Notes under the pieces: model-generated
What the model saw: only the letters and a program-made list of their open reading frames with translations
Database searches by the model: none
Told to the model about the DNA's origin: nothing
Program-made: the position numbers and the translations under genes
Assembly: GCA_032881465.1 (NCBI GenBank)
Contig: CP126168.1
Span: 1,798,001-1,862,000, forward strand
Reading direction: 5' to 3'
DNA length: 64,000 bases
Source: Parvibaculaceae bacterium PLY_AMNH_Bact1
GTDB lineage: Bacteria > Pseudomonadota > Alphaproteobacteria > Parvibaculales > Parvibaculaceae
Shown here: piece after piece, positions 1 to 64,000 of the stretch
How the letters are laid out: each line of letters opens with the position of its first letter
Position numbering within the stretch: position 1 is the stretch's first letter

Positions 1-1
1 G

Positions 2-673
2 AACTTCGTATTCGGCAGCTCCGGTTTTCTCTACCGGTCAAACAAGCTGATGTATGACCAGCAGACACAGTCTCTCTGGAACCAGTTCACCGGCAAGCCT
101 GTCGTCGGGCGTCTCACAGACTCAGATATCGCGCTCAAGACATTGCCCGTTGCCATTACCAGCTGGGGAGACTGGAAAACCGACAATCCATCAACGAAAG
201 TCTTGGGCATAGAGACCGGATATCGTCGTGACTACCGTCCAGGAAAACCCTATGGAGACTACTTCGACAGTGCCGATTTACTTTTTCCGGCACAGGTTGA
301 ACGAACAGAACTGGATCCGAAAGACTATGTGTTCGCGCTCAGATCTTCCGGCGTTGATAAGGCCTGGCCTCTCACAAGCTTTGAAAACAGGCAGGTCATC
401 AACGATGTCGCAGGCGCCCTTACACTCACTCTGATCGGTGACGCAAAGGTCCGTTCAGTGCGCGCTTACCGGACCGACGGAACCAATTTTGAGAAAACGG
501 ACGATCCGCGACAAGTGGTCGCAAATGGAAAAACATGGGCCGTCACAGAGGAAGCCCTGATAAACGCTAACGGAAAGTCTTTTCCGCGCCTGCCCGGGCA
601 CATCGCCTACTGGTTTGCTTGGTCAGGTTATCTCGGCGATAGTGGGGAGCTGGCAGACGTGTCGAAAGACTAG
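2..673 (+). CDS. DUF3179 domain protein, C-terminal part (5' truncated by window)
   Basis: The frame is open from base 2, so the true start lies left of the window; an internal ATG at 50 is not the natural start. The visible residues begin FGSSGFLYRSNKLMYD and continue SLWNQFTGKPVVG, the pattern I associate with DUF3179 proteins, whose function is unknown. A Tyr/Trp-rich C-terminus (HIAYWFAWSGYL) follows. No catalytic residues can be assigned. The globin gene begins about 57 bases downstream on the same strand with its own ribosome binding site, so co-transcription is possible but not shown. The family call is fairly sure; any role is not. Confidence 0.75.
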   Translation, partial: NFVFGSSGFLYRSNKLMYDQQTQSLWNQFTGKPVVGRLTDSDIALKTLPVAITSWGDWKTDNPSTKVLGIETGYRRDYRPGKPYGDYFDSADLLFPAQVERTELDPKDYVFALRSSGVDKAWPLTSFENRQVINDVAGALTLTLIGDAKVRSVRAYRTDGTNFEKTDDPRQVVANGKTWAVTEEALINANGKSFPRLPGHIAYWFAWSGYLGDSGELADVSKD

Positions 674-729
674 CAATCACCTCTCTCACGTTGGCCAGAA
701 TACGATGCAAGTTGGCCGGAGAGAGTCCC

Positions 730-1140
730 ATGAGTGCTGTTGAAACACCAAGTAACCCGATCGAAGACTGCCTGGAACGCATTGCAACCATCCATGGCGA
801 TCCGACAGACCTTGTTTACAAAAGGCTGTTTTCCAAACATCCCGAAATGCGTGAATTGTTTCTGCTTGATCGCGATAACAGCGTGAAAGGCAACATGCTC
901 GCGCAAGTAATTGAGTGTTTCCTCGATTTCACCGGTGACAAGCATTATGGGATCAGCCTGATCGCGACTGAGAAAATCAATCACGATCAGATCGGTGTCC
1001 CGCCGGAAACCTTCGAAACCTTCTTCATCACAGTCGTGGAAACGTTTCGGGAGATACTCGGTGAACAATGGACAGAACGCGACGAAAGAACGTGGAACAA
1101 TTTGATTACGGATTTAAGTAAGGCAGTGGCCCAACAATAG
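730..1140 (+). CDS. single-domain globin-like haem protein
   Basis: A 136-residue protein, the size of one globin domain. I chose the ATG at 730 because GGAGAG lies about 7 bases upstream; the longer TTG start at 691 has no such site. The pattern LFSKHPEMRELF near residues 33-44 matches the globin B/C-helix region, and H85 in NHDQIGVPPETF fits the proximal (F8) haem ligand followed by the usual hydrophobic-GV-Pro-Glu-aromatic segment. No histidine is seen at the likely distal position (around residues 55-60). Bacterial globins of this kind bind O2 or NO or act as sensors. A response regulator lies downstream. The fold is likely, the ligand and role unknown. Confidence 0.6.
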   Translation: MSAVETPSNPIEDCLERIATIHGDPTDLVYKRLFSKHPEMRELFLLDRDNSVKGNMLAQVIECFLDFTGDKHYGISLIATEKINHDQIGVPPETFETFFITVVETFREILGEQWTERDERTWNNLITDLSKAVAQQ

Positions 1141-1359
1141 GCATGAGCCTAGTCCCAACGGTCTAGATTTTGGCCAAATAGGTCCGTTCCAAGATGACCG
1201 GAGTCGCAGTAAAATAAAGAGAAAGAGCGATTCTCGCCTTACAACCTGGCTTGGCGTGTAGGTGGATTTGCATAAAAAATCTTCGTTTTTGTTTATCGGC
1301 TGTAAAAAGTTTTCCGTTAACAATCGCTGAATACTTTAGGCGACTTATTGGGAAATGTT

Positions 1360-1905
1360 ATGTCATCGACTGATTACGACCTCAGTGTACTGACGGCCAT
1401 GTTTGTGGACGACAGTCCCTACATGCGCAAACTCATCCACGACCTTTTGATCTTGATGGGTATTGGGAAAGTCATCACCGCAAGTGACGGCGAAGCTGCC
1501 TTAAAACTCTACAAAGAACAGGTGCCAGACCTCCTCATTACCGATGCGAGCATGAAACCAATGGATGGGTACGAGCTGGTTCGGCGCATCCGAATGGACG
1601 CAGACAACCCCAATCCCTTTGTGCCAATCATCATGCTCTCAGGCCATGTGGAAATGACCAACATCGAAAAAGCGCGAGACCAGGGTGTAACAGAATACCT
1701 GGCGAAACCAGTATCGGCTCAAAGCCTGATGACTCGCGTTATTAGTGTCATTGAGCGACCAAGGCAGTTTGTAAAAGTGGGGCCCTATTTCGGCCCGGAT
1801 CGACGTCGCCACACAGACGACGTCTTTTTCGGCGACGACAAGCGAGGCGGCGCGGAAGATCGGACAGCGCAAAATTCAGATGATACGGACACCTGGGCAA
1901 TCTGA
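1360..1905 (+). CDS. CheY-like single-domain response regulator with C-terminal tail
   Basis: Receiver domain over about residues 10-130: acidic pair in MFVDDSP, phospho-acceptor Asp in LLITDASMKPMDG, Ser in MLSGH and Lys in YLAKPVS, all the conserved positions. There is no DNA-binding output domain. A roughly 45-residue tail contains GPYFGPDRRR and an acidic end, a signature I have seen on alphaproteobacterial stand-alone receivers without known function. The ATG at 1360 is preferred (GGGA about 6 bases upstream) over the TTG at 1348. The next gene downstream, about 55 bases away, encodes an Hpt-like helical protein that could be its phosphotransfer partner; this pairing is inferred from adjacency. 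Confidence 0.85.
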   Translation: MSSTDYDLSVLTAMFVDDSPYMRKLIHDLLILMGIGKVITASDGEAALKLYKEQVPDLLITDASMKPMDGYELVRRIRMDADNPNPFVPIIMLSGHVEMTNIEKARDQGVTEYLAKPVSAQSLMTRVISVIERPRQFVKVGPYFGPDRRRHTDDVFFGDDKRGGAEDRTAQNSDDTDTWAI

Positions 1906-1960
1906 TTGACCATTCAAGATTGAAGCCGACCAAAAACGGACCTAAAGCGAGCGTAGACTT

Positions 1961-2542
1961 ATGACCACGGAAGCTGACAAGACGAACGAAGGACGCAAGC
2001 AGGCGCCCGTTGGCAAACGTGGCGCCGATAAGAAGGGCGACCCCTGCGAGTTCATCAATCCACCAAATCTCCTATTAGCGAAAGTCAGTCACAACCCCAG
2101 CCTGAAGCACGTCCGCAATCTCACAGAGAGTAAATTTAAGCCGGATAAAGCGCGCCTTCAGAAGATGACAACGTTGATCTCGGAGAATGAAGAAAAGTGC
2201 ACCGCCGCACTAAACAAGAAGATCAAACAGATTGAGCCTGTCTATCGGGATTTACAAGATGGCACACTCCCCGATCGGGCATCATTTGTCGAAGAGTGCA
2301 AAGACATTCATGGTGCCGCCAAAGCGCTTGATCACATCCCGGTCATCCGCATCACTGCGTCGCTTCTTCGATACTTACGTGCCAACATCTCTGATGGTGC
2401 AAGAGACCCTGCCGTCTTCTCCGCACACCTTGATGCGCTCTTCAACAGAAATGCGCTTGATGTAAAGCTTGATGCGCCAACGAAACTTGTCCTCACTGCG
2501 CTGGAAACTCTGGTCGACCACGCGGTCACGGCTAAGGCTTGA
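1961..2542 (+). CDS. hypothetical helical protein, possible Hpt-like
   Basis: 193 residues with a charged, Lys-rich N-terminus and an all-helical remainder. The segment around residues 112-130 (KDIHGAAKALDHIP followed by a hydrophobic helix) resembles the phospho-acceptor helix of histidine phosphotransfer (Hpt) domains, where a surface His is followed by small residues. It follows a receiver-only response regulator on the same strand. There is no signal peptide or membrane segment. Its stop is 3 bases from the convergent recO stop. The Hpt assignment is an inference from one motif plus context; it could equally be an unrelated helical protein. Confidence 0.5.
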   Translation: MTTEADKTNEGRKQAPVGKRGADKKGDPCEFINPPNLLLAKVSHNPSLKHVRNLTESKFKPDKARLQKMTTLISENEEKCTAALNKKIKQIEPVYRDLQDGTLPDRASFVEECKDIHGAAKALDHIPVIRITASLLRYLRANISDGARDPAVFSAHLDALFNRNALDVKLDAPTKLVLTALETLVDHAVTAKA

Positions 2543-2545
2543 AAT

Positions 2546-3289
2546 TCACCGCTCGCCAAGCGACTTGGTGGCGTTTGAAAGCCGGTCAATCAAACGATAA
2601 CGCGCATCAGGTAGGCGCCCATGAAACGGGCCGAATAAGTAGCGTTCAAGAAAGTGCCCGGTTAAGCGCAAGCCGTCAGCAACATCCTCAGGTTCAGCAG
2701 CAGTCACGCGTCCGCCAACCAGAAACGGTGGCAGACGATAGAGCCGTTTCTCATAAGGTGCGCCTGCCTCACGACTGACCGCACGGCCCGTCTTAGGTGA
2801 CACATAGACAAGATCCTCGGCTTTGCCCGTCGCCGCGCATTTTGTCAGATCGAGGCCAAACCCCAGTTCCTGCAGAAGCCCCAACTCGAAGCGAACGAAC
2901 ACTGCTGGCCAAATGTCCCCTTCCTCCAATGTATCCAGAAGAACAACAAATGCCTCATAGAGAGCAGTGTGGCGCTCTCTCTCCGGCAGGGCAGATACGA
3001 CAGCGCAAGCCCCACTCAACCCCGCCAGCGACAAGGGATCGTCCATCAGAATCCCGGCGCGAGCCCGATCAAGGTCAATGGTGAAGTTTCCCAAATGGTC
3101 CGGCAGACGAGCCCGCCAGGTTGCGCTCACAGTGTTTCCAGGCTGTAGGACAGGTTTCATCCGCCGTGAGGCACCGCCACGCACCAGACCCGCATGCCGC
3201 CCATGTTCTGAGGTGAAGAGCTCAACAATCGCACTGGTCTCACCATGCGATTTGACGGAAAGCACGACACCTTCGTCACGCCACTCCAA
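2546..3289 (-). CDS. recO: DNA repair protein RecO
   Basis: 247 residues, normal for RecO. The N-terminus MEWRDEGVVLSVKSHGE is the typical OB-fold start, with LFTSEHGRHAGLVRGG following, and the C-terminal helical half contains FELGLLQELGFGLDL. RecO loads RecA on SSB-coated DNA in the RecFOR gap-repair pathway. The zinc-binding cysteines known in some RecO proteins are mostly missing (one Cys in KCAATGKAED). It is the last gene of the minus-strand pdxJ-acpS-lepB-rnc-era-recO run, with 54 bases between era and recO, an order common in Alphaproteobacteria. Confidence 0.95.
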   Translation of the reverse strand: MEWRDEGVVLSVKSHGETSAIVELFTSEHGRHAGLVRGGASRRMKPVLQPGNTVSATWRARLPDHLGNFTIDLDRARAGILMDDPLSLAGLSGACAVVSALPERERHTALYEAFVVLLDTLEEGDIWPAVFVRFELGLLQELGFGLDLTKCAATGKAEDLVYVSPKTGRAVSREAGAPYEKRLYRLPPFLVGGRVTAAEPEDVADGLRLTGHFLERYLFGPFHGRLPDARYRLIDRLSNATKSLGER

Positions 3290-3343
3290 ATCAGCCTCCT
3301 CCTGCTGCGCGAACCATTGAATATCCTGGTTCCAAATCGCCCC

Positions 3344-4270
3344 TTAGTCCTTTGGAAATTCCAATCCCATTTCCTGAAACCGTTCCTTCTCCTCACCCCA
3401 TTTTTCACGGACCTTCACGTGAAGGAAAAGATGGACTTTATGATCAAACAGTTCGACCATCTCTTCCCGTGCCATCTTACCGATGGCTTTGAGAGACTGC
3501 CCGCCCTTCCCGATCACGATCTTTTTCTGACTATCTCGTTCCACATAGATGGTCTGCTCAACTTTGGCGCTGCCATCCTTCTGGCTAGTCCACTGTTCTG
3601 TCTCAACGGTCAGAGCATAGGGAACCTCCTGATGCAGCCGGAGATAGAGTTTTTCACGGGTGATTTCAGCCGCCATTGAGCGCAATGGAATGTCGGCAAT
3701 TTGATCTTCTGGATAGTGCCAGGGCCCTAGCGGCATCAACCCCGCGAGGTGTTTGCGCAAATCTTCAAGGCCATGTCCTTTTTCCGCGGAGATCATAAAG
3801 ACATCGGAAAAATCAGCTGTCTCAGTCAGCCGTGCTGTTAGGGCCAGCAGCGCCTCATGTTTCACGAGATCAATCTTGTTGAGAGCCAGCATGGCCGAAC
3901 GTCCAGATTTCTTGAGGCCATCAAGAATGCGCTCAACATCTTCGTCCACACCGCGTTGAGCATCAACGAGTAGCACAACAGCGTCTGCGTCAGCTGCCCC
4001 GCCCCATGCAGCTTCAACCATGGCTCGGTCCAATCGGCGACGCGGCTGAAAGATGCCCGGCGTGTCCACAAAAACGATCTGTGTTTGCCCTTCCAAGGCA
4101 ATCCCCCGGATACGCGCTCGGGTCGTTTGAACCTTGTGTGTCACAATTGAGACTTTGGAGCCCACCATCTGGTTGAGCAGGGTTGATTTACCGGCGTTCG
4201 GCGCACCGATAAGCGCCACAAAGCCACACCTTGTCTGCTGTGCACCGCCATCTTCGGGAGCATTCGTCAT
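3344..4270 (-). CDS. era: GTPase Era
   Basis: 308 residues. The GTPase domain has G1 GAPNAGKST, G3 DTPG and G4 NKID; the C-terminal KH domain carries VIGKGGQSLKAIG and binds the 3' end of 16S rRNA during 30S maturation. The end RFQEMGLEFPKD is a normal Era tail region. The ATG overlaps the last 4 bases of the rnc reading frame, giving translational coupling with RNase III, a conserved arrangement. The protein acts in the cytoplasm and at the inner membrane surface. Nothing in the sequence looks defective. Confidence 0.97.
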   Translation of the reverse strand: MTNAPEDGGAQQTRCGFVALIGAPNAGKSTLLNQMVGSKVSIVTHKVQTTRARIRGIALEGQTQIVFVDTPGIFQPRRRLDRAMVEAAWGGAADADAVVLLVDAQRGVDEDVERILDGLKKSGRSAMLALNKIDLVKHEALLALTARLTETADFSDVFMISAEKGHGLEDLRKHLAGLMPLGPWHYPEDQIADIPLRSMAAEITREKLYLRLHQEVPYALTVETEQWTSQKDGSAKVEQTIYVERDSQKKIVIGKGGQSLKAIGKMAREEMVELFDHKVHLFLHVKVREKWGEEKERFQEMGLEFPKD

Positions 4271-4950
4271 GAGCCAATTCCTTCTCGCGTCAACATCCGC
4301 TCCGCAGCAGCCTGCTCGGCCATTCTTTTGGAAGGTCCCTTTGCCAAAATTGGAGGCAATCCGGACACTGTCAATTCTATCTCAAATTCAGGCGCATGAT
4401 CTGGCCCGGTTCGCCCAACCGCATCGTATCGCGGCAAGCCCTTTTTCTGCGCCTGCGCCCATTCTTGCAAAATCGTTTTTGGATCCCGCGGCGGCGCCTT
4501 CATCGCGTCCAGTTTCGGGCCCCACCAAGACTCGATGAATGCGCTCGCGACGGACACGCCCCCATCAAGGTAGAGCGCTGCAATGACAGCTTCACAGGCG
4601 TCCGCCAGAATGCTCCCACGGTCCCGCGCACCCGCCTTCTCTTCGCCCTTTGTCATGCGAAGGGCAGCGCCCATATCAAGCTCACGCGCGACAGTGGCGC
4701 AGGTCTCCGCTCGTACCAGAGCATTGAGCCGCACCGCGAGGTCGCCCTCTTCTTCTGCCGGAAAGCGATGATACAGCATGTCCGAGATGACCAGCCCAAG
4801 CACGCGGTCACCTAAGAATTCCAACCGTTCATAGCCAAGCTCACCCTGCGCCAAGGCCTGGCTTCCATGAGTTAACGCTCGCCGGAGCAGGGTCACATCT
4901 TTGAACTGATGTCCAACCCGTTCCGCAAGTGCCGCGATTTCATCGGTCAT
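4267..4950 (-). CDS. rnc: ribonuclease III
   Basis: 227 residues from the ATG at 4950 (MTDEIAALAERVG). A longer in-frame start at 4998 would overlap lepB by 41 bases and adds a non-conserved stretch. The catalytic signature ERLEFLGDRVLGLVI is present, with further acidic residues later (DACEAVIAALY). A dsRNA-binding domain occupies the C-terminal third (ILQEWAQAQKKGLPRYDAV and later AEQAAAERML). The enzyme cleaves double-stranded RNA for rRNA processing and mRNA control. It lies 7 bases after lepB and overlaps era by 4 bases, so the three are surely one transcript. Confidence 0.96.
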   Translation of the reverse strand: MTDEIAALAERVGHQFKDVTLLRRALTHGSQALAQGELGYERLEFLGDRVLGLVISDMLYHRFPAEEEGDLAVRLNALVRAETCATVARELDMGAALRMTKGEEKAGARDRGSILADACEAVIAALYLDGGVSVASAFIESWWGPKLDAMKAPPRDPKTILQEWAQAQKKGLPRYDAVGRTGPDHAPEFEIELTVSGLPPILAKGPSKRMAEQAAAERMLTREGIGS

Positions 4951-4957
4951 GAGGTTA

Positions 4958-5710
4958 TCAATTAAGGCCGTCGAAAATCCGATCCCAACGGATCGCACTC
5001 GGCCAGCCCCAAAATTCCCAGATACGGGCGGAACTATCCGTCGAGAAGAAGATCACTTGCGCCTTGCCGACAAAGTTTTCCAGAGGCACATAGCCAACTT
5101 CGCTTGGAACACGGCTATCTGCGGAATTGTCGCGATTGTCACCCATCATAAAGTAATGCCCTGCGGGCACCCGGTAGACACCAGTATTGTCACTCCGTGC
5201 ATTCAATCGGCTGTCGAGCGTTGTATAGGTCACACCATTTGGTAGCGTTTCCTGATACTGGGCGATCTCTTCGACATTTCCAAAGCGGTCACGTGCGATG
5301 AAGTTCTCGATCCGCTCCCGTGGAACAGCAACCCCATTGATGTAGAGGATCGAATTCCGCAGTTGGATCTCGTCTCCAGGAAGGCCAATGACCCGTTTGA
5401 TAAAATCAGTCCGGTTATCTTTCGGCGTTTTAAAAACAGCAATGTCGCCGCGCTCAGGTTCGCCCGACAGCACGCGCCCATCAAACAGGCCGGGGCTGAA
5501 GGGAAAGGAATGCCGGGAATACCCGTAGGAATATTTCGAGACGAACAGATAATCGCCAATCAACAGATTGGGGATCATTGATCCGCTTGGAATATTGAAC
5601 GGCTGAAAGAGGAAGGTCCGGATCAACAGCGCAATCAGGAGCGCATACGCGATAGTTTTTACGTTCTCTGCCCACGCAACTTCCCGCAGGCTTTTCATTT
5701 TTTCGGTCAT
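4958..5710 (-). CDS. lepB: signal peptidase I
   Basis: 250 residues. An N-terminal membrane anchor (about residues 17-35) precedes the catalytic Ser in NIPSGSM; the general-base Lys lies in FIKRVIGLPGD, and GHYFMMGDNRDNSADSR is the conserved box near the C-terminus. The enzyme removes signal peptides from Sec- and Tat-exported proteins at the periplasmic face of the inner membrane, and so serves several exported proteins in this window. Placement before rnc and era is the usual alphaproteobacterial order. Start ATG at 5710. Confidence 0.96.
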   Translation of the reverse strand: MTEKMKSLREVAWAENVKTIAYALLIALLIRTFLFQPFNIPSGSMIPNLLIGDYLFVSKYSYGYSRHSFPFSPGLFDGRVLSGEPERGDIAVFKTPKDNRTDFIKRVIGLPGDEIQLRNSILYINGVAVPRERIENFIARDRFGNVEEIAQYQETLPNGVTYTTLDSRLNARSDNTGVYRVPAGHYFMMGDNRDNSADSRVPSEVGYVPLENFVGKAQVIFFSTDSSARIWEFWGWPSAIRWDRIFDGLN

Positions 5711-5792
5711 TACTACCGGCGCTCACTCACGAAATATGTCAAAAGTGGCGGGACCATACCACAAACTCCGCCCCGTCACCCCTCGAACCTCG

Positions 5793-6215
5793 CTAAAGGT
5801 TACCACCTCTGGATCCGCCATTGGGAACCGCGGAAATGATGACGATCGCCTGCGCCAGAGGCCCGTCATCAGTGATGGTGAGGTGAATTTGGGCCTCCAT
5901 GCCATCCGGAATCATCATCGCCAGTCGATCGGCAGCTCCACCGGTCAGCGCCATGGTTGGCTGCCCCGACCGCAGATTAACAACCCCCATATCCCGCCAG
6001 AAAACGCCCTGTCGAATTCCGGTGCCCAGAGCCTTCGAGCAAGCTTCTTTGGCAGCAAATCGCTTTGCATAGGACGCCGCCCTGTTTCGGCGGCGCTCTG
6101 ACTTCTGTCGTTCGATGTCGGTGTAGAGGCGATTGATAAACCGCTCGCCGTGGCGTTCGAGGGTCCGTTCAATGCGGGTAATGTCGATAATATCGTTACC
6201 GATACCAAGAATCAT
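5793..6215 (-). CDS. acpS: holo-[acyl-carrier-protein] synthase
   Basis: 140 residues. The start [16 protein letters not shown] carries the Mg2+-binding Asp, and [16 protein letters not shown] is the second AcpS signature with the catalytic Glu. AcpS transfers 4'-phosphopantetheine from CoA to acyl carrier protein. Both signatures are intact; the C-terminus ends in a short Gly-rich tail. An 82-base gap separates it from lepB and 79 bases from pdxJ upstream; the latter gap holds a palindromic repeat that may attenuate transcription into this gene. Confidence 0.95.
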
Positions 6216-6234
6216 ATGAGGCCCTCAGGAGGGT

Positions 6235-6297
6235 TAGAGCGTTTTCAGCAAAAGGTGCAGACTTTTGCGGTTCGAAAACGCGACAAAAAAGGCTCTA
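6235..6297. repeat. intergenic palindromic repeat, copy 1
   Basis: An element between pdxJ and acpS with nested inverted arms: TAGAGC...GCTCTA at the ends and GCGTTTTC...GAAAACGC inside. The internal stretch GCAGACTTTT and the adjacent GGTTCGAAAACGCGACA recur in the rpoZ-folK gap (11092-11160). The right arm overlaps the pdxJ stop codon. It can fold as RNA on either strand. Confidence 0.7.
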
Positions 6298-7059
6298 GGC
6301 GTTCAGTGTCTCCGCTCGCGCCTCATCCATCAAGGCCCGCATTCTCTTTATCGAGGCGTCCAGCCCAATAAAGATCGCCTCACCAATCAGAAAATGTCCG
6401 ATATTGAGCTCTTTGACCTCTGGCATTGCGGCAACTGGGCCGACCGTATCAAAGGTGAGACCATGACCTACATGAACCTCAAGCCCCATCTCTGCGCCTG
6501 CCGTTGCAGCCTCCTGTATCCGCGCGAGCTCCCGGCCCGCAGTAGCGCCATCTCCATCGAAACAGGCATCGCAATAAGCCCCCGCGTGGAGCTCAACCAC
6601 AGGAGCTTTTAAGCTCACGGCCGCTTCGAGCTGTCTTTGGTCTGCTTCGATGAACAGCGACACACGAGCCGACGCCGCCGACAGTTCGGAAATCATCGGT
6701 GCAAGCCTATTATGTTGCCCCGCGACATCAAGGCCACCTTCCGTTGTCCGCTCTTCCCGGTTTTCCGGCACCAGGCAGACCGCGTGAGGCCGGTGTCGAA
6801 GAGCGATCTCCATCATTTCATCCGTCGCTGCCATCTCCAGATTGAGGGGAAGCGTTAGTTGATCCATGAGACGATCAATATCCTCATCCGAAATATGGCG
6901 GCGGTCTTCACGAAGATGCGCCGTGATGCCGTCCGCACCTGCAGCGGCGGCAATATTGGCTGCACGCAGAGGATCAGGATGCCCGCCACCGCGCGCATTT
7001 CGAATGGTCGCCACATGGTCGATATTCACGCCCAGACGTAGTTCATGTCTGTCAGTCAT
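6295..7059 (-). CDS. pdxJ: pyridoxine 5'-phosphate synthase
   Basis: 254 residues. The start [18 protein letters not shown] is the PdxJ signature, followed by [18 protein letters not shown] and VELHAGAY; the C-terminus has [11 protein letters not shown] and [14 protein letters not shown], all phosphate- or substrate-binding loops of this TIM barrel. It condenses 1-deoxyxylulose 5-phosphate with 3-amino-2-oxopropyl phosphate in vitamin B6 synthesis. It is 14 bases after a DUF2062 gene and ahead of acpS, the order seen in other Alphaproteobacteria. The stop codon lies inside the palindromic repeat. Confidence 0.97.
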
Positions 7060-7073
7060 CTATCCCTCTCGCC

Positions 7074-7658
7074 CTAGAGCTCAGCAATCACACCTTGCTC
7101 ATCAGAGCTGTCTTCGCGGATCGCTGCCAGTTTTGCCAACCGGTCACGGCGTTTGGCCTGGTATGCTTCAACCGTACTGCGGGTGAGGTAATAGACTATT
7201 CCTGCCGTCACAAGGCCCAATGGGATACCGCCAACCAACATTGGCACCAGAACCGGCAAAACACCGTCCCAAGCCTGCCCTGACAACATATCGACCTGTA
7301 GTTCTGGTTCAGACGGTGCCTCTGATCCCTGCAACAGCCAGTACCCAAGGTCATACGTCGCAAGCCAGATGAACGGGAATGTCAGCGGGTTTCCAACAAA
7401 AGTCCCAAATGCCGACGCGATGAGATTACCGCGGAGCACCCAGGCAATGGCGAACCCGATAGCAAAGTGAAAACCGATAAAAGGCGTGAAAGAGGCAAAA
7501 GCCCCCGCCGACACTCCCAGCGCGACCGCATGAGGTGTCCCGCCAAGCCGCCATACGCGCCGCCATCCATATTGAAACGCACGCTTCCAGCCTAGCCGTG
7601 GCCAGACGAGCTCACGTAGACGCTCAATTGGGTGGAGTTCAACACGACGACGAAACAT
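7074..7658 (-). CDS. DUF2062 membrane protein
   Basis: 194 residues. Basic N-terminus (RRVELHPIERLRELVWPRLGW), then the DUF2062 core SAGAFASFTPFIGFHFAIGF, then FVGNPLTFPFIWLATYDLG and a further hydrophobic segment near residues 140-160. I count three to four membrane segments. The family is common beside pdxJ or acpS in Alphaproteobacteria but its function is unknown. It lies 6 bases from pyrE and 14 from pdxJ, so it belongs to the same transcript. Confidence 0.85.
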   Translation of the reverse strand: MFRRRVELHPIERLRELVWPRLGWKRAFQYGWRRVWRLGGTPHAVALGVSAGAFASFTPFIGFHFAIGFAIAWVLRGNLIASAFGTFVGNPLTFPFIWLATYDLGYWLLQGSEAPSEPELQVDMLSGQAWDGVLPVLVPMLVGGIPLGLVTAGIVYYLTRSTVEAYQAKRRDRLAKLAAIREDSSDEQGVIAEL

Positions 7659-7664
7659 GGGTCC

Positions 7665-8249
7665 CTACTTAAGCCCCCGACTGCCCGGCTTCACAGCAGG
7701 AATAGCAGCCAATTCTGGCGGCAATTTGCCTGCCTCATAGGCTGGCACAGAAAGCTGTGTCAATGATGCGAGCTTCACACCGATTTTTGCTTTCCCGCTG
7801 GAGCGGTCAATCAAGCATGCGGCACCGACAACGCTACCGCCGGCTGCCCGAATGGCCGCAATCGCCTCACGGGACGAGAGCCCTGTGGTTACGATGTCTT
7901 CGACCATCAACACGCGCGTGCCCTTCGGGATGTCAAACCCGCGGCGGAGCGTGAATTCACCATCCACACGCTCAAGGAAGATGGCAGGCACGCCCAATTG
8001 CCGTCCCATTTCATAACCGACAATGACACCGCCCATAGCAGGAGACACGACAAGATCAATCGGCTTGGAGATGAGCTCCTGAACGTTTTTCGCTAAAGCC
8101 TTACAGAGCCGCGCAGCGCGCTTTGCATCCATCAATGCACGCGCGCACTGCAGATACCGGCTGGAATGGAGTCCGGACGACAGCACGAAATGCCCATCCA
8201 AAAGGGCCCCAGCGTCTGAAAATTCCTTCAAAACCCGTTTTTCGTCCAT
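7665..8249 (-). CDS. pyrE: orotate phosphoribosyltransferase
   Basis: 194 residues. The PRPP-binding motif VLMVEDIVTTGLSSREAI is diagnostic for this phosphoribosyltransferase; GHFVLSSGLHSSRYLQC near the N-terminus and DLVVSPAMGGVIVGYE complete the family pattern. It makes orotidine 5'-monophosphate in pyrimidine synthesis. The protein is slightly shorter than the E. coli enzyme, as usual for the alphaproteobacterial type. It lies 48 bases downstream of the (p)ppGpp synthetase gene and directly upstream of DUF2062. Confidence 0.95.
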   Translation of the reverse strand: MDEKRVLKEFSDAGALLDGHFVLSSGLHSSRYLQCARALMDAKRAARLCKALAKNVQELISKPIDLVVSPAMGGVIVGYEMGRQLGVPAIFLERVDGEFTLRRGFDIPKGTRVLMVEDIVTTGLSSREAIAAIRAAGGSVVGAACLIDRSSGKAKIGVKLASLTQLSVPAYEAGKLPPELAAIPAVKPGSRGLK

Positions 8250-8297
8250 ATCATTCCATACCAGTTTTTTGTTGTTGGCTTCTTAAGAGCCTGATCT

Positions 8298-10448
8298 TTA
8301 TACGCGGCCGATCGCATTTACCACTGACAGGCCTTTGAGAGCATTAATGATGCGTGTTGCGTGTTTAAGATCACGCACATCGACATCAACCACCATGTCG
8401 TAGAAATCAACGTCACGCTGAGCCAGGCTCATATTGTTAATGTTTCCGTCATAGTCAGCGATAAGGGTCGAAATAGCGCCCAGGGCACCAACTTCATTGG
8501 ATGCCCGAATATTGAACCGACTGACAAAAGTCCCGGCCTCTTGTTCTGGCGTTTCCCAGGCAACATCCACCCAGCGGTCTGTTTCCCCCTCCAGCGCTTC
8601 CAACATTGGTGAGGAAATAGGATACACAACGACACCTTCGCCCGGTGTCAAAATACCGACAATCCGGTCGCCCGGTAGAGGGAACGTATCCTCCGCAAAC
8701 CGGATCGCATGGCCCCTCTCTCCACCACGGAGCCGTACCAGCGGCTTGGCGTTGAGAGGGTCGGTTTTTTCCGCCGCACGCGCCTTCGTCTTTTTGCCAC
8801 GCTTTCCCTGTTTTCCGACGGGATAGACCTGGTCCAGCACCTCATGCGCTGACAAGGTCCCCTCACCTACCGCCCCGAACAGATCATCCAACGTCTCAAG
8901 TCCAAGCGGTCCCAATGCACGTTCAATCACGCCGTCGGTCGCGTCTTTCTCTGAGGCTTCAAAGATAGATCGCACCATCTGGCGTCCAAGCAGAACAAAT
9001 TCTTCTACTTGCTCCTGACGAAGTGCCCGGCGGATGGCAGATCGTGCCTTACCCGTTACGACATAAGCTTCCCATATTGGCACCGGCCGCTGAGCTTTGG
9101 AGCGGACAATTTCCACCTCATCACCATTCGCAAGTGGTGTACGAAGCGGCAGGTGTCGGCCATTGATTTTTGATCCTACGCACGTGTCGCCCACTTCTGT
9201 GTGGACGGCATAGGCAAAATCAAGGGCTGTTGCACCGCGTGGTAGATTGATGAGCATACCCTTAGGGGTAAAACAGAACACCTGGTCAGAGAAAAGCTGA
9301 AGCTTGGAATGCTCAAGAAACTCTTCTGCCGAACTGCCGTGCTCAAGCATTTCGACCAGCTGCCTCAACCACCCAAACGTGTCCGCATAGGTGTTGTCGG
9401 TCGTCCGTTTTTCCGGGTTTTTGTAGATCCAATGTGCTGCGATGCCATATTCAGCCACATCGTGCATGTCCTGAGTACGGATCTGGATCTCCACCCGTTT
9501 CTGCTCCGGCCCCACAATGGTCGTATGGATCGAACGGTACCCATTATTCTTCGGTGTGGAGATATAGTCCTTAAAACGACCGGGCACGCTTGGCCACCGA
9601 CGATGAAGAACACCAAGCGCGCGATAGCAATCAGCCTCATCAGCCACAAGAACCCGGAAGGCGAAAATGTCTGAAAGTTGTTCAAGTGATGCTGACCGGC
9701 TCTGCATCTTCCGCCAGATTGAATACGGTCTTTTCTGACGACCCCGGACAGCTACTTCCAGATCTGTTCCTTCAAAGAGCGCGGATATCTGCCCTCTGAT
9801 GCTTTCAATAACATCACCACTTTCAGAGCGAAAAGTGTCCAGCCGGGCTTCGATCGCCTGTCGGGCCTCAACATTGATCACCTGAAAGGACAGATCTTCC
9901 AACTCCTCTCGGAATTCATGCATCCCCATTCGGCCTGCAAGCGGCGCATAGATGTCGAGCGTTTCCTGAGCAATCCGACGGCGCTTCTCTTCTTTGGGAA
10001 CATGATGAAGGGTCCGCATATTGTGAAGCCGATCTGCGAGCTTTACGAGCAACACACGGATGTCGTTCGACATGGCCAGCAGGAACTTGCGGAAGTTCTC
10101 TGCCTGCTTTGCGTCTTCACTGTCCCATTCGAGCTGAGAGAGTTTTGTAACACCGTCAACGAGTCCGGCAATCTCTCCACCGAAGAGTGAGGCAATATCC
10201 TCCGCCGTCGCCTCTGTATCCTCGACGGTGTCATGCAGAAGGCCCGTAATGATCGTCGCTGCGTCAAGCCGCAAATCAGTCAAAATGCCCGCGACTTCGA
10301 TCGGATGTGAGAAATACGGATCGCCGGAATGACGCAGCTGATTGCCATGCATCTTGGTCGCATAGACATAGGCACGGTTGATCAGCGCCTCGTCCGCCAC
10401 CGGATCATAGGCCAGCACCTTATCCACCAGTTCATACTGGCGCAGCAT
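8298..10448 (-). CDS. rsh: bifunctional (p)ppGpp synthetase/hydrolase (Rsh)
   Basis: 716 residues from ATG 10448 (MLRQYELVDKVLAYDP); a GTG nine codons earlier is possible. Order: HD hydrolase domain with RHSGDPYFSHPIEVAGIL and GLLHDTVEDT; synthetase domain with RLHNMRTL and YRSIHTTIVGP; TGS domain (VFCFTPKGMLINLPRGATAL); C-terminal ACT domain. The intact HD motif supports both making and degrading (p)ppGpp, as for the single Rel/SpoT protein of most Alphaproteobacteria, where it is called relA, spoT or rsh. It follows rpoZ after a terminator-like hairpin. Confidence 0.95.
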   Translation of the reverse strand: MLRQYELVDKVLAYDPVADEALINRAYVYATKMHGNQLRHSGDPYFSHPIEVAGILTDLRLDAATIITGLLHDTVEDTEATAEDIASLFGGEIAGLVDGVTKLSQLEWDSEDAKQAENFRKFLLAMSNDIRVLLVKLADRLHNMRTLHHVPKEEKRRRIAQETLDIYAPLAGRMGMHEFREELEDLSFQVINVEARQAIEARLDTFRSESGDVIESIRGQISALFEGTDLEVAVRGRQKRPYSIWRKMQSRSASLEQLSDIFAFRVLVADEADCYRALGVLHRRWPSVPGRFKDYISTPKNNGYRSIHTTIVGPEQKRVEIQIRTQDMHDVAEYGIAAHWIYKNPEKRTTDNTYADTFGWLRQLVEMLEHGSSAEEFLEHSKLQLFSDQVFCFTPKGMLINLPRGATALDFAYAVHTEVGDTCVGSKINGRHLPLRTPLANGDEVEIVRSKAQRPVPIWEAYVVTGKARSAIRRALRQEQVEEFVLLGRQMVRSIFEASEKDATDGVIERALGPLGLETLDDLFGAVGEGTLSAHEVLDQVYPVGKQGKRGKKTKARAAEKTDPLNAKPLVRLRGGERGHAIRFAEDTFPLPGDRIVGILTPGEGVVVYPISSPMLEALEGETDRWVDVAWETPEQEAGTFVSRFNIRASNEVGALGAISTLIADYDGNINNMSLAQRDVDFYDMVVDVDVRDLKHATRIINALKGLSVVNAIGRV

Positions 10449-10505
10449 CGCACCCCGTCTCTTTCCCACTGCCACTATGGCAGCGTGTGTCTAAATCTAC
10501 CTCAA

Positions 10506-10547
10506 AAACGAAAAACGCCGCCCTCAAAGCAAATGCCGGGCGGCGCT
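10506..10547 (-). terminator. rho-independent terminator after rpoZ
   Basis: Perfect 8-base inverted repeat CGCCGCCC / GGGCGGCG with a 14-base loop. On the minus strand the hairpin is followed by two T runs. It lies between the rpoZ stop and the rsh start, so it should separate or attenuate the two transcripts. Confidence 0.75.
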
Positions 10548-10595
10548 TTCTCGGACAGAGTTCAGAAAACTCAGCCCCTATGTCGAAGGCGCCGC

Positions 10596-11006
10596 TCAAT
10601 CATATTCCTCTGTTTCAGGAGCACGTGGTGGCGCTGGAGCATCAAGCTGAGCCTGGAGAGCCCGAAGAAGCTCATCTTCGCTCATCCGGTCGCCTTCGCC
10701 GAGTTGAACCTCTGGAGCTGCCGCGCCTTCTTCTTCGTCAGCCGCATCGGCGCCAAGAACACCTTCCGGCTCGTCATCATCCACACGTTTCTGCATGTTT
10801 TCGATGATGTCTTCGCGAATCTCAGCAGGGATAACCGTCTGCTCTGCGATCTCTCGAAGCGCAACGACAGGATTCTTGTCATTATCGCGATCAATCGTGA
10901 GTTCAGAACCGGCGGACATGGCGCGGGCGCGATGGGCCGCCATCAGGACGAGATCAAAACGATTAGGGACCTTGTCTACGCAGTCTTCTACTGTCACGCG
11001 AGCCAT
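10596..11006 (-). CDS. rpoZ: DNA-directed RNA polymerase omega subunit
   Basis: 136 residues, starting [20 protein letters not shown], the classical omega N-terminus, with [29 protein letters not shown] completing the conserved core across two adjoining blocks. The C-terminal half is an acidic, Pro/Ala-rich extension typical of alphaproteobacterial omega. Omega helps RNA polymerase assembly and forms one (p)ppGpp binding site in proteobacteria, which fits its position just upstream of rsh. A hairpin terminator follows. Confidence 0.95.
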
Positions 11007-11091
11007 GCAGTCACACTCCGGGCGCTTGGGGAAATTAGATTCGGGCTCTGTTTAGGCGGGATACTGGCCAAACGCAAGCGAAAACAGCGCC

Positions 11092-11196
11092 TTAGAGCGT
11101 TTTCAATAGAAGTTGCAGACTTTTATGGTTCGAAAACGCGACAAACTAAACGATTAGAGCGGTTCATCCGATTCAGTTAAAACGTGAACCGCTCTA
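11092..11196. repeat. intergenic palindromic repeat, copy 2, plus a 12-base hairpin
   Basis: The left part (11094-11145) repeats the pdxJ-acpS element, sharing AGAGCGTTTTCA, TTGCAGACTTTT-like and GGTTCGAAAACGCGACA blocks. The right part is a perfect 12-base inverted repeat, TAGAGCGGTTCA at 11155-11166 and TGAACCGCTCTA at 11185-11196. It fills most of the rpoZ-folK gap and may end the folK transcript on the minus strand. Confidence 0.75.
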
Positions 11197-11207
11197 GCCC
11201 TTTGTTT

Positions 11208-11726
11208 TCAGCCTTTTGAACCAGAAGTGAGCTGCTTCAGCCCCTGCCTGTCTTCTTTAGGGAGCACCTCAAACAGCTCTTTAGCAGATGCCCCGAGAAC
11301 GGGATGCCGCCAACCTGGCGCGATATCAACCAGCGGCCCCAGCACAAAGGCCCGCTCAGCCACTCTTGGATGAGGCAATATTGGCCCATTTCCGCCGGAT
11401 TCAGGCAGAACAAGGCCGTTATAGTCGATGAGGTCTAGATCAAGGGTCCGTTCCGCCCATCGCTGCCCCCGCACCCGCCCAAAGGCTGCCTCGATCCGGT
11501 GCAATCGTTTGAGCAGGTCAGAGGGAGCCAGCGCTGTGGAGATGCATGCCACGGCATTAACAAAATCTGGCTGAGCGTAAGGAGTGACAGCTGGCGTCTG
11601 ATAGAACGGCGATGCCATCTCCACTTTCAGCCCATAGGTTGGAAACTGACCGAGCGCTGCCTCCAAGCCCTGCTTCGGACTCCCCCAACTGCCCGGCAAA
11701 TTGGCGCCCAATGCCACCAAGATCAT
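11208..11726 (-). CDS. folK: 2-amino-4-hydroxy-6-hydroxymethyldihydropteridine diphosphokinase
   Basis: 172 residues from ATG 11726 (MILVALGANLPG); an upstream in-frame extension to 11768 is not conserved-looking. The HPPK signature RWAERTLDLDLIDYNGLVL is intact, with PHPRVAERAFVLGPLVDI after it. The enzyme pyrophosphorylates the pterin in folate synthesis. It lies upstream of rpoZ on the same strand, as in many Alphaproteobacteria, and divergent from the uracil-DNA glycosylase gene, 104 bases away. Confidence 0.93.
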   Translation of the reverse strand: MILVALGANLPGSWGSPKQGLEAALGQFPTYGLKVEMASPFYQTPAVTPYAQPDFVNAVACISTALAPSDLLKRLHRIEAAFGRVRGQRWAERTLDLDLIDYNGLVLPESGGNGPILPHPRVAERAFVLGPLVDIAPGWRHPVLGASAKELFEVLPKEDRQGLKQLTSGSKG

Positions 11727-11830
11727 GTAATTCTCCAACCACACAGCCTTCCACATGCTTGCTGCCAATGCGTCCCCGGTCTATCAGATGGGTCACCACC
11801 TCTACCAGTCTGAAAGCCTCAACAAAGCTC

Positions 11831-12478
11831 ATGGATCTTACGTACACCCCGGAAGCCCCCCTTGATTGTCCTCTCTGTCCACGATTGGTGGATTTCAGAA
11901 CAGCCAACCAGGAAGCCCATCCTGATTGGTTCAACGCGCCTGTACCTTCACTGGGAAATGATTCTGCAAGGCTCCTGGTGATGGGATTGGCGCCCGGGTT
12001 GCAAGGGGCTAATCGAACGGGACGCCCTTTCACAGGGGACTGGGCCGGAGACCTGCTCTATCCAACACTTCTGGAGTTCGGCTTCGCGAAGGGCACCTAC
12101 GATGCCCGTCCCGATGACGGGCTGGAGCTCGTGGATTGCATGATCTCCAATGTCGTTCGCTGTGTCCCCCCGCAGAACAAACCGACAGGCCCTGAAGCAA
12201 AACTATGCCGTGGCTTCCTGGAAGCGCGTCTTGCAGCGCTGCCCAACCTTTCTGTCATCGTTTCGTTGGGGCGCGTCTCTCATGAGAATGTCATCAGCGC
12301 CTATGGCCTCAAACGCTCGGAGTTCACCTTCGCCCATGCCGCAGAACACGATCTGGGAAATGGCATTACCCTTTTCGATAGCTACCATTGCTCGCGGTAC
12401 AACACGAACACGGGGCGGCTCACAGAGGCCATGTTCCATGATGTCTTCAGGGCGGCGAAAAACTACCTGTCCCGATAG
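11831..12478 (+). CDS. uracil-DNA glycosylase, family 5 (UdgB-like)
   Basis: 215 residues from ATG 11831; the open frame extends upstream without coding character. GLAPGLQGANRTGRPFTGD (residues 52-70) matches family 5 UDG, which has Ala/Gly in place of the catalytic Asp of family 4. C13, C16, C111 and C126 are placed to hold a 4Fe-4S cluster. FDSYHCSRYN near the C-terminus is the second active-site motif (family HPS/HCSxxN type). It would excise uracil and possibly other deaminated bases from DNA. It stands alone, divergent from folK. Confidence 0.85.
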   Translation: MDLTYTPEAPLDCPLCPRLVDFRTANQEAHPDWFNAPVPSLGNDSARLLVMGLAPGLQGANRTGRPFTGDWAGDLLYPTLLEFGFAKGTYDARPDDGLELVDCMISNVVRCVPPQNKPTGPEAKLCRGFLEARLAALPNLSVIVSLGRVSHENVISAYGLKRSEFTFAHAAEHDLGNGITLFDSYHCSRYNTNTGRLTEAMFHDVFRAAKNYLSR

Positions 12479-12565
12479 TCGGAATTCTCCACATAGGGCA
12501 TGGGCGCACCCGGTGTTTCCTGTCTAAACTACCCCCGACAGAACAAACGGTCCGCAGGGGGAAAC

Positions 12566-14455
12566 ATGTCCGCACAGAAAGACGCCACAGAAGCCACAAA
12601 AAAGGCTCAGGCTGCCACCCAAAAAATTCTGCCCGAAGATACAAGTGAAGATTTCGATCTCGCATCAAACGGGTTCATTGGCACTATCCCGGACGCCAAA
12701 GTTGTCAATGAAGCCGGCAACACCGTGTGGGACATGTCGCGATTTGATTTCATCAAAGATGAAGCACCCGACACCGTAAACCCGAGCCTCTGGCGACAGG
12801 CAAAGCTCAATTCCATCCACGGTCTCTTTAAGGTGACGGACGGCATCTATCAGGTCCGGAACTTTGACCTGTCCAACATCACCTTCATAGAAGGCGACAC
12901 CGGCTACATTGTTATCGATCCGCTCATCTCAGCGGAGCCTGCCGCCGCTGCTCTTGCACTGATGCGCGAACATCGCGGCGACAAGCCGGTCACCGCCGTG
13001 ATCTACACACACAGTCATGTGGACCATTATGGCGGCGTCAGAGGTGTCTTGAGTGATGAAGACATTGCGAACGGCCTACAGATCATCGCCCCTGAAGGCT
13101 TCCTCGAAGCAGCGGTAAGCGAGAATGTCCTCGCAGGTAACGCTATGGGGCGTCGCGCCACCTATATGTATGGCTCCATGCTCCCACCCGGACCCAAAGG
13201 CCATGTGGATGCCGGCCTTGGCAAAACGGTATCCGTTGGCAAAGTGAGCCTGGTACCCCCAACCGTCAGCATCTGCGAAACCGGCGAAACCCTCACTGTC
13301 GATGGTGTCGAAATCGTCTTTCAGGTAACACCGGATACCGAAGCACCTGCGGAGATGAATTTCTTCTTCCCGCAATACAAAGCGCTCTGCATGGCGGAAA
13401 ACTGCTCCTGCCATCTCCACAACATCATCACGCCCCGCGGCGCGGTTGTGCGGGACGCTAAGTCCTGGAGCTACTACATCAACGAGGCGATTGACCTTTA
13501 TGCATCACAGACAGAGGTTTTGTTCGCCAGTCATCACTGGCCGCGATGGGGAAAAGACGCGAGCGTCACATTCCTGCAAAAGCAGCGGGACCTGTACAAA
13601 TATGTTCATGACCAGACGCTGCGCTTGGCCAATCACGGACAAACACCGCTGGAGATCGCTGAAGACTTCAAGCTTCCACCAAGCCTTGAACGCGAATGGT
13701 ACACGCGCGGTTACTACGGCACGCTGAGCCACAACACTAAGGCAATTTACCAGCGTTACCTCGGCTGGTTTGATGGTAACCCGGCAAACTTGCACAAATG
13801 GCCACCTGTGGAAGCAGGCAAACGCTATGTCGCGGCCATTGGCGGTGCCGATGCCGTTCTGGAGAAAGCCAAAGCATCCTTTGACGAAGGCGACTATCGC
13901 TGGGTCGCGGAACTTGTGAACCATCTGGTCTTCGCAGAGCCCGGCAATCCAGGTGCGCGGCAACTCCAAGCAGATGCCTTTGAGCAATTGGGATATCAGG
14001 CGGAGTCCGGCCCGTGGCGCGCGTTTTATCTGACCGCGGCACAAGAACTCCGAAACCCTATGCCCGCATCGGAATTCCCACGACCAGCAGGGTCTGACAC
14101 GGTGCGGGGTCTCCCCACCAACGAATTGCTGGATTCCATGTCCGTGCGCCTCAACGGTCCTAAAGCAGGTGAGAAAGAGTTCACCTTCAATCTCAAGGTT
14201 AGCGATACCGCCGAGGCCTATCTGGTCACCGTGACGAACGCTGTGCTGCATCATGAACCGGGCAAAACAGTAGCCAGCCCAGATGCGGACATTGAGATCG
14301 CACGCCTCGCACTCGCGCAACTGGCACTTGGCGAAAAATCGGTCGAGGAAGTCATGGCAGACGGCGCCAAGATCACGGGTCGACCAGAAGCCCTGACCGA
14401 GCTTCTCGGTCTGCTTGATGTGTTCGACTTCTGGTTCAACATCGTCGAACCCTAA
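12566..14455 (+). CDS. alkyl sulfatase, metallo-beta-lactamase fold (SdsA1/BDS1 type)
   Basis: 629 residues from ATG 12566, preceded by AGGGGG. The metallo-beta-lactamase motif YTHSHVDHYGG (H149, H151, D153, H154) holds two zincs; MAENCSCHLHNI and FASHHWPRWG supply further ligands. The alkyl-sulfatase dimerisation domain follows (RGYYGTLSHNTKAIYQRYLG) and the last 120 residues look like the SCP2-like lipid-binding domain. Related enzymes release sulfate from primary or secondary alkyl sulfates such as SDS. No signal peptide is seen, unlike SdsA1 itself, so it is probably cytoplasmic. Substrate is not determined by sequence. Confidence 0.88.
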   Translation: MSAQKDATEATKKAQAATQKILPEDTSEDFDLASNGFIGTIPDAKVVNEAGNTVWDMSRFDFIKDEAPDTVNPSLWRQAKLNSIHGLFKVTDGIYQVRNFDLSNITFIEGDTGYIVIDPLISAEPAAAALALMREHRGDKPVTAVIYTHSHVDHYGGVRGVLSDEDIANGLQIIAPEGFLEAAVSENVLAGNAMGRRATYMYGSMLPPGPKGHVDAGLGKTVSVGKVSLVPPTVSICETGETLTVDGVEIVFQVTPDTEAPAEMNFFFPQYKALCMAENCSCHLHNIITPRGAVVRDAKSWSYYINEAIDLYASQTEVLFASHHWPRWGKDASVTFLQKQRDLYKYVHDQTLRLANHGQTPLEIAEDFKLPPSLEREWYTRGYYGTLSHNTKAIYQRYLGWFDGNPANLHKWPPVEAGKRYVAAIGGADAVLEKAKASFDEGDYRWVAELVNHLVFAEPGNPGARQLQADAFEQLGYQAESGPWRAFYLTAAQELRNPMPASEFPRPAGSDTVRGLPTNELLDSMSVRLNGPKAGEKEFTFNLKVSDTAEAYLVTVTNAVLHHEPGKTVASPDADIEIARLALAQLALGEKSVEEVMADGAKITGRPEALTELLGLLDVFDFWFNIVEP

Positions 14456-14469
14456 GAACGAGATTGAGT

Positions 14470-14820
14470 TCAAGCTTCCTCGCGAAGCTTGAGCTTCTCT
14501 CCTACCGTGACGATGGCCTGGATCGCCGGGATCAACTCGCGCCCAAGATCGGTCAACGAATACTCAACAGTCGGCGGTGATGTCGGCTTCACTTCGCGCA
14601 AAACCACCCCCTTTGCCTCAAGCTGTCGCAGACGCTGCGTCAGCACCTTTGCGGATATAGGCGGAATATCAATCTGCAGTTCGCTGAAGCGACGCGGCCC
14701 GTCCCCTAAATGCCAGATCACATTGGGGGTCCATGTCCCCCCAATCACCGACATGCATTCTGTCAGCGCACATTTCTCCGGCGGAGGGGCAACTTTGTTC
14801 TTTCGGATCTTTACAGCCAT
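14470..14820 (-). CDS. HxlR-family winged-helix transcriptional regulator
   Basis: 116 residues. The HxlR pattern is clear: CALTECMSVIGGTWTPNVIW, then GPRRFSELQ, ISAKVLTQRLRQLEAKGVV and VEYSLTDLGREL. The conserved Cys near residue 17 is a redox or electrophile sensor in several family members. The gene is divergent from the nitronate monooxygenase gene with 121 bases between, and this gap holds a direct repeat that is a likely operator. It probably controls itself and the monooxygenase-GST pair. Confidence 0.9.
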   Translation of the reverse strand: MAVKIRKNKVAPPPEKCALTECMSVIGGTWTPNVIWHLGDGPRRFSELQIDIPPISAKVLTQRLRQLEAKGVVLREVKPTSPPTVEYSLTDLGRELIPAIQAIVTVGEKLKLREEA

Positions 14821-14830
14821 GAGTGAAACC

Positions 14831-14868
14831 AGGTTACCAAATGGAAACTCAAAAGTGAGGTTACCAAA
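14831..14868. promoter_or_regulatory. direct repeat, likely HxlR operator
   Basis: Two exact copies of AGGTTACCAAA at 14831-14841 and 14858-14868, 27 bases apart, in the HxlR / nitronate monooxygenase divergent gap. Each contains the near-palindromic core GGTTACC. HxlR regulators often bind repeats next to their own start. Confidence 0.65.
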
Positions 14869-14941
14869 GGTTATCTAATTTACATCAGTAAGTCGAACAC
14901 CTATCTCAGGCGCTCAATCAGTTAAACGCGGAGCTCCAGAC

Positions 14942-16024
14942 ATGGCCATCGACAATCGACTTACGAGCCTTTTGCAACTCAAACTCCCAATCGTCCAGGG
15001 GCCCTTTGGTGGTGGAATTTCCACAGTGCAACTCACCTCCGCTGTGTCCAACAAGGGAGGGCTTGGGTCCTTTGGGGCTCATATCCTGACACCCGACGAG
15101 ATCATCAACACCACCAAAGCCATTACCCGCGAGACCGATCAACCCTTCGCCATGAATCTTTGGGTTGAAGATCACGACCCGGAAGCTCTCTTATTCTCAG
15201 ATGACGCTTATGAGACCTATGCCACACAGTTCAAACCCTACTACGACGAACTAGGGCTGGAGCTCCCAAAACGCCCGGACAGGTTTCACGAGTCCTTTGA
15301 AGAACAGATGGAGGGCATACTACAGGCGCGTCCTCCGGTCCTCAGTTTCGTCTTTGGTATACCCTCCATAGACATTCTCCGTGCCTGTGAGGAGCGCGGT
15401 ATTCTCACCGTTGGAGCCGCAACAAGTGTCGCCGAAGCCGTTGCACTCGACTTAGCAGGCGTGAGTGCAATTGTCGCCACAGGTTTTGAAGCGGGCGGCC
15501 ATCGCCCTTCATTTCTCAGACGCGCAGAAGACAGCCTCATGAGCACAAGCGCCCTTGTGCAAACTGCAGCTGCAAGGGTTGAAACACCAATCATAGCCGC
15601 TGGCGGAATTGTCGATGCGCGTGGCGTTGAGGCGGCCCGGCTATTTGGTGCATCAGCCGCCCAGTTGGGCACTGCCTTTTTGGCATGCGAAGAATCTGGC
15701 ACGACGGACGCGCACCGCGAGCTTTTGTTCGACAAGACCGCCGTCGCCGATACAACCCTCACACGCACTTACACCGGTCGTCTGGCACGTGGGGTCCGCA
15801 ACAGGTTGATTGACGAGCTGGAACGCCCAGACAACCAGATCGCACCCTTCCCTGTTCAGGCTTGGTTCGTCGCGCCTCTCAAGAAAGCATCCATGGTCGC
15901 GAACCGGACCGATCTCACATCCCTCTATGCAGGCCAGTCCGCCCCAAACCTTCAGCACCGTAATGTGGCGTCCCTGATGGACGCCCTATCAACCTCGCTC
16001 AGCAATCAGGCTGATGCGACTTAA
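14942..16024 (+). CDS. nitronate monooxygenase (NMO/2-nitropropane dioxygenase family)
   Basis: 360 residues, an FMN-binding TIM barrel. Motifs are LPIVQGPFGGG near the start, AIVATGFEAGGHRP with the catalytic His, and PIIAAGGIVDARGVEAARLFGASAAQLGTAF split over the FMN-phosphate site. The family oxidises alkyl nitronates such as propionate 3-nitronate; some homologues act on other enolates. A GST gene follows after 14 bases, and HxlR is divergent upstream, so the three may form a detoxification unit. No signal peptide. Confidence 0.88.
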   Translation: MAIDNRLTSLLQLKLPIVQGPFGGGISTVQLTSAVSNKGGLGSFGAHILTPDEIINTTKAITRETDQPFAMNLWVEDHDPEALLFSDDAYETYATQFKPYYDELGLELPKRPDRFHESFEEQMEGILQARPPVLSFVFGIPSIDILRACEERGILTVGAATSVAEAVALDLAGVSAIVATGFEAGGHRPSFLRRAEDSLMSTSALVQTAAARVETPIIAAGGIVDARGVEAARLFGASAAQLGTAFLACEESGTTDAHRELLFDKTAVADTTLTRTYTGRLARGVRNRLIDELERPDNQIAPFPVQAWFVAPLKKASMVANRTDLTSLYAGQSAPNLQHRNVASLMDALSTSLSNQADAT

Positions 16025-16038
16025 TGAAAGGACCCCCC

Positions 16039-16656
16039 ATGAAACTCTATTACGTCCCCGCTTCCTGCTCCCTCGCCACCCATATCGTGCTCCGCGAGAC
16101 CGGAATGGAATTTGATCTCGAACGCTATGATCCGGCAAAAGGCCAGACGGAAAAAGGCATCACCTTTTCAGGCGTCAATGCAAAAGCTCGGGTCCCCGCT
16201 CTTGAATTTGATAATGGCGAGATACTCACCGAGGGCGCAGCCCTGGTTCAATATCTGGTGTCGCAAACACCTGAGCATGAATTGGCTCTGCCCATCGAAC
16301 TGGTGGCTCGCGCACGGGTTCAAGAAGGCTTGAGCTTTGTTGCATCTGATTTTCACAAATCATTCAGCCCCTTCTTCTCCACCGACACCGACGATGCAGC
16401 CAAAGAGCGAGCGCAAGCCCTCATCATCAAGCATCTCGAATATCTGGAGACCGTCTTTGGTGATGGACGCGAGTATTTTGTCGACAACACTCTTTCCGTC
16501 GCCGATATCTACTTGTTCGTTGTCCTGCGCTGGGTTGAAGCGTCAGGGTTGGAGCTAAACACCTGGAAGAAGGTTTTTGCTTTCCGTGAGCGTATGAGCA
16601 TACGCCCGCATGTCCAATCTGCACTTGAGGCCGAGGGCCTTCTTGAAGCGGCCTGA
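16039..16656 (+). CDS. glutathione S-transferase
   Basis: 205 residues from ATG 16039, with AAAGGA about 7 bases upstream; the earlier ATG at 16024 lacks such a site. The thioredoxin-like N-terminal domain starts MKLYYVPASCSLATHI, with ARVPALEFDNGEILTEGAALVQYL holding the cis-Pro and the Glu-Gly/Ser glutathione site. The C-terminal helical domain contains LSVADIYLFVVLRWV, the GST fold box. The Cys near residue 10 suggests a beta-class enzyme. It follows the nitronate monooxygenase gene and ends at a strong hairpin. Confidence 0.92.
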   Translation: MKLYYVPASCSLATHIVLRETGMEFDLERYDPAKGQTEKGITFSGVNAKARVPALEFDNGEILTEGAALVQYLVSQTPEHELALPIELVARARVQEGLSFVASDFHKSFSPFFSTDTDDAAKERAQALIIKHLEYLETVFGDGREYFVDNTLSVADIYLFVVLRWVEASGLELNTWKKVFAFRERMSIRPHVQSALEAEGLLEAA

Positions 16657-16663
16657 TCAAACG

Positions 16664-16690
16664 GAAGGCCGCGCCCAAGGTGCGGCCTTC
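16664..16690. terminator. bidirectional terminator between GST and sulfatase
   Basis: Perfect 9-base inverted repeat GAAGGCCGC / GCGGCCTTC with a 9-base loop in the 45-base gap between two convergent genes. There is no long T run on either side, so strength is uncertain. Confidence 0.65.
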
Positions 16691-16701
16691 ACCCGAAGAC
16701 G

Positions 16702-18180
16702 CTAGGAAAAGCCTCTGCGTACCAGGGATTTTCCACCCCGCCACATTCCATAGACAACGGCAAGAACCAACCCCAGCAAAACAATGCTGATAACGGCAAG
16801 ACTGATCAACAAGCGCTCGTACCCAGCTCTGTCAGCACCCGTCCCCGTCATTACGAGCATCCTGTGTTCTGCTTCGATGGCGTCGCCCTCGACCAGAACA
16901 GCACGTAGCCGCTCTGCAACAGCCGGGTGACTGTCGATCACATTGTCTGTCTCACCTGGGTCTCTCTCAAGATTGAAGAGCATTTCCTCATGAGAAAACT
17001 CGCCCCAGCGCAGGATGGTTGAGAGGATAAGATCCGGCACCCAGAAACTGCGCTCTCGTTTCAACTTCCACGCACCCAAGCGCACAGCATCAATTTGGCT
17101 GTTGAAGGCCTCATAGTAAAAATAGGGAATAGGATCGCCAGCATCTTCGCCGGTGAACACCGCTGTGACATCCCGCCCATCGATCACCCGATCACCGGGG
17201 ACGGTAGCTCCCGTCAGATTGGCAATCGTCGGCAATAGATCGAGCATGGAAACAGGCTCAGAGACGGTTACACCTTCAACACCGCCACCAAGGTACGCAA
17301 CGGTCGGCACCTTGTGGCCGCCGTCAAACGTCGTGCCCTTCCCATCCCGCAGCCCACCTGTCTCACCTCCATGGCTCCCCATGGGCAACCAGGGACCATT
17401 ATCACTGGTGAAGAGGATCAACGTATTTTCAAGAATGCCCGCATCTTCCAGCGCGGACACAACCTGTCCCACGCTCCAGTCAAGCTCCTGAACCACGTCG
17501 CCATAGAGACCACGCTCACTGGTCCCTAGAAAGTCCGGCGACGCATAGATCGGCACATGAGGCATGCTGTGCGCGACATAAAGGAAGAACGGCTCTTCCT
17601 TATTGGAGCTGATAAACTCAAGCGCTTTTTCGGTATAACGCTGAGTCAGATAGGCTTGATCAATCGGCTCATAGATAATTTCTTGCTCGTCATACCAAAA
17701 GAAATTTCCCATATCGTTGCTGTAGGGAACACCCTGAAAACTGTCGAAGCCCTGGTTCCATGGCATGTAGCGGTCCTGAGACCCCAGATGCCATTTACCA
17801 ACAAGGCCGGTCCGATACCCGTTCTCTTTGAGCATCTCGGCTATCGTAATTTCTTCGAGAGGCATGCCATCAGGCGAGTCTGCCTGAAACACATGGGAAA
17901 TACCCATGCGCTTGGAGTGACGCCCCGTGAGGAGCGATGCCCGCGAAGGGCTGCAGACGTTGTGTCCGGCGTAAAAATCGGTAAAGCGGATGCCCCGTGT
18001 CGCGAGGCCATCAATATGCGGCGTGGCAATGTCGGTTGCGCCGAAGGCACCAATATCCCCATAGCCCAGATCGTCCGCCAGGATGATAACAATGTTCGGC
18101 TTGTCAGTCCGCGCCTGGGCCGGAACAACAACAAGAGCTGCAAGGGCGCACAAAAGTGCCGCCCATTTTCGAAAGTCCAT
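16702..18180 (-). CDS. membrane-anchored formylglycine sulfatase
   Basis: 492 residues from ATG 18180. Signal peptide at residues 1-24 (ends PAQA), then NIVIILADDLGYGD with metal-binding Asp residues. CSPSRASLLTGR (C76) is the sulfatase signature whose Cys becomes formylglycine. LFTSDNGPW and LRDGKGTTFDGGHKVP are later family motifs. A hydrophobic helix and basic tail end the protein (ISIVLLGLVLAVVYGMW), so it is likely anchored to the inner membrane with the catalytic domain in the periplasm. Related enzymes cleave aryl or sugar sulfate esters. The substrate is unknown. It lies 29 bases after the molybdopterin oxidoreductase gene. Confidence 0.9.
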   Translation of the reverse strand: MDFRKWAALLCALAALVVVPAQARTDKPNIVIILADDLGYGDIGAFGATDIATPHIDGLATRGIRFTDFYAGHNVCSPSRASLLTGRHSKRMGISHVFQADSPDGMPLEEITIAEMLKENGYRTGLVGKWHLGSQDRYMPWNQGFDSFQGVPYSNDMGNFFWYDEQEIIYEPIDQAYLTQRYTEKALEFISSNKEEPFFLYVAHSMPHVPIYASPDFLGTSERGLYGDVVQELDWSVGQVVSALEDAGILENTLILFTSDNGPWLPMGSHGGETGGLRDGKGTTFDGGHKVPTVAYLGGGVEGVTVSEPVSMLDLLPTIANLTGATVPGDRVIDGRDVTAVFTGEDAGDPIPYFYYEAFNSQIDAVRLGAWKLKRERSFWVPDLILSTILRWGEFSHEEMLFNLERDPGETDNVIDSHPAVAERLRAVLVEGDAIEAEHRMLVMTGTGADRAGYERLLISLAVISIVLLGLVLAVVYGMWRGGKSLVRRGFS

Positions 18181-18209
18181 AATCCCCCCAGACGTGAACC
18201 CGACGCTTG

Positions 18210-18899
18210 CTACACCGAGTAGCGATCCTCTTTCCATGGATCGCCGTCATTATTGTAACCGCGGACTTCCCAGAACCCGGGCTGATCAATCTCAGAAAAC
18301 TCAATCCGCTTGATCCACTTCGCACTCTTCCAGAAATACCACTTAGGAATAATCACACGAACGGGTGCGCCATGCTCACGTGTGAGTGGCGCGCCTTCCC
18401 AGGAATGGGCCAAGAGCACATCCTCATCCTGAAACATCTCCAACCGGATGTTTGTCGTGTAACCATCGTAGGAATGAAAGATCAGATGCTTTGCAGCAGC
18501 CGTAGGCTTCACGACATCAAGAATGTGCGCACCTGATACACCATCCCAGCGGTTGTCATACCGGCTCCAGGTCGTCACGCAATGGATGTCTGAAACATGG
18601 CTGAATTGCGGCTGCGCCATGAAGCTATCCCAGTTCCATGACACAGGGTTTTCGAGAGCCCCATCAATAGTGAGCTCCCAGCTTTCCTTTGGCACGTCGG
18701 GCTGAATGCCAAGATCAAGCACCGGCCACTTGTCGACACGGTGCTGTCCCGGCGGCAACCGATCGGCCCGCCCAGCATCAGGCATGCCCGTCAGGTGACG
18801 CCCCTGCTCAGCCGTCTTCTGCTTAGACGAAATGAGCTTGTCTTTAATCTGACCAATCAAACCTTGGGGTTCACCGGACTTCTGATCGTCATCACTCAT
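18210..18899 (-). CDS. sulfite oxidase-like molybdopterin oxidoreductase
   Basis: 229 residues. The molybdenum-ligating Cys lies in DIHCVTTWSRYDNRWDGV, and HGAPVRVIIPKWYFWKSAKW is the conserved pterin-binding segment of the sulfite oxidase / YedY fold. No Tat or Sec signal is visible, so this is a cytoplasmic member of the family rather than the exported MsrP. The substrate cannot be told from sequence; sulfite is one candidate given the neighbouring sulfatase, which releases sulfate not sulfite. It sits between smpB (21 bases) and the sulfatase. Confidence 0.87.
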   Translation of the reverse strand: MSDDDQKSGEPQGLIGQIKDKLISSKQKTAEQGRHLTGMPDAGRADRLPPGQHRVDKWPVLDLGIQPDVPKESWELTIDGALENPVSWNWDSFMAQPQFSHVSDIHCVTTWSRYDNRWDGVSGAHILDVVKPTAAAKHLIFHSYDGYTTNIRLEMFQDEDVLLAHSWEGAPLTREHGAPVRVIIPKWYFWKSAKWIKRIEFSEIDQPGFWEVRGYNNDGDPWKEDRYSV

Positions 18900-18920
18900 G
18901 TCGCCTCCACCTTCAAAGAG

Positions 18921-19418
18921 TCAGCCTTTTTCTCGCATTAGCCGGGCTTTATCCCGCTGCCAGCTGCGATCTTTTTCAGTCTGACGCTTATCAGCTTGCC
19001 TCTTACCCTGGGCGAGACCAAGCTCAATTTTTACCCGGCCCTTGTCATTGAAGTAAATTTTTAGTGGGACCAGTGTCATGCCTTTACGCTGCACGGCCGC
19101 GCCCATTCTCTCAATTTCTCTTGAATGCAGCAAAAGCTTACGCACACGCTTAGGCTCATGGTTGAACCGGTTCGCCTGCAAATATTCAGGAATGAACGCA
19201 TTTACAAGAAAGGCTTCCCCGTCTTTTACTTCCGCATAGGCTTCGCCAAGGCTCGCTTTTCCCTCACGCAAGGCCTTCACCTCCGTGCCGCGCAAAACGA
19301 TACCGGCCTCAAAGACATCACCAATGGAGTAGTCGTAGCGCGCCTTTCGGTTGTCAGCGACAATCTTCTTGCCGTCTTCACCGCGTCTCTTCTTGGCGCC
19401 ACCGCTTTTGGAAGACAT
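18921..19418 (-). CDS. smpB: SsrA-binding protein SmpB
   Basis: 165 residues. Conserved core: [23 protein letters not shown] (as two adjoining blocks), [33 protein letters not shown] and the basic tail [20 protein letters not shown]. SmpB carries tmRNA to stalled ribosomes for trans-translation. No ssrA gene is in the window. It follows dapA by 12 bases, a pair common in Alphaproteobacteria. Confidence 0.96.
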
Positions 19419-19430
19419 GGGTCCTTACTG

Positions 19431-20303
19431 CTAAAGCAGCCCTGCATGTTTAAGCGCTGCATCAACAGCAACACGCGTCGAAGGCTCAACAGGAACGAGC
19501 GGCAAGCGAATTTCGCTCCCGCACATGCCTAGTTTCTCAAGCGCATATTTCGCAGGTGCCGGGCTTGCTTCCAGGAAGAGTGCTGTATGAAGCGGCATCA
19601 GCTTGTCCTGAAGCTCAAGCGCTGCATCAAAGTTGCCCTGCAGACAGGCATTCTGGAATTGTGCGCAGAGCTTCGGAGCAACGTTCGCGGCAACCGAAAT
19701 ACACCCATGTCCGCCATGAGCCATATAGCCGAGCGCTGTGGCGTCTTCACCCGAAAGCTGATTGAAATCAGGGCCCATCGCTAAACGCTGCGAACTCACC
19801 CGCGAAAGATCTGCCGTCGCATCCTTCACACCCACAATATTCTCGAGCTTTGAAAGCTCAGTCATTGTTTCAACGCTCATATCGATCACACTGCGACCCG
19901 GAATATTGTAGATCAGGATCGGGATATCGACCGCGTCATTAAGCGCTTTGAAGTGCGCATAGAGGCCCGGTTGCGTGGGCTTGTTATAATAGGGCGTTAC
20001 CACCAGGGCACCGTCAGCGCCCACCTCTTTGGCATGCCGGGTAAACTCCAGAGCTTCCGCCGTATTATTGGAGCCGGTCCCAGCAATGACCGGAATACGT
20101 CCAGCTGTCACGTCAACACAGTGCGCCACAACACCCATATGCTCTTCAGCACTCAGCGTCGGCGACTCCCCGGTCGTCCCACATGGAACAAGTCCATGGG
20201 TGCCTTCTGCGATATGCCACTCCACCAGACGCGCAAAAGCGTCTTTGTCGACCGCACCGTTTTTGAACGGTGTGACAAGCGCGACAATTGACCCTTTAAA
20301 CAT
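19431..20303 (-). CDS. dapA: 4-hydroxy-tetrahydrodipicolinate synthase
   Basis: 290 residues from ATG 20303 ([13 protein letters not shown]), with AGGAG upstream; an extension to 20339 is not conserved. [37 protein letters not shown] and IYNIPGRS are the DapA motifs; the Schiff-base Lys is in [10 protein letters not shown]. It makes the first dedicated intermediate of lysine and diaminopimelate synthesis from pyruvate and aspartate semialdehyde. smpB follows after 12 bases. Confidence 0.96.
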
Positions 20304-20648
20304 CTCTCTGGCTCCTGAGTGAACATGATTGGCCGCCACAGGTTAACCCCACGGGCGGCTCTCTATTGTGAGGCGCGGACCATACAGCCAAATCTCGTCA
20401 AATCGCAACAAAATGAAGCGCTTAGCAGGCCAAATTAACCAGACGGGGTGTCGCATGAACCTGTGACTGGCAAGTGATCGCCGACAATTGTACGCTTTTT
20501 CTCTGGAAGCACCGTTTTCTGATTCCGGTGAGAGCCTTTGCCACAAAAAAGGCGACTTCACAGGCAAAACAATGAGTGTTTCCTTCAAATTGAGTCGGCA
20601 CTGGAAAGTCTGATCCAGCAGCCAAAAGCAGGAGAGGTTTGGGCCCAA
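20304..20648. other. divergent intergenic region, dapA / lytic transglycosylase
   Basis: About 345 bases between divergent genes. I see no convincing gene or RNA. The frame of the transglycosylase stays open back to 20538, but that stretch has no signal-peptide or conserved character. Promoters for both genes must lie here; none stands out by eye. Confidence 0.5.
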
Positions 20649-22994
20649 GTGGGGTATCGCGAGTTGAGTCCATCTTTTGCCGGTCTAAAAGCCAGCGCAT
20701 TAGGCCTAGCGGTCACTTTTGCGCTCAGCACGGCTGCGCTTGGTGCAGTCCCCATTCCTTTGACGAAGCCAACGCCTCCACCCCCGTCAGAACTCCTGAG
20801 TGAGGCCGATGGCCATGCGCTATGGGATGGCCTTGATGCGCGGGAAAAAGGCAAATGGATGGAAGTTCGCACCTTCAGCCGCCAGATTGCTGATCCGACG
20901 GCGAAAGCCATCCTCAACTGGCTGCGCTTCCAGAAGGAAGGAACCGGGTCCACTGTCGCAGAGGTCGTCGCTTTTCAGGAACAATACCCCCACTGGCCAA
21001 GACAGGACCGCCTCTCTCGCCGCGCTGAGGAGGCACTCACCGACTATCCCATGCGTGATGCGGATGTCATTGCCTGGTTTGCCACCCGCGACCCCCTCAC
21101 CGGCGAAGGCAAAGTTCGGCTGGGCGAAGCCCTCTTAAACAGCGGCCAGCAGGTTGAAGGCGCTACATGGATCCAGCGAGCCTGGGTAGAACACCAGTTC
21201 TCAAGATCGCGGGAAGCAGAAATCCTCAAAAAATATGGGACGCACCTACCGGCACAAGCGCACGAAGACCGGCTCAACCGCCTGATCTGGGAACAGAGAT
21301 TCTCAGACGGTCGCCGGATGCTCCAACTGGTCAATGCGGAAGCACGAGCATTGGCAGATGCGCGCTTAAAGCTCGCCTCCCGGTCTCGCGGTGCTGAAAG
21401 CGCTGTCACCCGGGTCCCGGCGAGCCTGCGCACCGATGCAGGCCTTCTCTTTGACCACGCTCGGTATCTCAGGCGACGCGGCCAGGAGCAGACAGCCATT
21501 CCGCTTCTCCTAACGCCTCCCACCGCAACCCATTCCATCGCCCGGCCCGACCGAGCTTGGACAGAACGAAAAATCCTTGCTCGCAAAGCACTTAAAGAGG
21601 GTCACTACCAGGAAGCTTACGGTCTGGCGACCGGCCACGGCCACGCGCGAGGCGTTGCTTTTGCGGAAGGTGAGTTCCTCGCTGGCTGGATTGCACTTCA
21701 ATATCTAAACGATGCCGACAGAGCCTTTGTGCATTTCCAGACCCTTGCAGCAGGCGTCAAAACGCCCATCAGCAAATCCCGTGGCGCTTATTGGATGGGG
21801 CGCGCTGCCGAAGCGCGCGGTCGTGCGGACGAAGCACGCACCTACTACCAGCAAGCAAGCAGCCACCCCACAACCTTCTACGGTCAGTTAGCTACTTCAA
21901 GACTGTCGTCAAACGGCAATCCATTGCTGCAGCTGCCAACGGCTCCAACGCCGACCGCGGCTCACAGCGGGGCGCTCGCCGCTTCAGACATGGTTCGTGC
22001 CTTTGAGCTCCTGAACGAAGCTGGGGAGGATAGTCTTGCCCGCAGTTTTGTTATTGAGATGGCGAACACGCTTCCTGATGCAATAACGCTGGCCGCTTTG
22101 GCGGACCTTATGGTCGAACGCGATCTGCCCAACCTGTCGGTGCGGGTCGCAAAAATTGCCGCTGGCCGCGGCATCTCACTGCCAGAGCGAAGCTACCCGA
22201 CCGCCGTACTCCCCGCTTTTACCCAGAGGGGAAAACCAGTTGAACCGGCGCTTGTTTATGGCCTGTCCCGCCAGGAAAGCGAATTTAACCCGCGCGCCGT
22301 GAGCCATGCCGGCGCCCGCGGTCTCATGCAGCTCATGCCGAGAACCGCCCGCGCGGTTGCGCGCCAGATCGGTGTGCCCTATCGACGCGCGCGCCTCACC
22401 GACGACCCGAGTTACAATGCCACCTTGGGTTCTGCGCACCTTAGCGATCTTTTGGATGATTTCGCTGGCTCCTACATCATGACCATCGCTGCCTACAATG
22501 CCGGCGCCCACAGAGTCTCGCAGTGGGTCGAACGCTATGGTGACCCCCGCGATCCTGCGGTTGATCCGATTGACTGGATGGAGAACATACCCTTCACGGA
22601 GACCCGCAACTACGTGCAGCGTGTCATTGAAAATGTACAGGTCTACCGCTCACGCCTTCAGGGACGAGCTGTCGACCTGAAGATTGAGCAGGACATCGCA
22701 CGGTATGATGGGTCCGCTCCCATCATCCGACCAACGCCACAGCCACGGGCCCAACTAACACCACTGGTAGTCCCAACAACGCCGCCTCCCCGATTGCTGT
22801 TCCGGCCCCCCCCACAGCCGCCACTTTGCCGCCGACAAGACGCGATATTCCGGCACCAAATCCCGCACGCCAACCCGAAGCACCACAAGTCTCTACTCCG
22901 CCAGCCCCCGTACCACCAGTTTCTACACCAGCAGCCGCGCCAACCACGCTGCCAATCCCGGCTGCCGTTGCACCAGCCGCAGCCGCATCCATAA
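20649..22994 (+). CDS. slt: soluble lytic murein transglycosylase with out-of-frame C-terminal tail
   Basis: About 781 residues from GTG 20649, chosen because GGAGAGG lies 11 bases upstream and a normal signal peptide follows (ASALGLAVTFALSTAALGA). An ATG at 20538 is the alternative. A long alpha-helical superhelix is followed by the SLT domain: YGLSRQESEFNPRAVSHAGA (catalytic Glu), GLMQLMPRTARAV and IAAYNAGAHRVSQW. It cleaves peptidoglycan to 1,6-anhydromuropeptides in the periplasm. After about residue 715 the chain is Pro-rich; beyond an eight-C run at 22806-22813 this frame becomes His/Gln-rich and non-natural, while the -1 frame continues a clean Pro/Ala-rich tail to 23356. The enzyme domain itself is intact. 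Confidence 0.88.
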   Translation: MGYRELSPSFAGLKASALGLAVTFALSTAALGAVPIPLTKPTPPPPSELLSEADGHALWDGLDAREKGKWMEVRTFSRQIADPTAKAILNWLRFQKEGTGSTVAEVVAFQEQYPHWPRQDRLSRRAEEALTDYPMRDADVIAWFATRDPLTGEGKVRLGEALLNSGQQVEGATWIQRAWVEHQFSRSREAEILKKYGTHLPAQAHEDRLNRLIWEQRFSDGRRMLQLVNAEARALADARLKLASRSRGAESAVTRVPASLRTDAGLLFDHARYLRRRGQEQTAIPLLLTPPTATHSIARPDRAWTERKILARKALKEGHYQEAYGLATGHGHARGVAFAEGEFLAGWIALQYLNDADRAFVHFQTLAAGVKTPISKSRGAYWMGRAAEARGRADEARTYYQQASSHPTTFYGQLATSRLSSNGNPLLQLPTAPTPTAAHSGALAASDMVRAFELLNEAGEDSLARSFVIEMANTLPDAITLAALADLMVERDLPNLSVRVAKIAAGRGISLPERSYPTAVLPAFTQRGKPVEPALVYGLSRQESEFNPRAVSHAGARGLMQLMPRTARAVARQIGVPYRRARLTDDPSYNATLGSAHLSDLLDDFAGSYIMTIAAYNAGAHRVSQWVERYGDPRDPAVDPIDWMENIPFTETRNYVQRVIENVQVYRSRLQGRAVDLKIEQDIARYDGSAPIIRPTPQPRAQLTPLVVPTTPPPRLLFRPPPQPPLCRRQDAIFRHQIPHANPKHHKSLLRQPPYHQFLHQQPRQPRCQSRLPLHQPQPHP

Positions 22995-23356
22995 AGGTTC
23001 CTGCTTCCACTCTGGATGTTCCAGCGGATGTGACCCTGGTGGATGGGGCGATGATGCCGGTCGTGGAAGAAGATGACCCAAACTATCAACCACCAGTAGT
23101 CGCTGCTCCCACACCAGCCATGCCTAGTTTGATTCCGCCAGCTGCCCCGGAGGCGCCGGTATTGACCGCGCCAGAGCCTCAGCCGATCGCCCGCAGCACT
23201 GCCCCTATCACCCTGAGGCCACCACCTGGAATTGATGCCCCACGGGCACCCGCTGCTTTCAAACCGACCCAACAAGTCATTGTGCAGCCTGCAGCCCCAT
23301 CGACTCAGGAACCCGGCACCATGTTGCCAATCCCAGATGACGGGGTAGGCGGATAA
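22811..23356 (+). other. Pro/Ala-rich tail of the transglycosylase in the -1 frame
   Basis: An open frame of about 180 residues without a convincing start of its own (a TTG at 22826 has no ribosome binding site). It is rich in Pro, Ala, Thr and Val (for example PAPVPPVSTPAAAPTTLP), lacks any domain and ends IPDDGVGG. It lines up with the end of the lytic transglycosylase if the C8 run at 22806-22813 is read with one extra base or a -1 slip. I regard it as the natural C-terminus of slt. Confidence 0.7.
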
Positions 23357-23422
23357 AAGTCCCTTGCGACTTGCGCCCGGACTTCCGATGATTGCTAAAG
23401 AGCAATTTGGAGACGCAAGCGC

Positions 23423-24286
23423 ATGACATTTCAGGACATTTACTACTATTCCCAGGAAGGCCTGAAACTCTATGCAAGAGACTATGGCTCGCGCACATCA
23501 CAAAAAACGCCCATCCTCTGCCTGCCGGGACTGACTAGAAACTCAAAGGACTTCGCCGACCTTGCCGAAAGGCTGTCGGGCGATCGGCGTGTCATCTGTC
23601 CCGACTTCAGAGGCCGCGGAAAATCAGAATATGCCAAGGGCTGGACTGATTACACACCTCTCAATGAGATGCGCGATACACTTGATCTGATGGCCGCAGC
23701 AGGCGTGAACCATGCGATCATTGTGGGGACTTCTCGCGGCGGACTTGTCGCCATGAATATGGCCCTCCATCGCCCAACAGCCATAAAAGGTATCGTCATG
23801 AACGATATTGGTCCCGAAGTTGCCAAATCGGGCATTGATCGGATCATGGCCTATGCGGGAAAGATGGAAGTCCCCCCAACCTGGGAAGATGCGGCGATCA
23901 CCATAAGACAGATGAATGAGCGCTATTTCCCAAACATGCCCGGCGAAAAATGGCATGCCTTTGCGCGCATGACCTTTCGCGATGAAGATGGCAAACCAGC
24001 AATGGACTATGACGCCGCGATCGGCACTGGTCTGCGCCGTGCGGCAAAACTCATGCGCGGAAACATACCGACCATGTGGAAGGAATTCCGCGCCCTCTCC
24101 CACGTGCCGGTCCTTTTGGTGCGGGGAGAAAACTCCGATCTGCTATCGACGGCGACGGCTGAGAGAATGGCCACTGAGCACCCGGGACTATCCCTAATGA
24201 CGGCAAAGGACCGGGGGCACGCGCCCTTTCTAGACGAACCTGAAGTCACCGACGCGATAGATACCTTTTTGGCAAAGCTGCACTAA
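23423..24286 (+). CDS. alpha/beta hydrolase
   Basis: 287 residues. Nucleophile elbow GTSRGG (Ser), oxyanion region LCLPGLTRNSKDF, PDFRGRGKSEYA, acid residue likely in VRGENSDLLS and catalytic His in DRGHAPFLDEP: a full triad. GGAGACGC precedes the ATG. The pattern is that of small esterase or C-C hydrolase type enzymes with a cap; the substrate is not predictable. It converges with the metallo-beta-lactamase-fold gene, 6 bases apart. Confidence 0.85.
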   Translation: MTFQDIYYYSQEGLKLYARDYGSRTSQKTPILCLPGLTRNSKDFADLAERLSGDRRVICPDFRGRGKSEYAKGWTDYTPLNEMRDTLDLMAAAGVNHAIIVGTSRGGLVAMNMALHRPTAIKGIVMNDIGPEVAKSGIDRIMAYAGKMEVPPTWEDAAITIRQMNERYFPNMPGEKWHAFARMTFRDEDGKPAMDYDAAIGTGLRRAAKLMRGNIPTMWKEFRALSHVPVLLVRGENSDLLSTATAERMATEHPGLSLMTAKDRGHAPFLDEPEVTDAIDTFLAKLH

Positions 24287-24292
24287 CAACAC

Positions 24293-25315
24293 CTATTGCT
24301 TGAAGAGAACGACCTCTTCCCACATGGGAAAGAGTGCCGCATCGATACCGTCGTTCCGCGCATTTTCCAGCGCATAATTGACGCCGGCCTCAGCTTGGAA
24401 ATCCAAAACCCGCGACCAGAGCATGTTCGGCATGACGGGCTTGTCCTGAAGTGGATCGGTCAGACTGTCCCAATGGACGGGAAAAACCCGGTCAGGGCGA
24501 AGCACCCGAACAATTTGCTCCCAATAGTCCTGTTGATAGGGCTTCGTCTGCGCGGCCACCCCACCAACGCCAAGGATCACAACGTCTGCACGGTACTCAT
24601 CAAGCGCGCCAGTCACGTACCCCGCACTCCCTTGCAGCAGGAATGCCCCCAGCGGGTGGGCCACATGAATGGAGTAAGCCCCACCCATTTTATAGTCGAG
24701 AGCATTGACCGGCGGGATAAGGGGTTCTGTGATGACCGGATCTTCGAGCGCTGCTGCAGCCATATCGGGATCAGGAAACTGGAAATGTTGTGACTTGATG
24801 AGCGTCACCGTGAAGTCCCCAAACCGGATCGGTTCTTCAGAACCGACCACGCGGATCTGATCTTCCGGCAATCCCCAGCCCCTCCCGATATTCGCGGTCG
24901 ATTCAGAACCAACAAGAAGAGCGCCCGTTCGCCGTGCGACCTCTGGCGAGTCCATCGCGTGATCATAGTGGCTGTGGACAGGAATGACCGCCGCCACGTC
25001 CCCAATCTCGCCTTTGGTCATCGCGTCAGAAATCGCTTCCATATCTGGAGCAATCTTGCCGAACAAAAGCTCGCCCGTCGACGGACGGCTAAACCAGCCA
25101 TCTGTCAGAAGCGTCGTGGTTCCGTCCGATATGAGCAGGTTGGTATTGCCCATGTAACGGACAGTAATGGCAGGTGTGGTGGGTTTGTCAGACGCGATGA
25201 AATGGCCGTCAAATGAACTCAGGTCATCCCGGACAAACATTAAAGTCGCGAGCGCAATGCCAAGACAGACAGCTATACTGCCGACAACATAAAGTCCTAT
25301 CCGTACAATTTTCAT
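24293..25315 (-). CDS. membrane-anchored metallo-beta-lactamase-fold hydrolase
   Basis: 340 residues. N-terminal membrane helix at about residues 7-28 (IGLYVVGSIAVCLGIALATL). Metal motif VHSHYDHAMDSP (HxHxDH), with LIKSQHFQFPDPD and VFPVHWDSLTDP later. The chain resembles the UlaG/YcjR-like L-ascorbate lactonase group of the fold more than beta-lactamases. The catalytic part should face the periplasm. Substrate unknown. The following gene on the same strand is another metallo-beta-lactamase-fold enzyme, 45 bases away, so they may share a transcript. Confidence 0.82.
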   Translation of the reverse strand: MKIVRIGLYVVGSIAVCLGIALATLMFVRDDLSSFDGHFIASDKPTTPAITVRYMGNTNLLISDGTTTLLTDGWFSRPSTGELLFGKIAPDMEAISDAMTKGEIGDVAAVIPVHSHYDHAMDSPEVARRTGALLVGSESTANIGRGWGLPEDQIRVVGSEEPIRFGDFTVTLIKSQHFQFPDPDMAAAALEDPVITEPLIPPVNALDYKMGGAYSIHVAHPLGAFLLQGSAGYVTGALDEYRADVVILGVGGVAAQTKPYQQDYWEQIVRVLRPDRVFPVHWDSLTDPLQDKPVMPNMLWSRVLDFQAEAGVNYALENARNDGIDAALFPMWEEVVLFKQ

Positions 25316-25360
25316 GGCTCCCCCAAGCCTTTTACAGGTCTTCTCTATTGCGACGCTTGC

Positions 25361-26212
25361 CTATACATCCAGACGAAAAGCATCACCGTCCTTTTTGATA
25401 TGCCCTGCCGTCGGTGTCGCAAAATGTGTCCCGATAACCAGCATAGGTGTATCCGCGTAGCGAGCAAAGACGTCCCGCCGCGTCGCCTCACTCTGCGTGG
25501 GATCATAATCGACAACAGCGCACCAATCAGGGCGAGCTAGCTGACACGGATGATGAATAAAGTCCCCTGTGATGATCGCGTCGTCCCCTTTGGAGCTCAG
25601 ACGCACACTCACATGGCCTGGCGTGTGCCCCACTGTTGGCTCCAGCCAGATGCCATCACAAATCTCATGGTCCAGCGGGATAAGGTCAACGAGCCCTGCA
25701 TCAAACACGGGCTTCACCGAGTCCGCAAACACAGCTTTCTGGCCGGCATCACTCTCCTGGGATTGCCAATAGGTGAATTCAGTTTCCGCCATCAGGTATC
25801 GCGCATTTGGGAAGGTTGGGACCCACTTGCCATCAACCAGCATTGTATTCCAGCCCACATGATCAACATGGAGATGCGTACACATTACAGTGTCAATGTC
25901 TTCACGCGCATATCCAGCCTTCTGTAGGTCATCCAAAAAGGGAAGGTCGAGGTGGCTCCAGGTCGGAATTTCCCGCTCTTTGTCATTGCCAATGCAGGTA
26001 TCCACGACAATCTTGCGTTCACCTGTGTCGATGACCAAGGCGTGAACACTCATAATGAGGTGTCCATCAGGTGTCATGAAGTGTGGGGCCATCCACTTGA
26101 AGTCGCGAACTGCTTCAGGCGTTGCTTGCGGCAAAAGGAATTTGGTGCCACCGGCGACCTCAATTTCGATAACCCGCGTAACGGTGAAATCTCCCACCTG
26201 CCACTTATTCAT
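25361..26212 (-). CDS. metallo-beta-lactamase-fold hydrolase (lactonase-like)
   Basis: 283 residues from ATG 26212, preceded by AAGGGGGAAG. Metal motif CTHLHVDHVGWN, then PTVGHTPGHVSV, IITGDFIHHPCQ and VIGTHFATPTAGHI give all seven expected metal ligands. No signal peptide. Similar proteins are annotated as quorum-quenching lactonases or as methyl parathion hydrolase-like enzymes, but the exact substrate cannot be read from sequence. The gene lies upstream of the membrane-anchored relative and divergent from the BadI-like gene. Confidence 0.85.
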   Translation of the reverse strand: MNKWQVGDFTVTRVIEIEVAGGTKFLLPQATPEAVRDFKWMAPHFMTPDGHLIMSVHALVIDTGERKIVVDTCIGNDKEREIPTWSHLDLPFLDDLQKAGYAREDIDTVMCTHLHVDHVGWNTMLVDGKWVPTFPNARYLMAETEFTYWQSQESDAGQKAVFADSVKPVFDAGLVDLIPLDHEICDGIWLEPTVGHTPGHVSVRLSSKGDDAIITGDFIHHPCQLARPDWCAVVDYDPTQSEATRRDVFARYADTPMLVIGTHFATPTAGHIKKDGDAFRLDV

Positions 26213-26306
26213 GCTTCCCCCTTTGACCGGACGCCCCTGCCCTTTATCGTTGGGAAAACCGTAAACAGATTGGCGGGCGCCGTCCATGCCGACAAAGGAG
26301 ACCAGT

Positions 26307-27089
26307 GTGACCTACGAAGACATTCTCTACGAGGAAGCCCACGCCACCGCCTACATCACCATCAACCGGCCAGAAAAATACAACGCTTTCCGCGCTGAAA
26401 CCGTCGAGGAACTGATCCACGCCGTCAACCGTGCGGGGTGGGACAAACAGATCGGCGCCATCGTTCTGGCAGGTGCCGGAGAGAAAGCATTTTGTACCGG
26501 CGGTGATCAATCCTCTCATGATGGGGGTTACGGCGGCCGCGGGACCATAGGCCTTCCCGTAGACGAGCTACACGCCGCCATGCGCGATGTACCCAAGCCG
26601 GTAATTGCGAAGGTTCAAGGGTTTGCAATTGGCGGCGGCAACGTGCTCTGCACCCTGTGCGATTTCACCATTGCTGCCGACACAGCAGTCTTCGGACAAG
26701 TCGGACCAAAAGTCGGCTCCGTCGATCCAGGCTTTGGAACCGCTTACCTGTCCAGACTGGTCGGCGAAAAGAAGGCCCGGGAAATGTGGTACCTTTGCCG
26801 TCGCTATAGCGCCGCTGAAGCGCTCAACATGGGTCTCATCAACACGGTCGTCCCGCGCGACCGGCTAGACGCTGAAGTCGACAAATGGTGCGCGGAGATC
26901 AACGAAAAAAGCCCCACCGCGATTGCGATTGCCAAGCGCTCGTTCAATGCCGATACAGATCACATCAAAGGCATCGGATCTCTAGGTTTTCAGGCCTTGT
27001 CTCTCTACTACGACACAGACGAAGCCCATGAGGGAGTTGCCGCCTTTAACGAGAAACGCGCGCCAGATTTCAAAGCCCACCTGAAGTGA
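26307..27089 (+). CDS. badI: 2-ketocyclohexanecarboxyl-CoA hydrolase (BadI-like), crotonase fold
   Basis: 260 residues from GTG 26307, with AAGGAG 6 bases upstream, matching the BadI N-terminus pattern (Tyr/Phe-Glu-Asp-hydrophobic). GAGEKAFCTGGDQSSHDG and GGRGTIGLPVDELH are BadI/MenB-type oxyanion loops, and QVGPKVGSVDPGFG carries the MenB/BadI Ser-Val-Asp motif not found in ordinary enoyl-CoA hydratases. In Rhodopseudomonas BadI opens the ring of 2-ketocyclohexanecarboxyl-CoA to pimelyl-CoA in benzoate or cyclohexane carboxylate degradation. No other bad genes are near, so it may act in an alicyclic-acid route encoded elsewhere. MenB is the alternative. Confidence 0.75.
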   Translation: MTYEDILYEEAHATAYITINRPEKYNAFRAETVEELIHAVNRAGWDKQIGAIVLAGAGEKAFCTGGDQSSHDGGYGGRGTIGLPVDELHAAMRDVPKPVIAKVQGFAIGGGNVLCTLCDFTIAADTAVFGQVGPKVGSVDPGFGTAYLSRLVGEKKAREMWYLCRRYSAAEALNMGLINTVVPRDRLDAEVDKWCAEINEKSPTAIAIAKRSFNADTDHIKGIGSLGFQALSLYYDTDEAHEGVAAFNEKRAPDFKAHLK

Positions 27090-27107
27090 GTTACATGGCG
27101 CTGTAGA

Positions 27108-28436
27108 TTATCGGCTATCAGCCAGCCCCTCTTCAGCCGCCGACATCGAGAAAAATGTACTCACCACTGAAAGCCCAATCTTCTGTGACGCAGCCTGCGC
27201 CTGAAACAGAGCGCCGAGCACCATAGAAAACGAGAGAACAGCGGCAGCCCCCTCAAGGCCAATGAGGGGGACAAAGAGAGCATTCCCCAAAATCAAAGCA
27301 AAGAGCGCAATTCCATAACTCACTAGGCTCCGCATTTGTGCTCCAGCAACAGTCAGCACTTGCGTGACCGGTCCGAAGAGTGACCGTACCACCTGTCCAA
27401 CGACCAAGAACAGAAGTGCATCAGCCCCCACCGTAAATCTTTCCCCAAACAGCAGAAGAAGCCACTCGCCAAACACCGCCACACCGCTGAGAGCGACGAG
27501 CGTGAAACAGAATGTCATATGCTGAGCGTGGCGCATGGCAGCATTCATCAGCGTGGTGTCATTGCGCGCTCGCGCCTCAGCAAAATCAGGCATGCTCATC
27601 TGAAAAACGGTTTGAATGCCGAACTCGATCAACAACATGATCCTCAGGCAAACGCTGAAAATACCCACCTGGTCTGCTGGAAGAAATGCACTCAACAACA
27701 AGACATCAATGTCAGCCAAAAAGGACGTAAGCAACGTGACAAGTATCATGGGCGTGGCTGCCTGGCGCCAGGTTCTGTTTTCAGAAGCTGGTTGAACGCC
27801 GTGCAAGCCGAATTGACGACGCGGTTGCAAAACCACCCAGAGCAAGCAGCAGGCTGCCAAAGCCGTCAGCAGATGAACCAACAGCACATTGGCGGTCGTC
27901 ATCGGAATTGCGAGGACATAGATGCAAAGCAGGCTACCGACCAAAAGAAGGGGTCTGAAAGTAACGTCGGGGAGGTAGGTCAGATAGAACCTGCGGGCTG
28001 TGTTCGACAGAGCACCACCGAACCTCATGGCAGCAAGCACTGGGGCTATCAGACAGGCAAGCATCAACGGCATCTGATAGTCAGTGCTTATGAAACCACT
28101 CCACAAAACCCCAAATGCAAGCAATCCAAAAATGAGAGATATCGCGGCAATATGACGTTTTGTACTCTGAATGAAGCCCGCAACACGCGCTCCATCTCCA
28201 GCTTCCTGATAACCAGCGACAAATCGAGCCGTCACAGACGGTAGCCCAAAAGCGCAGAAAATAGAGAGTACCGAGGCCAGTGACAGGGCCACGACATAAA
28301 TGCCGTAATCGGTGGGGGTCATGAGCCGAACCAACGCAAGCTGAATAACAAAGCCAAGCCCGGTGCCGCCGATGCGTGCCAGCATCAAAAGGCTCGACGT
28401 CTTCAGGAACCCGGAAACAGCAGGAAGGCGCTTCAT
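27108..28436 (-). CDS. polysaccharide flippase (MATE/MOP superfamily, Wzx-like)
   Basis: 442 residues with about 12 to 14 hydrophobic helices. The start LKTSSLLMLARIGGTGLGFVIQL and LMTPTDYGIYVVALSLASV are typical of lipid-linked oligosaccharide flippases of the MOP exporter superfamily. The start overlaps the ATP-grasp gene stop by 4 bases. It would move a lipid-linked or modified precursor across the inner membrane. No glycosyltransferase is in this cluster, so the substrate is unclear. Confidence 0.82.
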   Translation of the reverse strand: MKRLPAVSGFLKTSSLLMLARIGGTGLGFVIQLALVRLMTPTDYGIYVVALSLASVLSIFCAFGLPSVTARFVAGYQEAGDGARVAGFIQSTKRHIAAISLIFGLLAFGVLWSGFISTDYQMPLMLACLIAPVLAAMRFGGALSNTARRFYLTYLPDVTFRPLLLVGSLLCIYVLAIPMTTANVLLVHLLTALAACCLLWVVLQPRRQFGLHGVQPASENRTWRQAATPMILVTLLTSFLADIDVLLLSAFLPADQVGIFSVCLRIMLLIEFGIQTVFQMSMPDFAEARARNDTTLMNAAMRHAQHMTFCFTLVALSGVAVFGEWLLLLFGERFTVGADALLFLVVGQVVRSLFGPVTQVLTVAGAQMRSLVSYGIALFALILGNALFVPLIGLEGAAAVLSFSMVLGALFQAQAASQKIGLSVVSTFFSMSAAEEGLADSR

Positions 28437-29743
28437 GCGCCCCTCGCGGGAGGGTCCTCACCCACAATCGCTGGGTGGTCGGTTTCTGGCGAAAGCTCGA
28501 CCCTAACGGAGGTACCCGAAAGTCGCTCAAGCGATGGGAACAGTTGCCGTGCAAACAACATCAACGTTGGGGCAGGGTCATGCCACGCCCAAGTCATATG
28601 ATGATCGGCCCAAAGCGCTGTCCAAAACGTCTTTAACGCCCAACGTACCGCGCCGCCAGCACCAATCTCTCCTCGCGCCAACGCAAACCTTAAGCCCCTG
28701 ATGTCACCATAGACCCAAGCATACCTAAAACCTGACCGTATTCCGCGCACCCGCTTTGGAGGCACAGGATCAAGGCCAAGTGCAAGATCGATGGCAATGC
28801 GGCTCATCTCAAAGCCCATTTGTTCAGTGATTGCCTGACTGCCCGCGATACGGGGATTGAGCTCCAGAAAGCACCTCTCCCCTGTTTTGGGATCGACAAT
28901 AAATTGCGCAAGACCAATACCAGTATAGTCGAGTGCCTTCACCAGCTTCTCACAATCTTCCAGAAGCGGCGCAGAAGTCGCAATAGTCACACCGTCGACG
29001 GCATAGCCAGTCCCGTCAAGGGAGTCCGTTCGGCGTATATATGTTTGAAGATTGTTGATCAGCTGCCCCTCACGAGCGGTAAAGAACACATTGACGCGGG
29101 GTCCGACCGCTTTTCGCTGAATCAAGATAGGGAAATCAGGCTTGCACCAATCAGAAACGAACTGCTCATAGTCCGACCAACTGTCAATTATGACCGCCTT
29201 CTTTTCGTTGAACTTGGCGCCGGGCGACAAGGGCCTCGCAACTATGGGTAGTCCCACTTCCTTCCCTAGAGCCACATTGTCACTGTCGGCGACGAGGACG
29301 GCACAAGGCAAGACAGGCACATCTTCCTCAACCGCCGTGTACAACATCGTGACCTTATCCGCGCAGGTCTTCACAAGGTCTGCCCTTGGAGAAACCAGCG
29401 TCACGCCGTCCGGCAATACCGGCATGCGTTCGGCAAAGAACATCACAAATGGCTCGCTAATCGGCAAGACAAATTGGATATCCTCCCGTTCAGACAGAAA
29501 AGTTGTAAGAGCTCCCTGCAGGCCGACGACATCTCTCTCCACGGGCGGGTGGTCCCAAGCTTCATCAACAAAACGGGAATACTCGCTAAACCCCTCCCCG
29601 CCTCGTTTGCCCATTACGATCCGGTACCCCGCATCCCGGAGGACACGTGCCACAGCCAGTGCAGGCCGATAGTTCCCCAGCAAAAGAATGGAAGGCCGCT
29701 GGTCCTTAACGTCTGCAAAAAGTTTGGTAGTGATCGATATCAT
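28433..29743 (-). CDS. ATP-grasp superfamily ligase
   Basis: 436 residues from ATG 29743. An N-terminal Rossmann-like domain (SILLLGNYRPALAVARVLRD) leads to the ATP-grasp fold: ADKVTMLYTAVEEDVPVLPC, LPIVARPLSPGAKF with the ATP-binding Lys/Arg region, and RCFLELNPRIAGSQAITEQM with Mg-binding Glu and Asn. A C-terminal helical extension of about 100 residues follows. Related proteins join carboxylic acids to amines (carbamoyl-phosphate synthase large chain-like). The acceptor is unknown. It overlaps both neighbours by 4 bases, making a tightly coupled three-gene operon. Confidence 0.82.
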   Translation of the reverse strand: MISITTKLFADVKDQRPSILLLGNYRPALAVARVLRDAGYRIVMGKRGGEGFSEYSRFVDEAWDHPPVERDVVGLQGALTTFLSEREDIQFVLPISEPFVMFFAERMPVLPDGVTLVSPRADLVKTCADKVTMLYTAVEEDVPVLPCAVLVADSDNVALGKEVGLPIVARPLSPGAKFNEKKAVIIDSWSDYEQFVSDWCKPDFPILIQRKAVGPRVNVFFTAREGQLINNLQTYIRRTDSLDGTGYAVDGVTIATSAPLLEDCEKLVKALDYTGIGLAQFIVDPKTGERCFLELNPRIAGSQAITEQMGFEMSRIAIDLALGLDPVPPKRVRGIRSGFRYAWVYGDIRGLRFALARGEIGAGGAVRWALKTFWTALWADHHMTWAWHDPAPTLMLFARQLFPSLERLSGTSVRVELSPETDHPAIVGEDPPARGA

Positions 29744-30492
29744 GTGGATTGACGCCGATCGACCTGAGCCACGTCTACACCACTCAAGCGTTGAAGGGTG
29801 CACGCTGCCGCTTCCGCATGAAAACTAAGCCAGGCTGCGATGCCAACGAGCTTCGCTCCATCTTCCACAAGAAGGCGAAAGTCATTATCAACATTGAAAA
29901 AGACATCAATCTTTACGCTGAGCGCGAGACAGCCCACACTGAGCAAGAACATCGGCCACCGCGCACCGAGAATTTCGGCCCGCGCATACCAAACATAGAC
30001 AGCAGCGAAAGACGTATAAACCACGTATGCCAGCGTTTCTGAAAAACCAAGCTTCGGTAAAATAATGTCATGTACGAGAAAGAAATCATCGATACACAGA
30101 AGCGTCGTAAGAAATCCCCCAAGAGCAAATTGAACGACGTAACTGCGGTGTTGCTGTCCACCCATCAAGGCGACGACAAGCGCGGCAAAAAACAGAATTG
30201 CTGCAGCTGAGGCCCACAACAACACACCCATATTGGAGATAGCGCCATAATAAATATGGCAGCAATCTTGCGATACCTCCGCGACCAACAGGCTGTCGCG
30301 CATCAACTCACCGATCGGAACGAAGGGCTGAAACCAGGCAGCGGCCAGCAAAATCAGAACCGGAACCAGCGTAGTCGCAAAGACAAACAGCGCCCAAGCT
30401 GGACCCGGCAAACAGACCTGCTCACCCGGCGCAACTAAATGGTGCGCCAGCGCCTCAATTCTTCCTTGTCCCACTGCCAATGGAGCGTCCAT
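29740..30492 (-). CDS. multi-pass membrane protein of unknown function
   Basis: 250 residues from ATG 30492 (GGAAGG upstream), or 257 from 30513. About six hydrophobic helices can be seen: ALFVFATTLVPVLILLAAAW, a segment near LLWASAAAILFFAALVVALM, YVVQFALGGFLTTLLCIDDF, LAYVVYTSFAAVYVWYARAE, FLLSVGCLALSV and a weaker one near the C-terminus. Conserved-looking polar spots are QDCCHIYYG and CIDDFFLVHD. I do not recognise the family. It overlaps the ATP-grasp gene by 4 bases and is the first gene of that operon. Confidence 0.7.
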   Translation of the reverse strand: MDAPLAVGQGRIEALAHHLVAPGEQVCLPGPAWALFVFATTLVPVLILLAAAWFQPFVPIGELMRDSLLVAEVSQDCCHIYYGAISNMGVLLWASAAAILFFAALVVALMGGQQHRSYVVQFALGGFLTTLLCIDDFFLVHDIILPKLGFSETLAYVVYTSFAAVYVWYARAEILGARWPMFLLSVGCLALSVKIDVFFNVDNDFRLLVEDGAKLVGIAAWLSFHAEAAACTLQRLSGVDVAQVDRRQST

Positions 30493-30598
30493 TGCCGGTT
30501 GCCTTCCATGCAAATACTGCGCACAGCCTAGGCAGATGGACTCAATATTTTATTAAGGTTGGACCGCCAACCTACTGAAAAAGCTAGAACTTTGGTTT

Positions 30599-31192
30599 TT
30601 AGCCGTCGGAATACGGCTCCATTTTGGTCAGGTTCAACGTATAGGCAGCACTACCAAGCTGGTTCATGTGGGTCTTGGTCTCCAGCACACCCTCAAGCCA
30701 CACCGGTTCCCATCCAAATGGGACGGCGTCTTCTGCCGTCACGTAAACGATCTGGTTGGGAGGGGGCGGTGGCACATGGATGCAAGCACCGAAATAGGGA
30801 ACCAGCAAGAACTCCTTTACTTCATTCATCTGATCAATGTCGAACGGCACCATGAACCCGGGAATACGGATAGTTTTCCCATTGAGCTCCTCCACCACGT
30901 CGAATGTCCCGAACTGCGTAGCAGCTGGGCGGGAGCCGGTTGGATCGTCTGGGTCAGCTCCAGGAACAATATCTCCATCCTCTGGCAAGTCGGCGACATC
31001 GGACTGACCCTGGTCCACTTCGCTAAGGGGCTCAGCGGCCGCCGCGGCCGCCGCATAGGCCTCTTCCAGGGCTTTCAGCCCTTCAGGAGGCATCAGATCT
31101 TCCCAGTAGATAACCTCTGGCTCTGCAGCGGATACAAAGGACCCGACTGAGCTAAAGCCAAGGGCTACAAAAACAGCCAACAGCAACTTCAT
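30599..31192 (-). CDS. DUF3299 exported protein
   Basis: 197 residues with a signal peptide (LLLAVFVALGFSSVGSFVSA). The mature chain has VIYWEDLMPPEG, an acidic and Ala-rich linker, then the DUF3299 core IRIPGFMVPFDIDQ and FLLVPYFGACIHVPPPPPNQ. The conserved Cys and His in the last block could bind metal. It is last in a five-gene minus-strand operon with DUF2796, an ABC ATPase and an FtsX-type permease, the set described for zinc-regulated zrg genes in Vibrio. A role in periplasmic metal delivery is an inference. Confidence 0.82.
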   Translation of the reverse strand: MKLLLAVFVALGFSSVGSFVSAAEPEVIYWEDLMPPEGLKALEEAYAAAAAAAEPLSEVDQGQSDVADLPEDGDIVPGADPDDPTGSRPAATQFGTFDVVEELNGKTIRIPGFMVPFDIDQMNEVKEFLLVPYFGACIHVPPPPPNQIVYVTAEDAVPFGWEPVWLEGVLETKTHMNQLGSAAYTLNLTKMEPYSDG

Positions 31193-31203
31193 AACATCGC
31201 TCC

Positions 31204-32475
31204 TTAGACGCGGATGGTCAGCCCGTCCGACAGGGATTGACGGTAGGCCCGCCAGGCTGGAAACGCAGCGAGAACCGCCGCAAAGCCTATCACGGCACCA
31301 ACAGTTATAAGATCAAATGAGGTCACACTGGGGCCACCGACAAAGACACCCGTCTCCTCAACAATAATTGGGCCGGCGACCGCCAGAAGGACTTGCACCA
31401 GGCAAAGCCCCAACAGCGCTCCAGCGCTCGCGAGAAAGGCAGATTCACTCACTAGCAAAAGTGCAACATGCCCCGCCCCTGCCCCAACCGACCGCAGGAT
31501 AGCCATTTCGCGGCGACGCTCATTGAGGCTGGTCAGCACATTCGTCATGAGCCCCAGAAGTCCCGTCAAAATAACGAAGGTCGCAATGGCACTCAAAGCC
31601 ATTTCGGCAACGCCGACGACATCCCACAGCTGGGTCAACGCGACCCCCGGAATTATCGCCATCAGTGCTTCTTCCTTGTAGGTGTTGATATCCCGCTGAA
31701 GTGTGAGGATCGCGATCCGGCTCTTCAACCCTAGAAAAACAGCCGTGACCGACATCGGCTCAAGGTTTGCAGCACGAACATCAGCTGCACTGGGTGCGCG
31801 GCTTCCGATCGGCGCAGCACCGCCCGACCAGCCAAGATGGATAGCCTCAATCCCCTCTAGTTTCACATGCAGGGTCCGGTCAACAGGCGTGCCCGTCCGC
31901 TCCAATATACCGACAACACGAAACGGCAGATTGTCATGTTTGGCAAAACTCACGGACCCAATGCCATGGGCGATCACAATCTCCTCACCGAGGCCATAGG
32001 CGAGTTCCGATGCAACATCAAAGCCCAGAACCACATCAAAAATATCTTCGAACCGCTGTCCCACCGCAAATTGTAGGATCTGTTTGTCGCCGGTTCTGTA
32101 GTGATCAAAATAGGTCTCTGTAGTGCCCATCACGCGAAACCCACGATGACTGTCCCCGAGAGAAATAGGCACAGCCCAGGCCACATCGGACCGGGAGGCG
32201 ATGTCCTCATAGCTCTCCCAGGTCACATTGTTGGTGGCATCGCCGATCCGGAACACCGAATAGAGCAAGAGATTGAGAGCGCCACTGCGCGCACCGACGA
32301 TCAAATCAGTTCCAGAGACCGTATTTGAAAACCCAGTCTGCGCGCCTGACCGAATTTTCTCGACACCCAGGAACAGGGTAACGCTCAAAGCAATAGAGAA
32401 AATCGTGAGCAGCGCTGTTACACGACGGTTCACGACACTCCGGAATGCGATTAAGACTAGTGCTGACAGAGGCAT
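31204..32475 (-). CDS. ABC transporter permease, FtsX/MacB type
   Basis: 423 residues: one N-terminal membrane helix (LIAFRSVVNRRVTALLTIFSI region), a large periplasmic domain, and three C-terminal helices (for example ALSAIATFVILTGLLGLMTN). NERRREMAILRSVGAG is the FtsX/MacB coupling-helix motif. Such permeases act mechanically on periplasmic partners rather than as simple channels. The start abuts the ATPase stop without a gap. Within a DUF2796-ABC-DUF3299 operon it probably works with exported metal-binding proteins. Confidence 0.88.
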   Translation of the reverse strand: MPLSALVLIAFRSVVNRRVTALLTIFSIALSVTLFLGVEKIRSGAQTGFSNTVSGTDLIVGARSGALNLLLYSVFRIGDATNNVTWESYEDIASRSDVAWAVPISLGDSHRGFRVMGTTETYFDHYRTGDKQILQFAVGQRFEDIFDVVLGFDVASELAYGLGEEIVIAHGIGSVSFAKHDNLPFRVVGILERTGTPVDRTLHVKLEGIEAIHLGWSGGAAPIGSRAPSAADVRAANLEPMSVTAVFLGLKSRIAILTLQRDINTYKEEALMAIIPGVALTQLWDVVGVAEMALSAIATFVILTGLLGLMTNVLTSLNERRREMAILRSVGAGAGHVALLLVSESAFLASAGALLGLCLVQVLLAVAGPIIVEETGVFVGGPSVTSFDLITVGAVIGFAAVLAAFPAWRAYRQSLSDGLTIRV

Positions 32476-33213
32476 TCAAACAGCCTCCTTCATGTCAGCC
32501 TGGTTGATCTCCGTAAGAGCCACTATCCGATCAAAATTCTTCGCCAAGGAAAGATCATGGCTCACAAAAACCAGTGTCGCACCACTCACCGCGCACTCCG
32601 CTGACAGCAGATCAATAAAAACGTTCCGGTGATCGGCATCCAATGCAGACGTGGGTTCATCCGCAATAATGAGCTCGGGCCGGCCAATTAATGCCCTTGC
32701 GACAGCAACACGCTGCTGCTGACCAACGCTCAAGTCAGTCACTGGGCGGCCCATTGCCTCTAGCGGCAAGCCAAGATTTTTGAGCAACCGGTCGGTCTCG
32801 GCGCCAACGCCCCCAGCCTCTTCAGCCCGCCTGGAACGCACCTTGGAAAAACGGCAGGACAAAGCAACATTGTCAGCGACCGAAAGATAAGGAAGAAGAT
32901 TGAACATCTGAAAAATAATACCTAGATGATCCGCCCGGAACCTGTCCCGTGCGCGGCCACTCAGGCCAGCAAGATCCTCTCCCAGAACACTCAATCTACC
33001 TGTCCCCGGCAAAAGAACACCGCCAAGCAGGCCAAGCAATGTGCTCTTGCCACTGCCGCTGGGACCGTGGAGAAACACACGTTCTCCACGGTTGAAGCTT
33101 AGATCAGCGATGTCGAGCAATGGCACGCCACCATTCCACGAAAACACGAGGTCTTTGATGACCACCGCCGCATTCGTGGTTTTTGGGGGTACCTCTGCCT
33201 GACTTTTGCCCAT
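32476..33213 (-). CDS. ABC transporter ATP-binding protein (LolD/MacB-like)
   Basis: 245 residues. Walker A GPSGSGKST, Q-loop FQMFNLLPYLSV, signature LSVGQQQR, Walker B LIIADEPTSALD and H-loop VFVSHD are all present. It lies directly between DUF2796 (adjacent at 33213/33214) and the FtsX-type permease (adjacent at 32475/32476), so it should power that permease. The closest known arrangement is the zrg-type metal system rather than lipoprotein export (no LolC/E pair here). Confidence 0.92.
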   Translation of the reverse strand: MGKSQAEVPPKTTNAAVVIKDLVFSWNGGVPLLDIADLSFNRGERVFLHGPSGSGKSTLLGLLGGVLLPGTGRLSVLGEDLAGLSGRARDRFRADHLGIIFQMFNLLPYLSVADNVALSCRFSKVRSRRAEEAGGVGAETDRLLKNLGLPLEAMGRPVTDLSVGQQQRVAVARALIGRPELIIADEPTSALDADHRNVFIDLLSAECAVSGATLVFVSHDLSLAKNFDRIVALTEINQADMKEAV

Positions 33214-33852
33214 CTATTTTACCTCAAACGCCGCTTTCTCTGCGGTAAGCTCAACAGACAATTGGTGATTGTCGCTTAGGAAAACAGTTTCTATCTCTTC
33301 AATCCCAGGCCATTGCTCAAAAAGCGAAACAGAAATGCTAGAGAGCTGATCAGGCGTTGTGCAATTGAATGTGTACTTCACTTCAAACTCAGCATGGGCG
33401 TCTTCACCTTCATGCTCATCCTCGTGATGCTCATCCTCATGCGCCTCTTCAAGCAGTCCTTCTGCCTCAACATCCGCATCCGAAAGCGTGCATGCTGCTC
33501 CCTCAAATTCTATGAGGTCACCACCACGTTGGAGCTTGTCTATTGCGGCTTCAACCGCTGCGATTTCATCGGCATCCTTCGCTTCATGCTCAAATCCGAC
33601 AATGTTGGCACCCGGCGAAATAAATTCCACAGCCAACTGGTTCCCATCCAAAGCGAACGCGAGTTCCGCCGCTCCATGCTCATGGGACTCAGCGTGGCGC
33701 TTCTCTTCTTCATGATCGTGATCCCCATGATCCCCATGGGAGGCCGCGAAAGCAGGCACGCTGATAAGACAGACTCCAAGAGCTGTAACCAGGGCACCAG
33801 GATAAATGTTTGGACGCCCGTCTGTGCGTCCCTTCTTCAAAAGGATAGACAT
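33214..33852 (-). CDS. DUF2796 (ZrgA-like) exported metal-binding protein
   Basis: 212 residues from ATG 33852 with GGAGAAAAGA directly upstream. Signal peptide ends near PAFAASHG. Two His/Asp/Glu-rich stretches, HGDHGDHDHEEEKRHAESHE and HEDEHHEDEHEGEDAH, flank the DUF2796 core GAAELAFALDGNQLAVEFIS. Such stretches bind zinc or similar metals in the periplasm. In Vibrio cholerae the family member ZrgA is zinc-repressed. It heads the ABC part of the operon; a Zur-type operator was not evident by eye upstream. Confidence 0.85.
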   Translation of the reverse strand: MSILLKKGRTDGRPNIYPGALVTALGVCLISVPAFAASHGDHGDHDHEEEKRHAESHEHGAAELAFALDGNQLAVEFISPGANIVGFEHEAKDADEIAAVEAAIDKLQRGGDLIEFEGAACTLSDADVEAEGLLEEAHEDEHHEDEHEGEDAHAEFEVKYTFNCTTPDQLSSISVSLFEQWPGIEEIETVFLSDNHQLSVELTAEKAAFEVK

Positions 33853-33893
33853 TCTTTTCTCCATTAGCCCTCAAACGGGCACTGATAAAAAAT

Positions 33894-34298
33894 TCAGGAT
33901 GAGAGAAAAGACGGTGGTCCCCTGGCGACGGCTGCCTGCCACTCCGCGCCATAGAACGCGGCACGACCGGATTGATAGGTGTTCAGGTCAAAGCGCAGCA
34001 GATCGCTGGGAGTTGAGGGCGCATTTGCAAGCTTGTCTAGCTTGTCGCAATACACATCCAGATCACAAAAGCGGTCCGGCGAACGCTCGTTCTGATCATC
34101 AGGTACATCGTACCCAAAGACATCCAAAACCGGCGTCTCAAAAGCGATGATCGCTTTGGGAGCGTGACTGTGGGATGCAAAACCGTATGTCGCCCCATGA
34201 TAGAGGGACGCGATCTGAAGCCCTACAAATAGGAGGGCCAATCCAATGGAAAACGGTCTCGACACAAAAAGCCTGCTTGAAAAAACGAACCCACGCAT
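33894..34298 (-). CDS. small exported protein (DUF2946-like)
   Basis: 134 residues. N-terminal hydrophobic segment (FSIGLALLFVGLQIASLYHG) may be a signal or anchor. A His-containing segment ASHSHAP follows, then CDLDVYCDKLDKL with two Cys, and the end VARGPPSFLSS, an ending I associate with small proteins found next to metal transport genes. It lies 41 bases upstream of the DUF2796 gene and is probably the first gene of that operon. The family is uncertain. Confidence 0.6.
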   Translation of the reverse strand: MRGFVFSSRLFVSRPFSIGLALLFVGLQIASLYHGATYGFASHSHAPKAIIAFETPVLDVFGYDVPDDQNERSPDRFCDLDVYCDKLDKLANAPSTPSDLLRFDLNTYQSGRAAFYGAEWQAAVARGPPSFLSS

Positions 34299-34328
34299 TC
34301 AACGCGAAAAACCGGCAGAATACCAGCC

Positions 34329-34955
34329 TTAACCTTTAGGCCAAGCCGTTCTCCGTGTGCTTTCCCTGCTTCCCAAAAATGACATCCACCTGGTGACGTT
34401 TGGCGAGTGGTGAAGCATCACCTTCCCCTCCTCTGTATGAGCTACGGCCACCCAGGTGCAATACAGGTAGAGATCGGCAAGAGTTAGACTGTCTGAAGCG
34501 ATGAAGGTCCGATCCTCCAATGCATCTTCAAGCAAGCCCAGCTGGTATCCAATCGTCGGTAGAGCTTTCTGTACCCGCGCCTCATCAACAGGACGCCCCA
34601 TCATCGGGGCAACCAAACGTGGCATTACCAGGCCAAACTCGGTTGTGGGGAACATATAGGCCTGAACAAAGCTCATCCACTTTGTCATCTCCGCGCGCTC
34701 CAGCGGATCATCGGGCACAAGCGCCGGTCCTTCGAAAGCGTCGTCGAGATATCGACAGATTGCGTCACTCTCGATGAGCAAATGTCCACCCACTTCCACT
34801 GCCGGAGTCTTCCCAAAAGGGTGCCGCGCAATATGGTCTGCCGACGAAGAGTCCGTCGGAATCAATGTGTAGTCGATCCCTTTCTCAATCGCCACCATTG
34901 CGACGATCCGGCCAAACGTAGAGATTTCTGCTGCAAAAATCGTGATCCCAGACAA
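34329..34955 (-). CDS. glutathione S-transferase
   Basis: 208 residues. Thioredoxin-like N-terminus (ITIFAAEISTFGRIVAMVAI), with FGKTPAVEVGGHLLIESDAI giving the cis-Pro and the Glu-Ser glutathione contact, and the C-terminal domain with FIASDSLTLADLYLYCTWVA, the GST N-capping box. No catalytic Cys, Ser or Tyr is obvious near residue 10 beyond Ser12. It lies upstream of the metal-ABC operon, 30 bases from its first gene, and divergent from the C45 hydrolase gene. Confidence 0.88.
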   Translation of the reverse strand: MSGITIFAAEISTFGRIVAMVAIEKGIDYTLIPTDSSSADHIARHPFGKTPAVEVGGHLLIESDAICRYLDDAFEGPALVPDDPLERAEMTKWMSFVQAYMFPTTEFGLVMPRLVAPMMGRPVDEARVQKALPTIGYQLGLLEDALEDRTFIASDSLTLADLYLYCTWVAVAHTEEGKVMLHHSPNVTRWMSFLGSRESTRRTAWPKG

Positions 34956-35036
34956 GTTCAGCCCCTTTATTTCTGCCGATTTTGAATCATGGGCCGGTTA
35001 CCGTCTATTCTGAAGATCCAAAACGGGAGAAAAAGC

Positions 35037-36083
35037 ATGACCACAATTGGCGGACTGCCACTTATCACACTTTCTGGTGGACCTGCCGAACGTGGCGAAC
35101 AGCATGGGACGGCTCTCAAGGAGCGCATCCAGCGCATGATTGAGGTTTACGGCTCTTTCTTCGGAAGGAAGGAGAGTGAAATCTTTGACATCGCAAAACA
35201 TTTCAAATCCGTGATCAATGAATTCAGCCCCGACTACGGAACGGAAATTGAGGCGATCGCAGATGCCGCCAAAGTTAATCCACTCTGGATCTATGCGCTC
35301 AACGCAAGAAGCGAATTCCTCTCCTTTGTACCTGCCACCGAATGTACGGTCATGCATTTCGCTGGCACCCCGCTCCTCGGGCAGAACTGGGATTGGGAAG
35401 AACGCCTTGAACCTCTCATTGCCCTTGCCCGAATTGAACGTACAGACGGACCGTCAATTCTGATGATGACGGAACCTGGCATCCTCGGAAAAATCGGCCT
35501 GAATGATGCCGGTGTCGGCGTCTGCTTCAACTTCCTCCATATCAACCGTCCGACGAACGGCGTGCCCATTCACATCCTGCTTCGCGCAATTCTTGAATGC
35601 TCCTCCATCGAGGCCGTCCGAGACACGATCAAACGCGCGGGTCCTGGGCGGTCAGCCAACATTCTGGTGGCCGACGAATCTGGCAACCGCTTTGACATGG
35701 AGTTTGCCGCGACAGAACAAATCGAAGTCGAAGATCCAGGTGACGTGATCGCACACACTAACCACTACCTAGATCCGGAAATGTTCTCCATGCCACATAT
35801 CCTGGAGAACTCGACACTCCGCCTCAACCGCGCTTATGCCCTGGCGAAGGAAACTGAACCCCGCGATAGAGCAGCCATGGTGCGAATGCTGTCAGATACA
35901 GAAAATCCCGGCAATTCAATTTGCCAGACCTATCGCCAGCGCGAGCCGCTGGGCAATATGGGAACCGTCTGCACACTCACGATGAACCTGGCTGCCCGCA
36001 ACATGGATATCCGGCTGGGCAATGATGCAGCTGCACCACTTGAGCGCGTCAATCTACACGCCCAACGCGCCGCAGCGGAGTAG
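35037..36083 (+). CDS. C45-family autoproteolytic acyltransferase/hydrolase
   Basis: 348 residues from ATG 35037 (GGGAG upstream). RGEQHGTALKERIQ and the TECTVMHFAGTPLLGQNWDW segment match the acyl-CoA:6-aminopenicillanate acyltransferase family. C103 is the residue exposed after self-cleavage, acting as N-terminal nucleophile. NRFDMEFAATEQ and the later THNHYLDP-like site (AHTNHYLDPEM) are further conserved points. The family hydrolyses or transfers acyl groups on amides. No signal peptide. The substrate is unknown, and no peptide-synthesis gene is next to it. Confidence 0.83.
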   Translation: MTTIGGLPLITLSGGPAERGEQHGTALKERIQRMIEVYGSFFGRKESEIFDIAKHFKSVINEFSPDYGTEIEAIADAAKVNPLWIYALNARSEFLSFVPATECTVMHFAGTPLLGQNWDWEERLEPLIALARIERTDGPSILMMTEPGILGKIGLNDAGVGVCFNFLHINRPTNGVPIHILLRAILECSSIEAVRDTIKRAGPGRSANILVADESGNRFDMEFAATEQIEVEDPGDVIAHTNHYLDPEMFSMPHILENSTLRLNRAYALAKETEPRDRAAMVRMLSDTENPGNSICQTYRQREPLGNMGTVCTLTMNLAARNMDIRLGNDAAAPLERVNLHAQRAAAE

Positions 36084-36137
36084 TGAGCCTAAGGTAAGAA
36101 ACCAAACTCAGCCGTCCGCTTGTTCCCGGCGCCTGAG

Positions 36138-36344
36138 TTAAGTTTGCAGTTCAGCCTGCCGCTTTTGATCAAGCGGGAAGTTCCACATCAGCAAGAGCAC
36201 AGACAGCTGTGCAACACCGGGAAAGATCGCCATCTCATAGCGTAGGCCGTCCAAAGATGCCTGATCATTTGCTTCACCAACAGCAAAGCCGATGAATGCC
36301 AGCAACGGATAGCTTATGCCTACCGCTAATGCACCGAAAACCAT
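36138..36344 (-). CDS. small membrane protein, unknown
   Basis: 68 residues from ATG 36344 (a TTG at 36374 would add ten). Two hydrophobic helices, VFGALAVGISYPLLAFIGFA and FPGVAQLSVLLLMW, joined by a polar loop, and a basic tail. No family recognised and no good ribosome binding site, so this may not be a gene. Confidence 0.35.
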   Translation of the reverse strand: MVFGALAVGISYPLLAFIGFAVGEANDQASLDGLRYEMAIFPGVAQLSVLLLMWNFPLDQKRQAELQT

Positions 36345-36421
36345 CTGAAACCAGGGACACGAGAACCTCCACAAGAGTTAGAGGTAGCGTGCCAACTTTC
36401 TTGATCAACTGGAAATCACAT

Positions 36422-36459
36422 CCCGGCCAGACGCGCGTGATCGGGGGCATCTGGCCGGG
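36422..36459 (-). terminator. hairpin terminator after the DUF4345 gene
   Basis: Perfect 10-base inverted repeat CCCGGCCAGA / TCTGGCCGGG with an 18-base loop, 10 bases downstream of the DUF4345 stop on the minus strand. The following minus-strand bases (GATGTGATTT) give only a weak T tract. Confidence 0.7.
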
Positions 36460-36468
36460 CGTTTCTTC

Positions 36469-36861
36469 CTAGGAGGCGAGGAAGAGACCAATGAGCGCCG
36501 CGAGACATCCAATCCCGTCGATCCAATAGAGCGCTGAGATGATTGGCAGCAGCTTCTCGTCCTTGCCGCCGGCAAAGAAGGCTGCGACACGTCCCACGAT
36601 GAGACCGCCAAAGATGACCAGACCGACAAAGAGCGCGGGTTGCGGCGAAATCAGACCGGCGAAAACAGCAAACTGCGCAAGCCCCGCAGCTGCAAAAAAC
36701 CCGCCATACTGGGCGCGGATTTCAATGGCCCCGGATCGTCCATTGGGCTCAAGGCCAAGACCCCGTGCAAACGGTACCGGCGCCCGGAAGCTCACAATAG
36801 CCGTGTAAGCGAAGAACAACCCGAAGACGACCAGAATGGCGTTGATGACAATTGGTGTCAT
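36469..36861 (-). CDS. DUF4345 membrane protein
   Basis: 130 residues with four hydrophobic helices, starting IVINAILVVFGLFFAYTAIV. RAQYGGFFAAAGLAQFAVFA and the following GLIVGRVAAFFAGG match the DUF4345 pattern (Arg-Ala-x-Tyr-Gly-Gly). Function unknown. It lies 3 bases after the alpha/beta hydrolase gene, so both likely share the TetR-controlled promoter at 37765-37795. Confidence 0.75.
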   Translation of the reverse strand: MTPIVINAILVVFGLFFAYTAIVSFRAPVPFARGLGLEPNGRSGAIEIRAQYGGFFAAAGLAQFAVFAGLISPQPALFVGLVIFGGLIVGRVAAFFAGGKDEKLLPIISALYWIDGIGCLAALIGLFLAS

Positions 36862-36864
36862 GGG

Positions 36865-37716
36865 TCAAGCACTCCAGAATTCTGAGATATGGCGGTTCAA
36901 AGTTCCGGCCCGCTCTTCCGGGAAAAACAGCTTGGCCCCTTCGAGCTCTACGACTTCACGAGCATTCGGAAGCGTTCCCTGCAGCCAATAGGCCCACTTT
37001 GTCGGAAAGAATACATCATCTGCTCCCCAGACGATGAGCGCAGGAGCAGGAAGCTTCCTGAGGTCAGCCTCAATGTTCGTGAGCTGTGCGTGGTCCTGAT
37101 GTCCGACATACCGATCAAATGCCGCTCTTCTATCGACATCATCAACTAGGGGGCCAAGGTATCGCTGTAGGTTTTCATCTGTCGCAGTATTGCGATCTTC
37201 ATAGACCAGTTCTGCGATGCTCCCATCAGCCCTGAAAAGATCTGGCTCATTGGCGAAATTACTAAACTGTGCAGCCAGCACTCCTGATCGGGCCGCTTCC
37301 CGAATTTCACCCAGCGCAACCGGTGGCCAATTGTTCTGGACATCGCAATTCGTCAGGACCAAAGAGCGAATCCGCTCAGGTGCTTTAACAGCCATTAATT
37401 GAGCAATCGCACCACCGCTATCATTGCCGACAAGGTCAAACTGTTCAATCCCCAGCTTGTCGAGCAATTCCAGAATCATGTCTGCCTGCACATGGAAGCT
37501 GACATCCTGGTCTGCCGCGATCTGGGTTTCCCCATGCGCCATCAGGTCTGGTGCAATACACCGCCGTTGGCCAGACAGCGCTGCAAACTGATATCGCCAG
37601 AAATGAGAGCTCAATCCCAATCCATGAACGAATACTGCCGGTTTTCCCTCACCGCTCTCCCTATAGGCAATATCGCCAAAGGTTGTGCTTTGGTGCTTAG
37701 TCTGAAGGTCTTCCAT
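36865..37716 (-). CDS. alpha/beta hydrolase with Asp nucleophile position
   Basis: 283 residues from ATG 37716, with AGGAGAAG 6 bases upstream. VFVHGLGLSSHFWRYQF is the oxyanion region, and GNDSGGAIAQL places Asp at the nucleophile site, as in haloalkane dehalogenases and epoxide hydrolases. The acid is likely in WGADDVFFPTKWA. The usual catalytic His region reads EGAKLFFPEER, with Leu where His is expected, so activity may be altered. It is divergent from tetR across a perfect palindrome and followed by DUF4345. Confidence 0.82.
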   Translation of the reverse strand: MEDLQTKHQSTTFGDIAYRESGEGKPAVFVHGLGLSSHFWRYQFAALSGQRRCIAPDLMAHGETQIAADQDVSFHVQADMILELLDKLGIEQFDLVGNDSGGAIAQLMAVKAPERIRSLVLTNCDVQNNWPPVALGEIREAARSGVLAAQFSNFANEPDLFRADGSIAELVYEDRNTATDENLQRYLGPLVDDVDRRAAFDRYVGHQDHAQLTNIEADLRKLPAPALIVWGADDVFFPTKWAYWLQGTLPNAREVVELEGAKLFFPEERAGTLNRHISEFWSA

Positions 37717-37764
37717 CCGTGTCTTCTCCTGTCTTTCCATCACTTGCGCGATCGGTTTGTCTGA

Positions 37765-37795
37765 TTGACAATTACATAACATAATTATGTTATGT
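37765..37795. promoter_or_regulatory. TetR operator palindrome with overlapping promoter
   Basis: A perfect 22-base palindrome at 37774-37795 whose left half is ACATAACATAA and whose right half is its exact complement. It lies between the divergent hydrolase and tetR starts. TTGACA at 37765-37770 followed 17 bases later by TGTTAT gives a plausible tetR promoter overlapping it, the usual autorepressor layout. Confidence 0.85.
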
Positions 37796-37855
37796 CAAGT
37801 ATGTTGGAAAAACTCCCGGAAACTGGCGACTCATGCCACAACAGCAGCAGCACCA

Positions 37856-38458
37856 ATGACAATCGTTGCCAGAATGCTCACCAAAGCTGAACAAAGCACG
37901 CGGACCAGGACACGTATCATTTCCGCAGCCCAGACAGTCTTCACCAGAGACGGTTATGCCAAAGCATCACTCGCCGACATCGTCAAAAAAGCAAAAGTGA
38001 CGACGGGAGCGATCTACCATCATTTCGGCGGCAAGAAAGACCTCTTCACCGCCGTTGCCGAGCATCTGGAACAGGTAATCCTGGATGAGGTGACCTCCAC
38101 CACCCCACCAGGCACCACCGGATGGGACGCACTTGAATGGGGTGCGCTGAAAACGCTTGAAATCAGCATACGCCCGGAAATCCAGCGCATCGTATTCCGC
38201 GACGCACCAGCTGTCGTAGGGCTGAATGAATGGCGCGCGATCGAAGCGAAATACGCCTTCGGCCTCATGATGCAAACACTGGGATCCCTACCCGCCAAAA
38301 GCAGCTCAAACACAACACCGGAGGTTACCGCGCAAATTTTGCTTGGGGCAGTTACCGAAGCCGCCCATGCTGTCGCCTTGTCCGACACACCCGATCTAGC
38401 GCTCATTGAAGCAAAGGCGACATTGACACTGATGGTCCGTGCGCTTGAGAAACGCTAA
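37856..38458 (+). CDS. TetR-family transcriptional regulator
   Basis: 200 residues from ATG 37856. The frame is open back to 37787, but that start lies inside the operator. The DNA-binding helix-turn-helix is AAQTVFTRDGYAKASLADIV followed by KAKVTTGAIYHHFGGKKDLF. The C-terminal ligand domain contains FRDAPAVVGLNEWRAIE, seen in one TetR subgroup. It is divergent from the hydrolase-DUF4345 pair and probably represses that pair and itself; the ligand is unknown. Its stop overlaps the convergent DUF1330 stop. Confidence 0.9.
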   Translation: MTIVARMLTKAEQSTRTRTRIISAAQTVFTRDGYAKASLADIVKKAKVTTGAIYHHFGGKKDLFTAVAEHLEQVILDEVTSTTPPGTTGWDALEWGALKTLEISIRPEIQRIVFRDAPAVVGLNEWRAIEAKYAFGLMMQTLGSLPAKSSSNTTPEVTAQILLGAVTEAAHAVALSDTPDLALIEAKATLTLMVRALEKR

Positions 38459-38865
38459 CGCCCCTCAGCCCTGGGTAGCAATTGAGACATCTCAACAAGG
38501 CGACTGTCTGCCAGTGCTGCCGCCCGGATCGGCGCAATCGCGAGATAATCAGGGTCGCGCATCATGTCGACAAACTGCCTGCGCGCTGGGTAGCGCACCA
38601 ACATCACCACATCCCATTCTTCGTCGCCGATAATGGAATTGAGAGCACGGCCCATCCAGACCGGTTCTCCGCCAAAGCGTGGATGTAGCTTCGCGAATTC
38701 CTTGCCATAGACTTCGTAAGCCTCCCGACCGGTCAACCCGTCCACACCCGCTCCGTCTCCAGCCGTCTCACGGTATCTGAGCAAATTGAGCATCACGACC
38801 GGCTCGTCCAGATCAGCCTCAGCCATGGCGGCGAGCGCCGCATCATCCTTGCTCACTTGCCCCAT
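38455..38865 (-). CDS. DUF1330 protein
   Basis: 136 residues. EPVVMLNLLRYRE near the N-terminus, YEVYGKEFAKLHPRFGGEPV and WDVVMLVRYPARRQFVDMM are DUF1330 (ferredoxin-like dimeric barrel) features. Function unknown; members often lie beside TetR regulators and detoxification genes. No signal peptide. Convergent with tetR by a 4-base overlap. Confidence 0.82.
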   Translation of the reverse strand: MGQVSKDDAALAAMAEADLDEPVVMLNLLRYRETAGDGAGVDGLTGREAYEVYGKEFAKLHPRFGGEPVWMGRALNSIIGDEEWDVVMLVRYPARRQFVDMMRDPDYLAIAPIRAAALADSRLVEMSQLLPRAEGR

Positions 38866-39046
38866 TGCTCACTCCGCCCATGGTAAAATCCATATCCCCA
38901 CTATTCATACCGGCTCAACCAAAAGCAATGCGCTATCCGTTCACATGAACGTGCCTGAACACGAATGTGATTGCCTAGCCTTCCCAGCCCGATAAGCTTC
39001 GGAGACGCAAAGAACAACCCGTTCATTCTCTACCAGGGAGACACAC

Positions 39047-39907
39047 ATGTGTGACGAAGAGACCGTAAAAGACAATGAAGTGTATCTCTCACGGCGGCAG
39101 GTAAGCATTGCGGGCAGCGCAGCAGTACTGATGGCAACCCTGCCCCGCGCGGCAAATGCAGCAGAGGTGATTGAGTCTGACGTCACAATCACAACACCCG
39201 ATGGAACTGCTGATGCCTATTTCGTGCACCCTTCCTCAGGGACGCATCCCGGCATCCTCATCTGGCCAGACATTTTGGGCCTGCGCCCCGCCTTCCGACA
39301 GATGGGAAAACGGCTCGCAGAGTCGGGTTATTCAGTCCTGGTGATCAACCCCTATTATCGTGAAGCTAAATCTCCCGTCGTTGGCGAAGGCGCAAGCTTT
39401 CAGGACGAAAAAACCCGAAACCATGTGCTTCCAATGGCGCTTGCCCTATCGGCGCAAACAGTCATCACAGATGCATCGGCATTTGTAAATTTTCTGGATG
39501 CTCAAGAAGCCGTCGATACCTCGATGAAAATCGGCACGACCGGATATTGTATGGGCGGGCCCTTCACCATGCTGACCGCCGCTGCCCTTCCCGACCGCGT
39601 CGGTGCTGGCGCGTCTTTTCATGGCGGTCGCCTTGTTCTAGATACGCCTGACAGCCCGCACCTCCTCGTGCCGCAGATGAAAGCCGACTTCCTCTTCGCC
39701 ATAGCTGAAAACGACGATGAGAAACAACCAGAGGCAAAGACGGTCCTCCGAGAAGCATTCGACAATGCCGGCCTAAACGCTGAAATCGAAGTCTATGAAG
39801 GCGCACTGCACGGCTGGTGCCCGCCAGACAGCCGTGTTTACAACGAACTCCAAGCCGAACGGGCCTGGTCCCGCATGCTGGCGCTTTTTGAAGGTGCACT
39901 CACCTAG
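39047..39907 (+). CDS. exported dienelactone hydrolase family protein
   Basis: 286 residues. A twin-arginine signal is present: SRRQVSIAGSAAVLMATLP then cleavage near NAAE. The hydrolase domain has WPDILGLRPAFRQMGKRLAE, nucleophile GYCMGG (Cys), an acid in IAENDDEKQP and His in GALHGWCPPDSR. Dienelactone hydrolase opens carboxymethylenebutenolide in chlorocatechol degradation; many relatives have other roles. No chlorocatechol genes are near. A 181-base gap upstream, with no clear element, should hold its promoter. Confidence 0.87.
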   Translation: MCDEETVKDNEVYLSRRQVSIAGSAAVLMATLPRAANAAEVIESDVTITTPDGTADAYFVHPSSGTHPGILIWPDILGLRPAFRQMGKRLAESGYSVLVINPYYREAKSPVVGEGASFQDEKTRNHVLPMALALSAQTVITDASAFVNFLDAQEAVDTSMKIGTTGYCMGGPFTMLTAAALPDRVGAGASFHGGRLVLDTPDSPHLLVPQMKADFLFAIAENDDEKQPEAKTVLREAFDNAGLNAEIEVYEGALHGWCPPDSRVYNELQAERAWSRMLALFEGALT

Positions 39908-40039
39908 TCGGTGACATTCGCGCCTTTGACACCCATCAATGCGTACCTCTCAATCTGCAATACGATGTGAACACCCTCATCCATATGGCCTCTCTGATCG
40001 ACGGAAAGGATGCACAAGGGCAACTGCGGAGGTGATGTA

Positions 40040-40945
40040 ATGGAGACAAATCCGGTGTCCACCCACGGGCAGGGAGTTCGAGACACAATCCCGGCCATCA
40101 AGTCGCTGCATGTTCTCACGTCAGGTTGGGCGGAACAGCACAAAGAACATCGCTATGGTACCTGGATGCCGAAAACGATGTGGGCGTTATTGTCTCGCAG
40201 CTGGGTCAAGCTGCCGGTCAACTACTTTCTGATTGAGCATCGCGATGGACTCATTCTGTTTGATACAGGTCTCGATCCTGAGATTTTCGCAAATCCGAAC
40301 TATGTTTCGAGCCCCATAGGGCGCTTCTTTCTTCGACGGTTGTTTCGGTTTGACGCGACCAACAGCTGTCGACTCGACAACGCCGTAAAAGCGGCAGGAT
40401 TCACCCTTAAAGCCATCACACGGGCAGTAATCTCGCACCTCCATTTCGATCATATTGGAGGCATCGCGCAAATTCCGCAGGCCGAGTTGATCGTCAGCGA
40501 CCGCGAATGGGCACAACTCTCAACACCACAGCCGGAACGCGACTGGATTTTGCGGGAGCATATCGAGATACCCGGAGCTCAATGGCACCCAATTTCATTC
40601 CAGCCCACCGACGACCCGCTCCTTCAAAGCTTCGGGGGCAGCTACGATGTTGCAGGCGACGGATCAATGATCCTTTTGCCAACACCCGGACACACACCTG
40701 GATCACTCTCAATGCTCATTCGCCGGGAGGGCTGGCCGCCGATCCTCCTCGTGGGAGACTTGACCTATGAGGCTGAGCTTTTAGAGCAGAACAAAGTGCC
40801 AGGCTTAGGCGACGCCGCCGAACTGAGAAGGTCCTATGCTAAAGTGAGAAACTTGAAAGAACAGCTGCCGGACCTCGTGATTGCCCCATCCCATGACCTC
40901 TCAACAAGCGACAATATTTCACGCGCCACCGGGCAGAAGCCTTGA
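40040..40945 (+). CDS. N-acyl homoserine lactonase-like metallo-beta-lactamase-fold enzyme
   Basis: 301 residues from ATG 40040 with GGAGGTGA just upstream. Metal motif ISHLHFDHIGG, then LPTPGHTPGSLSML, LLVGDLTYEA and VIAPSHDLS provide the ligands. YFLIEHRDGLILFDTGLDP is the AiiA-like N-terminal strand. Such enzymes open the lactone of quorum-sensing acyl homoserine lactones. No luxI/luxR pair is in the window, so quenching of foreign signals, or another ester substrate, is possible. Convergent with the histidine kinase. Confidence 0.83.
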   Translation: METNPVSTHGQGVRDTIPAIKSLHVLTSGWAEQHKEHRYGTWMPKTMWALLSRSWVKLPVNYFLIEHRDGLILFDTGLDPEIFANPNYVSSPIGRFFLRRLFRFDATNSCRLDNAVKAAGFTLKAITRAVISHLHFDHIGGIAQIPQAELIVSDREWAQLSTPQPERDWILREHIEIPGAQWHPISFQPTDDPLLQSFGGSYDVAGDGSMILLPTPGHTPGSLSMLIRREGWPPILLVGDLTYEAELLEQNKVPGLGDAAELRRSYAKVRNLKEQLPDLVIAPSHDLSTSDNISRATGQKP

Positions 40946-40953
40946 ATAGCGCC

Positions 40954-43113
40954 CTAAACCGCTTCGCTGACAGCCATAATCGTTCGGTCTGCGGGAAAAG
41001 TAACTGTTGCCGTAGTTCCAACATCCAACTCACTTGATATCTCAAGCACGGCGTCGTGTTGTGCGGCCAGGGCCTGAACAAGTGAGAGACCAAGGCCAAG
41101 TCCTTCATATCGCCGTTCAAGATCACTATCGATCTGCTGAAAATGAGCAAGTGCCTTCTCGATATCAGCGTTGCTCATCCCGATACCAGAATCTGCGACT
41201 TCCAAGACGAAGCAGCCACCCTTTAGCGACAGCGTCACCGCTACCCACCCATTGACGACGTTAAACTTGATCGCATTGCTTAAAAGATTGTGGAGCAACT
41301 GCTTGAACTTGCGACTGTCGCCCAGAAAAAGCGGAAGACTTTCACAAGTTTGCACCCGAAACTCTACCTCACTCTCTCTTGCTTGAGCAGAAGCCAGATG
41401 CACAATCGACGTAACAAGGCTTTCAATCTCAAGCTCTTCATCCATCATGGGATCGTTGCCGGACTCGATCCGAGAAAGGTCGAGAATGTCATTGATCGTC
41501 GAAAGGAGATCCTCTCCCGACCGACCAATGTCATGGGAATATTCGAGATATCGTTCATTCTCAAGTGGACCAAACATTTGTTTGCTGATCAACTCGGAAA
41601 AACCGATGATTGCATTGAGCGGTGTTCGCAGTTCATGGCTCATCGCAGCAAGAAACGAACTCTTGGCCCGGGCAGCCTCTTCAGCACGAACAAGTGCCTG
41701 CCTGAGTTCGCCCGCTTGCGCTTCCAGAATTGAGTTTGTGGCCAACAAATGCAGATTTAAATCATCCCGCTCACGCTCAACTTTTCGGAAGCTTGCCTGG
41801 AAGGCCCGCACGTGGAGCAGTGTGACAAACAAGACGATCAGTTGCGACCATTCCATAGACGCTGCAAAAACCCCAAGCCCAACAGCCACTTCATATGAAG
41901 ACATAGAGAGGGCGGCTAGAAAAACAAAAAGCGCATCTTTGTTCTCATCTGGGTTATTGATCAAAGACTTGATGAGTGTAAAGGCCACAACACCCGCAAC
42001 AACCAGCCAACAAATCTGAATAGGTTCTCGCGTGAGCGTTATTGCGCCCGCCGGAAAAAACGGCGCGGCGATGAGAGCGAAGAGCACAAGCCCTCCAGAT
42101 AACAGATAAACACCCTTGTCAAACCATCCCATTTCATTTCGACGAAAAAGCATGTGGACGAAGGCGTAGTAAGCCGCGAGCACCAGGAACAGAGACATAT
42201 ACTCAAGATCAAGCTTCCGCGCGAAGGTCGTTGTTGGGAAATAATCCCAAACAACATCGCTCACGAAAAATACTCTCAATGCTGATGCCGCTGAGAGAAA
42301 AGCAAAGACGTTAAATTTCAATGTGTCATCGTAGAGTCGGCCCGCCAGGAATGTTGCAACGGCCACTACCGTTAGAACAAGAAACAAAGCCGTTGGTAGG
42401 GCACTGTTTCGGCGATAGCCAGCTTCAAGACGTTCAGACAGATCAACGATCAGTGTGTCGGGCATTCCGCCTTGCTTGTGGACATAGTTCGCCACCTGAA
42501 CAACAAGCGTCATGCGCTCCGTTTCGTGCGGGACCATAATGACAGGTGTTGCCGGATGGTAGACATGCTCATGGGATGTCGATGACAAATTGCCACTTCG
42601 ATAAAGCAAAGAGGCATGCTCGGGTTCACGGGGCGCATCCCTGTACAGAGCATAGATGGCGGTGGCAGAGCGGATATTTCCAAAGTGAAAGCCAACAGAT
42701 TTGCCCTGAGCGCCTACCTCAAGTTCCAGACAGTAAGTCGCCACACCGTGACCGGTCGCCGGGTCAAGCGTCAAAGACGGTCCCCATAAATCAGGGAGAG
42801 AAACGACTTCAGATTTAAGAATGCGCGCTGGTCGCGAACACCCTTCTCCCAGAAAGCGTTCGGGGTTGATCAGAGACCCACGAAAAACCGTCCAACCGTC
42901 GGCTAATGACAAGGGGCCATCGGTTTCAAAGTCCCACCCAGACGCATCGATGATTTGGCCCTGCAAATTTGAGGCAACAATGCTCGCCTCAACACGGGGT
43001 TCATTCGCGCCTGCAAAACCAGTACTGCAAAAGACAGCAAACAGAACGAGCATGGTGACGGAGGATGCCCCCCGCCAGACGCGCCTTCCAGTAACGCTTT
43101 TACCAACAAACAT
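40954..43113 (-). CDS. 7TM sensor histidine kinase
   Basis: 719 residues from ATG 43113. Signal sequence (VTMLVLFAVFCSTGFAGA), a periplasmic domain of about 200 residues resembling 7TMR-DISM extracellular domains, seven membrane helices (residues about 240-440), a coiled coil, then HisKA with FLAAMSHELRTPLNAIIGFS and HATPase with LHNLLSNAIKFN, DSGIGM and GLGLGLSLVQAL. It would sense an extracellular ligand, possibly a carbohydrate, and phosphorylate an unlinked regulator, as no receiver gene is adjacent. Orphan kinase. Confidence 0.9.
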   Translation of the reverse strand: MFVGKSVTGRRVWRGASSVTMLVLFAVFCSTGFAGANEPRVEASIVASNLQGQIIDASGWDFETDGPLSLADGWTVFRGSLINPERFLGEGCSRPARILKSEVVSLPDLWGPSLTLDPATGHGVATYCLELEVGAQGKSVGFHFGNIRSATAIYALYRDAPREPEHASLLYRSGNLSSTSHEHVYHPATPVIMVPHETERMTLVVQVANYVHKQGGMPDTLIVDLSERLEAGYRRNSALPTALFLVLTVVAVATFLAGRLYDDTLKFNVFAFLSAASALRVFFVSDVVWDYFPTTTFARKLDLEYMSLFLVLAAYYAFVHMLFRRNEMGWFDKGVYLLSGGLVLFALIAAPFFPAGAITLTREPIQICWLVVAGVVAFTLIKSLINNPDENKDALFVFLAALSMSSYEVAVGLGVFAASMEWSQLIVLFVTLLHVRAFQASFRKVERERDDLNLHLLATNSILEAQAGELRQALVRAEEAARAKSSFLAAMSHELRTPLNAIIGFSELISKQMFGPLENERYLEYSHDIGRSGEDLLSTINDILDLSRIESGNDPMMDEELEIESLVTSIVHLASAQARESEVEFRVQTCESLPLFLGDSRKFKQLLHNLLSNAIKFNVVNGWVAVTLSLKGGCFVLEVADSGIGMSNADIEKALAHFQQIDSDLERRYEGLGLGLSLVQALAAQHDAVLEISSELDVGTTATVTFPADRTIMAVSEAV

Positions 43114-43285
43114 GCCTTGGTGCCCCAATTGACCTAAAGCACAACTTTTCACAGGCGTGTTACTAAAACTTATATCTAGGCAGCAGCGGCAATCATCATG
43201 GGTAATGATCTGTTAACGCGAGCAGATCCCTCGCAATTAACCTAACAATACTTTGCAAAAACTCTCAGGGAGACTGTCAGTAAAA

Positions 43286-43376
43286 TGGCGGAGAGGAAGG
43301 GATTCGAACCCTCGATACGCGATTAACGTATACTCCCTTAGCAGGGGAGCGCCTTCAGCCACTCGGCCACCTCTCC
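43286..43376 (-). tRNA. tRNA-Ser (anticodon GCT)
   Basis: On the minus strand the 5' arm GGAGAGG pairs with CCTCTCC, followed by the G discriminator and an encoded CCA. The anticodon loop CTGCTAA gives GCT. GGTTCGAATCC is the T loop, and a long variable arm (TATACGTTAATCGCGTA) marks a serine tRNA. Length is 91 bases with CCA. The prophage begins on its 5' side. Confidence 0.97.
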
Positions 43377-43444
43377 ACCGCCGTGTATGCCGCAGAAATA
43401 CTGAGCTTTCAAGCATTGATTTCACCCAACCGCCCCTGACGATA

Positions 43445-43494
43445 CTTGCAGAACCATGCAGGAACATGCAGCTCGACGCAGAAACTTGCAGGGG
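43445..43494. repeat. five 10-base phased TGCAG repeats
   Basis: Five consecutive 10-base units, each with [T/C]GCAG at the same position (43447, 43457, 43467, 43477 as CGCAG, 43487). Consensus is C(A/T)TGCAG(A/G)AA. The spacing is exactly one helical turn, so all cores face the same side of DNA. They sit between tRNA-Ser and the first prophage-side gene. Confidence 0.8.
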
Positions 43495-43543
43495 AAACTG
43501 GGGGGATTTTGTTCTCAGCCTGTTCACGGCTAGGGTCCGCCTC

Positions 43544-43843
43544 ATGAAACAGACCCCGATCCGACTGGAGGTCGGCACCCTGGGCGATCTGATGGCAAGG
43601 CGTGAAGATGAGGTGATCGGGGGATTGCTCGCTTGGTGCCATTCCAGGTCGTGCGATGTTCAGAGTGTCCCGCTCGACCTCAATGCGCTCGCCCGCGAGC
43701 GTGGACCCAACTATGACTGGAAGCGGCTCAAGGCCGTCTGCACCGAGTGCGGCAGCCGTGACACGTCAATCTCGCTTCTCTGGACCCACACCAAGCACAT
43801 CACCTATGGGCACCATGGAAGCCGGACGCCGAACAGCACTTAG
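43544..43843 (+). CDS. hypothetical protein with Cys pair (possible zinc ribbon)
   Basis: 99 residues from ATG 43544. Features are RLEVGTLGDLMARREDE, a Cys in LLAWCHSRSCD and the knuckle VCTECGSR, then HTKHITYGHH. This resembles a degenerate zinc ribbon that could bind nucleic acid. I do not recognise the family. It lies between the phased repeat and hicA, convergent with hicA by 8 bases, and could be host or prophage. Confidence 0.55.
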   Translation: MKQTPIRLEVGTLGDLMARREDEVIGGLLAWCHSRSCDVQSVPLDLNALARERGPNYDWKRLKAVCTECGSRDTSISLLWTHTKHITYGHHGSRTPNST

Positions 43844-43851
43844 CGAGCGGC

Positions 43852-44070
43852 CTACTTCCGAAACAGTTTCTTTGGTAAGCCACTTTGGCGGATCATCGAT
43901 GATTGTGTCCCAGGCGTGATTTCATCGCTCAGCAAGTGGTACGAGACGGTGATGACGTAGAGTCTACCGTCTCGTCGCGCCGTGTATTTTCTGTGACTGG
44001 TGGCCTTTGCTGGCGTTGTGCACTCAAAGCCGTTGTCTTCAATAATTTTGATAAAACGGCGATACTTCAC
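43852..44070 (-). CDS. hicA: HicA-type mRNA interferase toxin
   Basis: 72 residues. The dsRNA-binding-like fold carries SHRKYTARRDGR with the His that serves catalysis in HicA, and LPKKLFRK is the usual HicA ending, with TPGTQSSMIRQSG before it. HicA cleaves mRNA during translation. It follows the antitoxin hicB after 3 bases, on the same strand, an antitoxin-first order. The pair sits at the outer edge of the prophage. Confidence 0.88.
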   Translation of the reverse strand: MKYRRFIKIIEDNGFECTTPAKATSHRKYTARRDGRLYVITVSYHLLSDEITPGTQSSMIRQSGLPKKLFRK

Positions 44071-44073
44071 GGG

Positions 44074-44385
44074 TCAAGCAGGCACCATTATTGGTACATG
44101 CGACTTACCGCCATCCGAGTTATGCCAGGGCCAGCCGACTGCTACCGCAAAGGAGCGGTAGGCAAACTGAAACCTCAGCCACAATGGAGCTTTCCGATTA
44201 AGGAGCGGAATCTGATCTTCTTCAGACAATGTCGCAACAAACTCCAGATATTCAGCCACAGCCCCGTGAAGGGAATCCGTTACTTCCGCCAGGCTCCCGC
44301 CAGACACAGCAATATCAAGGTCTAGGCAAATGGCTTCCCAAGAACCTTCTGTTCCCTCAGCCATGCACCTCAAAACAAGAGACAT
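44074..44385 (-). CDS. hicB: HicB-type antitoxin
   Basis: 103 residues. The degenerate RNase-H-like HicB domain reads EAICLDLDIAVSGGSLAEVT and a helix with VAEYLEFVATLSEED follows. No C-terminal helix-turn-helix or ribbon-helix-helix is visible, so it may depend on the toxin complex or another protein for autoregulation. It is upstream of hicA with a 3-base gap. The inverted repeat at 44472-44486 lies 87 bases upstream. Confidence 0.8.
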   Translation of the reverse strand: MSLVLRCMAEGTEGSWEAICLDLDIAVSGGSLAEVTDSLHGAVAEYLEFVATLSEEDQIPLLNRKAPLWLRFQFAYRSFAVAVGWPWHNSDGGKSHVPIMVPA

Positions 44386-44471
44386 GTCGTTCTTCCTACA
44401 GTGTAAAGCACCATGCTTTCAGGTCCTTATTAAAGACCCGTAAAACTGGCGTCCCTCCCGCCCATCTTAAT

Positions 44472-44486
44472 GCGCACGGCGTGCGC
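44472..44486. promoter_or_regulatory. palindromic operator-like site, copy 1
   Basis: GCGCACGGCGTGCGC: arms GCGCACG and CGTGCGC around a central G. It is identical to 44643-44657 and lies upstream of hicB. Confidence 0.6.
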
Positions 44487-44642
44487 ACCATCGTAATATT
44501 GCCTCAGCCCTCCTCGGCAGCGCACCCGATCTGTTGTCAGATTCTTGGGATACTCGACAATATGTAGCTATCATATTGTGCGTTTTATCCAATTATCCAG
44601 CGGTTTCTACCCCAATTTGGGTCACATCAATGCGACCCGACA

Positions 44643-44657
44643 GCGCACGGCGTGCGC
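44643..44657. promoter_or_regulatory. palindromic operator-like site, copy 2
   Basis: Exact second copy of the 15-base palindrome at 44472-44486, 171 bases to its right. The spacing would allow looping by one regulator. Confidence 0.6.
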
Positions 44658-44792
44658 AATCATCAACTTACACCACAGTTTTCTGCCATTTTTTTGCAAT
44701 ATCCTCAACGGTTAAGTAACGGATATCATCAACCGATCATCGACAATGTCCGGACCATTTTAACCCTGTTGCCAGTGGCGGGGAGAATCTAG

Positions 44793-44834
44793 GCAAAAAA
44801 AAGACCCGGGAACCAACTCAATGGCGCCCGGGTC
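44793..44834 (-). terminator. rho-independent terminator of the prophage late operon
   Basis: Inverted repeat GACCCGGG / CCCGGGTC at 44803-44810 and 44827-44834; on the minus strand it is followed by eight T residues. It lies about 50 bases after the o-spanin stop, at the end of the minus-strand late genes. Confidence 0.9.
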
Positions 44835-44885
44835 AAGTACAGGGAGGAAACGCCCACGAGGGGCAAGGTTCCGGCTAGGCCGGAT

Positions 44886-45131
44886 CTAAAGACACTCTCG
44901 CTCATACTCGGCGGAAAGTGCGTTGTGGTCTTTGATGAGCTGGACGCGGGCTGACAGGTTCTCAATCAGCATTCCAATCGTCTCACCTTCAGAATAAGCC
45001 CGTTGCTCAATTGGCTGGGGCAGCGGCTTTGGCGCTATCAGATCCGGGCTCAGTTGGCATTCCTTGAAGGAAAGCGTTGAACCGCATGCTGCCAAGCTCA
45101 GTGAGGCCGCAATGATCATCATTCTCAGCAT
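44886..45131 (-). CDS. o-spanin (Rz1-like) lipoprotein
   Basis: 81 residues from ATG 45131. A short signal peptide ends in the lipobox LSLAACG, then a short periplasmic chain with paired Pro residues (PKPLPQP) and a C-terminal Cys. The gene starts inside the i-spanin gene in another frame, overlapping it by 125 bases. With the i-spanin it would fuse inner and outer membranes in the last step of lysis. Confidence 0.8.
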   Translation of the reverse strand: MLRMMIIAASLSLAACGSTLSFKECQLSPDLIAPKPLPQPIEQRAYSEGETIGMLIENLSARVQLIKDHNALSAEYERECL

Positions 45132-45378
45132 CTTGAATTGCCTCGCTCGTTCGGGTTCTCGTTTCTGTCGATCGTCTTTCGCGCTCAAGGTTACGCCGCG
45201 CTGCCGCCTTAAAGTCCGCCTTGTCGTTTACCTGGCGCGTCTCTTCGTGATCTTCGATCTGGGCCAACATGGCACTGTCGTTCTGCCAATTCGCGACCTT
45301 GTAGCCACCGCCAAAACCGACGATGAGCCCAACAGCCAAGCACGCGGCACCAACCTTTAGACTTGAAAAAACCATCAC
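45007..45378 (-). CDS. i-spanin (Rz-like)
   Basis: 123 residues. One N-terminal membrane helix (VGAACLAVGLIVGFGGGYKV) is followed by a charged coiled coil (DHEETRQVNDKADFKAAARR and on), the Rz layout with a cytoplasmic start and periplasmic body. The C-terminal region overlaps the o-spanin gene in a different frame. Its start overlaps the stop of the small membrane protein upstream by 4 bases. Confidence 0.8.
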   Translation of the reverse strand: MMVFSSLKVGAACLAVGLIVGFGGGYKVANWQNDSAMLAQIEDHEETRQVNDKADFKAAARRNLERERRSTETRTRTSEAIQDAENDDHCGLTELGSMRFNAFLQGMPTEPGSDSAKAAAPAN

Positions 45379-45605
45379 GCTCCCGCCTTTCCGGCAGCAT
45401 AGTTCTGGAAGACCTTCATCCCCATCGCCGCGGCGATGTAGAGGAACGAGTACAAAGTCAAATCCCCGTACATCTCCTCATAGTGGTGAACCATTGCGGG
45501 GGGCAGAAACAGGAACAGCCAGCCCGTGATGCTGACCCAAAGGCCAAACACCACATAGGCTATCTCGCGCTTGAACGTCTTCTCATGTATCTGCTGGACG
45601 TTCAT
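45375..45605 (-). CDS. small membrane protein, putative holin
   Basis: 76 residues from ATG 45605. Two hydrophobic helices, AYVVFGLWVSITGWLFLFLP and LTLYSFLYIAAAMGMKVF, with a short loop. The size and position next to the spanins fit a two-helix holin. Overlaps its neighbours by 4 bases on each side. Confidence 0.6.
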   Translation of the reverse strand: MNVQQIHEKTFKREIAYVVFGLWVSITGWLFLFLPPAMVHHYEEMYGDLTLYSFLYIAAAMGMKVFQNYAAGKAGA

Positions 45606-45910
45606 GATCCACCGCCTTTCCACCAATTGAACAAAGTCCCGGCTATCGCGCCGATCGATGTCATCCCCCCGACCTGCACCCAGCGCCATTTTTCAAGAGA
45701 CCTGATACGTGTCTCCTGATCGTCATTCGTCTCGGTGTTCTGCTTCATAATCTGATTGTTGGCCGCAGCGAGTTTGCCCGCTTCTTTGACTTCGTCTGTG
45801 AGCTTGTCGAGTGTTTCCCGCACCCGCTCATGGTCACGCGAGTTCTGGGTGATCATCCCCTTGACGGTCGTCGATAGCTCTGCGACCTCGCGAGCAAGTG
45901 CCTCGCTCAT
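45602..45910 (-). CDS. coiled-coil protein with C-terminal membrane helix, lysis cassette
   Basis: 102 residues. Long amphipathic coiled coil (VKGMITQNSRDHERVRETLD and on) and one C-terminal membrane helix (VQVGGMTSIGAIAGTLFNWW). Such proteins are common beside endolysins and may act as holin, pinholin or antiholin. It overlaps the DUF5675 gene by 4 bases and the two-helix gene by 4, so the lysis genes are translationally coupled. Confidence 0.6.
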   Translation of the reverse strand: MSEALAREVAELSTTVKGMITQNSRDHERVRETLDKLTDEVKEAGKLAAANNQIMKQNTETNDDQETRIRSLEKWRWVQVGGMTSIGAIAGTLFNWWKGGGS

Positions 45911-46374
45911 GCTTCCCGGTCTCCGTCGATGATGTGAATGGTCACGCGCTCGCGGGCGCGTATCGCCTCAGCTATGGGGGGATATATCTTCCTGTAGGCC
46001 GTCCAGCTGTTTTTGACCGTGTGGTGACCGGCCTCGTCCTTACCGACCCCCAGCCCCACCAGAATGCAGCCTGCGGTGTGCTTCTCAGTGTTGCCGGTGT
46101 GGATCAGGATTTCGGTGAAGCCGGGAACATCAACAAGGCGCAACATGCCATTGTGATACTTGCCCATGTTCTTCTTGGCGCTTTTGTCGAACCGCGATGT
46201 ACCAACCGGCTTGAGCTCGACCTGGTACTTGCCGGCCGGGATGCGGGTCTCGCCGGACTTCTTGACCTCCTGCCATTGGTCCTCAAGCGTGTCGCACTGC
46301 TGCTCGCCATCGATCGACAATGAGCCGACAGTGGCCTCACCGTCGTCGTGACGGCGCCTTAGAACGATCTCCAT
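45907..46374 (-). CDS. DUF5675 protein, putative endolysin
   Basis: 155 residues from ATG 46374, with GGAG 6 bases upstream; an earlier ATG at 46386 is weaker. TRIPAGKYQVELKP and ILIHTGNTEKHTAGCILVG match DUF5675, whose His-Thr-Gly...Gly-Cys-Ile pattern resembles the L,D-transpeptidase catalytic site. It is directly upstream of holin and spanin-type genes, so a cell-wall cleaving role in lysis is likely, but this is inferred from position. No signal peptide. Confidence 0.7.
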   Translation of the reverse strand: MEIVLRRRHDDGEATVGSLSIDGEQQCDTLEDQWQEVKKSGETRIPAGKYQVELKPVGTSRFDKSAKKNMGKYHNGMLRLVDVPGFTEILIHTGNTEKHTAGCILVGLGVGKDEAGHHTVKNSWTAYRKIYPPIAEAIRARERVTIHIIDGDREA

Positions 46375-46387
46375 TCGTTTCTCCATA

Positions 46388-46412
46388 GAAAAACCCGCCT
46401 CAAGGGCGGGTT
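46388..46412 (-). terminator. hairpin before the lysis cassette
   Basis: Inverted repeat AACCCGCC / GGCGGGTT with a 5-base loop; minus-strand T run follows. It would stop or attenuate transcripts from the ParB-like pair upstream of the lysis genes. Confidence 0.7.
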
Positions 46413-46454
46413 AGTTTCACTCGTTGCCTTTGACCAAAGCGCCACCCAATCGCG

Positions 46455-46925
46455 CTAGTGTCCGGCAAGACGCTTGACAGCCTCTTCGACGGTTACATCA
46501 TCATCCAGCGCCATGACGGGGGAAACAGCACGGATTACATCTTCCAGCGTCTCTAGTTCCGTCGCCGTGACCTCATTGCGAGACTTCGCACTGTCATAGA
46601 GAGCCTTGAGGTCTGCCCAGGTCAGGGCGTCAAACACCCTATAACCGAACAGTCCGTCTTTCTGTTTCACAGGGACACGTCTGTTGTGGAATTGACCCAG
46701 CAAATCAACCTCACCAGGTTCGTCCTGGGTCTCTCGAAGATGCCAGCTTCTCAGTGCGTCCTTCACCTTCCGTCGAAGCGCGGCTCTAAGAAAATCTTCT
46801 CGATAGAATTTCTCATCCTTGCCGAGGTGCACCACAGCGCGGTCCACGACATCCTCAATCACCAAAGTCTCGTTTTCATTCAGCTCTGTTAAGGCAAGCC
46901 GCACTGCCGTCGATGGTTTTGTCAT
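46455..46925 (-). CDS. hypothetical prophage protein
   Basis: 156 residues, mainly helical and charged; no family recognised. The middle has KDALRSWHLRETQDEPGEVD and the C-terminal half KSRNEVTATELETLEDVIRA. The start overlaps the end of the ParB-like gene by 50 bases in another frame, suggesting coupled expression. No signal or membrane segment. It may be a partner of the ParB-like protein. Confidence 0.55.
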   Translation of the reverse strand: MTKPSTAVRLALTELNENETLVIEDVVDRAVVHLGKDEKFYREDFLRAALRRKVKDALRSWHLRETQDEPGEVDLLGQFHNRRVPVKQKDGLFGYRVFDALTWADLKALYDSAKSRNEVTATELETLEDVIRAVSPVMALDDDVTVEEAVKRLAGH

Positions 46926-47712
46926 CGTCCGATTTCCTCTTGTTCCAAAGTTCAGAAAATTCAGTCAAAAAAGCCACAGCTGCTTCGAGGTGCTCTTCTA
47001 TCGGCGGCGCCATATAGTCCGGCATCGCATCAATGTACTCCTGTGGACTGACTGGCATGTCGTGGATCGCGATCAAACCCTTCTCGAACTTGAACATCCA
47101 GCCGCGCTCTTTGGCGTGGCGATCAACAAACTCTTGAGTGAAAACCCCAGAGGCTGACATCTTCTCTTTGCGCTGTTTAGGTGGGGTCCGGGCAATGTCT
47201 CTCTGCACATCTGGAGACTGCTTGGAAAGCTTGTCCGCCGCATTCACACTCATCGTCCCGGCTTCGACTTCGGCAACCACTTCTGGCACGGCGTGTTTGC
47301 GGACGCTTCGAGCCCTCTCCACCGAAGCCTTGCCAACATTCAGAAGCTTGGAGCTTCCCTCAATTGAGGTACCCTCCCCTGTGTGTTGGTTCGCCCCTTT
47401 GTCTAAATTGGCAATCTTCGATGCCACCATGGCTCGCTGACTGCTGTTAAGATGACGACGTTTCAGATTGAGGCTGGTGACAAAGGCCAACGGATCATCA
47501 CCGCAGGCCTTCGGGTCAAACTCACGAAAACGTGGCTCTACTTCCTCTATCTGACAGGCCCGATAGCGGTTTCGACCATCAAGGATTTTGCCCTCATACA
47601 GCCAAATCGGTTCGATCAAACCGTTCTCTCGAACGTCTTCGCACAGCTCTCGCAACCGCTCACCTTCCAGAAGTGGGAACAAATTGGCCAAGCTGTGAAA
47701 CTCACGCTTCAT
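46876..47712 (-). CDS. ParB/RepB-type nuclease-like DNA-binding protein
   Basis: 278 residues from ATG 47712, preceded by AAAGGAGG; ATG 47760 (AGAGGAG upstream) is the alternative and adds 16 residues. ParB N-terminal fold: LCEDVRENGLIEPIWLYEGK and ILDGRNRYRACQIEE, followed by a helix-turn-helix segment SSKLLNVGKASVERARSVRK. No parA is near, so this is probably a prophage-type ParB-like transcriptional or DNA-processing factor rather than a partition protein. Confidence 0.8.
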   Translation of the reverse strand: MKREFHSLANLFPLLEGERLRELCEDVRENGLIEPIWLYEGKILDGRNRYRACQIEEVEPRFREFDPKACGDDPLAFVTSLNLKRRHLNSSQRAMVASKIANLDKGANQHTGEGTSIEGSSKLLNVGKASVERARSVRKHAVPEVVAEVEAGTMSVNAADKLSKQSPDVQRDIARTPPKQRKEKMSASGVFTQEFVDRHAKERGWMFKFEKGLIAIHDMPVSPQEYIDAMPDYMAPPIEEHLEAAVAFLTEFSELWNKRKSDDDKTIDGSAACLNRAE

Positions 47713-48095
47713 GTCTTCCTCCTTTCCCGGCGGCGGCTGGGTCTTCTTGTAAGTGATCATGCGGGTCTCCTCTGGCACCCGGCCCGTCAAGCCCAAGGTG
47801 CGTAGGGGGTTGCTCGCGCAACACCGAGGCCAGAGGAAGTCTGGAATCCGTGTCGCACCTTTTCCCAATGACGGTTGGGAACGGCCACATGGCCGATTTC
47901 AATAGTGTTCTGGGTATTGCGAAAGTGTGCGCATCCGATGCGGCTTATCTCTTTCGCCCTTACGTGACTGAAGTTTGCGGTCTTCGACGGCGCCAATCAG
48001 TGAATCTAAGGGCTTCAATAAATGCACCCGCTCAGATTGATTTGGCAAGAACTTTCATCCGCATAAAGAACGAAACTTCTGTTAAGCGAATCTTT
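47713..48095. other. intergenic region with long inverted repeat
   Basis: About 380 bases. A plus-strand frame at 47850-48125 has no ribosome binding site and I do not accept it. CCGCATAAA at 48059-48067 and TTTATGCGG at 48095-48103 form a perfect 9-base inverted repeat with a 27-base loop, overlapping the stop of the next gene. Confidence 0.55.
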
Positions 48096-48500
48096 TTATG
48101 CGGCAGCTCGCTCGCGAGCGGATAGATACCCCGCCAAAGCCGCCAGGGCATCGCCCATGTCACCACAGTGCAGTGCGTGACGGGTTACCAAACTGGCGAT
48201 ACGATCTGCTTCAATCTCGCTCATTGGACGGCGCTTCTTGAGCTCATCCACAATTTGGTCGCTTAGACAGCCAAACTCTGCGGCCAACGCCTCCGTCAAC
48301 CCATTGATGACATCTGTGGACTTTGCTTCCGCAGGAACCATGTTCGTCCAACCAATTTCTTCCATCGTCTGGCTTGATCGGTACAGATTGCACAGCTCAA
48401 CGATGCTCAATTTGGGCAACGCAGCAGTTAAGGCGCTGAAAGGATTGGGCCTTTCAACGTTGATTGACTCGGATTCTTGACGTAAAGCTTGCTCAGCCAT
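48096..48500 (-). CDS. hypothetical prophage protein
   Basis: 134 residues from ATG 48500, with GGAGG upstream. Helical, with FSALTAALPKLSIVELCNLY, KKRRPMSEIEADRIASLV and two Cys near the C-terminus. No family recognised. It is divergent from the ribbon-helix-helix gene across the 48573-48602 inverted repeat, so it is likely co-regulated with it. Confidence 0.6.
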   Translation of the reverse strand: MAEQALRQESESINVERPNPFSALTAALPKLSIVELCNLYRSSQTMEEIGWTNMVPAEAKSTDVINGLTEALAAEFGCLSDQIVDELKKRRPMSEIEADRIASLVTRHALHCGDMGDALAALAGYLSARERAAA

Positions 48501-48572
48501 CGCGACCTCCTAGTAAGGTTTCGGCGGTTAGAGCCTCGGGCGGTATTGCAAGTACCTCCGGGGCTCGTCTAA

Positions 48573-48602
48573 TGTGTACTCACATATTGCAATTCGTACA
48601 CA
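48573..48602. promoter_or_regulatory. inverted repeat, likely operator of the divergent pair
   Basis: TGTGTAC at 48573-48579 and its complement GTACACA at 48596-48602, 16 bases between arms. It lies in the 115-base gap between a minus-strand hypothetical gene and the plus-strand ribbon-helix-helix gene, a natural site for autorepression. Confidence 0.65.
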
Positions 48603-48615
48603 CGTTTGTCAACAC

Positions 48616-48771
48616 ATGCCCAAGAAGAAAATCAATCTCCCTCACCGCCTACAAATGCGCGTTGACGACCAATTCCTTGAGTCAATTGACGAATGGATTG
48701 CTAAGCAACCTGAAAAGATGACCCGGTCCGATGCGATCAGGCGTCTTGTTGAAAAAGCACTTAGCGGTTAG
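48616..48771 (+). CDS. small ribbon-helix-helix DNA-binding protein
   Basis: 51 residues from ATG 48616. The chain LPHRLQMRVDDQFLESIDEW then EKMTRSDAIRRLVEKAL has the beta strand plus two helices of the Arc/CopG fold (RSDAIRRLV is the typical second helix). It is one of very few plus-strand genes in the prophage and lies next to its likely operator. It probably controls accessory prophage genes. No toxin partner is adjacent. Confidence 0.75.
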   Translation: MPKKKINLPHRLQMRVDDQFLESIDEWIAKQPEKMTRSDAIRRLVEKALSG

Positions 48772-48792
48772 TCGTTTGTTCGATTAGACCAA

Positions 48793-49194
48793 CTAACTTG
48801 GACAGGGAAAGTTTTCCAACAAAGCCATACGAACGGCTTCACCCGCCGGTCTTGCTCGATATTCAGGATGTTGTACCAGCCACTCAACAAATGCAATTCT
48901 GGCGACATTTATCACGGCCTCGTTTAGAGCGAGACTAGCTGCATCGGGTGGTGGTAAAAGACAGTGTGTAACGGGACCTACTTTCTCCTGCTTCCTTTGT
49001 TGGTTACCGAGAAGATGTCCAAACAAATACGCACCGCATGTAATCTCACGTCGGTCACCATCGGCCAAACAGTGACTTGCGAACCGTGAAGCACTCTGTT
49101 GTTCGTCAGCAAGCGCCGTACCAGTAGGGCTAGCCAATACGACAAGAGCCAGACAGATGCCTGTCCGCGCAAAATCAAGAGCTGAGCGCAACAT
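48793..49194 (-). CDS. exported Rap1a/Tai-like protein
   Basis: 133 residues from ATG 49194. Signal peptide (TGICLALVVLASPTGTALA), then CLADGDRREITCGAYLFGHL, CLLPPPD and an ending ALLENFPCPS. The four Cys and the terminal hydrophobic-Phe-Pro-Cys pattern recall Rap1a/Tai immunity-type domains. Those protect against secreted effectors in Serratia; in a prophage it could be superinfection or lysogenic conversion related. The gene lies 4 bases after the YHYH-like gene. Confidence 0.65.
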   Translation of the reverse strand: MLRSALDFARTGICLALVVLASPTGTALADEQQSASRFASHCLADGDRREITCGAYLFGHLLGNQQRKQEKVGPVTHCLLPPPDAASLALNEAVINVARIAFVEWLVQHPEYRARPAGEAVRMALLENFPCPS

Positions 49195-49198
49195 TTGT

Positions 49199-49408
49199 TC
49201 AGTGGCAGTGATACGGCACTGATGCGTTGTGGCACCCGGCAGCATTGGTTCCGCCCGAATGCGCGGGCGCACCTTGCGTCCCCCCATCAACATGAGTGTG
49301 ACCGCTGTAGAAGGCCACTGGCTCAGTCATACCGCCATAATTGTACACATAGGCAGAGGTACCAATTGCCACACCCAACACCGCGCAAATCATCAGAATA
49401 CGCTTCAT
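49199..49408 (-). CDS. small exported His/Cys protein, YHYH-like
   Basis: 69 residues from ATG 49408 (GAGGGTGAGG upstream). Signal peptide MKRILMICAVLGVAIGTSAY, then GHTHVDGG, THSGG-like GAPAHSGGTNAAGCHN and the end SVPYHCH. His and Cys positions resemble the YHYH/Excalibur-like calcium or metal-binding small domains of exported proteins. It heads a two-gene operon with the Rap1a-like gene. Confidence 0.6.
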   Translation of the reverse strand: MKRILMICAVLGVAIGTSAYVYNYGGMTEPVAFYSGHTHVDGGTQGAPAHSGGTNAAGCHNASVPYHCH

Positions 49409-49494
49409 ATCCTCACCCTCCCTAAAATGGAAAGTTGACGATAAACCGGATTCCCTCTCAAATAAAACCTGAAATTCAGACTTCGGAGATTCCG

Positions 49495-49761
49495 ATGAAA
49501 ATTGTCCTTTGCATCATTGCAGTTCTAACGTTTTCTTCGCCTGCATTCGCCAATATCGGCCAGTTCTGCGCTGGTTTCGAGAGTGGTTATGCCGCCGGGT
49601 ACATGAGAGGGGCGAACACCAGCATCCCCCCTATCACCCCAATTTGTCCGATCCAGCCGATCAAGTCATTCAGCGATCCGCAGAGCGACTATGAGCACGG
49701 GTATGTCGTGGGCTATGAGAAGGGTCAGTCTGAAGGAAGATCTCAATCAACCTATAGATAG
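49495..49761 (+). CDS. small exported protein with GYxxGY repeats
   Basis: 88 residues from ATG 49495. Signal peptide (KIVLCIIAVLTFSSPAFA), a Cys in QFCAGFESGYAAGYMRG and a second copy SDYEHGYVVGYEKGQSEG; both have aromatic-x-x-Gly-Tyr-x-x-Gly-Tyr-x-x-Gly. Function unknown. It is on the plus strand, divergent from the YHYH-like pair, and probably belongs to the same accessory block. Confidence 0.6.
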   Translation: MKIVLCIIAVLTFSSPAFANIGQFCAGFESGYAAGYMRGANTSIPPITPICPIQPIKSFSDPQSDYEHGYVVGYEKGQSEGRSQSTYR

Positions 49762-49782
49762 AGCTGAGCCGTTGTCAGCTGA

Positions 49783-52560
49783 TCAACGGTTAGCCGGTCT
49801 TCCGTCGTCTTCCAACCATTCACGCAGCGTTCCAGGCATAGATGTGTCTTGTTTTGAATCCTCGATCAGTTCAGACTCTTGCCCCAGATTGAGGCCGGAC
49901 CCAGCATTCAGCAAGTATGCGCGCAAACGCTGTTCGATCACGGGAGACAACTCGCCTTGATGCACAACAGCAGCTAGGTCCTTGGCGACCTGCGGATCGT
50001 AGAGCGCCTGACGCCAAAGGTCCTCACTCACGGCCCGACGCCGACCCTGTAAGAACCGACCCAACACGTCGATTGCTTCAATACGAGCACTTGTCCGACC
50101 AGACCTGACAGCGAAAGCGCGGGACGCTATTTGCTTCGGGCTTTGACCCAGAGCATCACCAATATTCTTCAAGGGATCAGGATTTACACCAACACCTGAT
50201 GGATCCGGCACACGCGCCAACATCTCTCGCGCCTCAAGCACAGTCCGCAGATTACGCACATGGCTGCCATTCCCAAACACTCGGTTGATGGCCGCCGCAT
50301 TGGCATCCAGAAACTTACGTTGGTCCTTGGGAGTAAGGCTTATCGTGCTGTCCCAAACGTGCCTTCGCAATGCTCCCAGCGCTGCACTGTCTCCCCTGAC
50401 CGACCGCATCAAAGACTTGAGCAGTCGGTTGTCCTTTAGTGCATCTTGGACAGCACGCTCCGGGGTCTTCTGGCCATTCGTTACTCTGTCGATCACCCGA
50501 GAGAGCGCCATGTCGTCTACCGTTGCGGCGCGCGACCTCAATTGATCCTGACGTCTAACGATTGACGCCAATGCGCCTCCGACGTCGTCAACGCGCCCTT
50601 TGATTGATGGGTATTCCTCCAGCACAGGTCTATGCCGTCTATACCACTGGTCATAGAGTTTGGGGTTTATCTGCCCGTCACGAACCGCAGCATCGCGTAG
50701 GCTATCAAGAGCCACGGACTCAAGCGCTGCCGTCGCTTCAGGATTGTCGCCAAATGTGGATCTGAACTGCCGCGCAGCGCCGATGTCTCCGGCTTTGAAG
50801 AAAGCGCTTGCGACGTTTTCATCTCGGGTTCGGTAGAATCCACCACCATCTCTGCGTTTCACCTCAAAGGTCGCGCCTCTGCGGAAGCGCTCGATGTACT
50901 CGGTGCGATAGGTTTCACGAAACCTCGCATAGTTCTCCGCCAAGTGGGGCGCACTTTCAGATGCCGTGTCAAGCGCTTCATCTGTCAACTCATCGAGCCG
51001 CTGATCGAGAATGGCTAGTTGCCTGATTTTTCCTGCATTTGGATTTGCGCTTCGCTGTGCATCCCGCAGGTCTTCCGAGACACGCTGCCGGAGGCTCATC
51101 CAGTCTTGAAAGGTGACATCACCCTCAGTTTTCAGCACTTCGTCCAGCACTTCCGGGCGGCTTGCTTCACTTGAAAATTTGCCGCGAAGCTGAAACGCCT
51201 CATCTTCATTAAGTTGCTGTCGGACTGCGTCAAATGAAATCAGAGAGTCATCATTGTTCAAACCAAGTTCGTCGGCCAGATCCGCCATCCTTTGTGCTTC
51301 CGCTCGCTGCAGCGTCGTCAGTCGATCCCTCAGCTGATCGCCCACAGCACTCCGGTCGGCGACAGGCAGGCTATCGGCAAGTCGTTCCGCCCTCTCTGTT
51401 ACGTCAGCGGTCTGTTTCTCCAGCGCACCTCGCGCATTCTTCAGGCGACCAGAGGCACCATCAAAAATGAATTCTGGATTGTCGATCCCATCGGGCGCGC
51501 GTTCACTGGCAAACGAGTCTATTGCATCCTGGTTTTGGTCGCGTCGTGCGCGAAAGGCCTCCAGGTCAGCACCACTTGCCCCTTTCTCGACATCACGCTG
51601 CGTCTGAACAATAGAGGGAGCATCTGTTGCTTCTGCCAATGAGGGCTGAAAGCCTTCAATTTGAGCCCCGACACGTTCTGCATTCTCAAGGTTCTCACGC
51701 GCGGCCGGCGTCAGTTGTCCTCCTAGAGCCTCTGACACCTCACGGCGCGCCGCTTGCGTTTGAGCTGATGAAGAGAAACGGTTCATGACGGCCCGACCAA
51801 ACCTTGTCGCTGCCACACTCGGACTAAGCGCTATCGCTGCGGGCGCAAGCCCCCCTGCGACCTCACCCAACATTCGTGATGAGGCATCTCCGGGGTCAAT
51901 CTCATCTGCAATTCCACCACCCGCTCCGGCAGCAGCTGCAGAAATCGTCTCTGCAGCCAAGGTCGTTGCTGGAGCCGCTCTCGCTGCAGCCACAGCGCTC
52001 TTTCCAACTGCGTCAAGTGTACCCTTGGGGATTGCAGAAACACCCCTCGCCACCGGAGCAGCGGCGCCTGCCATTGGGATCAACGCCAAAGGGAGCGACG
52101 TTGCCAATTCCCGACCCGACGACTGAGCCACCCGCCCCGAAGCAGTTTCCGGTTCGTAGTCACTGAAAGAACGCATCAGGTTCGCACCCACACCAAACTC
52201 TTGTCGGTGCTCCTCCAGTTCTTCCAGATTTTGGGGGAAACCCAGATGCTCCGATCCAGGGATCATGCCGATCACCGCTGTTGGCAGTGTTGTGGGAAGA
52301 TCAATGAGCCGACCGATGCCCTCATTGAAACCAGTTAGAAAACCCTTTGCTCCATCCTCCACAGCACCGGGTTGTGTCCCTCGCCTCGCAAGTTCTTCGG
52401 CGAACCGATTTTGAACAGCGCTCTCACCGGACACGATATTAGATTCTTCCGTTTCATCAATGTTGTCATTCGCTGTAGCGAATTCACTGAAGTCCAGTCT
52501 CTGATCGGCCACTGCTGGCTCATCAACCGGCGTCGCGTCAGATGAAAAATCCAAAAGCAT
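49783..52560 (-). CDS. large internal virion (ejection) protein, P22 gp16-like position
   Basis: 925 residues, the largest gene here. N-terminal acidic part, then a hydrophobic and Gly/Ala-rich region (residues about 130-250: LATSLPLALIPMAGAAAPVA, ATTLAAETISAAAAGAGGG) that could insert in membranes, then long amphipathic helices. No enzymatic motif is seen. It is the third of three consecutive genes whose order and character match P22 ejection proteins gp7-gp20-gp16, which leave the virion with the DNA. Sequence similarity to gp16 itself cannot be claimed by eye. Confidence 0.65.
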   Translation of the reverse strand: MLLDFSSDATPVDEPAVADQRLDFSEFATANDNIDETEESNIVSGESAVQNRFAEELARRGTQPGAVEDGAKGFLTGFNEGIGRLIDLPTTLPTAVIGMIPGSEHLGFPQNLEELEEHRQEFGVGANLMRSFSDYEPETASGRVAQSSGRELATSLPLALIPMAGAAAPVARGVSAIPKGTLDAVGKSAVAAARAAPATTLAAETISAAAAGAGGGIADEIDPGDASSRMLGEVAGGLAPAAIALSPSVAATRFGRAVMNRFSSSAQTQAARREVSEALGGQLTPAARENLENAERVGAQIEGFQPSLAEATDAPSIVQTQRDVEKGASGADLEAFRARRDQNQDAIDSFASERAPDGIDNPEFIFDGASGRLKNARGALEKQTADVTERAERLADSLPVADRSAVGDQLRDRLTTLQRAEAQRMADLADELGLNNDDSLISFDAVRQQLNEDEAFQLRGKFSSEASRPEVLDEVLKTEGDVTFQDWMSLRQRVSEDLRDAQRSANPNAGKIRQLAILDQRLDELTDEALDTASESAPHLAENYARFRETYRTEYIERFRRGATFEVKRRDGGGFYRTRDENVASAFFKAGDIGAARQFRSTFGDNPEATAALESVALDSLRDAAVRDGQINPKLYDQWYRRHRPVLEEYPSIKGRVDDVGGALASIVRRQDQLRSRAATVDDMALSRVIDRVTNGQKTPERAVQDALKDNRLLKSLMRSVRGDSAALGALRRHVWDSTISLTPKDQRKFLDANAAAINRVFGNGSHVRNLRTVLEAREMLARVPDPSGVGVNPDPLKNIGDALGQSPKQIASRAFAVRSGRTSARIEAIDVLGRFLQGRRRAVSEDLWRQALYDPQVAKDLAAVVHQGELSPVIEQRLRAYLLNAGSGLNLGQESELIEDSKQDTSMPGTLREWLEDDGRPANR

Positions 52561-52561
52561 G

Positions 52562-54157
52562 TCAGTTCTTTCTCAGTGTGCGCCCGTCTGACGGATTGAT
52601 GAACAACGAACCTGACGGCAAAGCATCGAACTCTTCTTGGCTCTGCACCCGCACCGCTTCACCTTGTGTCATCTGAGGGGGTTGTTGTGCGGGCTCAGTC
52701 GGTTCCCCGCTCGTCCCCGATGCCCCGCCAAGGAGTAGGTCAAGCCTGTCAGATGCCCGTTTGATTTCGGTTTCGGTCATTGAAGCTGGGTCCATCGCGT
52801 TCAACTCATCCACACTCATCTGGTCGATTTGAGGGACCCCCATAACCTCCAAGAAGCGAGAGATATCGTTCGCGGCTTGTCTCGCGTTTTTTCTCGCTTC
52901 CACAGGCATTGAATTATCAACTGACGTCTCTTGCTCCTGCACCAAACGTCTACGCAGGCTACTGTCAAGCGCACTCATCTGCAGCCGGGCTCGCTCAGGG
53001 CTGTTAAAAATACCCTTATCGATCGCTATCTCTTCACGAATACGAGTCATTTCAGCCACAGGAAAACGAGGGTTGACCGAAAGAGCCCGAATGAGCTCAT
53101 TTTGTGCAGTGTTGAAGTTTTGCCGAGCTGCCGTCACATCAGGAGCTGTGAGCTCATCGCTAAACTGGCCAGTCACCCCTGACAGTAGGTCAACGACCGT
53201 CGGCACAGCCCCCACCGCATTGTCTGCGCCACCATACAGGGTTTCCTCGCTGCCGGGTGTCGGCACACCAACCGGTTCTACAGGTTCTTCCTGCGCACCT
53301 TGTGTTCGTAGCGGAACGATTTCGTTCGTCCCCAAATCCACCAATGTTACTTCATTCGTCACTGGATCTTTGTGAATCCTAAGCTGACCGTATGCGATTT
53401 TTCTTGCCTGCTCCGGTTCCACACCGCCCTGAATTAGTGCCTGCATCTTCCTGGACGCAGCATCGTCGGTCCCCGCCACTGTTGCCGGTTCCGGGGCACC
53501 TGGTACATTGTAAACGAATGTTGGATCTGCTGTTCTTTCCTGACCAAGGGTCTCGTGTTGCAACCCTTCAAGGGCCGTCTGAATGAACTTCTCCTGATTG
53601 GCTGGACTGTTCGGGTGCCGGGCCTGTGCTGCTTCTGCGATCCGCGAGACTTGCGCCAGAAAAGTCGTATTGGTGAGGATCTCTTCCGGAATCTCCTCGC
53701 CGTACGCGGCGGCGACCTGTCGGGCTGCCGGGATGTTGCCCTGCTGGACAAGGTTTAGGCTCTCATAGAAACCACGCATCCTTGCCGCGGCGGCATTTGC
53801 CTTGCCAGCTGTCGCCGTAGCCGAAGCTAGGTTGACCTGATGCGGGGCAAGGTTTCTGGCGTGGTCCAGGTTGTGCTGCGCTTGATCAGTCGCTATCGGC
53901 GCCTGTCTTGCTGCTTCGCCTGAGATCGCAACCTTGTCAGCCTCTGTTGCTTCAGCAATTCTGGTATCAACTTCACGTCGACCAGCATCAGCTACAATGG
54001 ACCTCAGACGGGTTGGGTTCGCTTCAGCATTGAAATCATTGGAAAGCGTCTGTGCGTCGAGCGCAGCCTCTCCACGACGCTGAGCCTGATCGAAATTCAT
54101 ATATCGCTGAAAGTTCGACATGGCCGGGCTCTCGCGGTTGAACTGAACCATCATCAC
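52562..54157 (-). CDS. internal virion (ejection) protein, P22 gp20-like position
   Basis: 531 residues. Helical, Ala/Gln-rich N-terminal half and acidic, Pro-rich loop (VEPVGVPTPGSEETLYGGAD), then an Asp/Glu helix domain and the end GSLFINPSDGRTLRKN. No family recognised. It overlaps the preceding gene by 4 bases (ATGA) and is separated by 1 base from the 925-residue protein, so the three are made together. An ejection role is inferred from order. Confidence 0.6.
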   Translation of the reverse strand: MMMVQFNRESPAMSNFQRYMNFDQAQRRGEAALDAQTLSNDFNAEANPTRLRSIVADAGRREVDTRIAEATEADKVAISGEAARQAPIATDQAQHNLDHARNLAPHQVNLASATATAGKANAAAARMRGFYESLNLVQQGNIPAARQVAAAYGEEIPEEILTNTTFLAQVSRIAEAAQARHPNSPANQEKFIQTALEGLQHETLGQERTADPTFVYNVPGAPEPATVAGTDDAASRKMQALIQGGVEPEQARKIAYGQLRIHKDPVTNEVTLVDLGTNEIVPLRTQGAQEEPVEPVGVPTPGSEETLYGGADNAVGAVPTVVDLLSGVTGQFSDELTAPDVTAARQNFNTAQNELIRALSVNPRFPVAEMTRIREEIAIDKGIFNSPERARLQMSALDSSLRRRLVQEQETSVDNSMPVEARKNARQAANDISRFLEVMGVPQIDQMSVDELNAMDPASMTETEIKRASDRLDLLLGGASGTSGEPTEPAQQPPQMTQGEAVRVQSQEEFDALPSGSLFINPSDGRTLRKN

Positions 54158-54993
54158 ACCCCGTTTTTCTTGAAGATGTTGTCGCCGGATCCATACCGGG
54201 ACTTGCGGGCTTCTGAGGCGATTATTCCGCCCAGATCACCAATAACACCGCCCGCAATGTTGGCATTGGCTGCCGTTGCATTTGCATGATACTGACCGGC
54301 TTGGTTTGCCGCGTTCGCCGCGAAGTATCCCTGATTGGAAAGCGCGTTCCCGACCTGGTTTCCAAGGTTCGTCGCATTGGTCGCTTGTGACGTTCCGACA
54401 CCAAGTTCAATGTTTGCGGCACTCTTGCCCCGGTCATACCGGTTCTGAGCCCGAGCACCTTCTGCGTTGTAATAGACATCAGAGAGGCCACCCGCAGCGC
54501 CTGCCGCTCTGCTCTTGTTCGCCTCAAGTGCTGTATTGATGTAGTCGGCATCTACAGAGCGCAGCATGGCTGCAGCTGTCCTCCCAGACCCAGCAAAGCT
54601 CGATCCCCGGATCTGATTATTTGCGCCGCGCCGCGCTTCCTCCAAACCCTCCTTCTGAACCGCTGTAAGGCGTCCAGGATCAGCAATGATGGTGCGCAGA
54701 TATGAGGTGGCTGGTGCCGCTCCGGCAGAAATTGCCTCATACCTTTGGTCGGCTTCTTCTCCTGCTTCCCCGAGATATTCCTGTCCGCTCTCTCGCGCTT
54801 CATCGAGACGCCGGTTCGACTCATCATACTGACGCTTTAGTTCTGCGATCTGTTCGCGGGTCGCTTGCGCCTGAATCTCTGCCGCACGTATTTGTGCTTG
54901 CGCAGCTTCTGCTGCAGCTTTTTTGTTCCCTTTCGACGATAACAAGCCTCCGCCTATGGACGCCGCTGCTCCAATTGCTGCTCCCCATGGCAT
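54154..54993 (-). CDS. DNA-ejection protein, gp7-like
   Basis: 279 residues from ATG 54993 (MPWGAAIGAAASIGGGLLSS). Start and Gly-rich hydrophobic N-terminus, followed by a coiled coil (AEIQAQATREQIAELKRQYD) and a Gly/Ala/Asn-rich C-terminal part, resemble the gp7-type DNA transfer proteins of P22-like podoviruses. Such proteins are cleaved at the N-terminus on assembly; I cannot identify the site. The ATG follows the cupin stop by 1 base. Confidence 0.7.
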   Translation of the reverse strand: MPWGAAIGAAASIGGGLLSSKGNKKAAAEAAQAQIRAAEIQAQATREQIAELKRQYDESNRRLDEARESGQEYLGEAGEEADQRYEAISAGAAPATSYLRTIIADPGRLTAVQKEGLEEARRGANNQIRGSSFAGSGRTAAAMLRSVDADYINTALEANKSRAAGAAGGLSDVYYNAEGARAQNRYDRGKSAANIELGVGTSQATNATNLGNQVGNALSNQGYFAANAANQAGQYHANATAANANIAGGVIGDLGGIIASEARKSRYGSGDNIFKKNGV

Positions 54994-54994
54994 A

Positions 54995-55372
54995 TCAGAA
55001 ACCCTCCAAATTGTGCTCTTCTTTGATGTCGATAACACCAGAGCGAGAAGTGTTGTGGATGCAGTAGATCAATGTGTTGTCTTCGAGAGAGAGAAAAGCG
55101 TGTTTCTCATTTGCCTCAATAAAGATGGAGCAAGGTGCTACGAATTCTCCCAGTAGATCACCATCTTTCCAGGCCTTAACTGACCCTCGGGCGAGCATAC
55201 TGGTATGGTCGTATTCGTGCGCATGCTGCGGCACCAAGGTGTTCCTTTTTGGAATATCCATCGAAACAATGGCCACTCCATCTGCAGTGGTGAAGTCCAA
55301 CCGAATGGGCTGTTCAATGTCCTCATGACTAAGACAGGTGTTACAATCAACGCCAGGTATGCAGTTCATCAT
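54995..55372 (-). CDS. cupin-fold protein in virion gene cluster
   Basis: 125 residues. Cupin motif 1 is LVPQHAHEYDHTSMLARG with H50, H52, E53 and H56, and motif 2 FVAPCSIFIEANEKHAFL with H91: enough ligands for one metal. The N-terminus has three Cys (CIPGVDCNTC). It is directly adjacent to the hydroxylase gene (no gap) and 1 base from the first ejection gene. Small cupins can be isomerases, oxygenases or sugar-binding proteins; here it may act with the hydroxylase on a virion protein or on host metabolites. Confidence 0.75.
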   Translation of the reverse strand: MMNCIPGVDCNTCLSHEDIEQPIRLDFTTADGVAIVSMDIPKRNTLVPQHAHEYDHTSMLARGSVKAWKDGDLLGEFVAPCSIFIEANEKHAFLSLEDNTLIYCIHNTSRSGVIDIKEEHNLEGF

Positions 55373-55942
55373 CTACCTCTTCACACACACAATCATTGCT
55401 ATGCGCTCTTCGTCGCTATCATTCTCAACCCAGTGGAGACGATCATTGCGAAACCGCCATACGTCGCCGTCAGACGCCGCTATTTGGCCATCTTCCCAGC
55501 AGAAGCGGGCCCCCGGGCGCACCTTCACCGCGACGTAGTACTTCTCATGAACATCGGCATGCCATCCACTGTCGATATGGGGCAAGACTCTCCCGCCCGG
55601 TTCCAGTTTCGTAAGGAGAACACCACCAAGAGAACTCCCGCCGACCAGCTTGAGAACTAGATCAGATATCCTTTTGGCCGCGGGGAGCTGCAAGGCAGGG
55701 GCGAGCCAAACACTCTCATGTTCATCGCAGAAGGCTGACATATCCGACCCATGCTCATCTATGAACTGGTCTAGGTCGCGGAACCGTACCCAAATATCCG
55801 TCGAACCCTCATGAGGGGAGCCTGGCATGACCCGTGCGCTCTGTTCGCCCCAGAGGTGATTATTCGCCTCGATCTCACTCCCAAGTTCCGCAACTTGAAT
55901 GCCGGTCGCTATGAGCTCAAAAGATGGATCATTAGAAATCAT
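55373..55942 (-). CDS. aspartyl/asparaginyl beta-hydroxylase family 2OG-Fe(II) oxygenase
   Basis: 189 residues from ATG 55942 with GAGG upstream; a TTG at 55963 is not needed. LEPGGRVLPHIDSGWHADVH gives H122 and D124, WRFRNDRLHWVENDSDEER gives H170 and the R180 that binds 2-oxoglutarate: the full Fe(II)/2OG triad of this family. It could hydroxylate Asp or Asn side chains in a virion or host protein. It is inserted with the cupin gene in the structural module, immediately before the ejection genes. Confidence 0.78.
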   Translation of the reverse strand: MISNDPSFELIATGIQVAELGSEIEANNHLWGEQSARVMPGSPHEGSTDIWVRFRDLDQFIDEHGSDMSAFCDEHESVWLAPALQLPAAKRISDLVLKLVGGSSLGGVLLTKLEPGGRVLPHIDSGWHADVHEKYYVAVKVRPGARFCWEDGQIAASDGDVWRFRNDRLHWVENDSDEERIAMIVCVKR

Positions 55943-55994
55943 TGCGGAGCCTCGCGCTAACAAACCACACCATCTTCAATCTGTTTTTTTCCTG

Positions 55995-56504
55995 TCAGAC
56001 TTCTTGCAGAAGACGCGCCATAGATACGCCCGGTTGGCTACCTTGACGCTGCAGTGCCATCCTCTGTTGTTCCGGAGTTTGCTGATAGAATCTCTTCATC
56101 TGGTCTGCATGATACTGTTGAGGTGTCGCGCCTCGACCAAGTCCCTGCGCTCTAAGGTTTGCTGCATAATTCTGCCAAGAGATTGCTCCGCCACCTTTCC
56201 CCATGCCGCCGATACGACCCGGGAAATAGACGAGTTCTGGCTCTGGCTCTGGTTCTGGTGTAGGCGCCGCCGGTGTTGGCGGCGGCGACACCACATCTTT
56301 CAGGGGGGTTACAGGGGTGAGGGGCGTCACGGTATGGCCCTGCGACGTTTGTTGAACCGTTCCCTTAATCAGGTTTCCCGTGACGGGGTCAATCCGCCCG
56401 CCCAGAAACGTTGGGCTGCGCTGTTCTGTGTGTCCCGAAGGCTGAATGTTCTGACGGCGAGCCGTTGCCTTGGTTGTGTCTTCTTCAAATACTTGCTGCG
56501 CCAT
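55995..56504 (-). CDS. proline-rich prophage virion-associated protein
   Basis: 169 residues from the second Met (MAQQVFEED); a GTG codon precedes it. A Pro/Glu-rich linker (PPTPAAPTPEPEPEPE) separates a polar N-terminus from RIGGMGKGGGAISWQNYAAN. The end is a helix with repeated Gln. No family recognised. It lies 6 bases after the 174-residue protein and may take the place of P22 gp14. Confidence 0.55.
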   Translation of the reverse strand: MAQQVFEEDTTKATARRQNIQPSGHTEQRSPTFLGGRIDPVTGNLIKGTVQQTSQGHTVTPLTPVTPLKDVVSPPPTPAAPTPEPEPEPELVYFPGRIGGMGKGGGAISWQNYAANLRAQGLGRGATPQQYHADQMKRFYQQTPEQQRMALQRQGSQPGVSMARLLQEV

Positions 56505-56513
56505 CACGGTTTC

Positions 56514-57038
56514 CTAAAGGTTCTGGATGATCAAAAAGTCATAGGTAACGGCGGCAGACGCTCCAGGAGCCGCTACCAGCGTCACCGTAAAACCGGTTGT
56601 CGATTTCTCTATCGTCTTGATCTGACGGGCTCCGCTCGCGGGCGAGCCGGTTTGGTCTACAATCTGGCAAAGGACAAAATAGGTGGAGCTCGCGCGTTCC
56701 TCTGAGAACTGGAGCTGTGCGAAATCATTCGTGCCCGATACCGTGAATTGGCCCGCATCCTCCGGGAACCGTCCCCGGACCTCCTGAAGCGCAAGGTTGG
56801 CGATCAGCTGAGCTAGTGCCAGAGACGTTTGGGCCGGGTCAGGTAGAACTCCTGTCTCTTCGAAATCACCGGTACTTGCATGGAACGCTGGGTCCAGCAT
56901 CTTGCTTTCACGCACCGCAGATTGAATAAACAGGTTCATCCACTGTTGAACCGCTTGAGCATCGGCCTCCTGGTTTCCTGTCAATCTCGGTTGAGGGGGA
57001 ACCGATACGTCATTGTTTTTTGGCGGCAGCGCAGGCAT
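56514..57038 (-). CDS. putative tail needle or fibre-tip protein
   Basis: 174 residues. Polar, Pro-rich start, a helix (EADAQAVQQWMNLFIQSAVR), and a beta-rich C-terminus (QIKTIEKSTTGFTVTLVAAP then AVTYDFLIIQNL) that looks like a small knob domain of phage fibres or tail needles. It overlaps the gp10-like gene by one base and lies where P22 encodes the tail needle gp26. The assignment is positional. Confidence 0.5.
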   Translation of the reverse strand: MPALPPKNNDVSVPPQPRLTGNQEADAQAVQQWMNLFIQSAVRESKMLDPAFHASTGDFEETGVLPDPAQTSLALAQLIANLALQEVRGRFPEDAGQFTVSGTNDFAQLQFSEERASSTYFVLCQIVDQTGSPASGARQIKTIEKSTTGFTVTLVAAPGASAAVTYDFLIIQNL

Positions 57039-58447
57039 CAGTTTTCCAGTCCCACTGCCATGATGTCCGCTCCCATGAGATCAACTGGACAGTCATCCGA
57101 CGTTGAAATCTCGAACTGGAACGAACCGGCGGACCCGAACTGTCCAAATTCAATGAACGGCGCTGTCTGGCCAGCTTTCCCGAGCGAGCGCTGCACCCAG
57201 TTTCCAAACGGCTTCCCGTCTCTGGAACATCGAACCCCTATCTCCGGGCTGCTGGTATTGCCGCTAAACCCACGTCGCACGCGAAGCCGCAGGTTCTGGA
57301 CCTGCAGTAGAGATCCACTCGCGGCATGACCTGTGCGGACGAGCCATCTCTGTGTTTTGCCATCCAGCGTGTAGGCGGTGTCTGAGAGCTCATAGATCTT
57401 GCCCTCACCACCAACAAACACACGGCCCCAGATTGTCCAGTGGGACCAGCCAGGCCAGCGCGCCGGCACACCATTCTGCTCATCCCACCCGTACAACGTG
57501 AACCAGCGTTTCGCGCGATAATCGAGGACCAGGGTAATTCCCTTAGTCCCGTAGGGTGTGGTTGCGTGGGGCAACTGCAGTAGAATGAACTTCTGCCCAA
57601 GTGTGTGCAGCGGTTTGTCTGGAAAGCCTCCGATCCAGGCATCTGACCAGTCGTCAACCTTCTCAAGAAGACGGCCTATCTCAGCGGACTGAGCAACGGA
57701 GACCTGGCCCGAGAACCTTACGAACTCAGTGAGACTGTTCATCGTCCACACTGCATTATCAGCGAAGATCATACCGTAGGGGAGCTTCACCCCCTCGCCG
57801 ACCGCCCAGCGTCTAAAGAAGGGCACTGATCCCGTCAGGTTCCGCTCAAACTGTTCAACTGAATTAGCGCCCCCAATCATCATTTCCCGAAACGGGGTGA
57901 TCATGAGGCTGTTTACATCGTCTGGGTTGCCATCAGCAGAGAACACGTCAAGCGGGTTCCATTTGGAGATGTCACCGCCTTCTGAGTTAAAGAAGCGACC
58001 CGAATTAGGCTCTGCCGCAACGAGATAGCCGTCAATCCATCCCACATGTGTCGCGTGGGGCGCATCTTCACTGAGAAGCTCTGTCTTCTCGCCACGCAGT
58101 CGGATGATGGGGCCACCGGCTGCCATCGTTAACTCACGGTCAGACTGCGCAAATATCACTCGCCGACCACCTGATACGGGCACGCCTGTCTTGTTCGTGA
58201 CATTCCCCGAACGATCAACTTGGTACACCTGACCCTTTGAGGTGGCTGCAATCATGTCGCCACCTAACTCAGAGAGATAAATGCGTCCGTTGCCTCCGAC
58301 GTCGGCGAAAGGGATAAGGCCTGGGAAGCGGGTATGCCCTCCCTGCTCGTTGATAAAGCTGTTCTCAATCGCCGTCTGATACCCCAGCACGGCGCCCTCG
58401 GGCTGGTTGAGGTACAGCGGATTGTTGAGTGGAAGGGGTTCCCATCT
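57038..58447 (-). CDS. gp10-like tail hub / packaged-DNA stabilisation protein
   Basis: 469 residues from ATG 58447 (MRWEPLPLNNPLYLNQPEG), close to the 472 of P22 gp10. An upstream extension to 58507 would overlap the spike gene. The chain is beta-rich with repeated Gly-Tyr and Trp motifs (WIDGYLVAAEPNSGRFF, TPFREMMIGGANSVEQFERN, YGMIFADNAVWTMNSLTEF), the pattern of the gp10 propeller. It would bind below the portal adaptor and hold the DNA in. Position between adaptor and ejection genes supports this. Confidence 0.7.
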   Translation of the reverse strand, partial: RWEPLPLNNPLYLNQPEGAVLGYQTAIENSFINEQGGHTRFPGLIPFADVGGNGRIYLSELGGDMIAATSKGQVYQVDRSGNVTNKTGVPVSGGRRVIFAQSDRELTMAAGGPIIRLRGEKTELLSEDAPHATHVGWIDGYLVAAEPNSGRFFNSEGGDISKWNPLDVFSADGNPDDVNSLMITPFREMMIGGANSVEQFERNLTGSVPFFRRWAVGEGVKLPYGMIFADNAVWTMNSLTEFVRFSGQVSVAQSAEIGRLLEKVDDWSDAWIGGFPDKPLHTLGQKFILLQLPHATTPYGTKGITLVLDYRAKRWFTLYGWDEQNGVPARWPGWSHWTIWGRVFVGGEGKIYELSDTAYTLDGKTQRWLVRTGHAASGSLLQVQNLRLRVRRGFSGNTSSPEIGVRCSRDGKPFGNWVQRSLGKAGQTAPFIEFGQFGSAGSFQFEISTSDDCPVDLMGADIMAVGLEN

Positions 58448-58454
58448 CATACGA

Positions 58455-60326
58455 TCAATCCACCACCTCGACGTCCACCGTCCACTCAATCGTCTGGTCA
58501 ACGACACCTGTCACTCTAAGTTCAATCTCAGGACCGTTTGCGACCAGCGTTGCGTCCCAGTTTGCATCGGTCTCCTGGGCTGCTCTCAGGGCCGTCACAG
58601 ACCCGACAAGTGCAGCATCAGACGTTGATGTCGTTCCATTCGCTGTTGCGGAGCCACCGGCACCATCTGAGATGATTTCGTTATCCTCAAAGGTTCCGAC
58701 AAGATCGTGGAGTGTGAGCGTGCCCGTCGTCCCGCTATCGCTGTCGGCCACGATCCGAGCCGTTGCTCCCGATGTCGCCCCTGTCAGGACGTTACCGACC
58801 GTAAAGTTGCTCGTCTGCGTGTCATAATCCAGTGCTGCGCCGGGGCGCCGGACTGATGCCGCCAGGTGATAGAAACCGTGGTTCACGCCATTTCGTTGGC
58901 GCCCAATGACCTTGGCTTCAAGATAGGCATGCTGCCCCGGCTCAAGAGCCAACGCCCATGCTTTGGTGGCGGCATCTCCAGCGGTCAGGCCAAAGGATGC
59001 GCCTTTGTTGGCACTCTTGCGCCGCTCCCATGCTGTAGAAACACCGTTGATGGTCGTGTCATCATCTTCCCTGCAGTCCAGGGCAAGGACATTGTGTTGC
59101 GGCGTGGTGAGCGAGACATCCACATCTAGGAATTCTATGTGATGGAAGACAACCGTTTCCAAATTCCCAGCGAGCGCAATAGCTCCGCCTGAGATCTGAC
59201 CGCCCTCAAGGAGAAGGTCGATCACCGTTGCATCGGGATCGTCCGGGGTTTTGTCGGAGACATCGAGATCGGTCGTGTTTGCCTTCCACCAGCAGTCGCG
59301 TAGCCGCAGACCACGTGATCCAATGACTTTCATCGCCGTACCGGTATTCGTGTCAAAACCGACAGACTGGAGCGTGAAGTGCCCACAAGCCGCATCCACA
59401 TGTTCAAATTCGACACCAAGCGCCGAACAAAGGGAGACGGATCCACCGACCCATTGCCCAAACTGGAATGCTGAACCGTTTGCGCCTCCGCCAGCGTCGG
59501 TATCCCCCTTGAGCCGCACTCCGTTGACGCAATCTGAGACATAGAAGTCCTGCAGGGCAAAGCCAAAACCACCACGAACAGAAAGCCCCGTCTCGAAGCG
59601 CTTTACCTCACAATCATGCAACACAATCTGATCGTTTGCTTTGGAGTAGATCCCGACCGATAAGGCAACCTGGCTCACCCCATCGATCGTAAGTCTGGAG
59701 AAACCAGCCCTATCACCGCCGATTGTCGCGATGTTCCCGCTATCTGTACACTTGAGTGTCGTCGCTCCCCTGCCCTGACCTCTCAGGATGACACCTGTCG
59801 GCAGTGTAAAAGCATTGACCGCATAGGTGCCTGCGGGCAGTTCAACAAAACCGCCACCGGCAGAGCCCGCGACCCCGATCGCGGACACTAACGTCGCTGT
59901 ATTCGTGGCGTCACTCGCACCGTCTTCGCCCGTCGCAAGGAAACTACCGAAATCTCGGACATCAATGCGCCGACCCAAATGGTCCGCCAAGCTGACCGCT
60001 TCTGTCCCATCAGAAACGATTACGGTTGCAAGGGATGCGTTCACACCATCGAGCGTGGTCAGTGGAATGCGCTGAACGCCAGTTGTGTCGGTTGAGTTGA
60101 TCGTCAGCTGGTAGGGTTCATTGATGTAGAGGGGCTCACTAAACTTGCCGTAGGAAGTACCGTTTTCTGTTTTTTCTAACAGCGTAACTGGATTAGCCAC
60201 CTCGACCGTCAGGGCTTCATCCTTATAGATGGATGCAAGACTTGTCGTCCCGGCCTGAACAACACGAACCGTGGCAAGACCAAATCCGGGTCGCCACGTA
60301 TCAAACTCCGCTATACGTTGCGCCAT
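58455..60326 (-). CDS. tailspike-like protein with right-handed beta-helix
   Basis: 623 residues. A head-binding-like N-terminus (FDTWRPGFGLATVRVVQAG) with a link motif near IDVRDFGSFLATGEDGASDA, the common pectate-lyase-superfamily start. From about residue 160 the chain has repeated short strands (GGFVELPAGTYAVNAFTLPT, LRGQGRGATTLKC) of a beta-helix through about residue 400. The C-terminal domain may be a trimerisation or receptor domain (VGNVLTGATSGATARIVADS). Substrate glycan unknown. One gene upstream of the gp10-like protein. Confidence 0.75.
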   Translation of the reverse strand: MAQRIAEFDTWRPGFGLATVRVVQAGTTSLASIYKDEALTVEVANPVTLLEKTENGTSYGKFSEPLYINEPYQLTINSTDTTGVQRIPLTTLDGVNASLATVIVSDGTEAVSLADHLGRRIDVRDFGSFLATGEDGASDATNTATLVSAIGVAGSAGGGFVELPAGTYAVNAFTLPTGVILRGQGRGATTLKCTDSGNIATIGGDRAGFSRLTIDGVSQVALSVGIYSKANDQIVLHDCEVKRFETGLSVRGGFGFALQDFYVSDCVNGVRLKGDTDAGGGANGSAFQFGQWVGGSVSLCSALGVEFEHVDAACGHFTLQSVGFDTNTGTAMKVIGSRGLRLRDCWWKANTTDLDVSDKTPDDPDATVIDLLLEGGQISGGAIALAGNLETVVFHHIEFLDVDVSLTTPQHNVLALDCREDDDTTINGVSTAWERRKSANKGASFGLTAGDAATKAWALALEPGQHAYLEAKVIGRQRNGVNHGFYHLAASVRRPGAALDYDTQTSNFTVGNVLTGATSGATARIVADSDSGTTGTLTLHDLVGTFEDNEIISDGAGGSATANGTTSTSDAALVGSVTALRAAQETDANWDATLVANGPEIELRVTGVVDQTIEWTVDVEVVD

Positions 60327-60327
60327 G

Positions 60328-61677
60328 TTATGTCCTCACACACCAGAGACCCGCGACATAAGGCGGTAGGTGATTAATCGCGTCGGATGCCCCGTCTGCG
60401 CCAAATGTTGGATTGCTGAAATAGCTACGATTGTTGGTGCCGGGATTTTGAATCTGCTCGGTCAACGCACCCCCACCAGTGATGGTTTTAACGCCTGACG
60501 GGAGGTTCCCAGCTGTTAGAGTATGGGTTTCAGAACCGCCGACGCTGCCCGCGGCCTTTGTCCCGCTCTGACCAATGACGGCTTTGTCCTGCAGATCCGG
60601 CAGTGAAAACGTGGTGGACCCGTCACCAGGGCCAAACTCACCAGCCGTTTTCGCTCCTTCTGTCGCGGCCAGGTTTCCGTGCGCTTGAACCCAGGTCCAC
60701 AGCCGGGCATAGGTTGTGCGTGATACTTCCGCGCCGTCTAGCGCCAACCAGGGCGTAGGTGCTGTGGCTGCCATGAACAGCTGCGTCGTCCCAACAAACA
60801 GGTCTGCGATGTAGTCTTCAAGCCCAAGTGCCGTTCGCGCGGCAGCGGCGGTTGATGACCCCGTACCACCTTTATTGACAGGCAGCTCTGTGCTGGCATT
60901 GCTGAAATCAATGTTCAGCTTTGCCGAGATCGATCCAATATTCGCAGCAACCGTTTGGATGTCAGCGCTGTCCCCGGCGACCGTCTGGATTTCCGTCTCA
61001 ATCCCCGCGACCGTCGTGATGTTCGCGGAGATGCCTGCAACGGTTGTGATTTCAGATGAGATCCCCACGACTGTCAGGAAATTGGCATCCGCGAGCACCG
61101 CTTCTGCAGAGCCTTGCGCGGTTTCAGCGGCGCTCTGCGCGGTAGCGGCCGCGGTCGCAGATGCAGCTGCTGCGGACGCGGAGGTTGCCGCCGCGATGGA
61201 GAGCGTATTGACCGTCTCCACGTCGACAACCAACAAGAGATGGCCCGCAGTGATATCCGTTTCAATCGTCGTTGCATCGGACAAGAAGTCTTGTGAGGCG
61301 AGGTAGATATTGTCTTGTTTCGCGCCGGAACCACCATAAGCCACGACATCATTGACATAGTATCGCGTCGCCGTAGCGAAATCGCCTTTCCAGGTGCCGC
61401 GTGCTGCAATGACGCCTGTCTCGTGAGACCCAAAGGTCGCGCCAACGACATCAGCAATGACAGGGTCGCCGATGTAGACTGGTCGCGACAATTTGCCGGT
61501 GCTGTCTAAGACTTGTGGGTTTTGAACCACCGCCGTCCCAGTGGGATTTGCGTATAGTGTCGCGAGTTGGTCTGTCTTTAGGCCATCGGAACCAACTTCA
61601 TAGAAAAACACCGACGCTCCGACATAGAGCGGGTTCCCCAGCTGAAAGTCTGCAATTGCGATACGAAAAGCAGTCAT
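60328..61677 (-). CDS. tail fibre with VAGI repeats and phage collar domain
   Basis: 449 residues. N-terminal structural domain (ADFQLGNPLYVGASVFFYEV), Ala/Ser-rich coiled coil (ATSASAAAASATAAATAQSA), then five copies of a 10-residue unit of the type VAGIxxxITT at residues 203-250, and LNIDFSNASTELPVNKGGTG, a common fibre linker. The C-terminus is a phage tail-collar domain (WLALDGAEVSRTTYARLWTW, GDGSTTFSLPDLQDKAVIGQ). It likely binds receptor. Confidence 0.8.
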   Translation of the reverse strand: MTAFRIAIADFQLGNPLYVGASVFFYEVGSDGLKTDQLATLYANPTGTAVVQNPQVLDSTGKLSRPVYIGDPVIADVVGATFGSHETGVIAARGTWKGDFATATRYYVNDVVAYGGSGAKQDNIYLASQDFLSDATTIETDITAGHLLLVVDVETVNTLSIAAATSASAAAASATAAATAQSAAETAQGSAEAVLADANFLTVVGISSEITTVAGISANITTVAGIETEIQTVAGDSADIQTVAANIGSISAKLNIDFSNASTELPVNKGGTGSSTAAAARTALGLEDYIADLFVGTTQLFMAATAPTPWLALDGAEVSRTTYARLWTWVQAHGNLAATEGAKTAGEFGPGDGSTTFSLPDLQDKAVIGQSGTKAAGSVGGSETHTLTAGNLPSGVKTITGGGALTEQIQNPGTNNRSYFSNPTFGADGASDAINHLPPYVAGLWCVRT

Positions 61678-61680
61678 TCG

Positions 61681-62421
61681 CTAGGCTCCGTATGGTTCGC
61701 AAATGGGGGGTGTGGTTTCATGTTCCCGGTTCTCATAAGCTTCCAGCGCTCCCAGCGCTTTCTCCGCCACCTTGCGAAATTCAGCTACGCGTTGCGTCGA
61801 AATGGGGAGAACCGGACCCGACCCAATATCGGCGGCAAGGGCGAACGTCATCCACCTTTGCCAGGCCTGAGAGAACTCCGGTGACAACGATCCATTGGGT
61901 TGCGTACCCGACACTCCTGATGGAGATACATCCGGCGCAAAGGTCTGCACCACCAACTTAACTGTGTAGGTCTCTGTCTCAGTGGACGGTAAGGAGGGAT
62001 AGGTCGACAGCGTCATGCTATCCAGGCGGTCGAGGTAGATTTTGGACGGAATACCTGTGCTCGCAATGTCAGAGACCGTCTCAAACGCGTAGCGCGTGAC
62101 GATCTCAAGATCAGACCTGTGACCGCTTGCGTTCTCAAGCCAGGCTTCAACAGGAAACTGGATGCCATTGCTCGGCATCGCGGCGCCAAGATCATCTTTC
62201 AGGGTGTAGACCTGCTTCCCCGCCTCCAGCGTCAGGGAAACTGTCCCTGGAATGAGCCGAAAAATGCGCGTCGTTCCTGCCCGTTCGGCCAGGATCATAT
62301 CCAACCAGAACAAAGCTTCGCGCATATATTCGGGCTCGGCGGCGGACTCCGACGTCGGAAATGCTCCGATCAATCGGAGCGCCCGCTCGCACACCTCTCG
62401 GCTCAGCAGTTTTCGCGACAT
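61681..62421 (-). CDS. head-tail adaptor, P22 gp4-like
   Basis: 246 residues. Helical start LLSREVCERALRLIGAFPTS with EPEYMREALFWLDMILAERA, then a beta-rich middle and a C-terminal helix. The size and starting helices fit phage head-to-tail adaptor proteins at the portal. It is between the collar fibre and a small virion gene, matching gp4 in P22 order. No lytic motif is seen, although P22 gp4 has one. Confidence 0.6.
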   Translation of the reverse strand: MSRKLLSREVCERALRLIGAFPTSESAAEPEYMREALFWLDMILAERAGTTRIFRLIPGTVSLTLEAGKQVYTLKDDLGAAMPSNGIQFPVEAWLENASGHRSDLEIVTRYAFETVSDIASTGIPSKIYLDRLDSMTLSTYPSLPSTETETYTVKLVVQTFAPDVSPSGVSGTQPNGSLSPEFSQAWQRWMTFALAADIGSGPVLPISTQRVAEFRKVAEKALGALEAYENREHETTPPICEPYGA

Positions 62422-62422
62422 C

Positions 62423-62944
62423 TCAGGCGACTAAACCATCGTCGAGAGCAGGAGGCGTAAACTCATCTTCGCCACCTTCAGACCGTGTGTTGGCCGCATT
62501 CTGTTCAGTCGTTTTGTCAACAATGAAAGCGATCAAATTGTCTTTGCCAGACCGTTTGTTCAGCTTCTCACCGTCCGGGAGGACGTTCGCTCGAAGAACA
62601 AGCGCATCAACGGTCAGCTCATCCAGCTTGGCAACCACTTCATTCGGTTGAAGCTGTAGCTCTTCTCCGGCTTGCAATTCACCCGGTTGCTTTGGAATGC
62701 CATCAAACGGGATGGGCGTCCCTTCCTCATCGGTACAGACGAACGAGGGTGTTTTAAGGAACTTGATCGCAAGCGCAAATGGAAGCTCCCTCGGCGTGTC
62801 ATATTTGAACGTTATGGGGACAGTGCGGCCCTCAAACGGCATTTCGTGAGTCCGGTTCACGTCCTCCTTACACGTTGTATCGAGGACGAAGAGCGTCTCT
62901 TCCTCTTCCTCTGCGTGTGGGGTTTCAATATTTGTCTCTGACAT
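62423..62944 (-). CDS. hypothetical prophage head protein
   Basis: 173 residues, very acidic N-terminus (PHAEEEEETLF) and a C-terminus rich in Asp/Glu/Pro. The middle has FEGRTVPITFKYDTPRELPF and later TVDALVLRANVLPDGEKLNK. No family recognised; the length and neighbours suggest a head or scaffold-associated role. A hairpin with a UUCG loop lies just upstream on the minus strand. Confidence 0.55.
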   Translation of the reverse strand: MSETNIETPHAEEEEETLFVLDTTCKEDVNRTHEMPFEGRTVPITFKYDTPRELPFALAIKFLKTPSFVCTDEEGTPIPFDGIPKQPGELQAGEELQLQPNEVVAKLDELTVDALVLRANVLPDGEKLNKRSGKDNLIAFIVDKTTEQNAANTRSEGGEDEFTPPALDDGLVA

Positions 62945-62980
62945 CGGGGTAATCCTTGTTCGGGGTTAGGTATAGGGAAA

Positions 62981-63015
62981 AGGGCCAGGACCGGTCCGAA
63001 GACCGCCCTGACCCT
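62981..63015 (-). terminator. UUCG-loop hairpin between head genes
   Basis: On the minus strand CGGTC-TTCG-GACCG, with an outer stem AGGGCCAGG / CCTGACCCT (one mismatch). A C(UUCG)G loop is very stable in RNA. It probably lowers expression downstream of the decoration gene. Confidence 0.7.
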
Positions 63016-63034
63016 CCCCCGTCTGACTGACCGC

Positions 63035-63745
63035 TTACGCAGCCAGCAGATATGGTAGGAAGATGAAACCAGCGGCTGTGTCGCTGCCGGCCGACAATGT
63101 CCAGGTGATTTCCTTGCCAGCCTGAGAGACATCGATCTCCGGTGCATCGTCTCCCGCGTTCGCGCTGTCTTGCACAAAGAGCTTCGTACCTAGCGTGGGT
63201 GCAGCATTATCCAGCGTTGCTTTCACAAGCCCCGCAGTCGCCACAGACGCACCATCAACAAAGCCATCCGCATCACCGCTGTCACCGCTGTCTGTGCCGA
63301 CATCAATGGTCTCGGTGGCATCAAGCGTGACCACTTCGACCAATGGGGATGGCAAGACGCCTGCCTTGGTTGGGATAACGAACCCACTCGCGGTTTCGGT
63401 GTCCGCAGTTGTATCGGCAATGTCAAAGGGGACAACCATGCATTGGCTTCGATTGGAGGTATCGATTGACACCTCGTTCGGACCAGACGCCTCGACATCC
63501 TTCACCACGACGAACTGACCGCCAGGGGCAAGAATGTATAGGTCGACCTTGGATACCGACGCATAGAACTCAATCCCACCCCGCGTGGGGGTCATAGGAT
63601 TGGTGAGCGCCGATCCCTCGGCATCGCTTGTGAGGGTTGTTTTCGAAGACCCTCCATTCGTGGCGACAAACACCTTGCCGCCCGCTGTAATGATGGCCCG
63701 ACCGGTTGTCGCGTCCATCAGTTGAAGTCCAAATCTATAGGACAT
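63035..63745 (-). CDS. putative capsid decoration protein
   Basis: 236 residues. Beta-rich: AIITAGGKVFVATNGGSSKT, GGIEFYASVSKVDLYILAPG and a repeated Asp/Thr-rich middle (ETIDVGTDSGDSGDADGF). The end TAAGFIFLPYLLAA is hydrophobic. It lies directly downstream of the capsid gene, the common position for decoration or cement proteins. No family recognised; assignment is positional. Confidence 0.5.
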   Translation of the reverse strand: MSYRFGLQLMDATTGRAIITAGGKVFVATNGGSSKTTLTSDAEGSALTNPMTPTRGGIEFYASVSKVDLYILAPGGQFVVVKDVEASGPNEVSIDTSNRSQCMVVPFDIADTTADTETASGFVIPTKAGVLPSPLVEVVTLDATETIDVGTDSGDSGDADGFVDGASVATAGLVKATLDNAAPTLGTKLFVQDSANAGDDAPEIDVSQAGKEITWTLSAGSDTAAGFIFLPYLLAA

Positions 63746-63774
63746 GCTTGTTCTCCTGATTGAAAATATGATGA

Positions 63775-63792
63775 CCGGGGATGGGTCCCCGG
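63775..63792 (-). terminator. short hairpin after the capsid gene
   Basis: Perfect 7-base inverted repeat CCGGGGA / TCCCCGG, 11 bases after the capsid stop on the minus strand, followed by a weak T-rich stretch. Likely an attenuator. Confidence 0.55.
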
Positions 63793-63802
63793 CCAGACGC
63801 TG

Positions 63803-64000
63803 TTACGCGGCGGCGGCAGTCTTCACCGCGATCGTCCCGAAGTCTTCCCGCGCGTTGTCGTCGTAGGTCGACTTGAATTGCGGTTTCAGAAAGCCGACCT
63901 TCCGTCCAGCAGCAATACCCGGGCGGTTCCCGTAGTCGGTATTGTCCGACTCATTGAAGCCCATATCGCCAATGGTCGCGATGCCACCCGCCTGTGCGCC
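63803..64000 (-). CDS. probable major capsid protein, C-terminus (cut by window)
   Basis: 65 residues are visible, open at the window edge; the start lies to the right. The sequence includes MGFNESDNTDYGNRPGIAAG, GRKVGFLKPQFKS and the end REDFGTIAVKTAAAA. That last strand-type ending is common in major capsid proteins. It heads the late genes here and is followed by a hairpin and the decoration-like gene. The fold (P22 or other HK97-type) cannot be told from 65 residues. Confidence 0.5.
   Translation of the reverse strand, partial: GAQAGGIATIGDMGFNESDNTDYGNRPGIAAGRKVGFLKPQFKSTYDDNAREDFGTIAVKTAAAA

Follow-up and report, generated by a model that had tools for sequence, protein, structure and literature searches.

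Podoviruses build a channel out of proteins carried inside the head, and the way in which they do so is still an open problem. In phage P22, the late genes follow the order 10-26-14-7-20-16, and gene 14 lies directly upstream of the first ejection gene; in T7, where the order is 13-14-15-16, the same place is occupied by gene 13. To our knowledge, T7 gp13 and P22 gp14 have no clear role so far, and their database names are 'probable scaffold protein' (T7 gp13, Pfam) and 'head morphogenesis' (P22 gp14, PHROGs). P22 gene 14 and T7 IVPA, the product of gene 13, have been described as distant homologues (PMC10386132). The position of these genes in the late order is shared by a slot that holds a hydroxylase gene and a cupin gene in the prophage analyzed here. 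However, the hydroxylase and the cupin differ from P22 gp14 and T7 gp13 in having other folds and intact enzyme sites, and neither protein of the prophage matched PF11039 (P22 gp14) or PF11090 (T7 gp13).

The window, i.e., the whole stretch of 64,000 nucleotides that was analyzed, belongs to a bacterial genome of 3.74 Mb in which the prophage resides. Table 1 summarizes the corresponding features. No bases separate the hydroxylase stop from the cupin start, as the original prediction had stated, and 1 base lies between the cupin stop and the ATG of the ejection gene (54993). The gene for the head-closure protein Hc3 was located upstream of the hydroxylase in the same late gene run, and the portal and both terminase subunits were encoded in the same region outside the window. 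Thus, a P22-like temperate podovirus has its late region here, and both the hydroxylase and the cupin gene belong to the phage, as part of its late (head-tail) run. As a separate observation on the same prophage, two nested small ORFs at 44886-45378 (-) resemble an Rz/Rz1 spanin pair, the inner one carrying a lipobox-like LAAC.

Table 1. Features of the slot and its neighbourhood, with window coordinates
Feature	Coordinates	Strand	Basis
2OG-Fe(II) oxygenase, Asp/Asn beta-hydroxylase family (PF05118), 189 aa	55373..55942	(-)	Pfam, ligands, predicted structure
Small cupin, putative four-His + Cys104 site, 125 aa	54995..55372	(-)	relatives' matches, alignment, model
T7 gp14-type / P22 gp7-like ejection (internal virion) protein, 279 aa	54154..54993	(-)	Pfam
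Second ejection protein candidate (gp15/gp20 position), 531 aa	52562..54157	(-)	gene order only
Third ejection protein candidate (gp16 position), 925 aa	49783..52560	(-)	gene order only
Head-closure protein Hc3 (P22 gp10-like)	57038..58507	(-)	phrog_578, E 6.8e-28

The gene after the cupin was assigned to the T7_gp14 family (PF24072) with 29 bits against a cut-off of 27. It had been described as a gp7-like ejection gene 1 base away; the distance was correct, and the protein itself is of the gp14 type by Pfam, its counterparts at other loci being those that matched P22 gp7 or the PHROG 'DNA ejection'. Among 63 downstream proteins, phrog_598 ('DNA ejection') was matched by 28, P22_gp7 by 8, and T7_gp14 by 2. 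In the case of the second and third ejection candidates of the window, no convincing family was found in Pfam, PHROGs, or NCBIfam.

Compared with the nearest relative, amino acid identity was 61% for the hydroxylase and 60% for the cupin, and pN/pS was 0.31 and 0.30, respectively, with pS near saturation. Since both genes were more conserved at the protein than at the DNA level and the pair was kept in many viral contigs, chance or mis-read ORFs were ruled out (pN/pS about 0.3 for both genes). Capture of a host gene near the prophage was also ruled out, as the cupin was found in 0/60 genomes of relatives besides that of the window. Within the class, 19 other genomes had hydroxylase homologues, and no ejection genes adjoined the five nearest of these within the flanks examined.

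The hydroxylase ORF, counted from the ATG, encodes 189 residues and matched Pfam PF05118 (Asp_Arg_Hydrox) with an E value of 7.8e-7 (29.5 bits; cut-off, 22.6). The full H-x-D...H...R set that had been claimed for it was present, namely, H122, D124, and H170 as the Fe ligands by family and R180 as the 2-oxoglutarate arginine. In the alignment of homologues, on which the original prediction could be checked, these four residues showed no variation (75/75), and all 75 members matched PF05118 with E values no higher than 0.01. Structure prediction (pLDDT 96.4) gave a complete DSBH oxygenase with a best Z of 15.5. The DSBH fold and the HxD...H plus Arg arrangement are common to the window enzyme, the PF05118 family (AspH and L-proline cis-4-hydroxylase), and proline 3-hydroxylase. 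Against AspH and the proline hydroxylases, the model gave Z of 14.8-15.5 over about 145-170 residues, whereas the window enzyme differs from them in its 10-18% identity, its minimal 189-aa form, and its location in a phage ejection cassette.

The closest solved enzyme by sequence profile was L-proline cis-4-hydroxylase, which acts on free proline, with AspH behind it. In the fold comparison, hydroxylases of free amino acids and hydroxylases of proteins, including PHD2, were tied within one Z unit, and a nucleoside-antibiotic hydroxylase was also matched. It had been stated that this family modifies Asp or Asn in proteins, which was too strong for such an enzyme. Judging from the profiles and the model, the family name PF05118 says little about the substrate.

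Similar to the hydroxylase, the cupin showed an intact site, although not the predicted one. His and Glu ligands had been expected, and the site was found to consist of four His (H50, H52, H56, and H91) and C104, without variation in the alignment of 70/70 relatives; E53 lies within the motif but not at a ligand position. In the four-His cupin TM1459, His likewise replaces the usual Glu, as H56 does in the window cupin. The HxHxxxH...H...C pattern and the small barrel are shared with TM1459, KdgF, DddK, and CelOCE, and, unlike these, the window cupin adjoins phage ejection genes. The window sequence alone scored below the cut-off of Pfam Cupin_2 (E 0.034), and 54/70 of its relatives matched this family. 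The model was a small cupin barrel (pLDDT 81.5) with Z-scores of 11.6 for TM1459, 12.7 for KdgF, and 13.2 for DddK. Taking alignment and model together, the window cupin is a putative four-His metal cupin of the TM1459 type. The database names are of another kind: phrog_12032 ('short tail fiber protein') was matched by 65/70 cupins and phrog_24280 ('tail fiber adhesin') by 52/70, and the GenBank records of VPMS1, BA3, and VvAW1 label the cupin as a tail fibre or adhesin type. Nothing fibre-like was found in the cupin sequence and predicted fold, which comprise a single barrel of 105-125 aa with no fibre repeats. The tail labels of these two PHROGs, when attached to four-His cupins of ejection cassettes, look wrong.

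The conservation of the arrangement was determined by profile searches of viral contigs, in which 288 stretches had hydroxylase relatives and 302 had cupin relatives, and the best 80 of each were examined. In total, 165 loci were tallied: 69 with hydroxylase and cupin, 29 with hydroxylase and a sulfotransferase-like gene, 61 with a cupin and no hydroxylase, and 6 with the hydroxylase alone. A gp7/gp14-like gene downstream, recognized by a start of MP plus a large hydrophobic residue (MPW, MPF, and the like), was found at 64/69, 24/29, and 61/61 of the first three types, respectively. The coupling of the pair to ejection genes, for which a search of other phages had been suggested, was thus borne out, the neighbourhood being kept in unrelated phage contigs. 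The median gap from hydroxylase to cupin was -3 bases, and the sulfotransferase-like partner came after the hydroxylase at 4/29 of its loci. In INPHARED, 3 records had a hydroxylase match, none with a cupin beside the hydroxylase, and no record was matched by the window's cupin. An exception to the slot rule was observed at two loci, L275 and L279, where the gene after the sulfotransferase-like one encodes a protein of ~1300 aa (MPKELLEIKNFTLG..) unlike gp7. As a separate observation, in CBW1004C-Prop1 (L206:74-604), a gene annotated 'sulfotransferase family 2' lies four genes 5' of a gp7-like gene.

Scans with the sulfotransferase-like protein and the slot GNAT added 158 further loci, and the resulting pool of 323 loci, drawn from phage records as well as viral contigs, was reduced to 164 at 85% identity. 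All of the following counts are subject to the choice of loci by similarity, the lack of independence among related contigs, and the narrowness of the GNAT profile. When the slot was coded by its contents (C, cupin; S, sulfotransferase-like P-loop protein; G, GNAT acetyltransferase; H, hydroxylase), the 164 non-redundant loci were distributed as C+H 43, S 41, S+H 31, C 19, G+H 17, G 8, H 3, and G+S 2. Exactly one partner was present in 91/94 hydroxylase loci, and each partner type also occurred without the hydroxylase, as the S, C, and G classes show. A cupin together with a sulfotransferase-like or GNAT partner was found in 0/164 loci. For cupin versus sulfotransferase-like partner among hydroxylase loci, the Fisher p was about 1e-11, the loci being not fully independent. 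The gene order was largely constant for each partner: H then C in 38/43, S then H in 29/31, and H then G in 17/17. Placing the C and S labels on the hydroxylase tree requires at least 6 changes, of which about 3 are forced by supported branches alone; thus, the partner has been replaced repeatedly.

Accordingly, the podovirus slot directly 5' of the first ejection gene contains the hydroxylase and a single partner, for which three types can stand in for one another, or a partner alone. The two genes of the window had been regarded as a unit, and this view held only in part: they are kept together in many contigs, but the cupin also stands alone, and a sulfotransferase-like or GNAT partner may take its place. 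A fixed two-step pathway of hydroxylase and cupin was ruled out, as the cupin alone was found at 61 loci and the hydroxylase takes other partners. In the sulfotransferase-like and GNAT set, phrog_598 was matched by 30/60 downstream proteins and related families by 7 more; the exception was the GNAT-only loci, where the gene after the GNAT was often not ejection-like. The acetyl-CoA loop was kept in the slot GNATs. In the P-loop partner, the LPRS.T.W loop was invariant, Sulfotransfer_3 was matched by only 7/20 (best E 2.4e-4), and no solved sulfotransferase was matched in the comparison with solved structures; its identity as a sulfotransferase is a tentative one, based on sequence.

The slot was also recognized in isolated phages. 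A cupin occupies it in VPMS1, BA3, VvAW1, DSL-LC05, and P26218; in Vibrio phage VPMS1 and Thalassomonas phage BA3, the slot before the ejection genes is of the cupin-only type. A GNAT occupies it in PfAn1, DC33, Pam1, and Zobellviridae, and it is the gene directly before the gp7-like gene in PfAn1 (L009), DC33 (L008), and Pam1 (L203). Pseudomonas phage PfAn1 and Limnohabitans phage DC33 have the hydroxylase as well, which their records leave unnamed. The slot GNATs showed no alignment or homology to P22 gp14 or T7 gp13 in single-sequence comparison. In PAE2 (L205), the slot protein is an unnamed 135-aa protein with a GNAT-like C-terminal stretch, LRCGFSEEGRMKNVFLKNG, and no family match.

Clues to the substrate were sought in the adjacent ejection protein, the alignment of which was poor. 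At hydroxylase-bearing loci, no column of this alignment reached 50% Asp/Asn; thus, hydroxylation of Asp or Asn in this protein, as the original prediction had it, is not supported by sequence. In the same poor alignment, prolines were present at about 80%, equally conserved without the hydroxylase. Enrichment of Asn in the ejection protein at hydroxylase loci was weak (p 0.057). The near-invariant Pro2 of the MPW-type ejection proteins was rejected as a specific substrate because several cupin phages have proteins starting with MS.. and Pro2 is common without the hydroxylase. The target of the hydroxylase may be another virion protein, a proline, or a variable site. Overall, the earlier interpretation was partly supported.

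Since the sites are intact, the place by the ejection gene is fixed, the spacing is tight, and enzyme types are exchanged, a maturation slot is the simplest account of these results. We consider the chances about even that the late-expressed slot encodes maturation enzymes whose target, an ejection protein or some other protein of the virion, is modified before the head is assembled. The slot enzymes and the ejection proteins would be translated from one message. Among the ejection proteins, the gp14/gp7-like neighbour would be the most likely target, and modification would take place in the infected cell, ahead of the target's entry into the procapsid. A side chain would be hydroxylated by the Fe(II)/2-oxoglutarate oxygenase and a second modification would come from the partner, which might tune how stable the ejected channel is, how it inserts into the membrane, or how it is released. 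In many short-tailed phages, the prophage of the window among them, a hydroxylase and a swappable second enzyme directly precede the gene of an ejected protein, which suggests that such phages complete their machinery for DNA injection by chemical means. A wider proposal is held more tentatively and falls somewhat short of an even chance: an exchangeable podovirus cassette would modify the phage's own ejection proteins post-translationally by hydroxylation plus cupin oxidation/isomerisation, sulfation, or acetylation, the modified ejectosome would differ functionally from the bare one, and P22 gp14 and T7 gp13 would be known but unrecognised occupants of the same slot.

The slot proteins could instead be dedicated to helping the ejection proteins assemble or fold, the enzyme folds serving as binding scaffolds with catalysis secondary or absent, as has been suggested for T7 gp13, and the scaffold and morphogenesis names given to T7 gp13 and P22 gp14 at the same position are in keeping with this. 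However, a pure scaffold would have no need of three kinds of enzyme chemistry with intact sites, and in both the hydroxylase and the cupin the metal or cofactor ligands stay the same among widely diverged homologues, which makes this reading unlikely. It is slightly more doubtful still that the hydroxylase has a small-molecule substrate late in infection (an amino acid such as free proline, a nucleotide, or a precursor of lipid A) and that its position reflects only the late operon. The free-proline enzyme nearest by profile and the fold match to a nucleoside-antibiotic hydroxylase would fit such a role, but a metabolic gene would have no reason to keep one slot adjoining the ejection gene, whether or not accompanied by any of three partner types, across such diversity. 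Packaging of the slot enzymes, followed by their ejection with the ejection proteins and the modification of a host envelope or defence protein as infection begins, appears improbable: no sign of packaging and no fusion to ejection proteins were seen in the loci examined, although the genes adjoin those of ejected proteins and the models are of small soluble enzymes. A role of the cupin as tail adhesin or short tail fibre, which the PHROG matches and GenBank labels imply, deserves hardly any credence for a lone metal-type cupin barrel with an invariant four-His site and no fibre repeats, replaced by enzymes in sister phages.

Because the slot is conserved and its occupant is one or another of several enzymes with intact sites, the results point to a step of channel building in which virion proteins are chemically modified. 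The folds are each known, and neither the arrangement nor the swapping of partners in the P22 gp14/T7 gp13 slot was found described in the open-access literature. In that literature, no description was found in which ejection genes are accompanied by a hydroxylase, a cupin, a sulfotransferase, or a GNAT, and subscription papers may hold one. Moreover, the finding puts the 'tail fibre adhesin' database labels of the cupin in question. The same cupin family was also observed in the siphovirus Xanthomonas phage Mallos (L191), where it is encoded at 6947-7312 amid DNA-metabolism genes, away from ejection genes.
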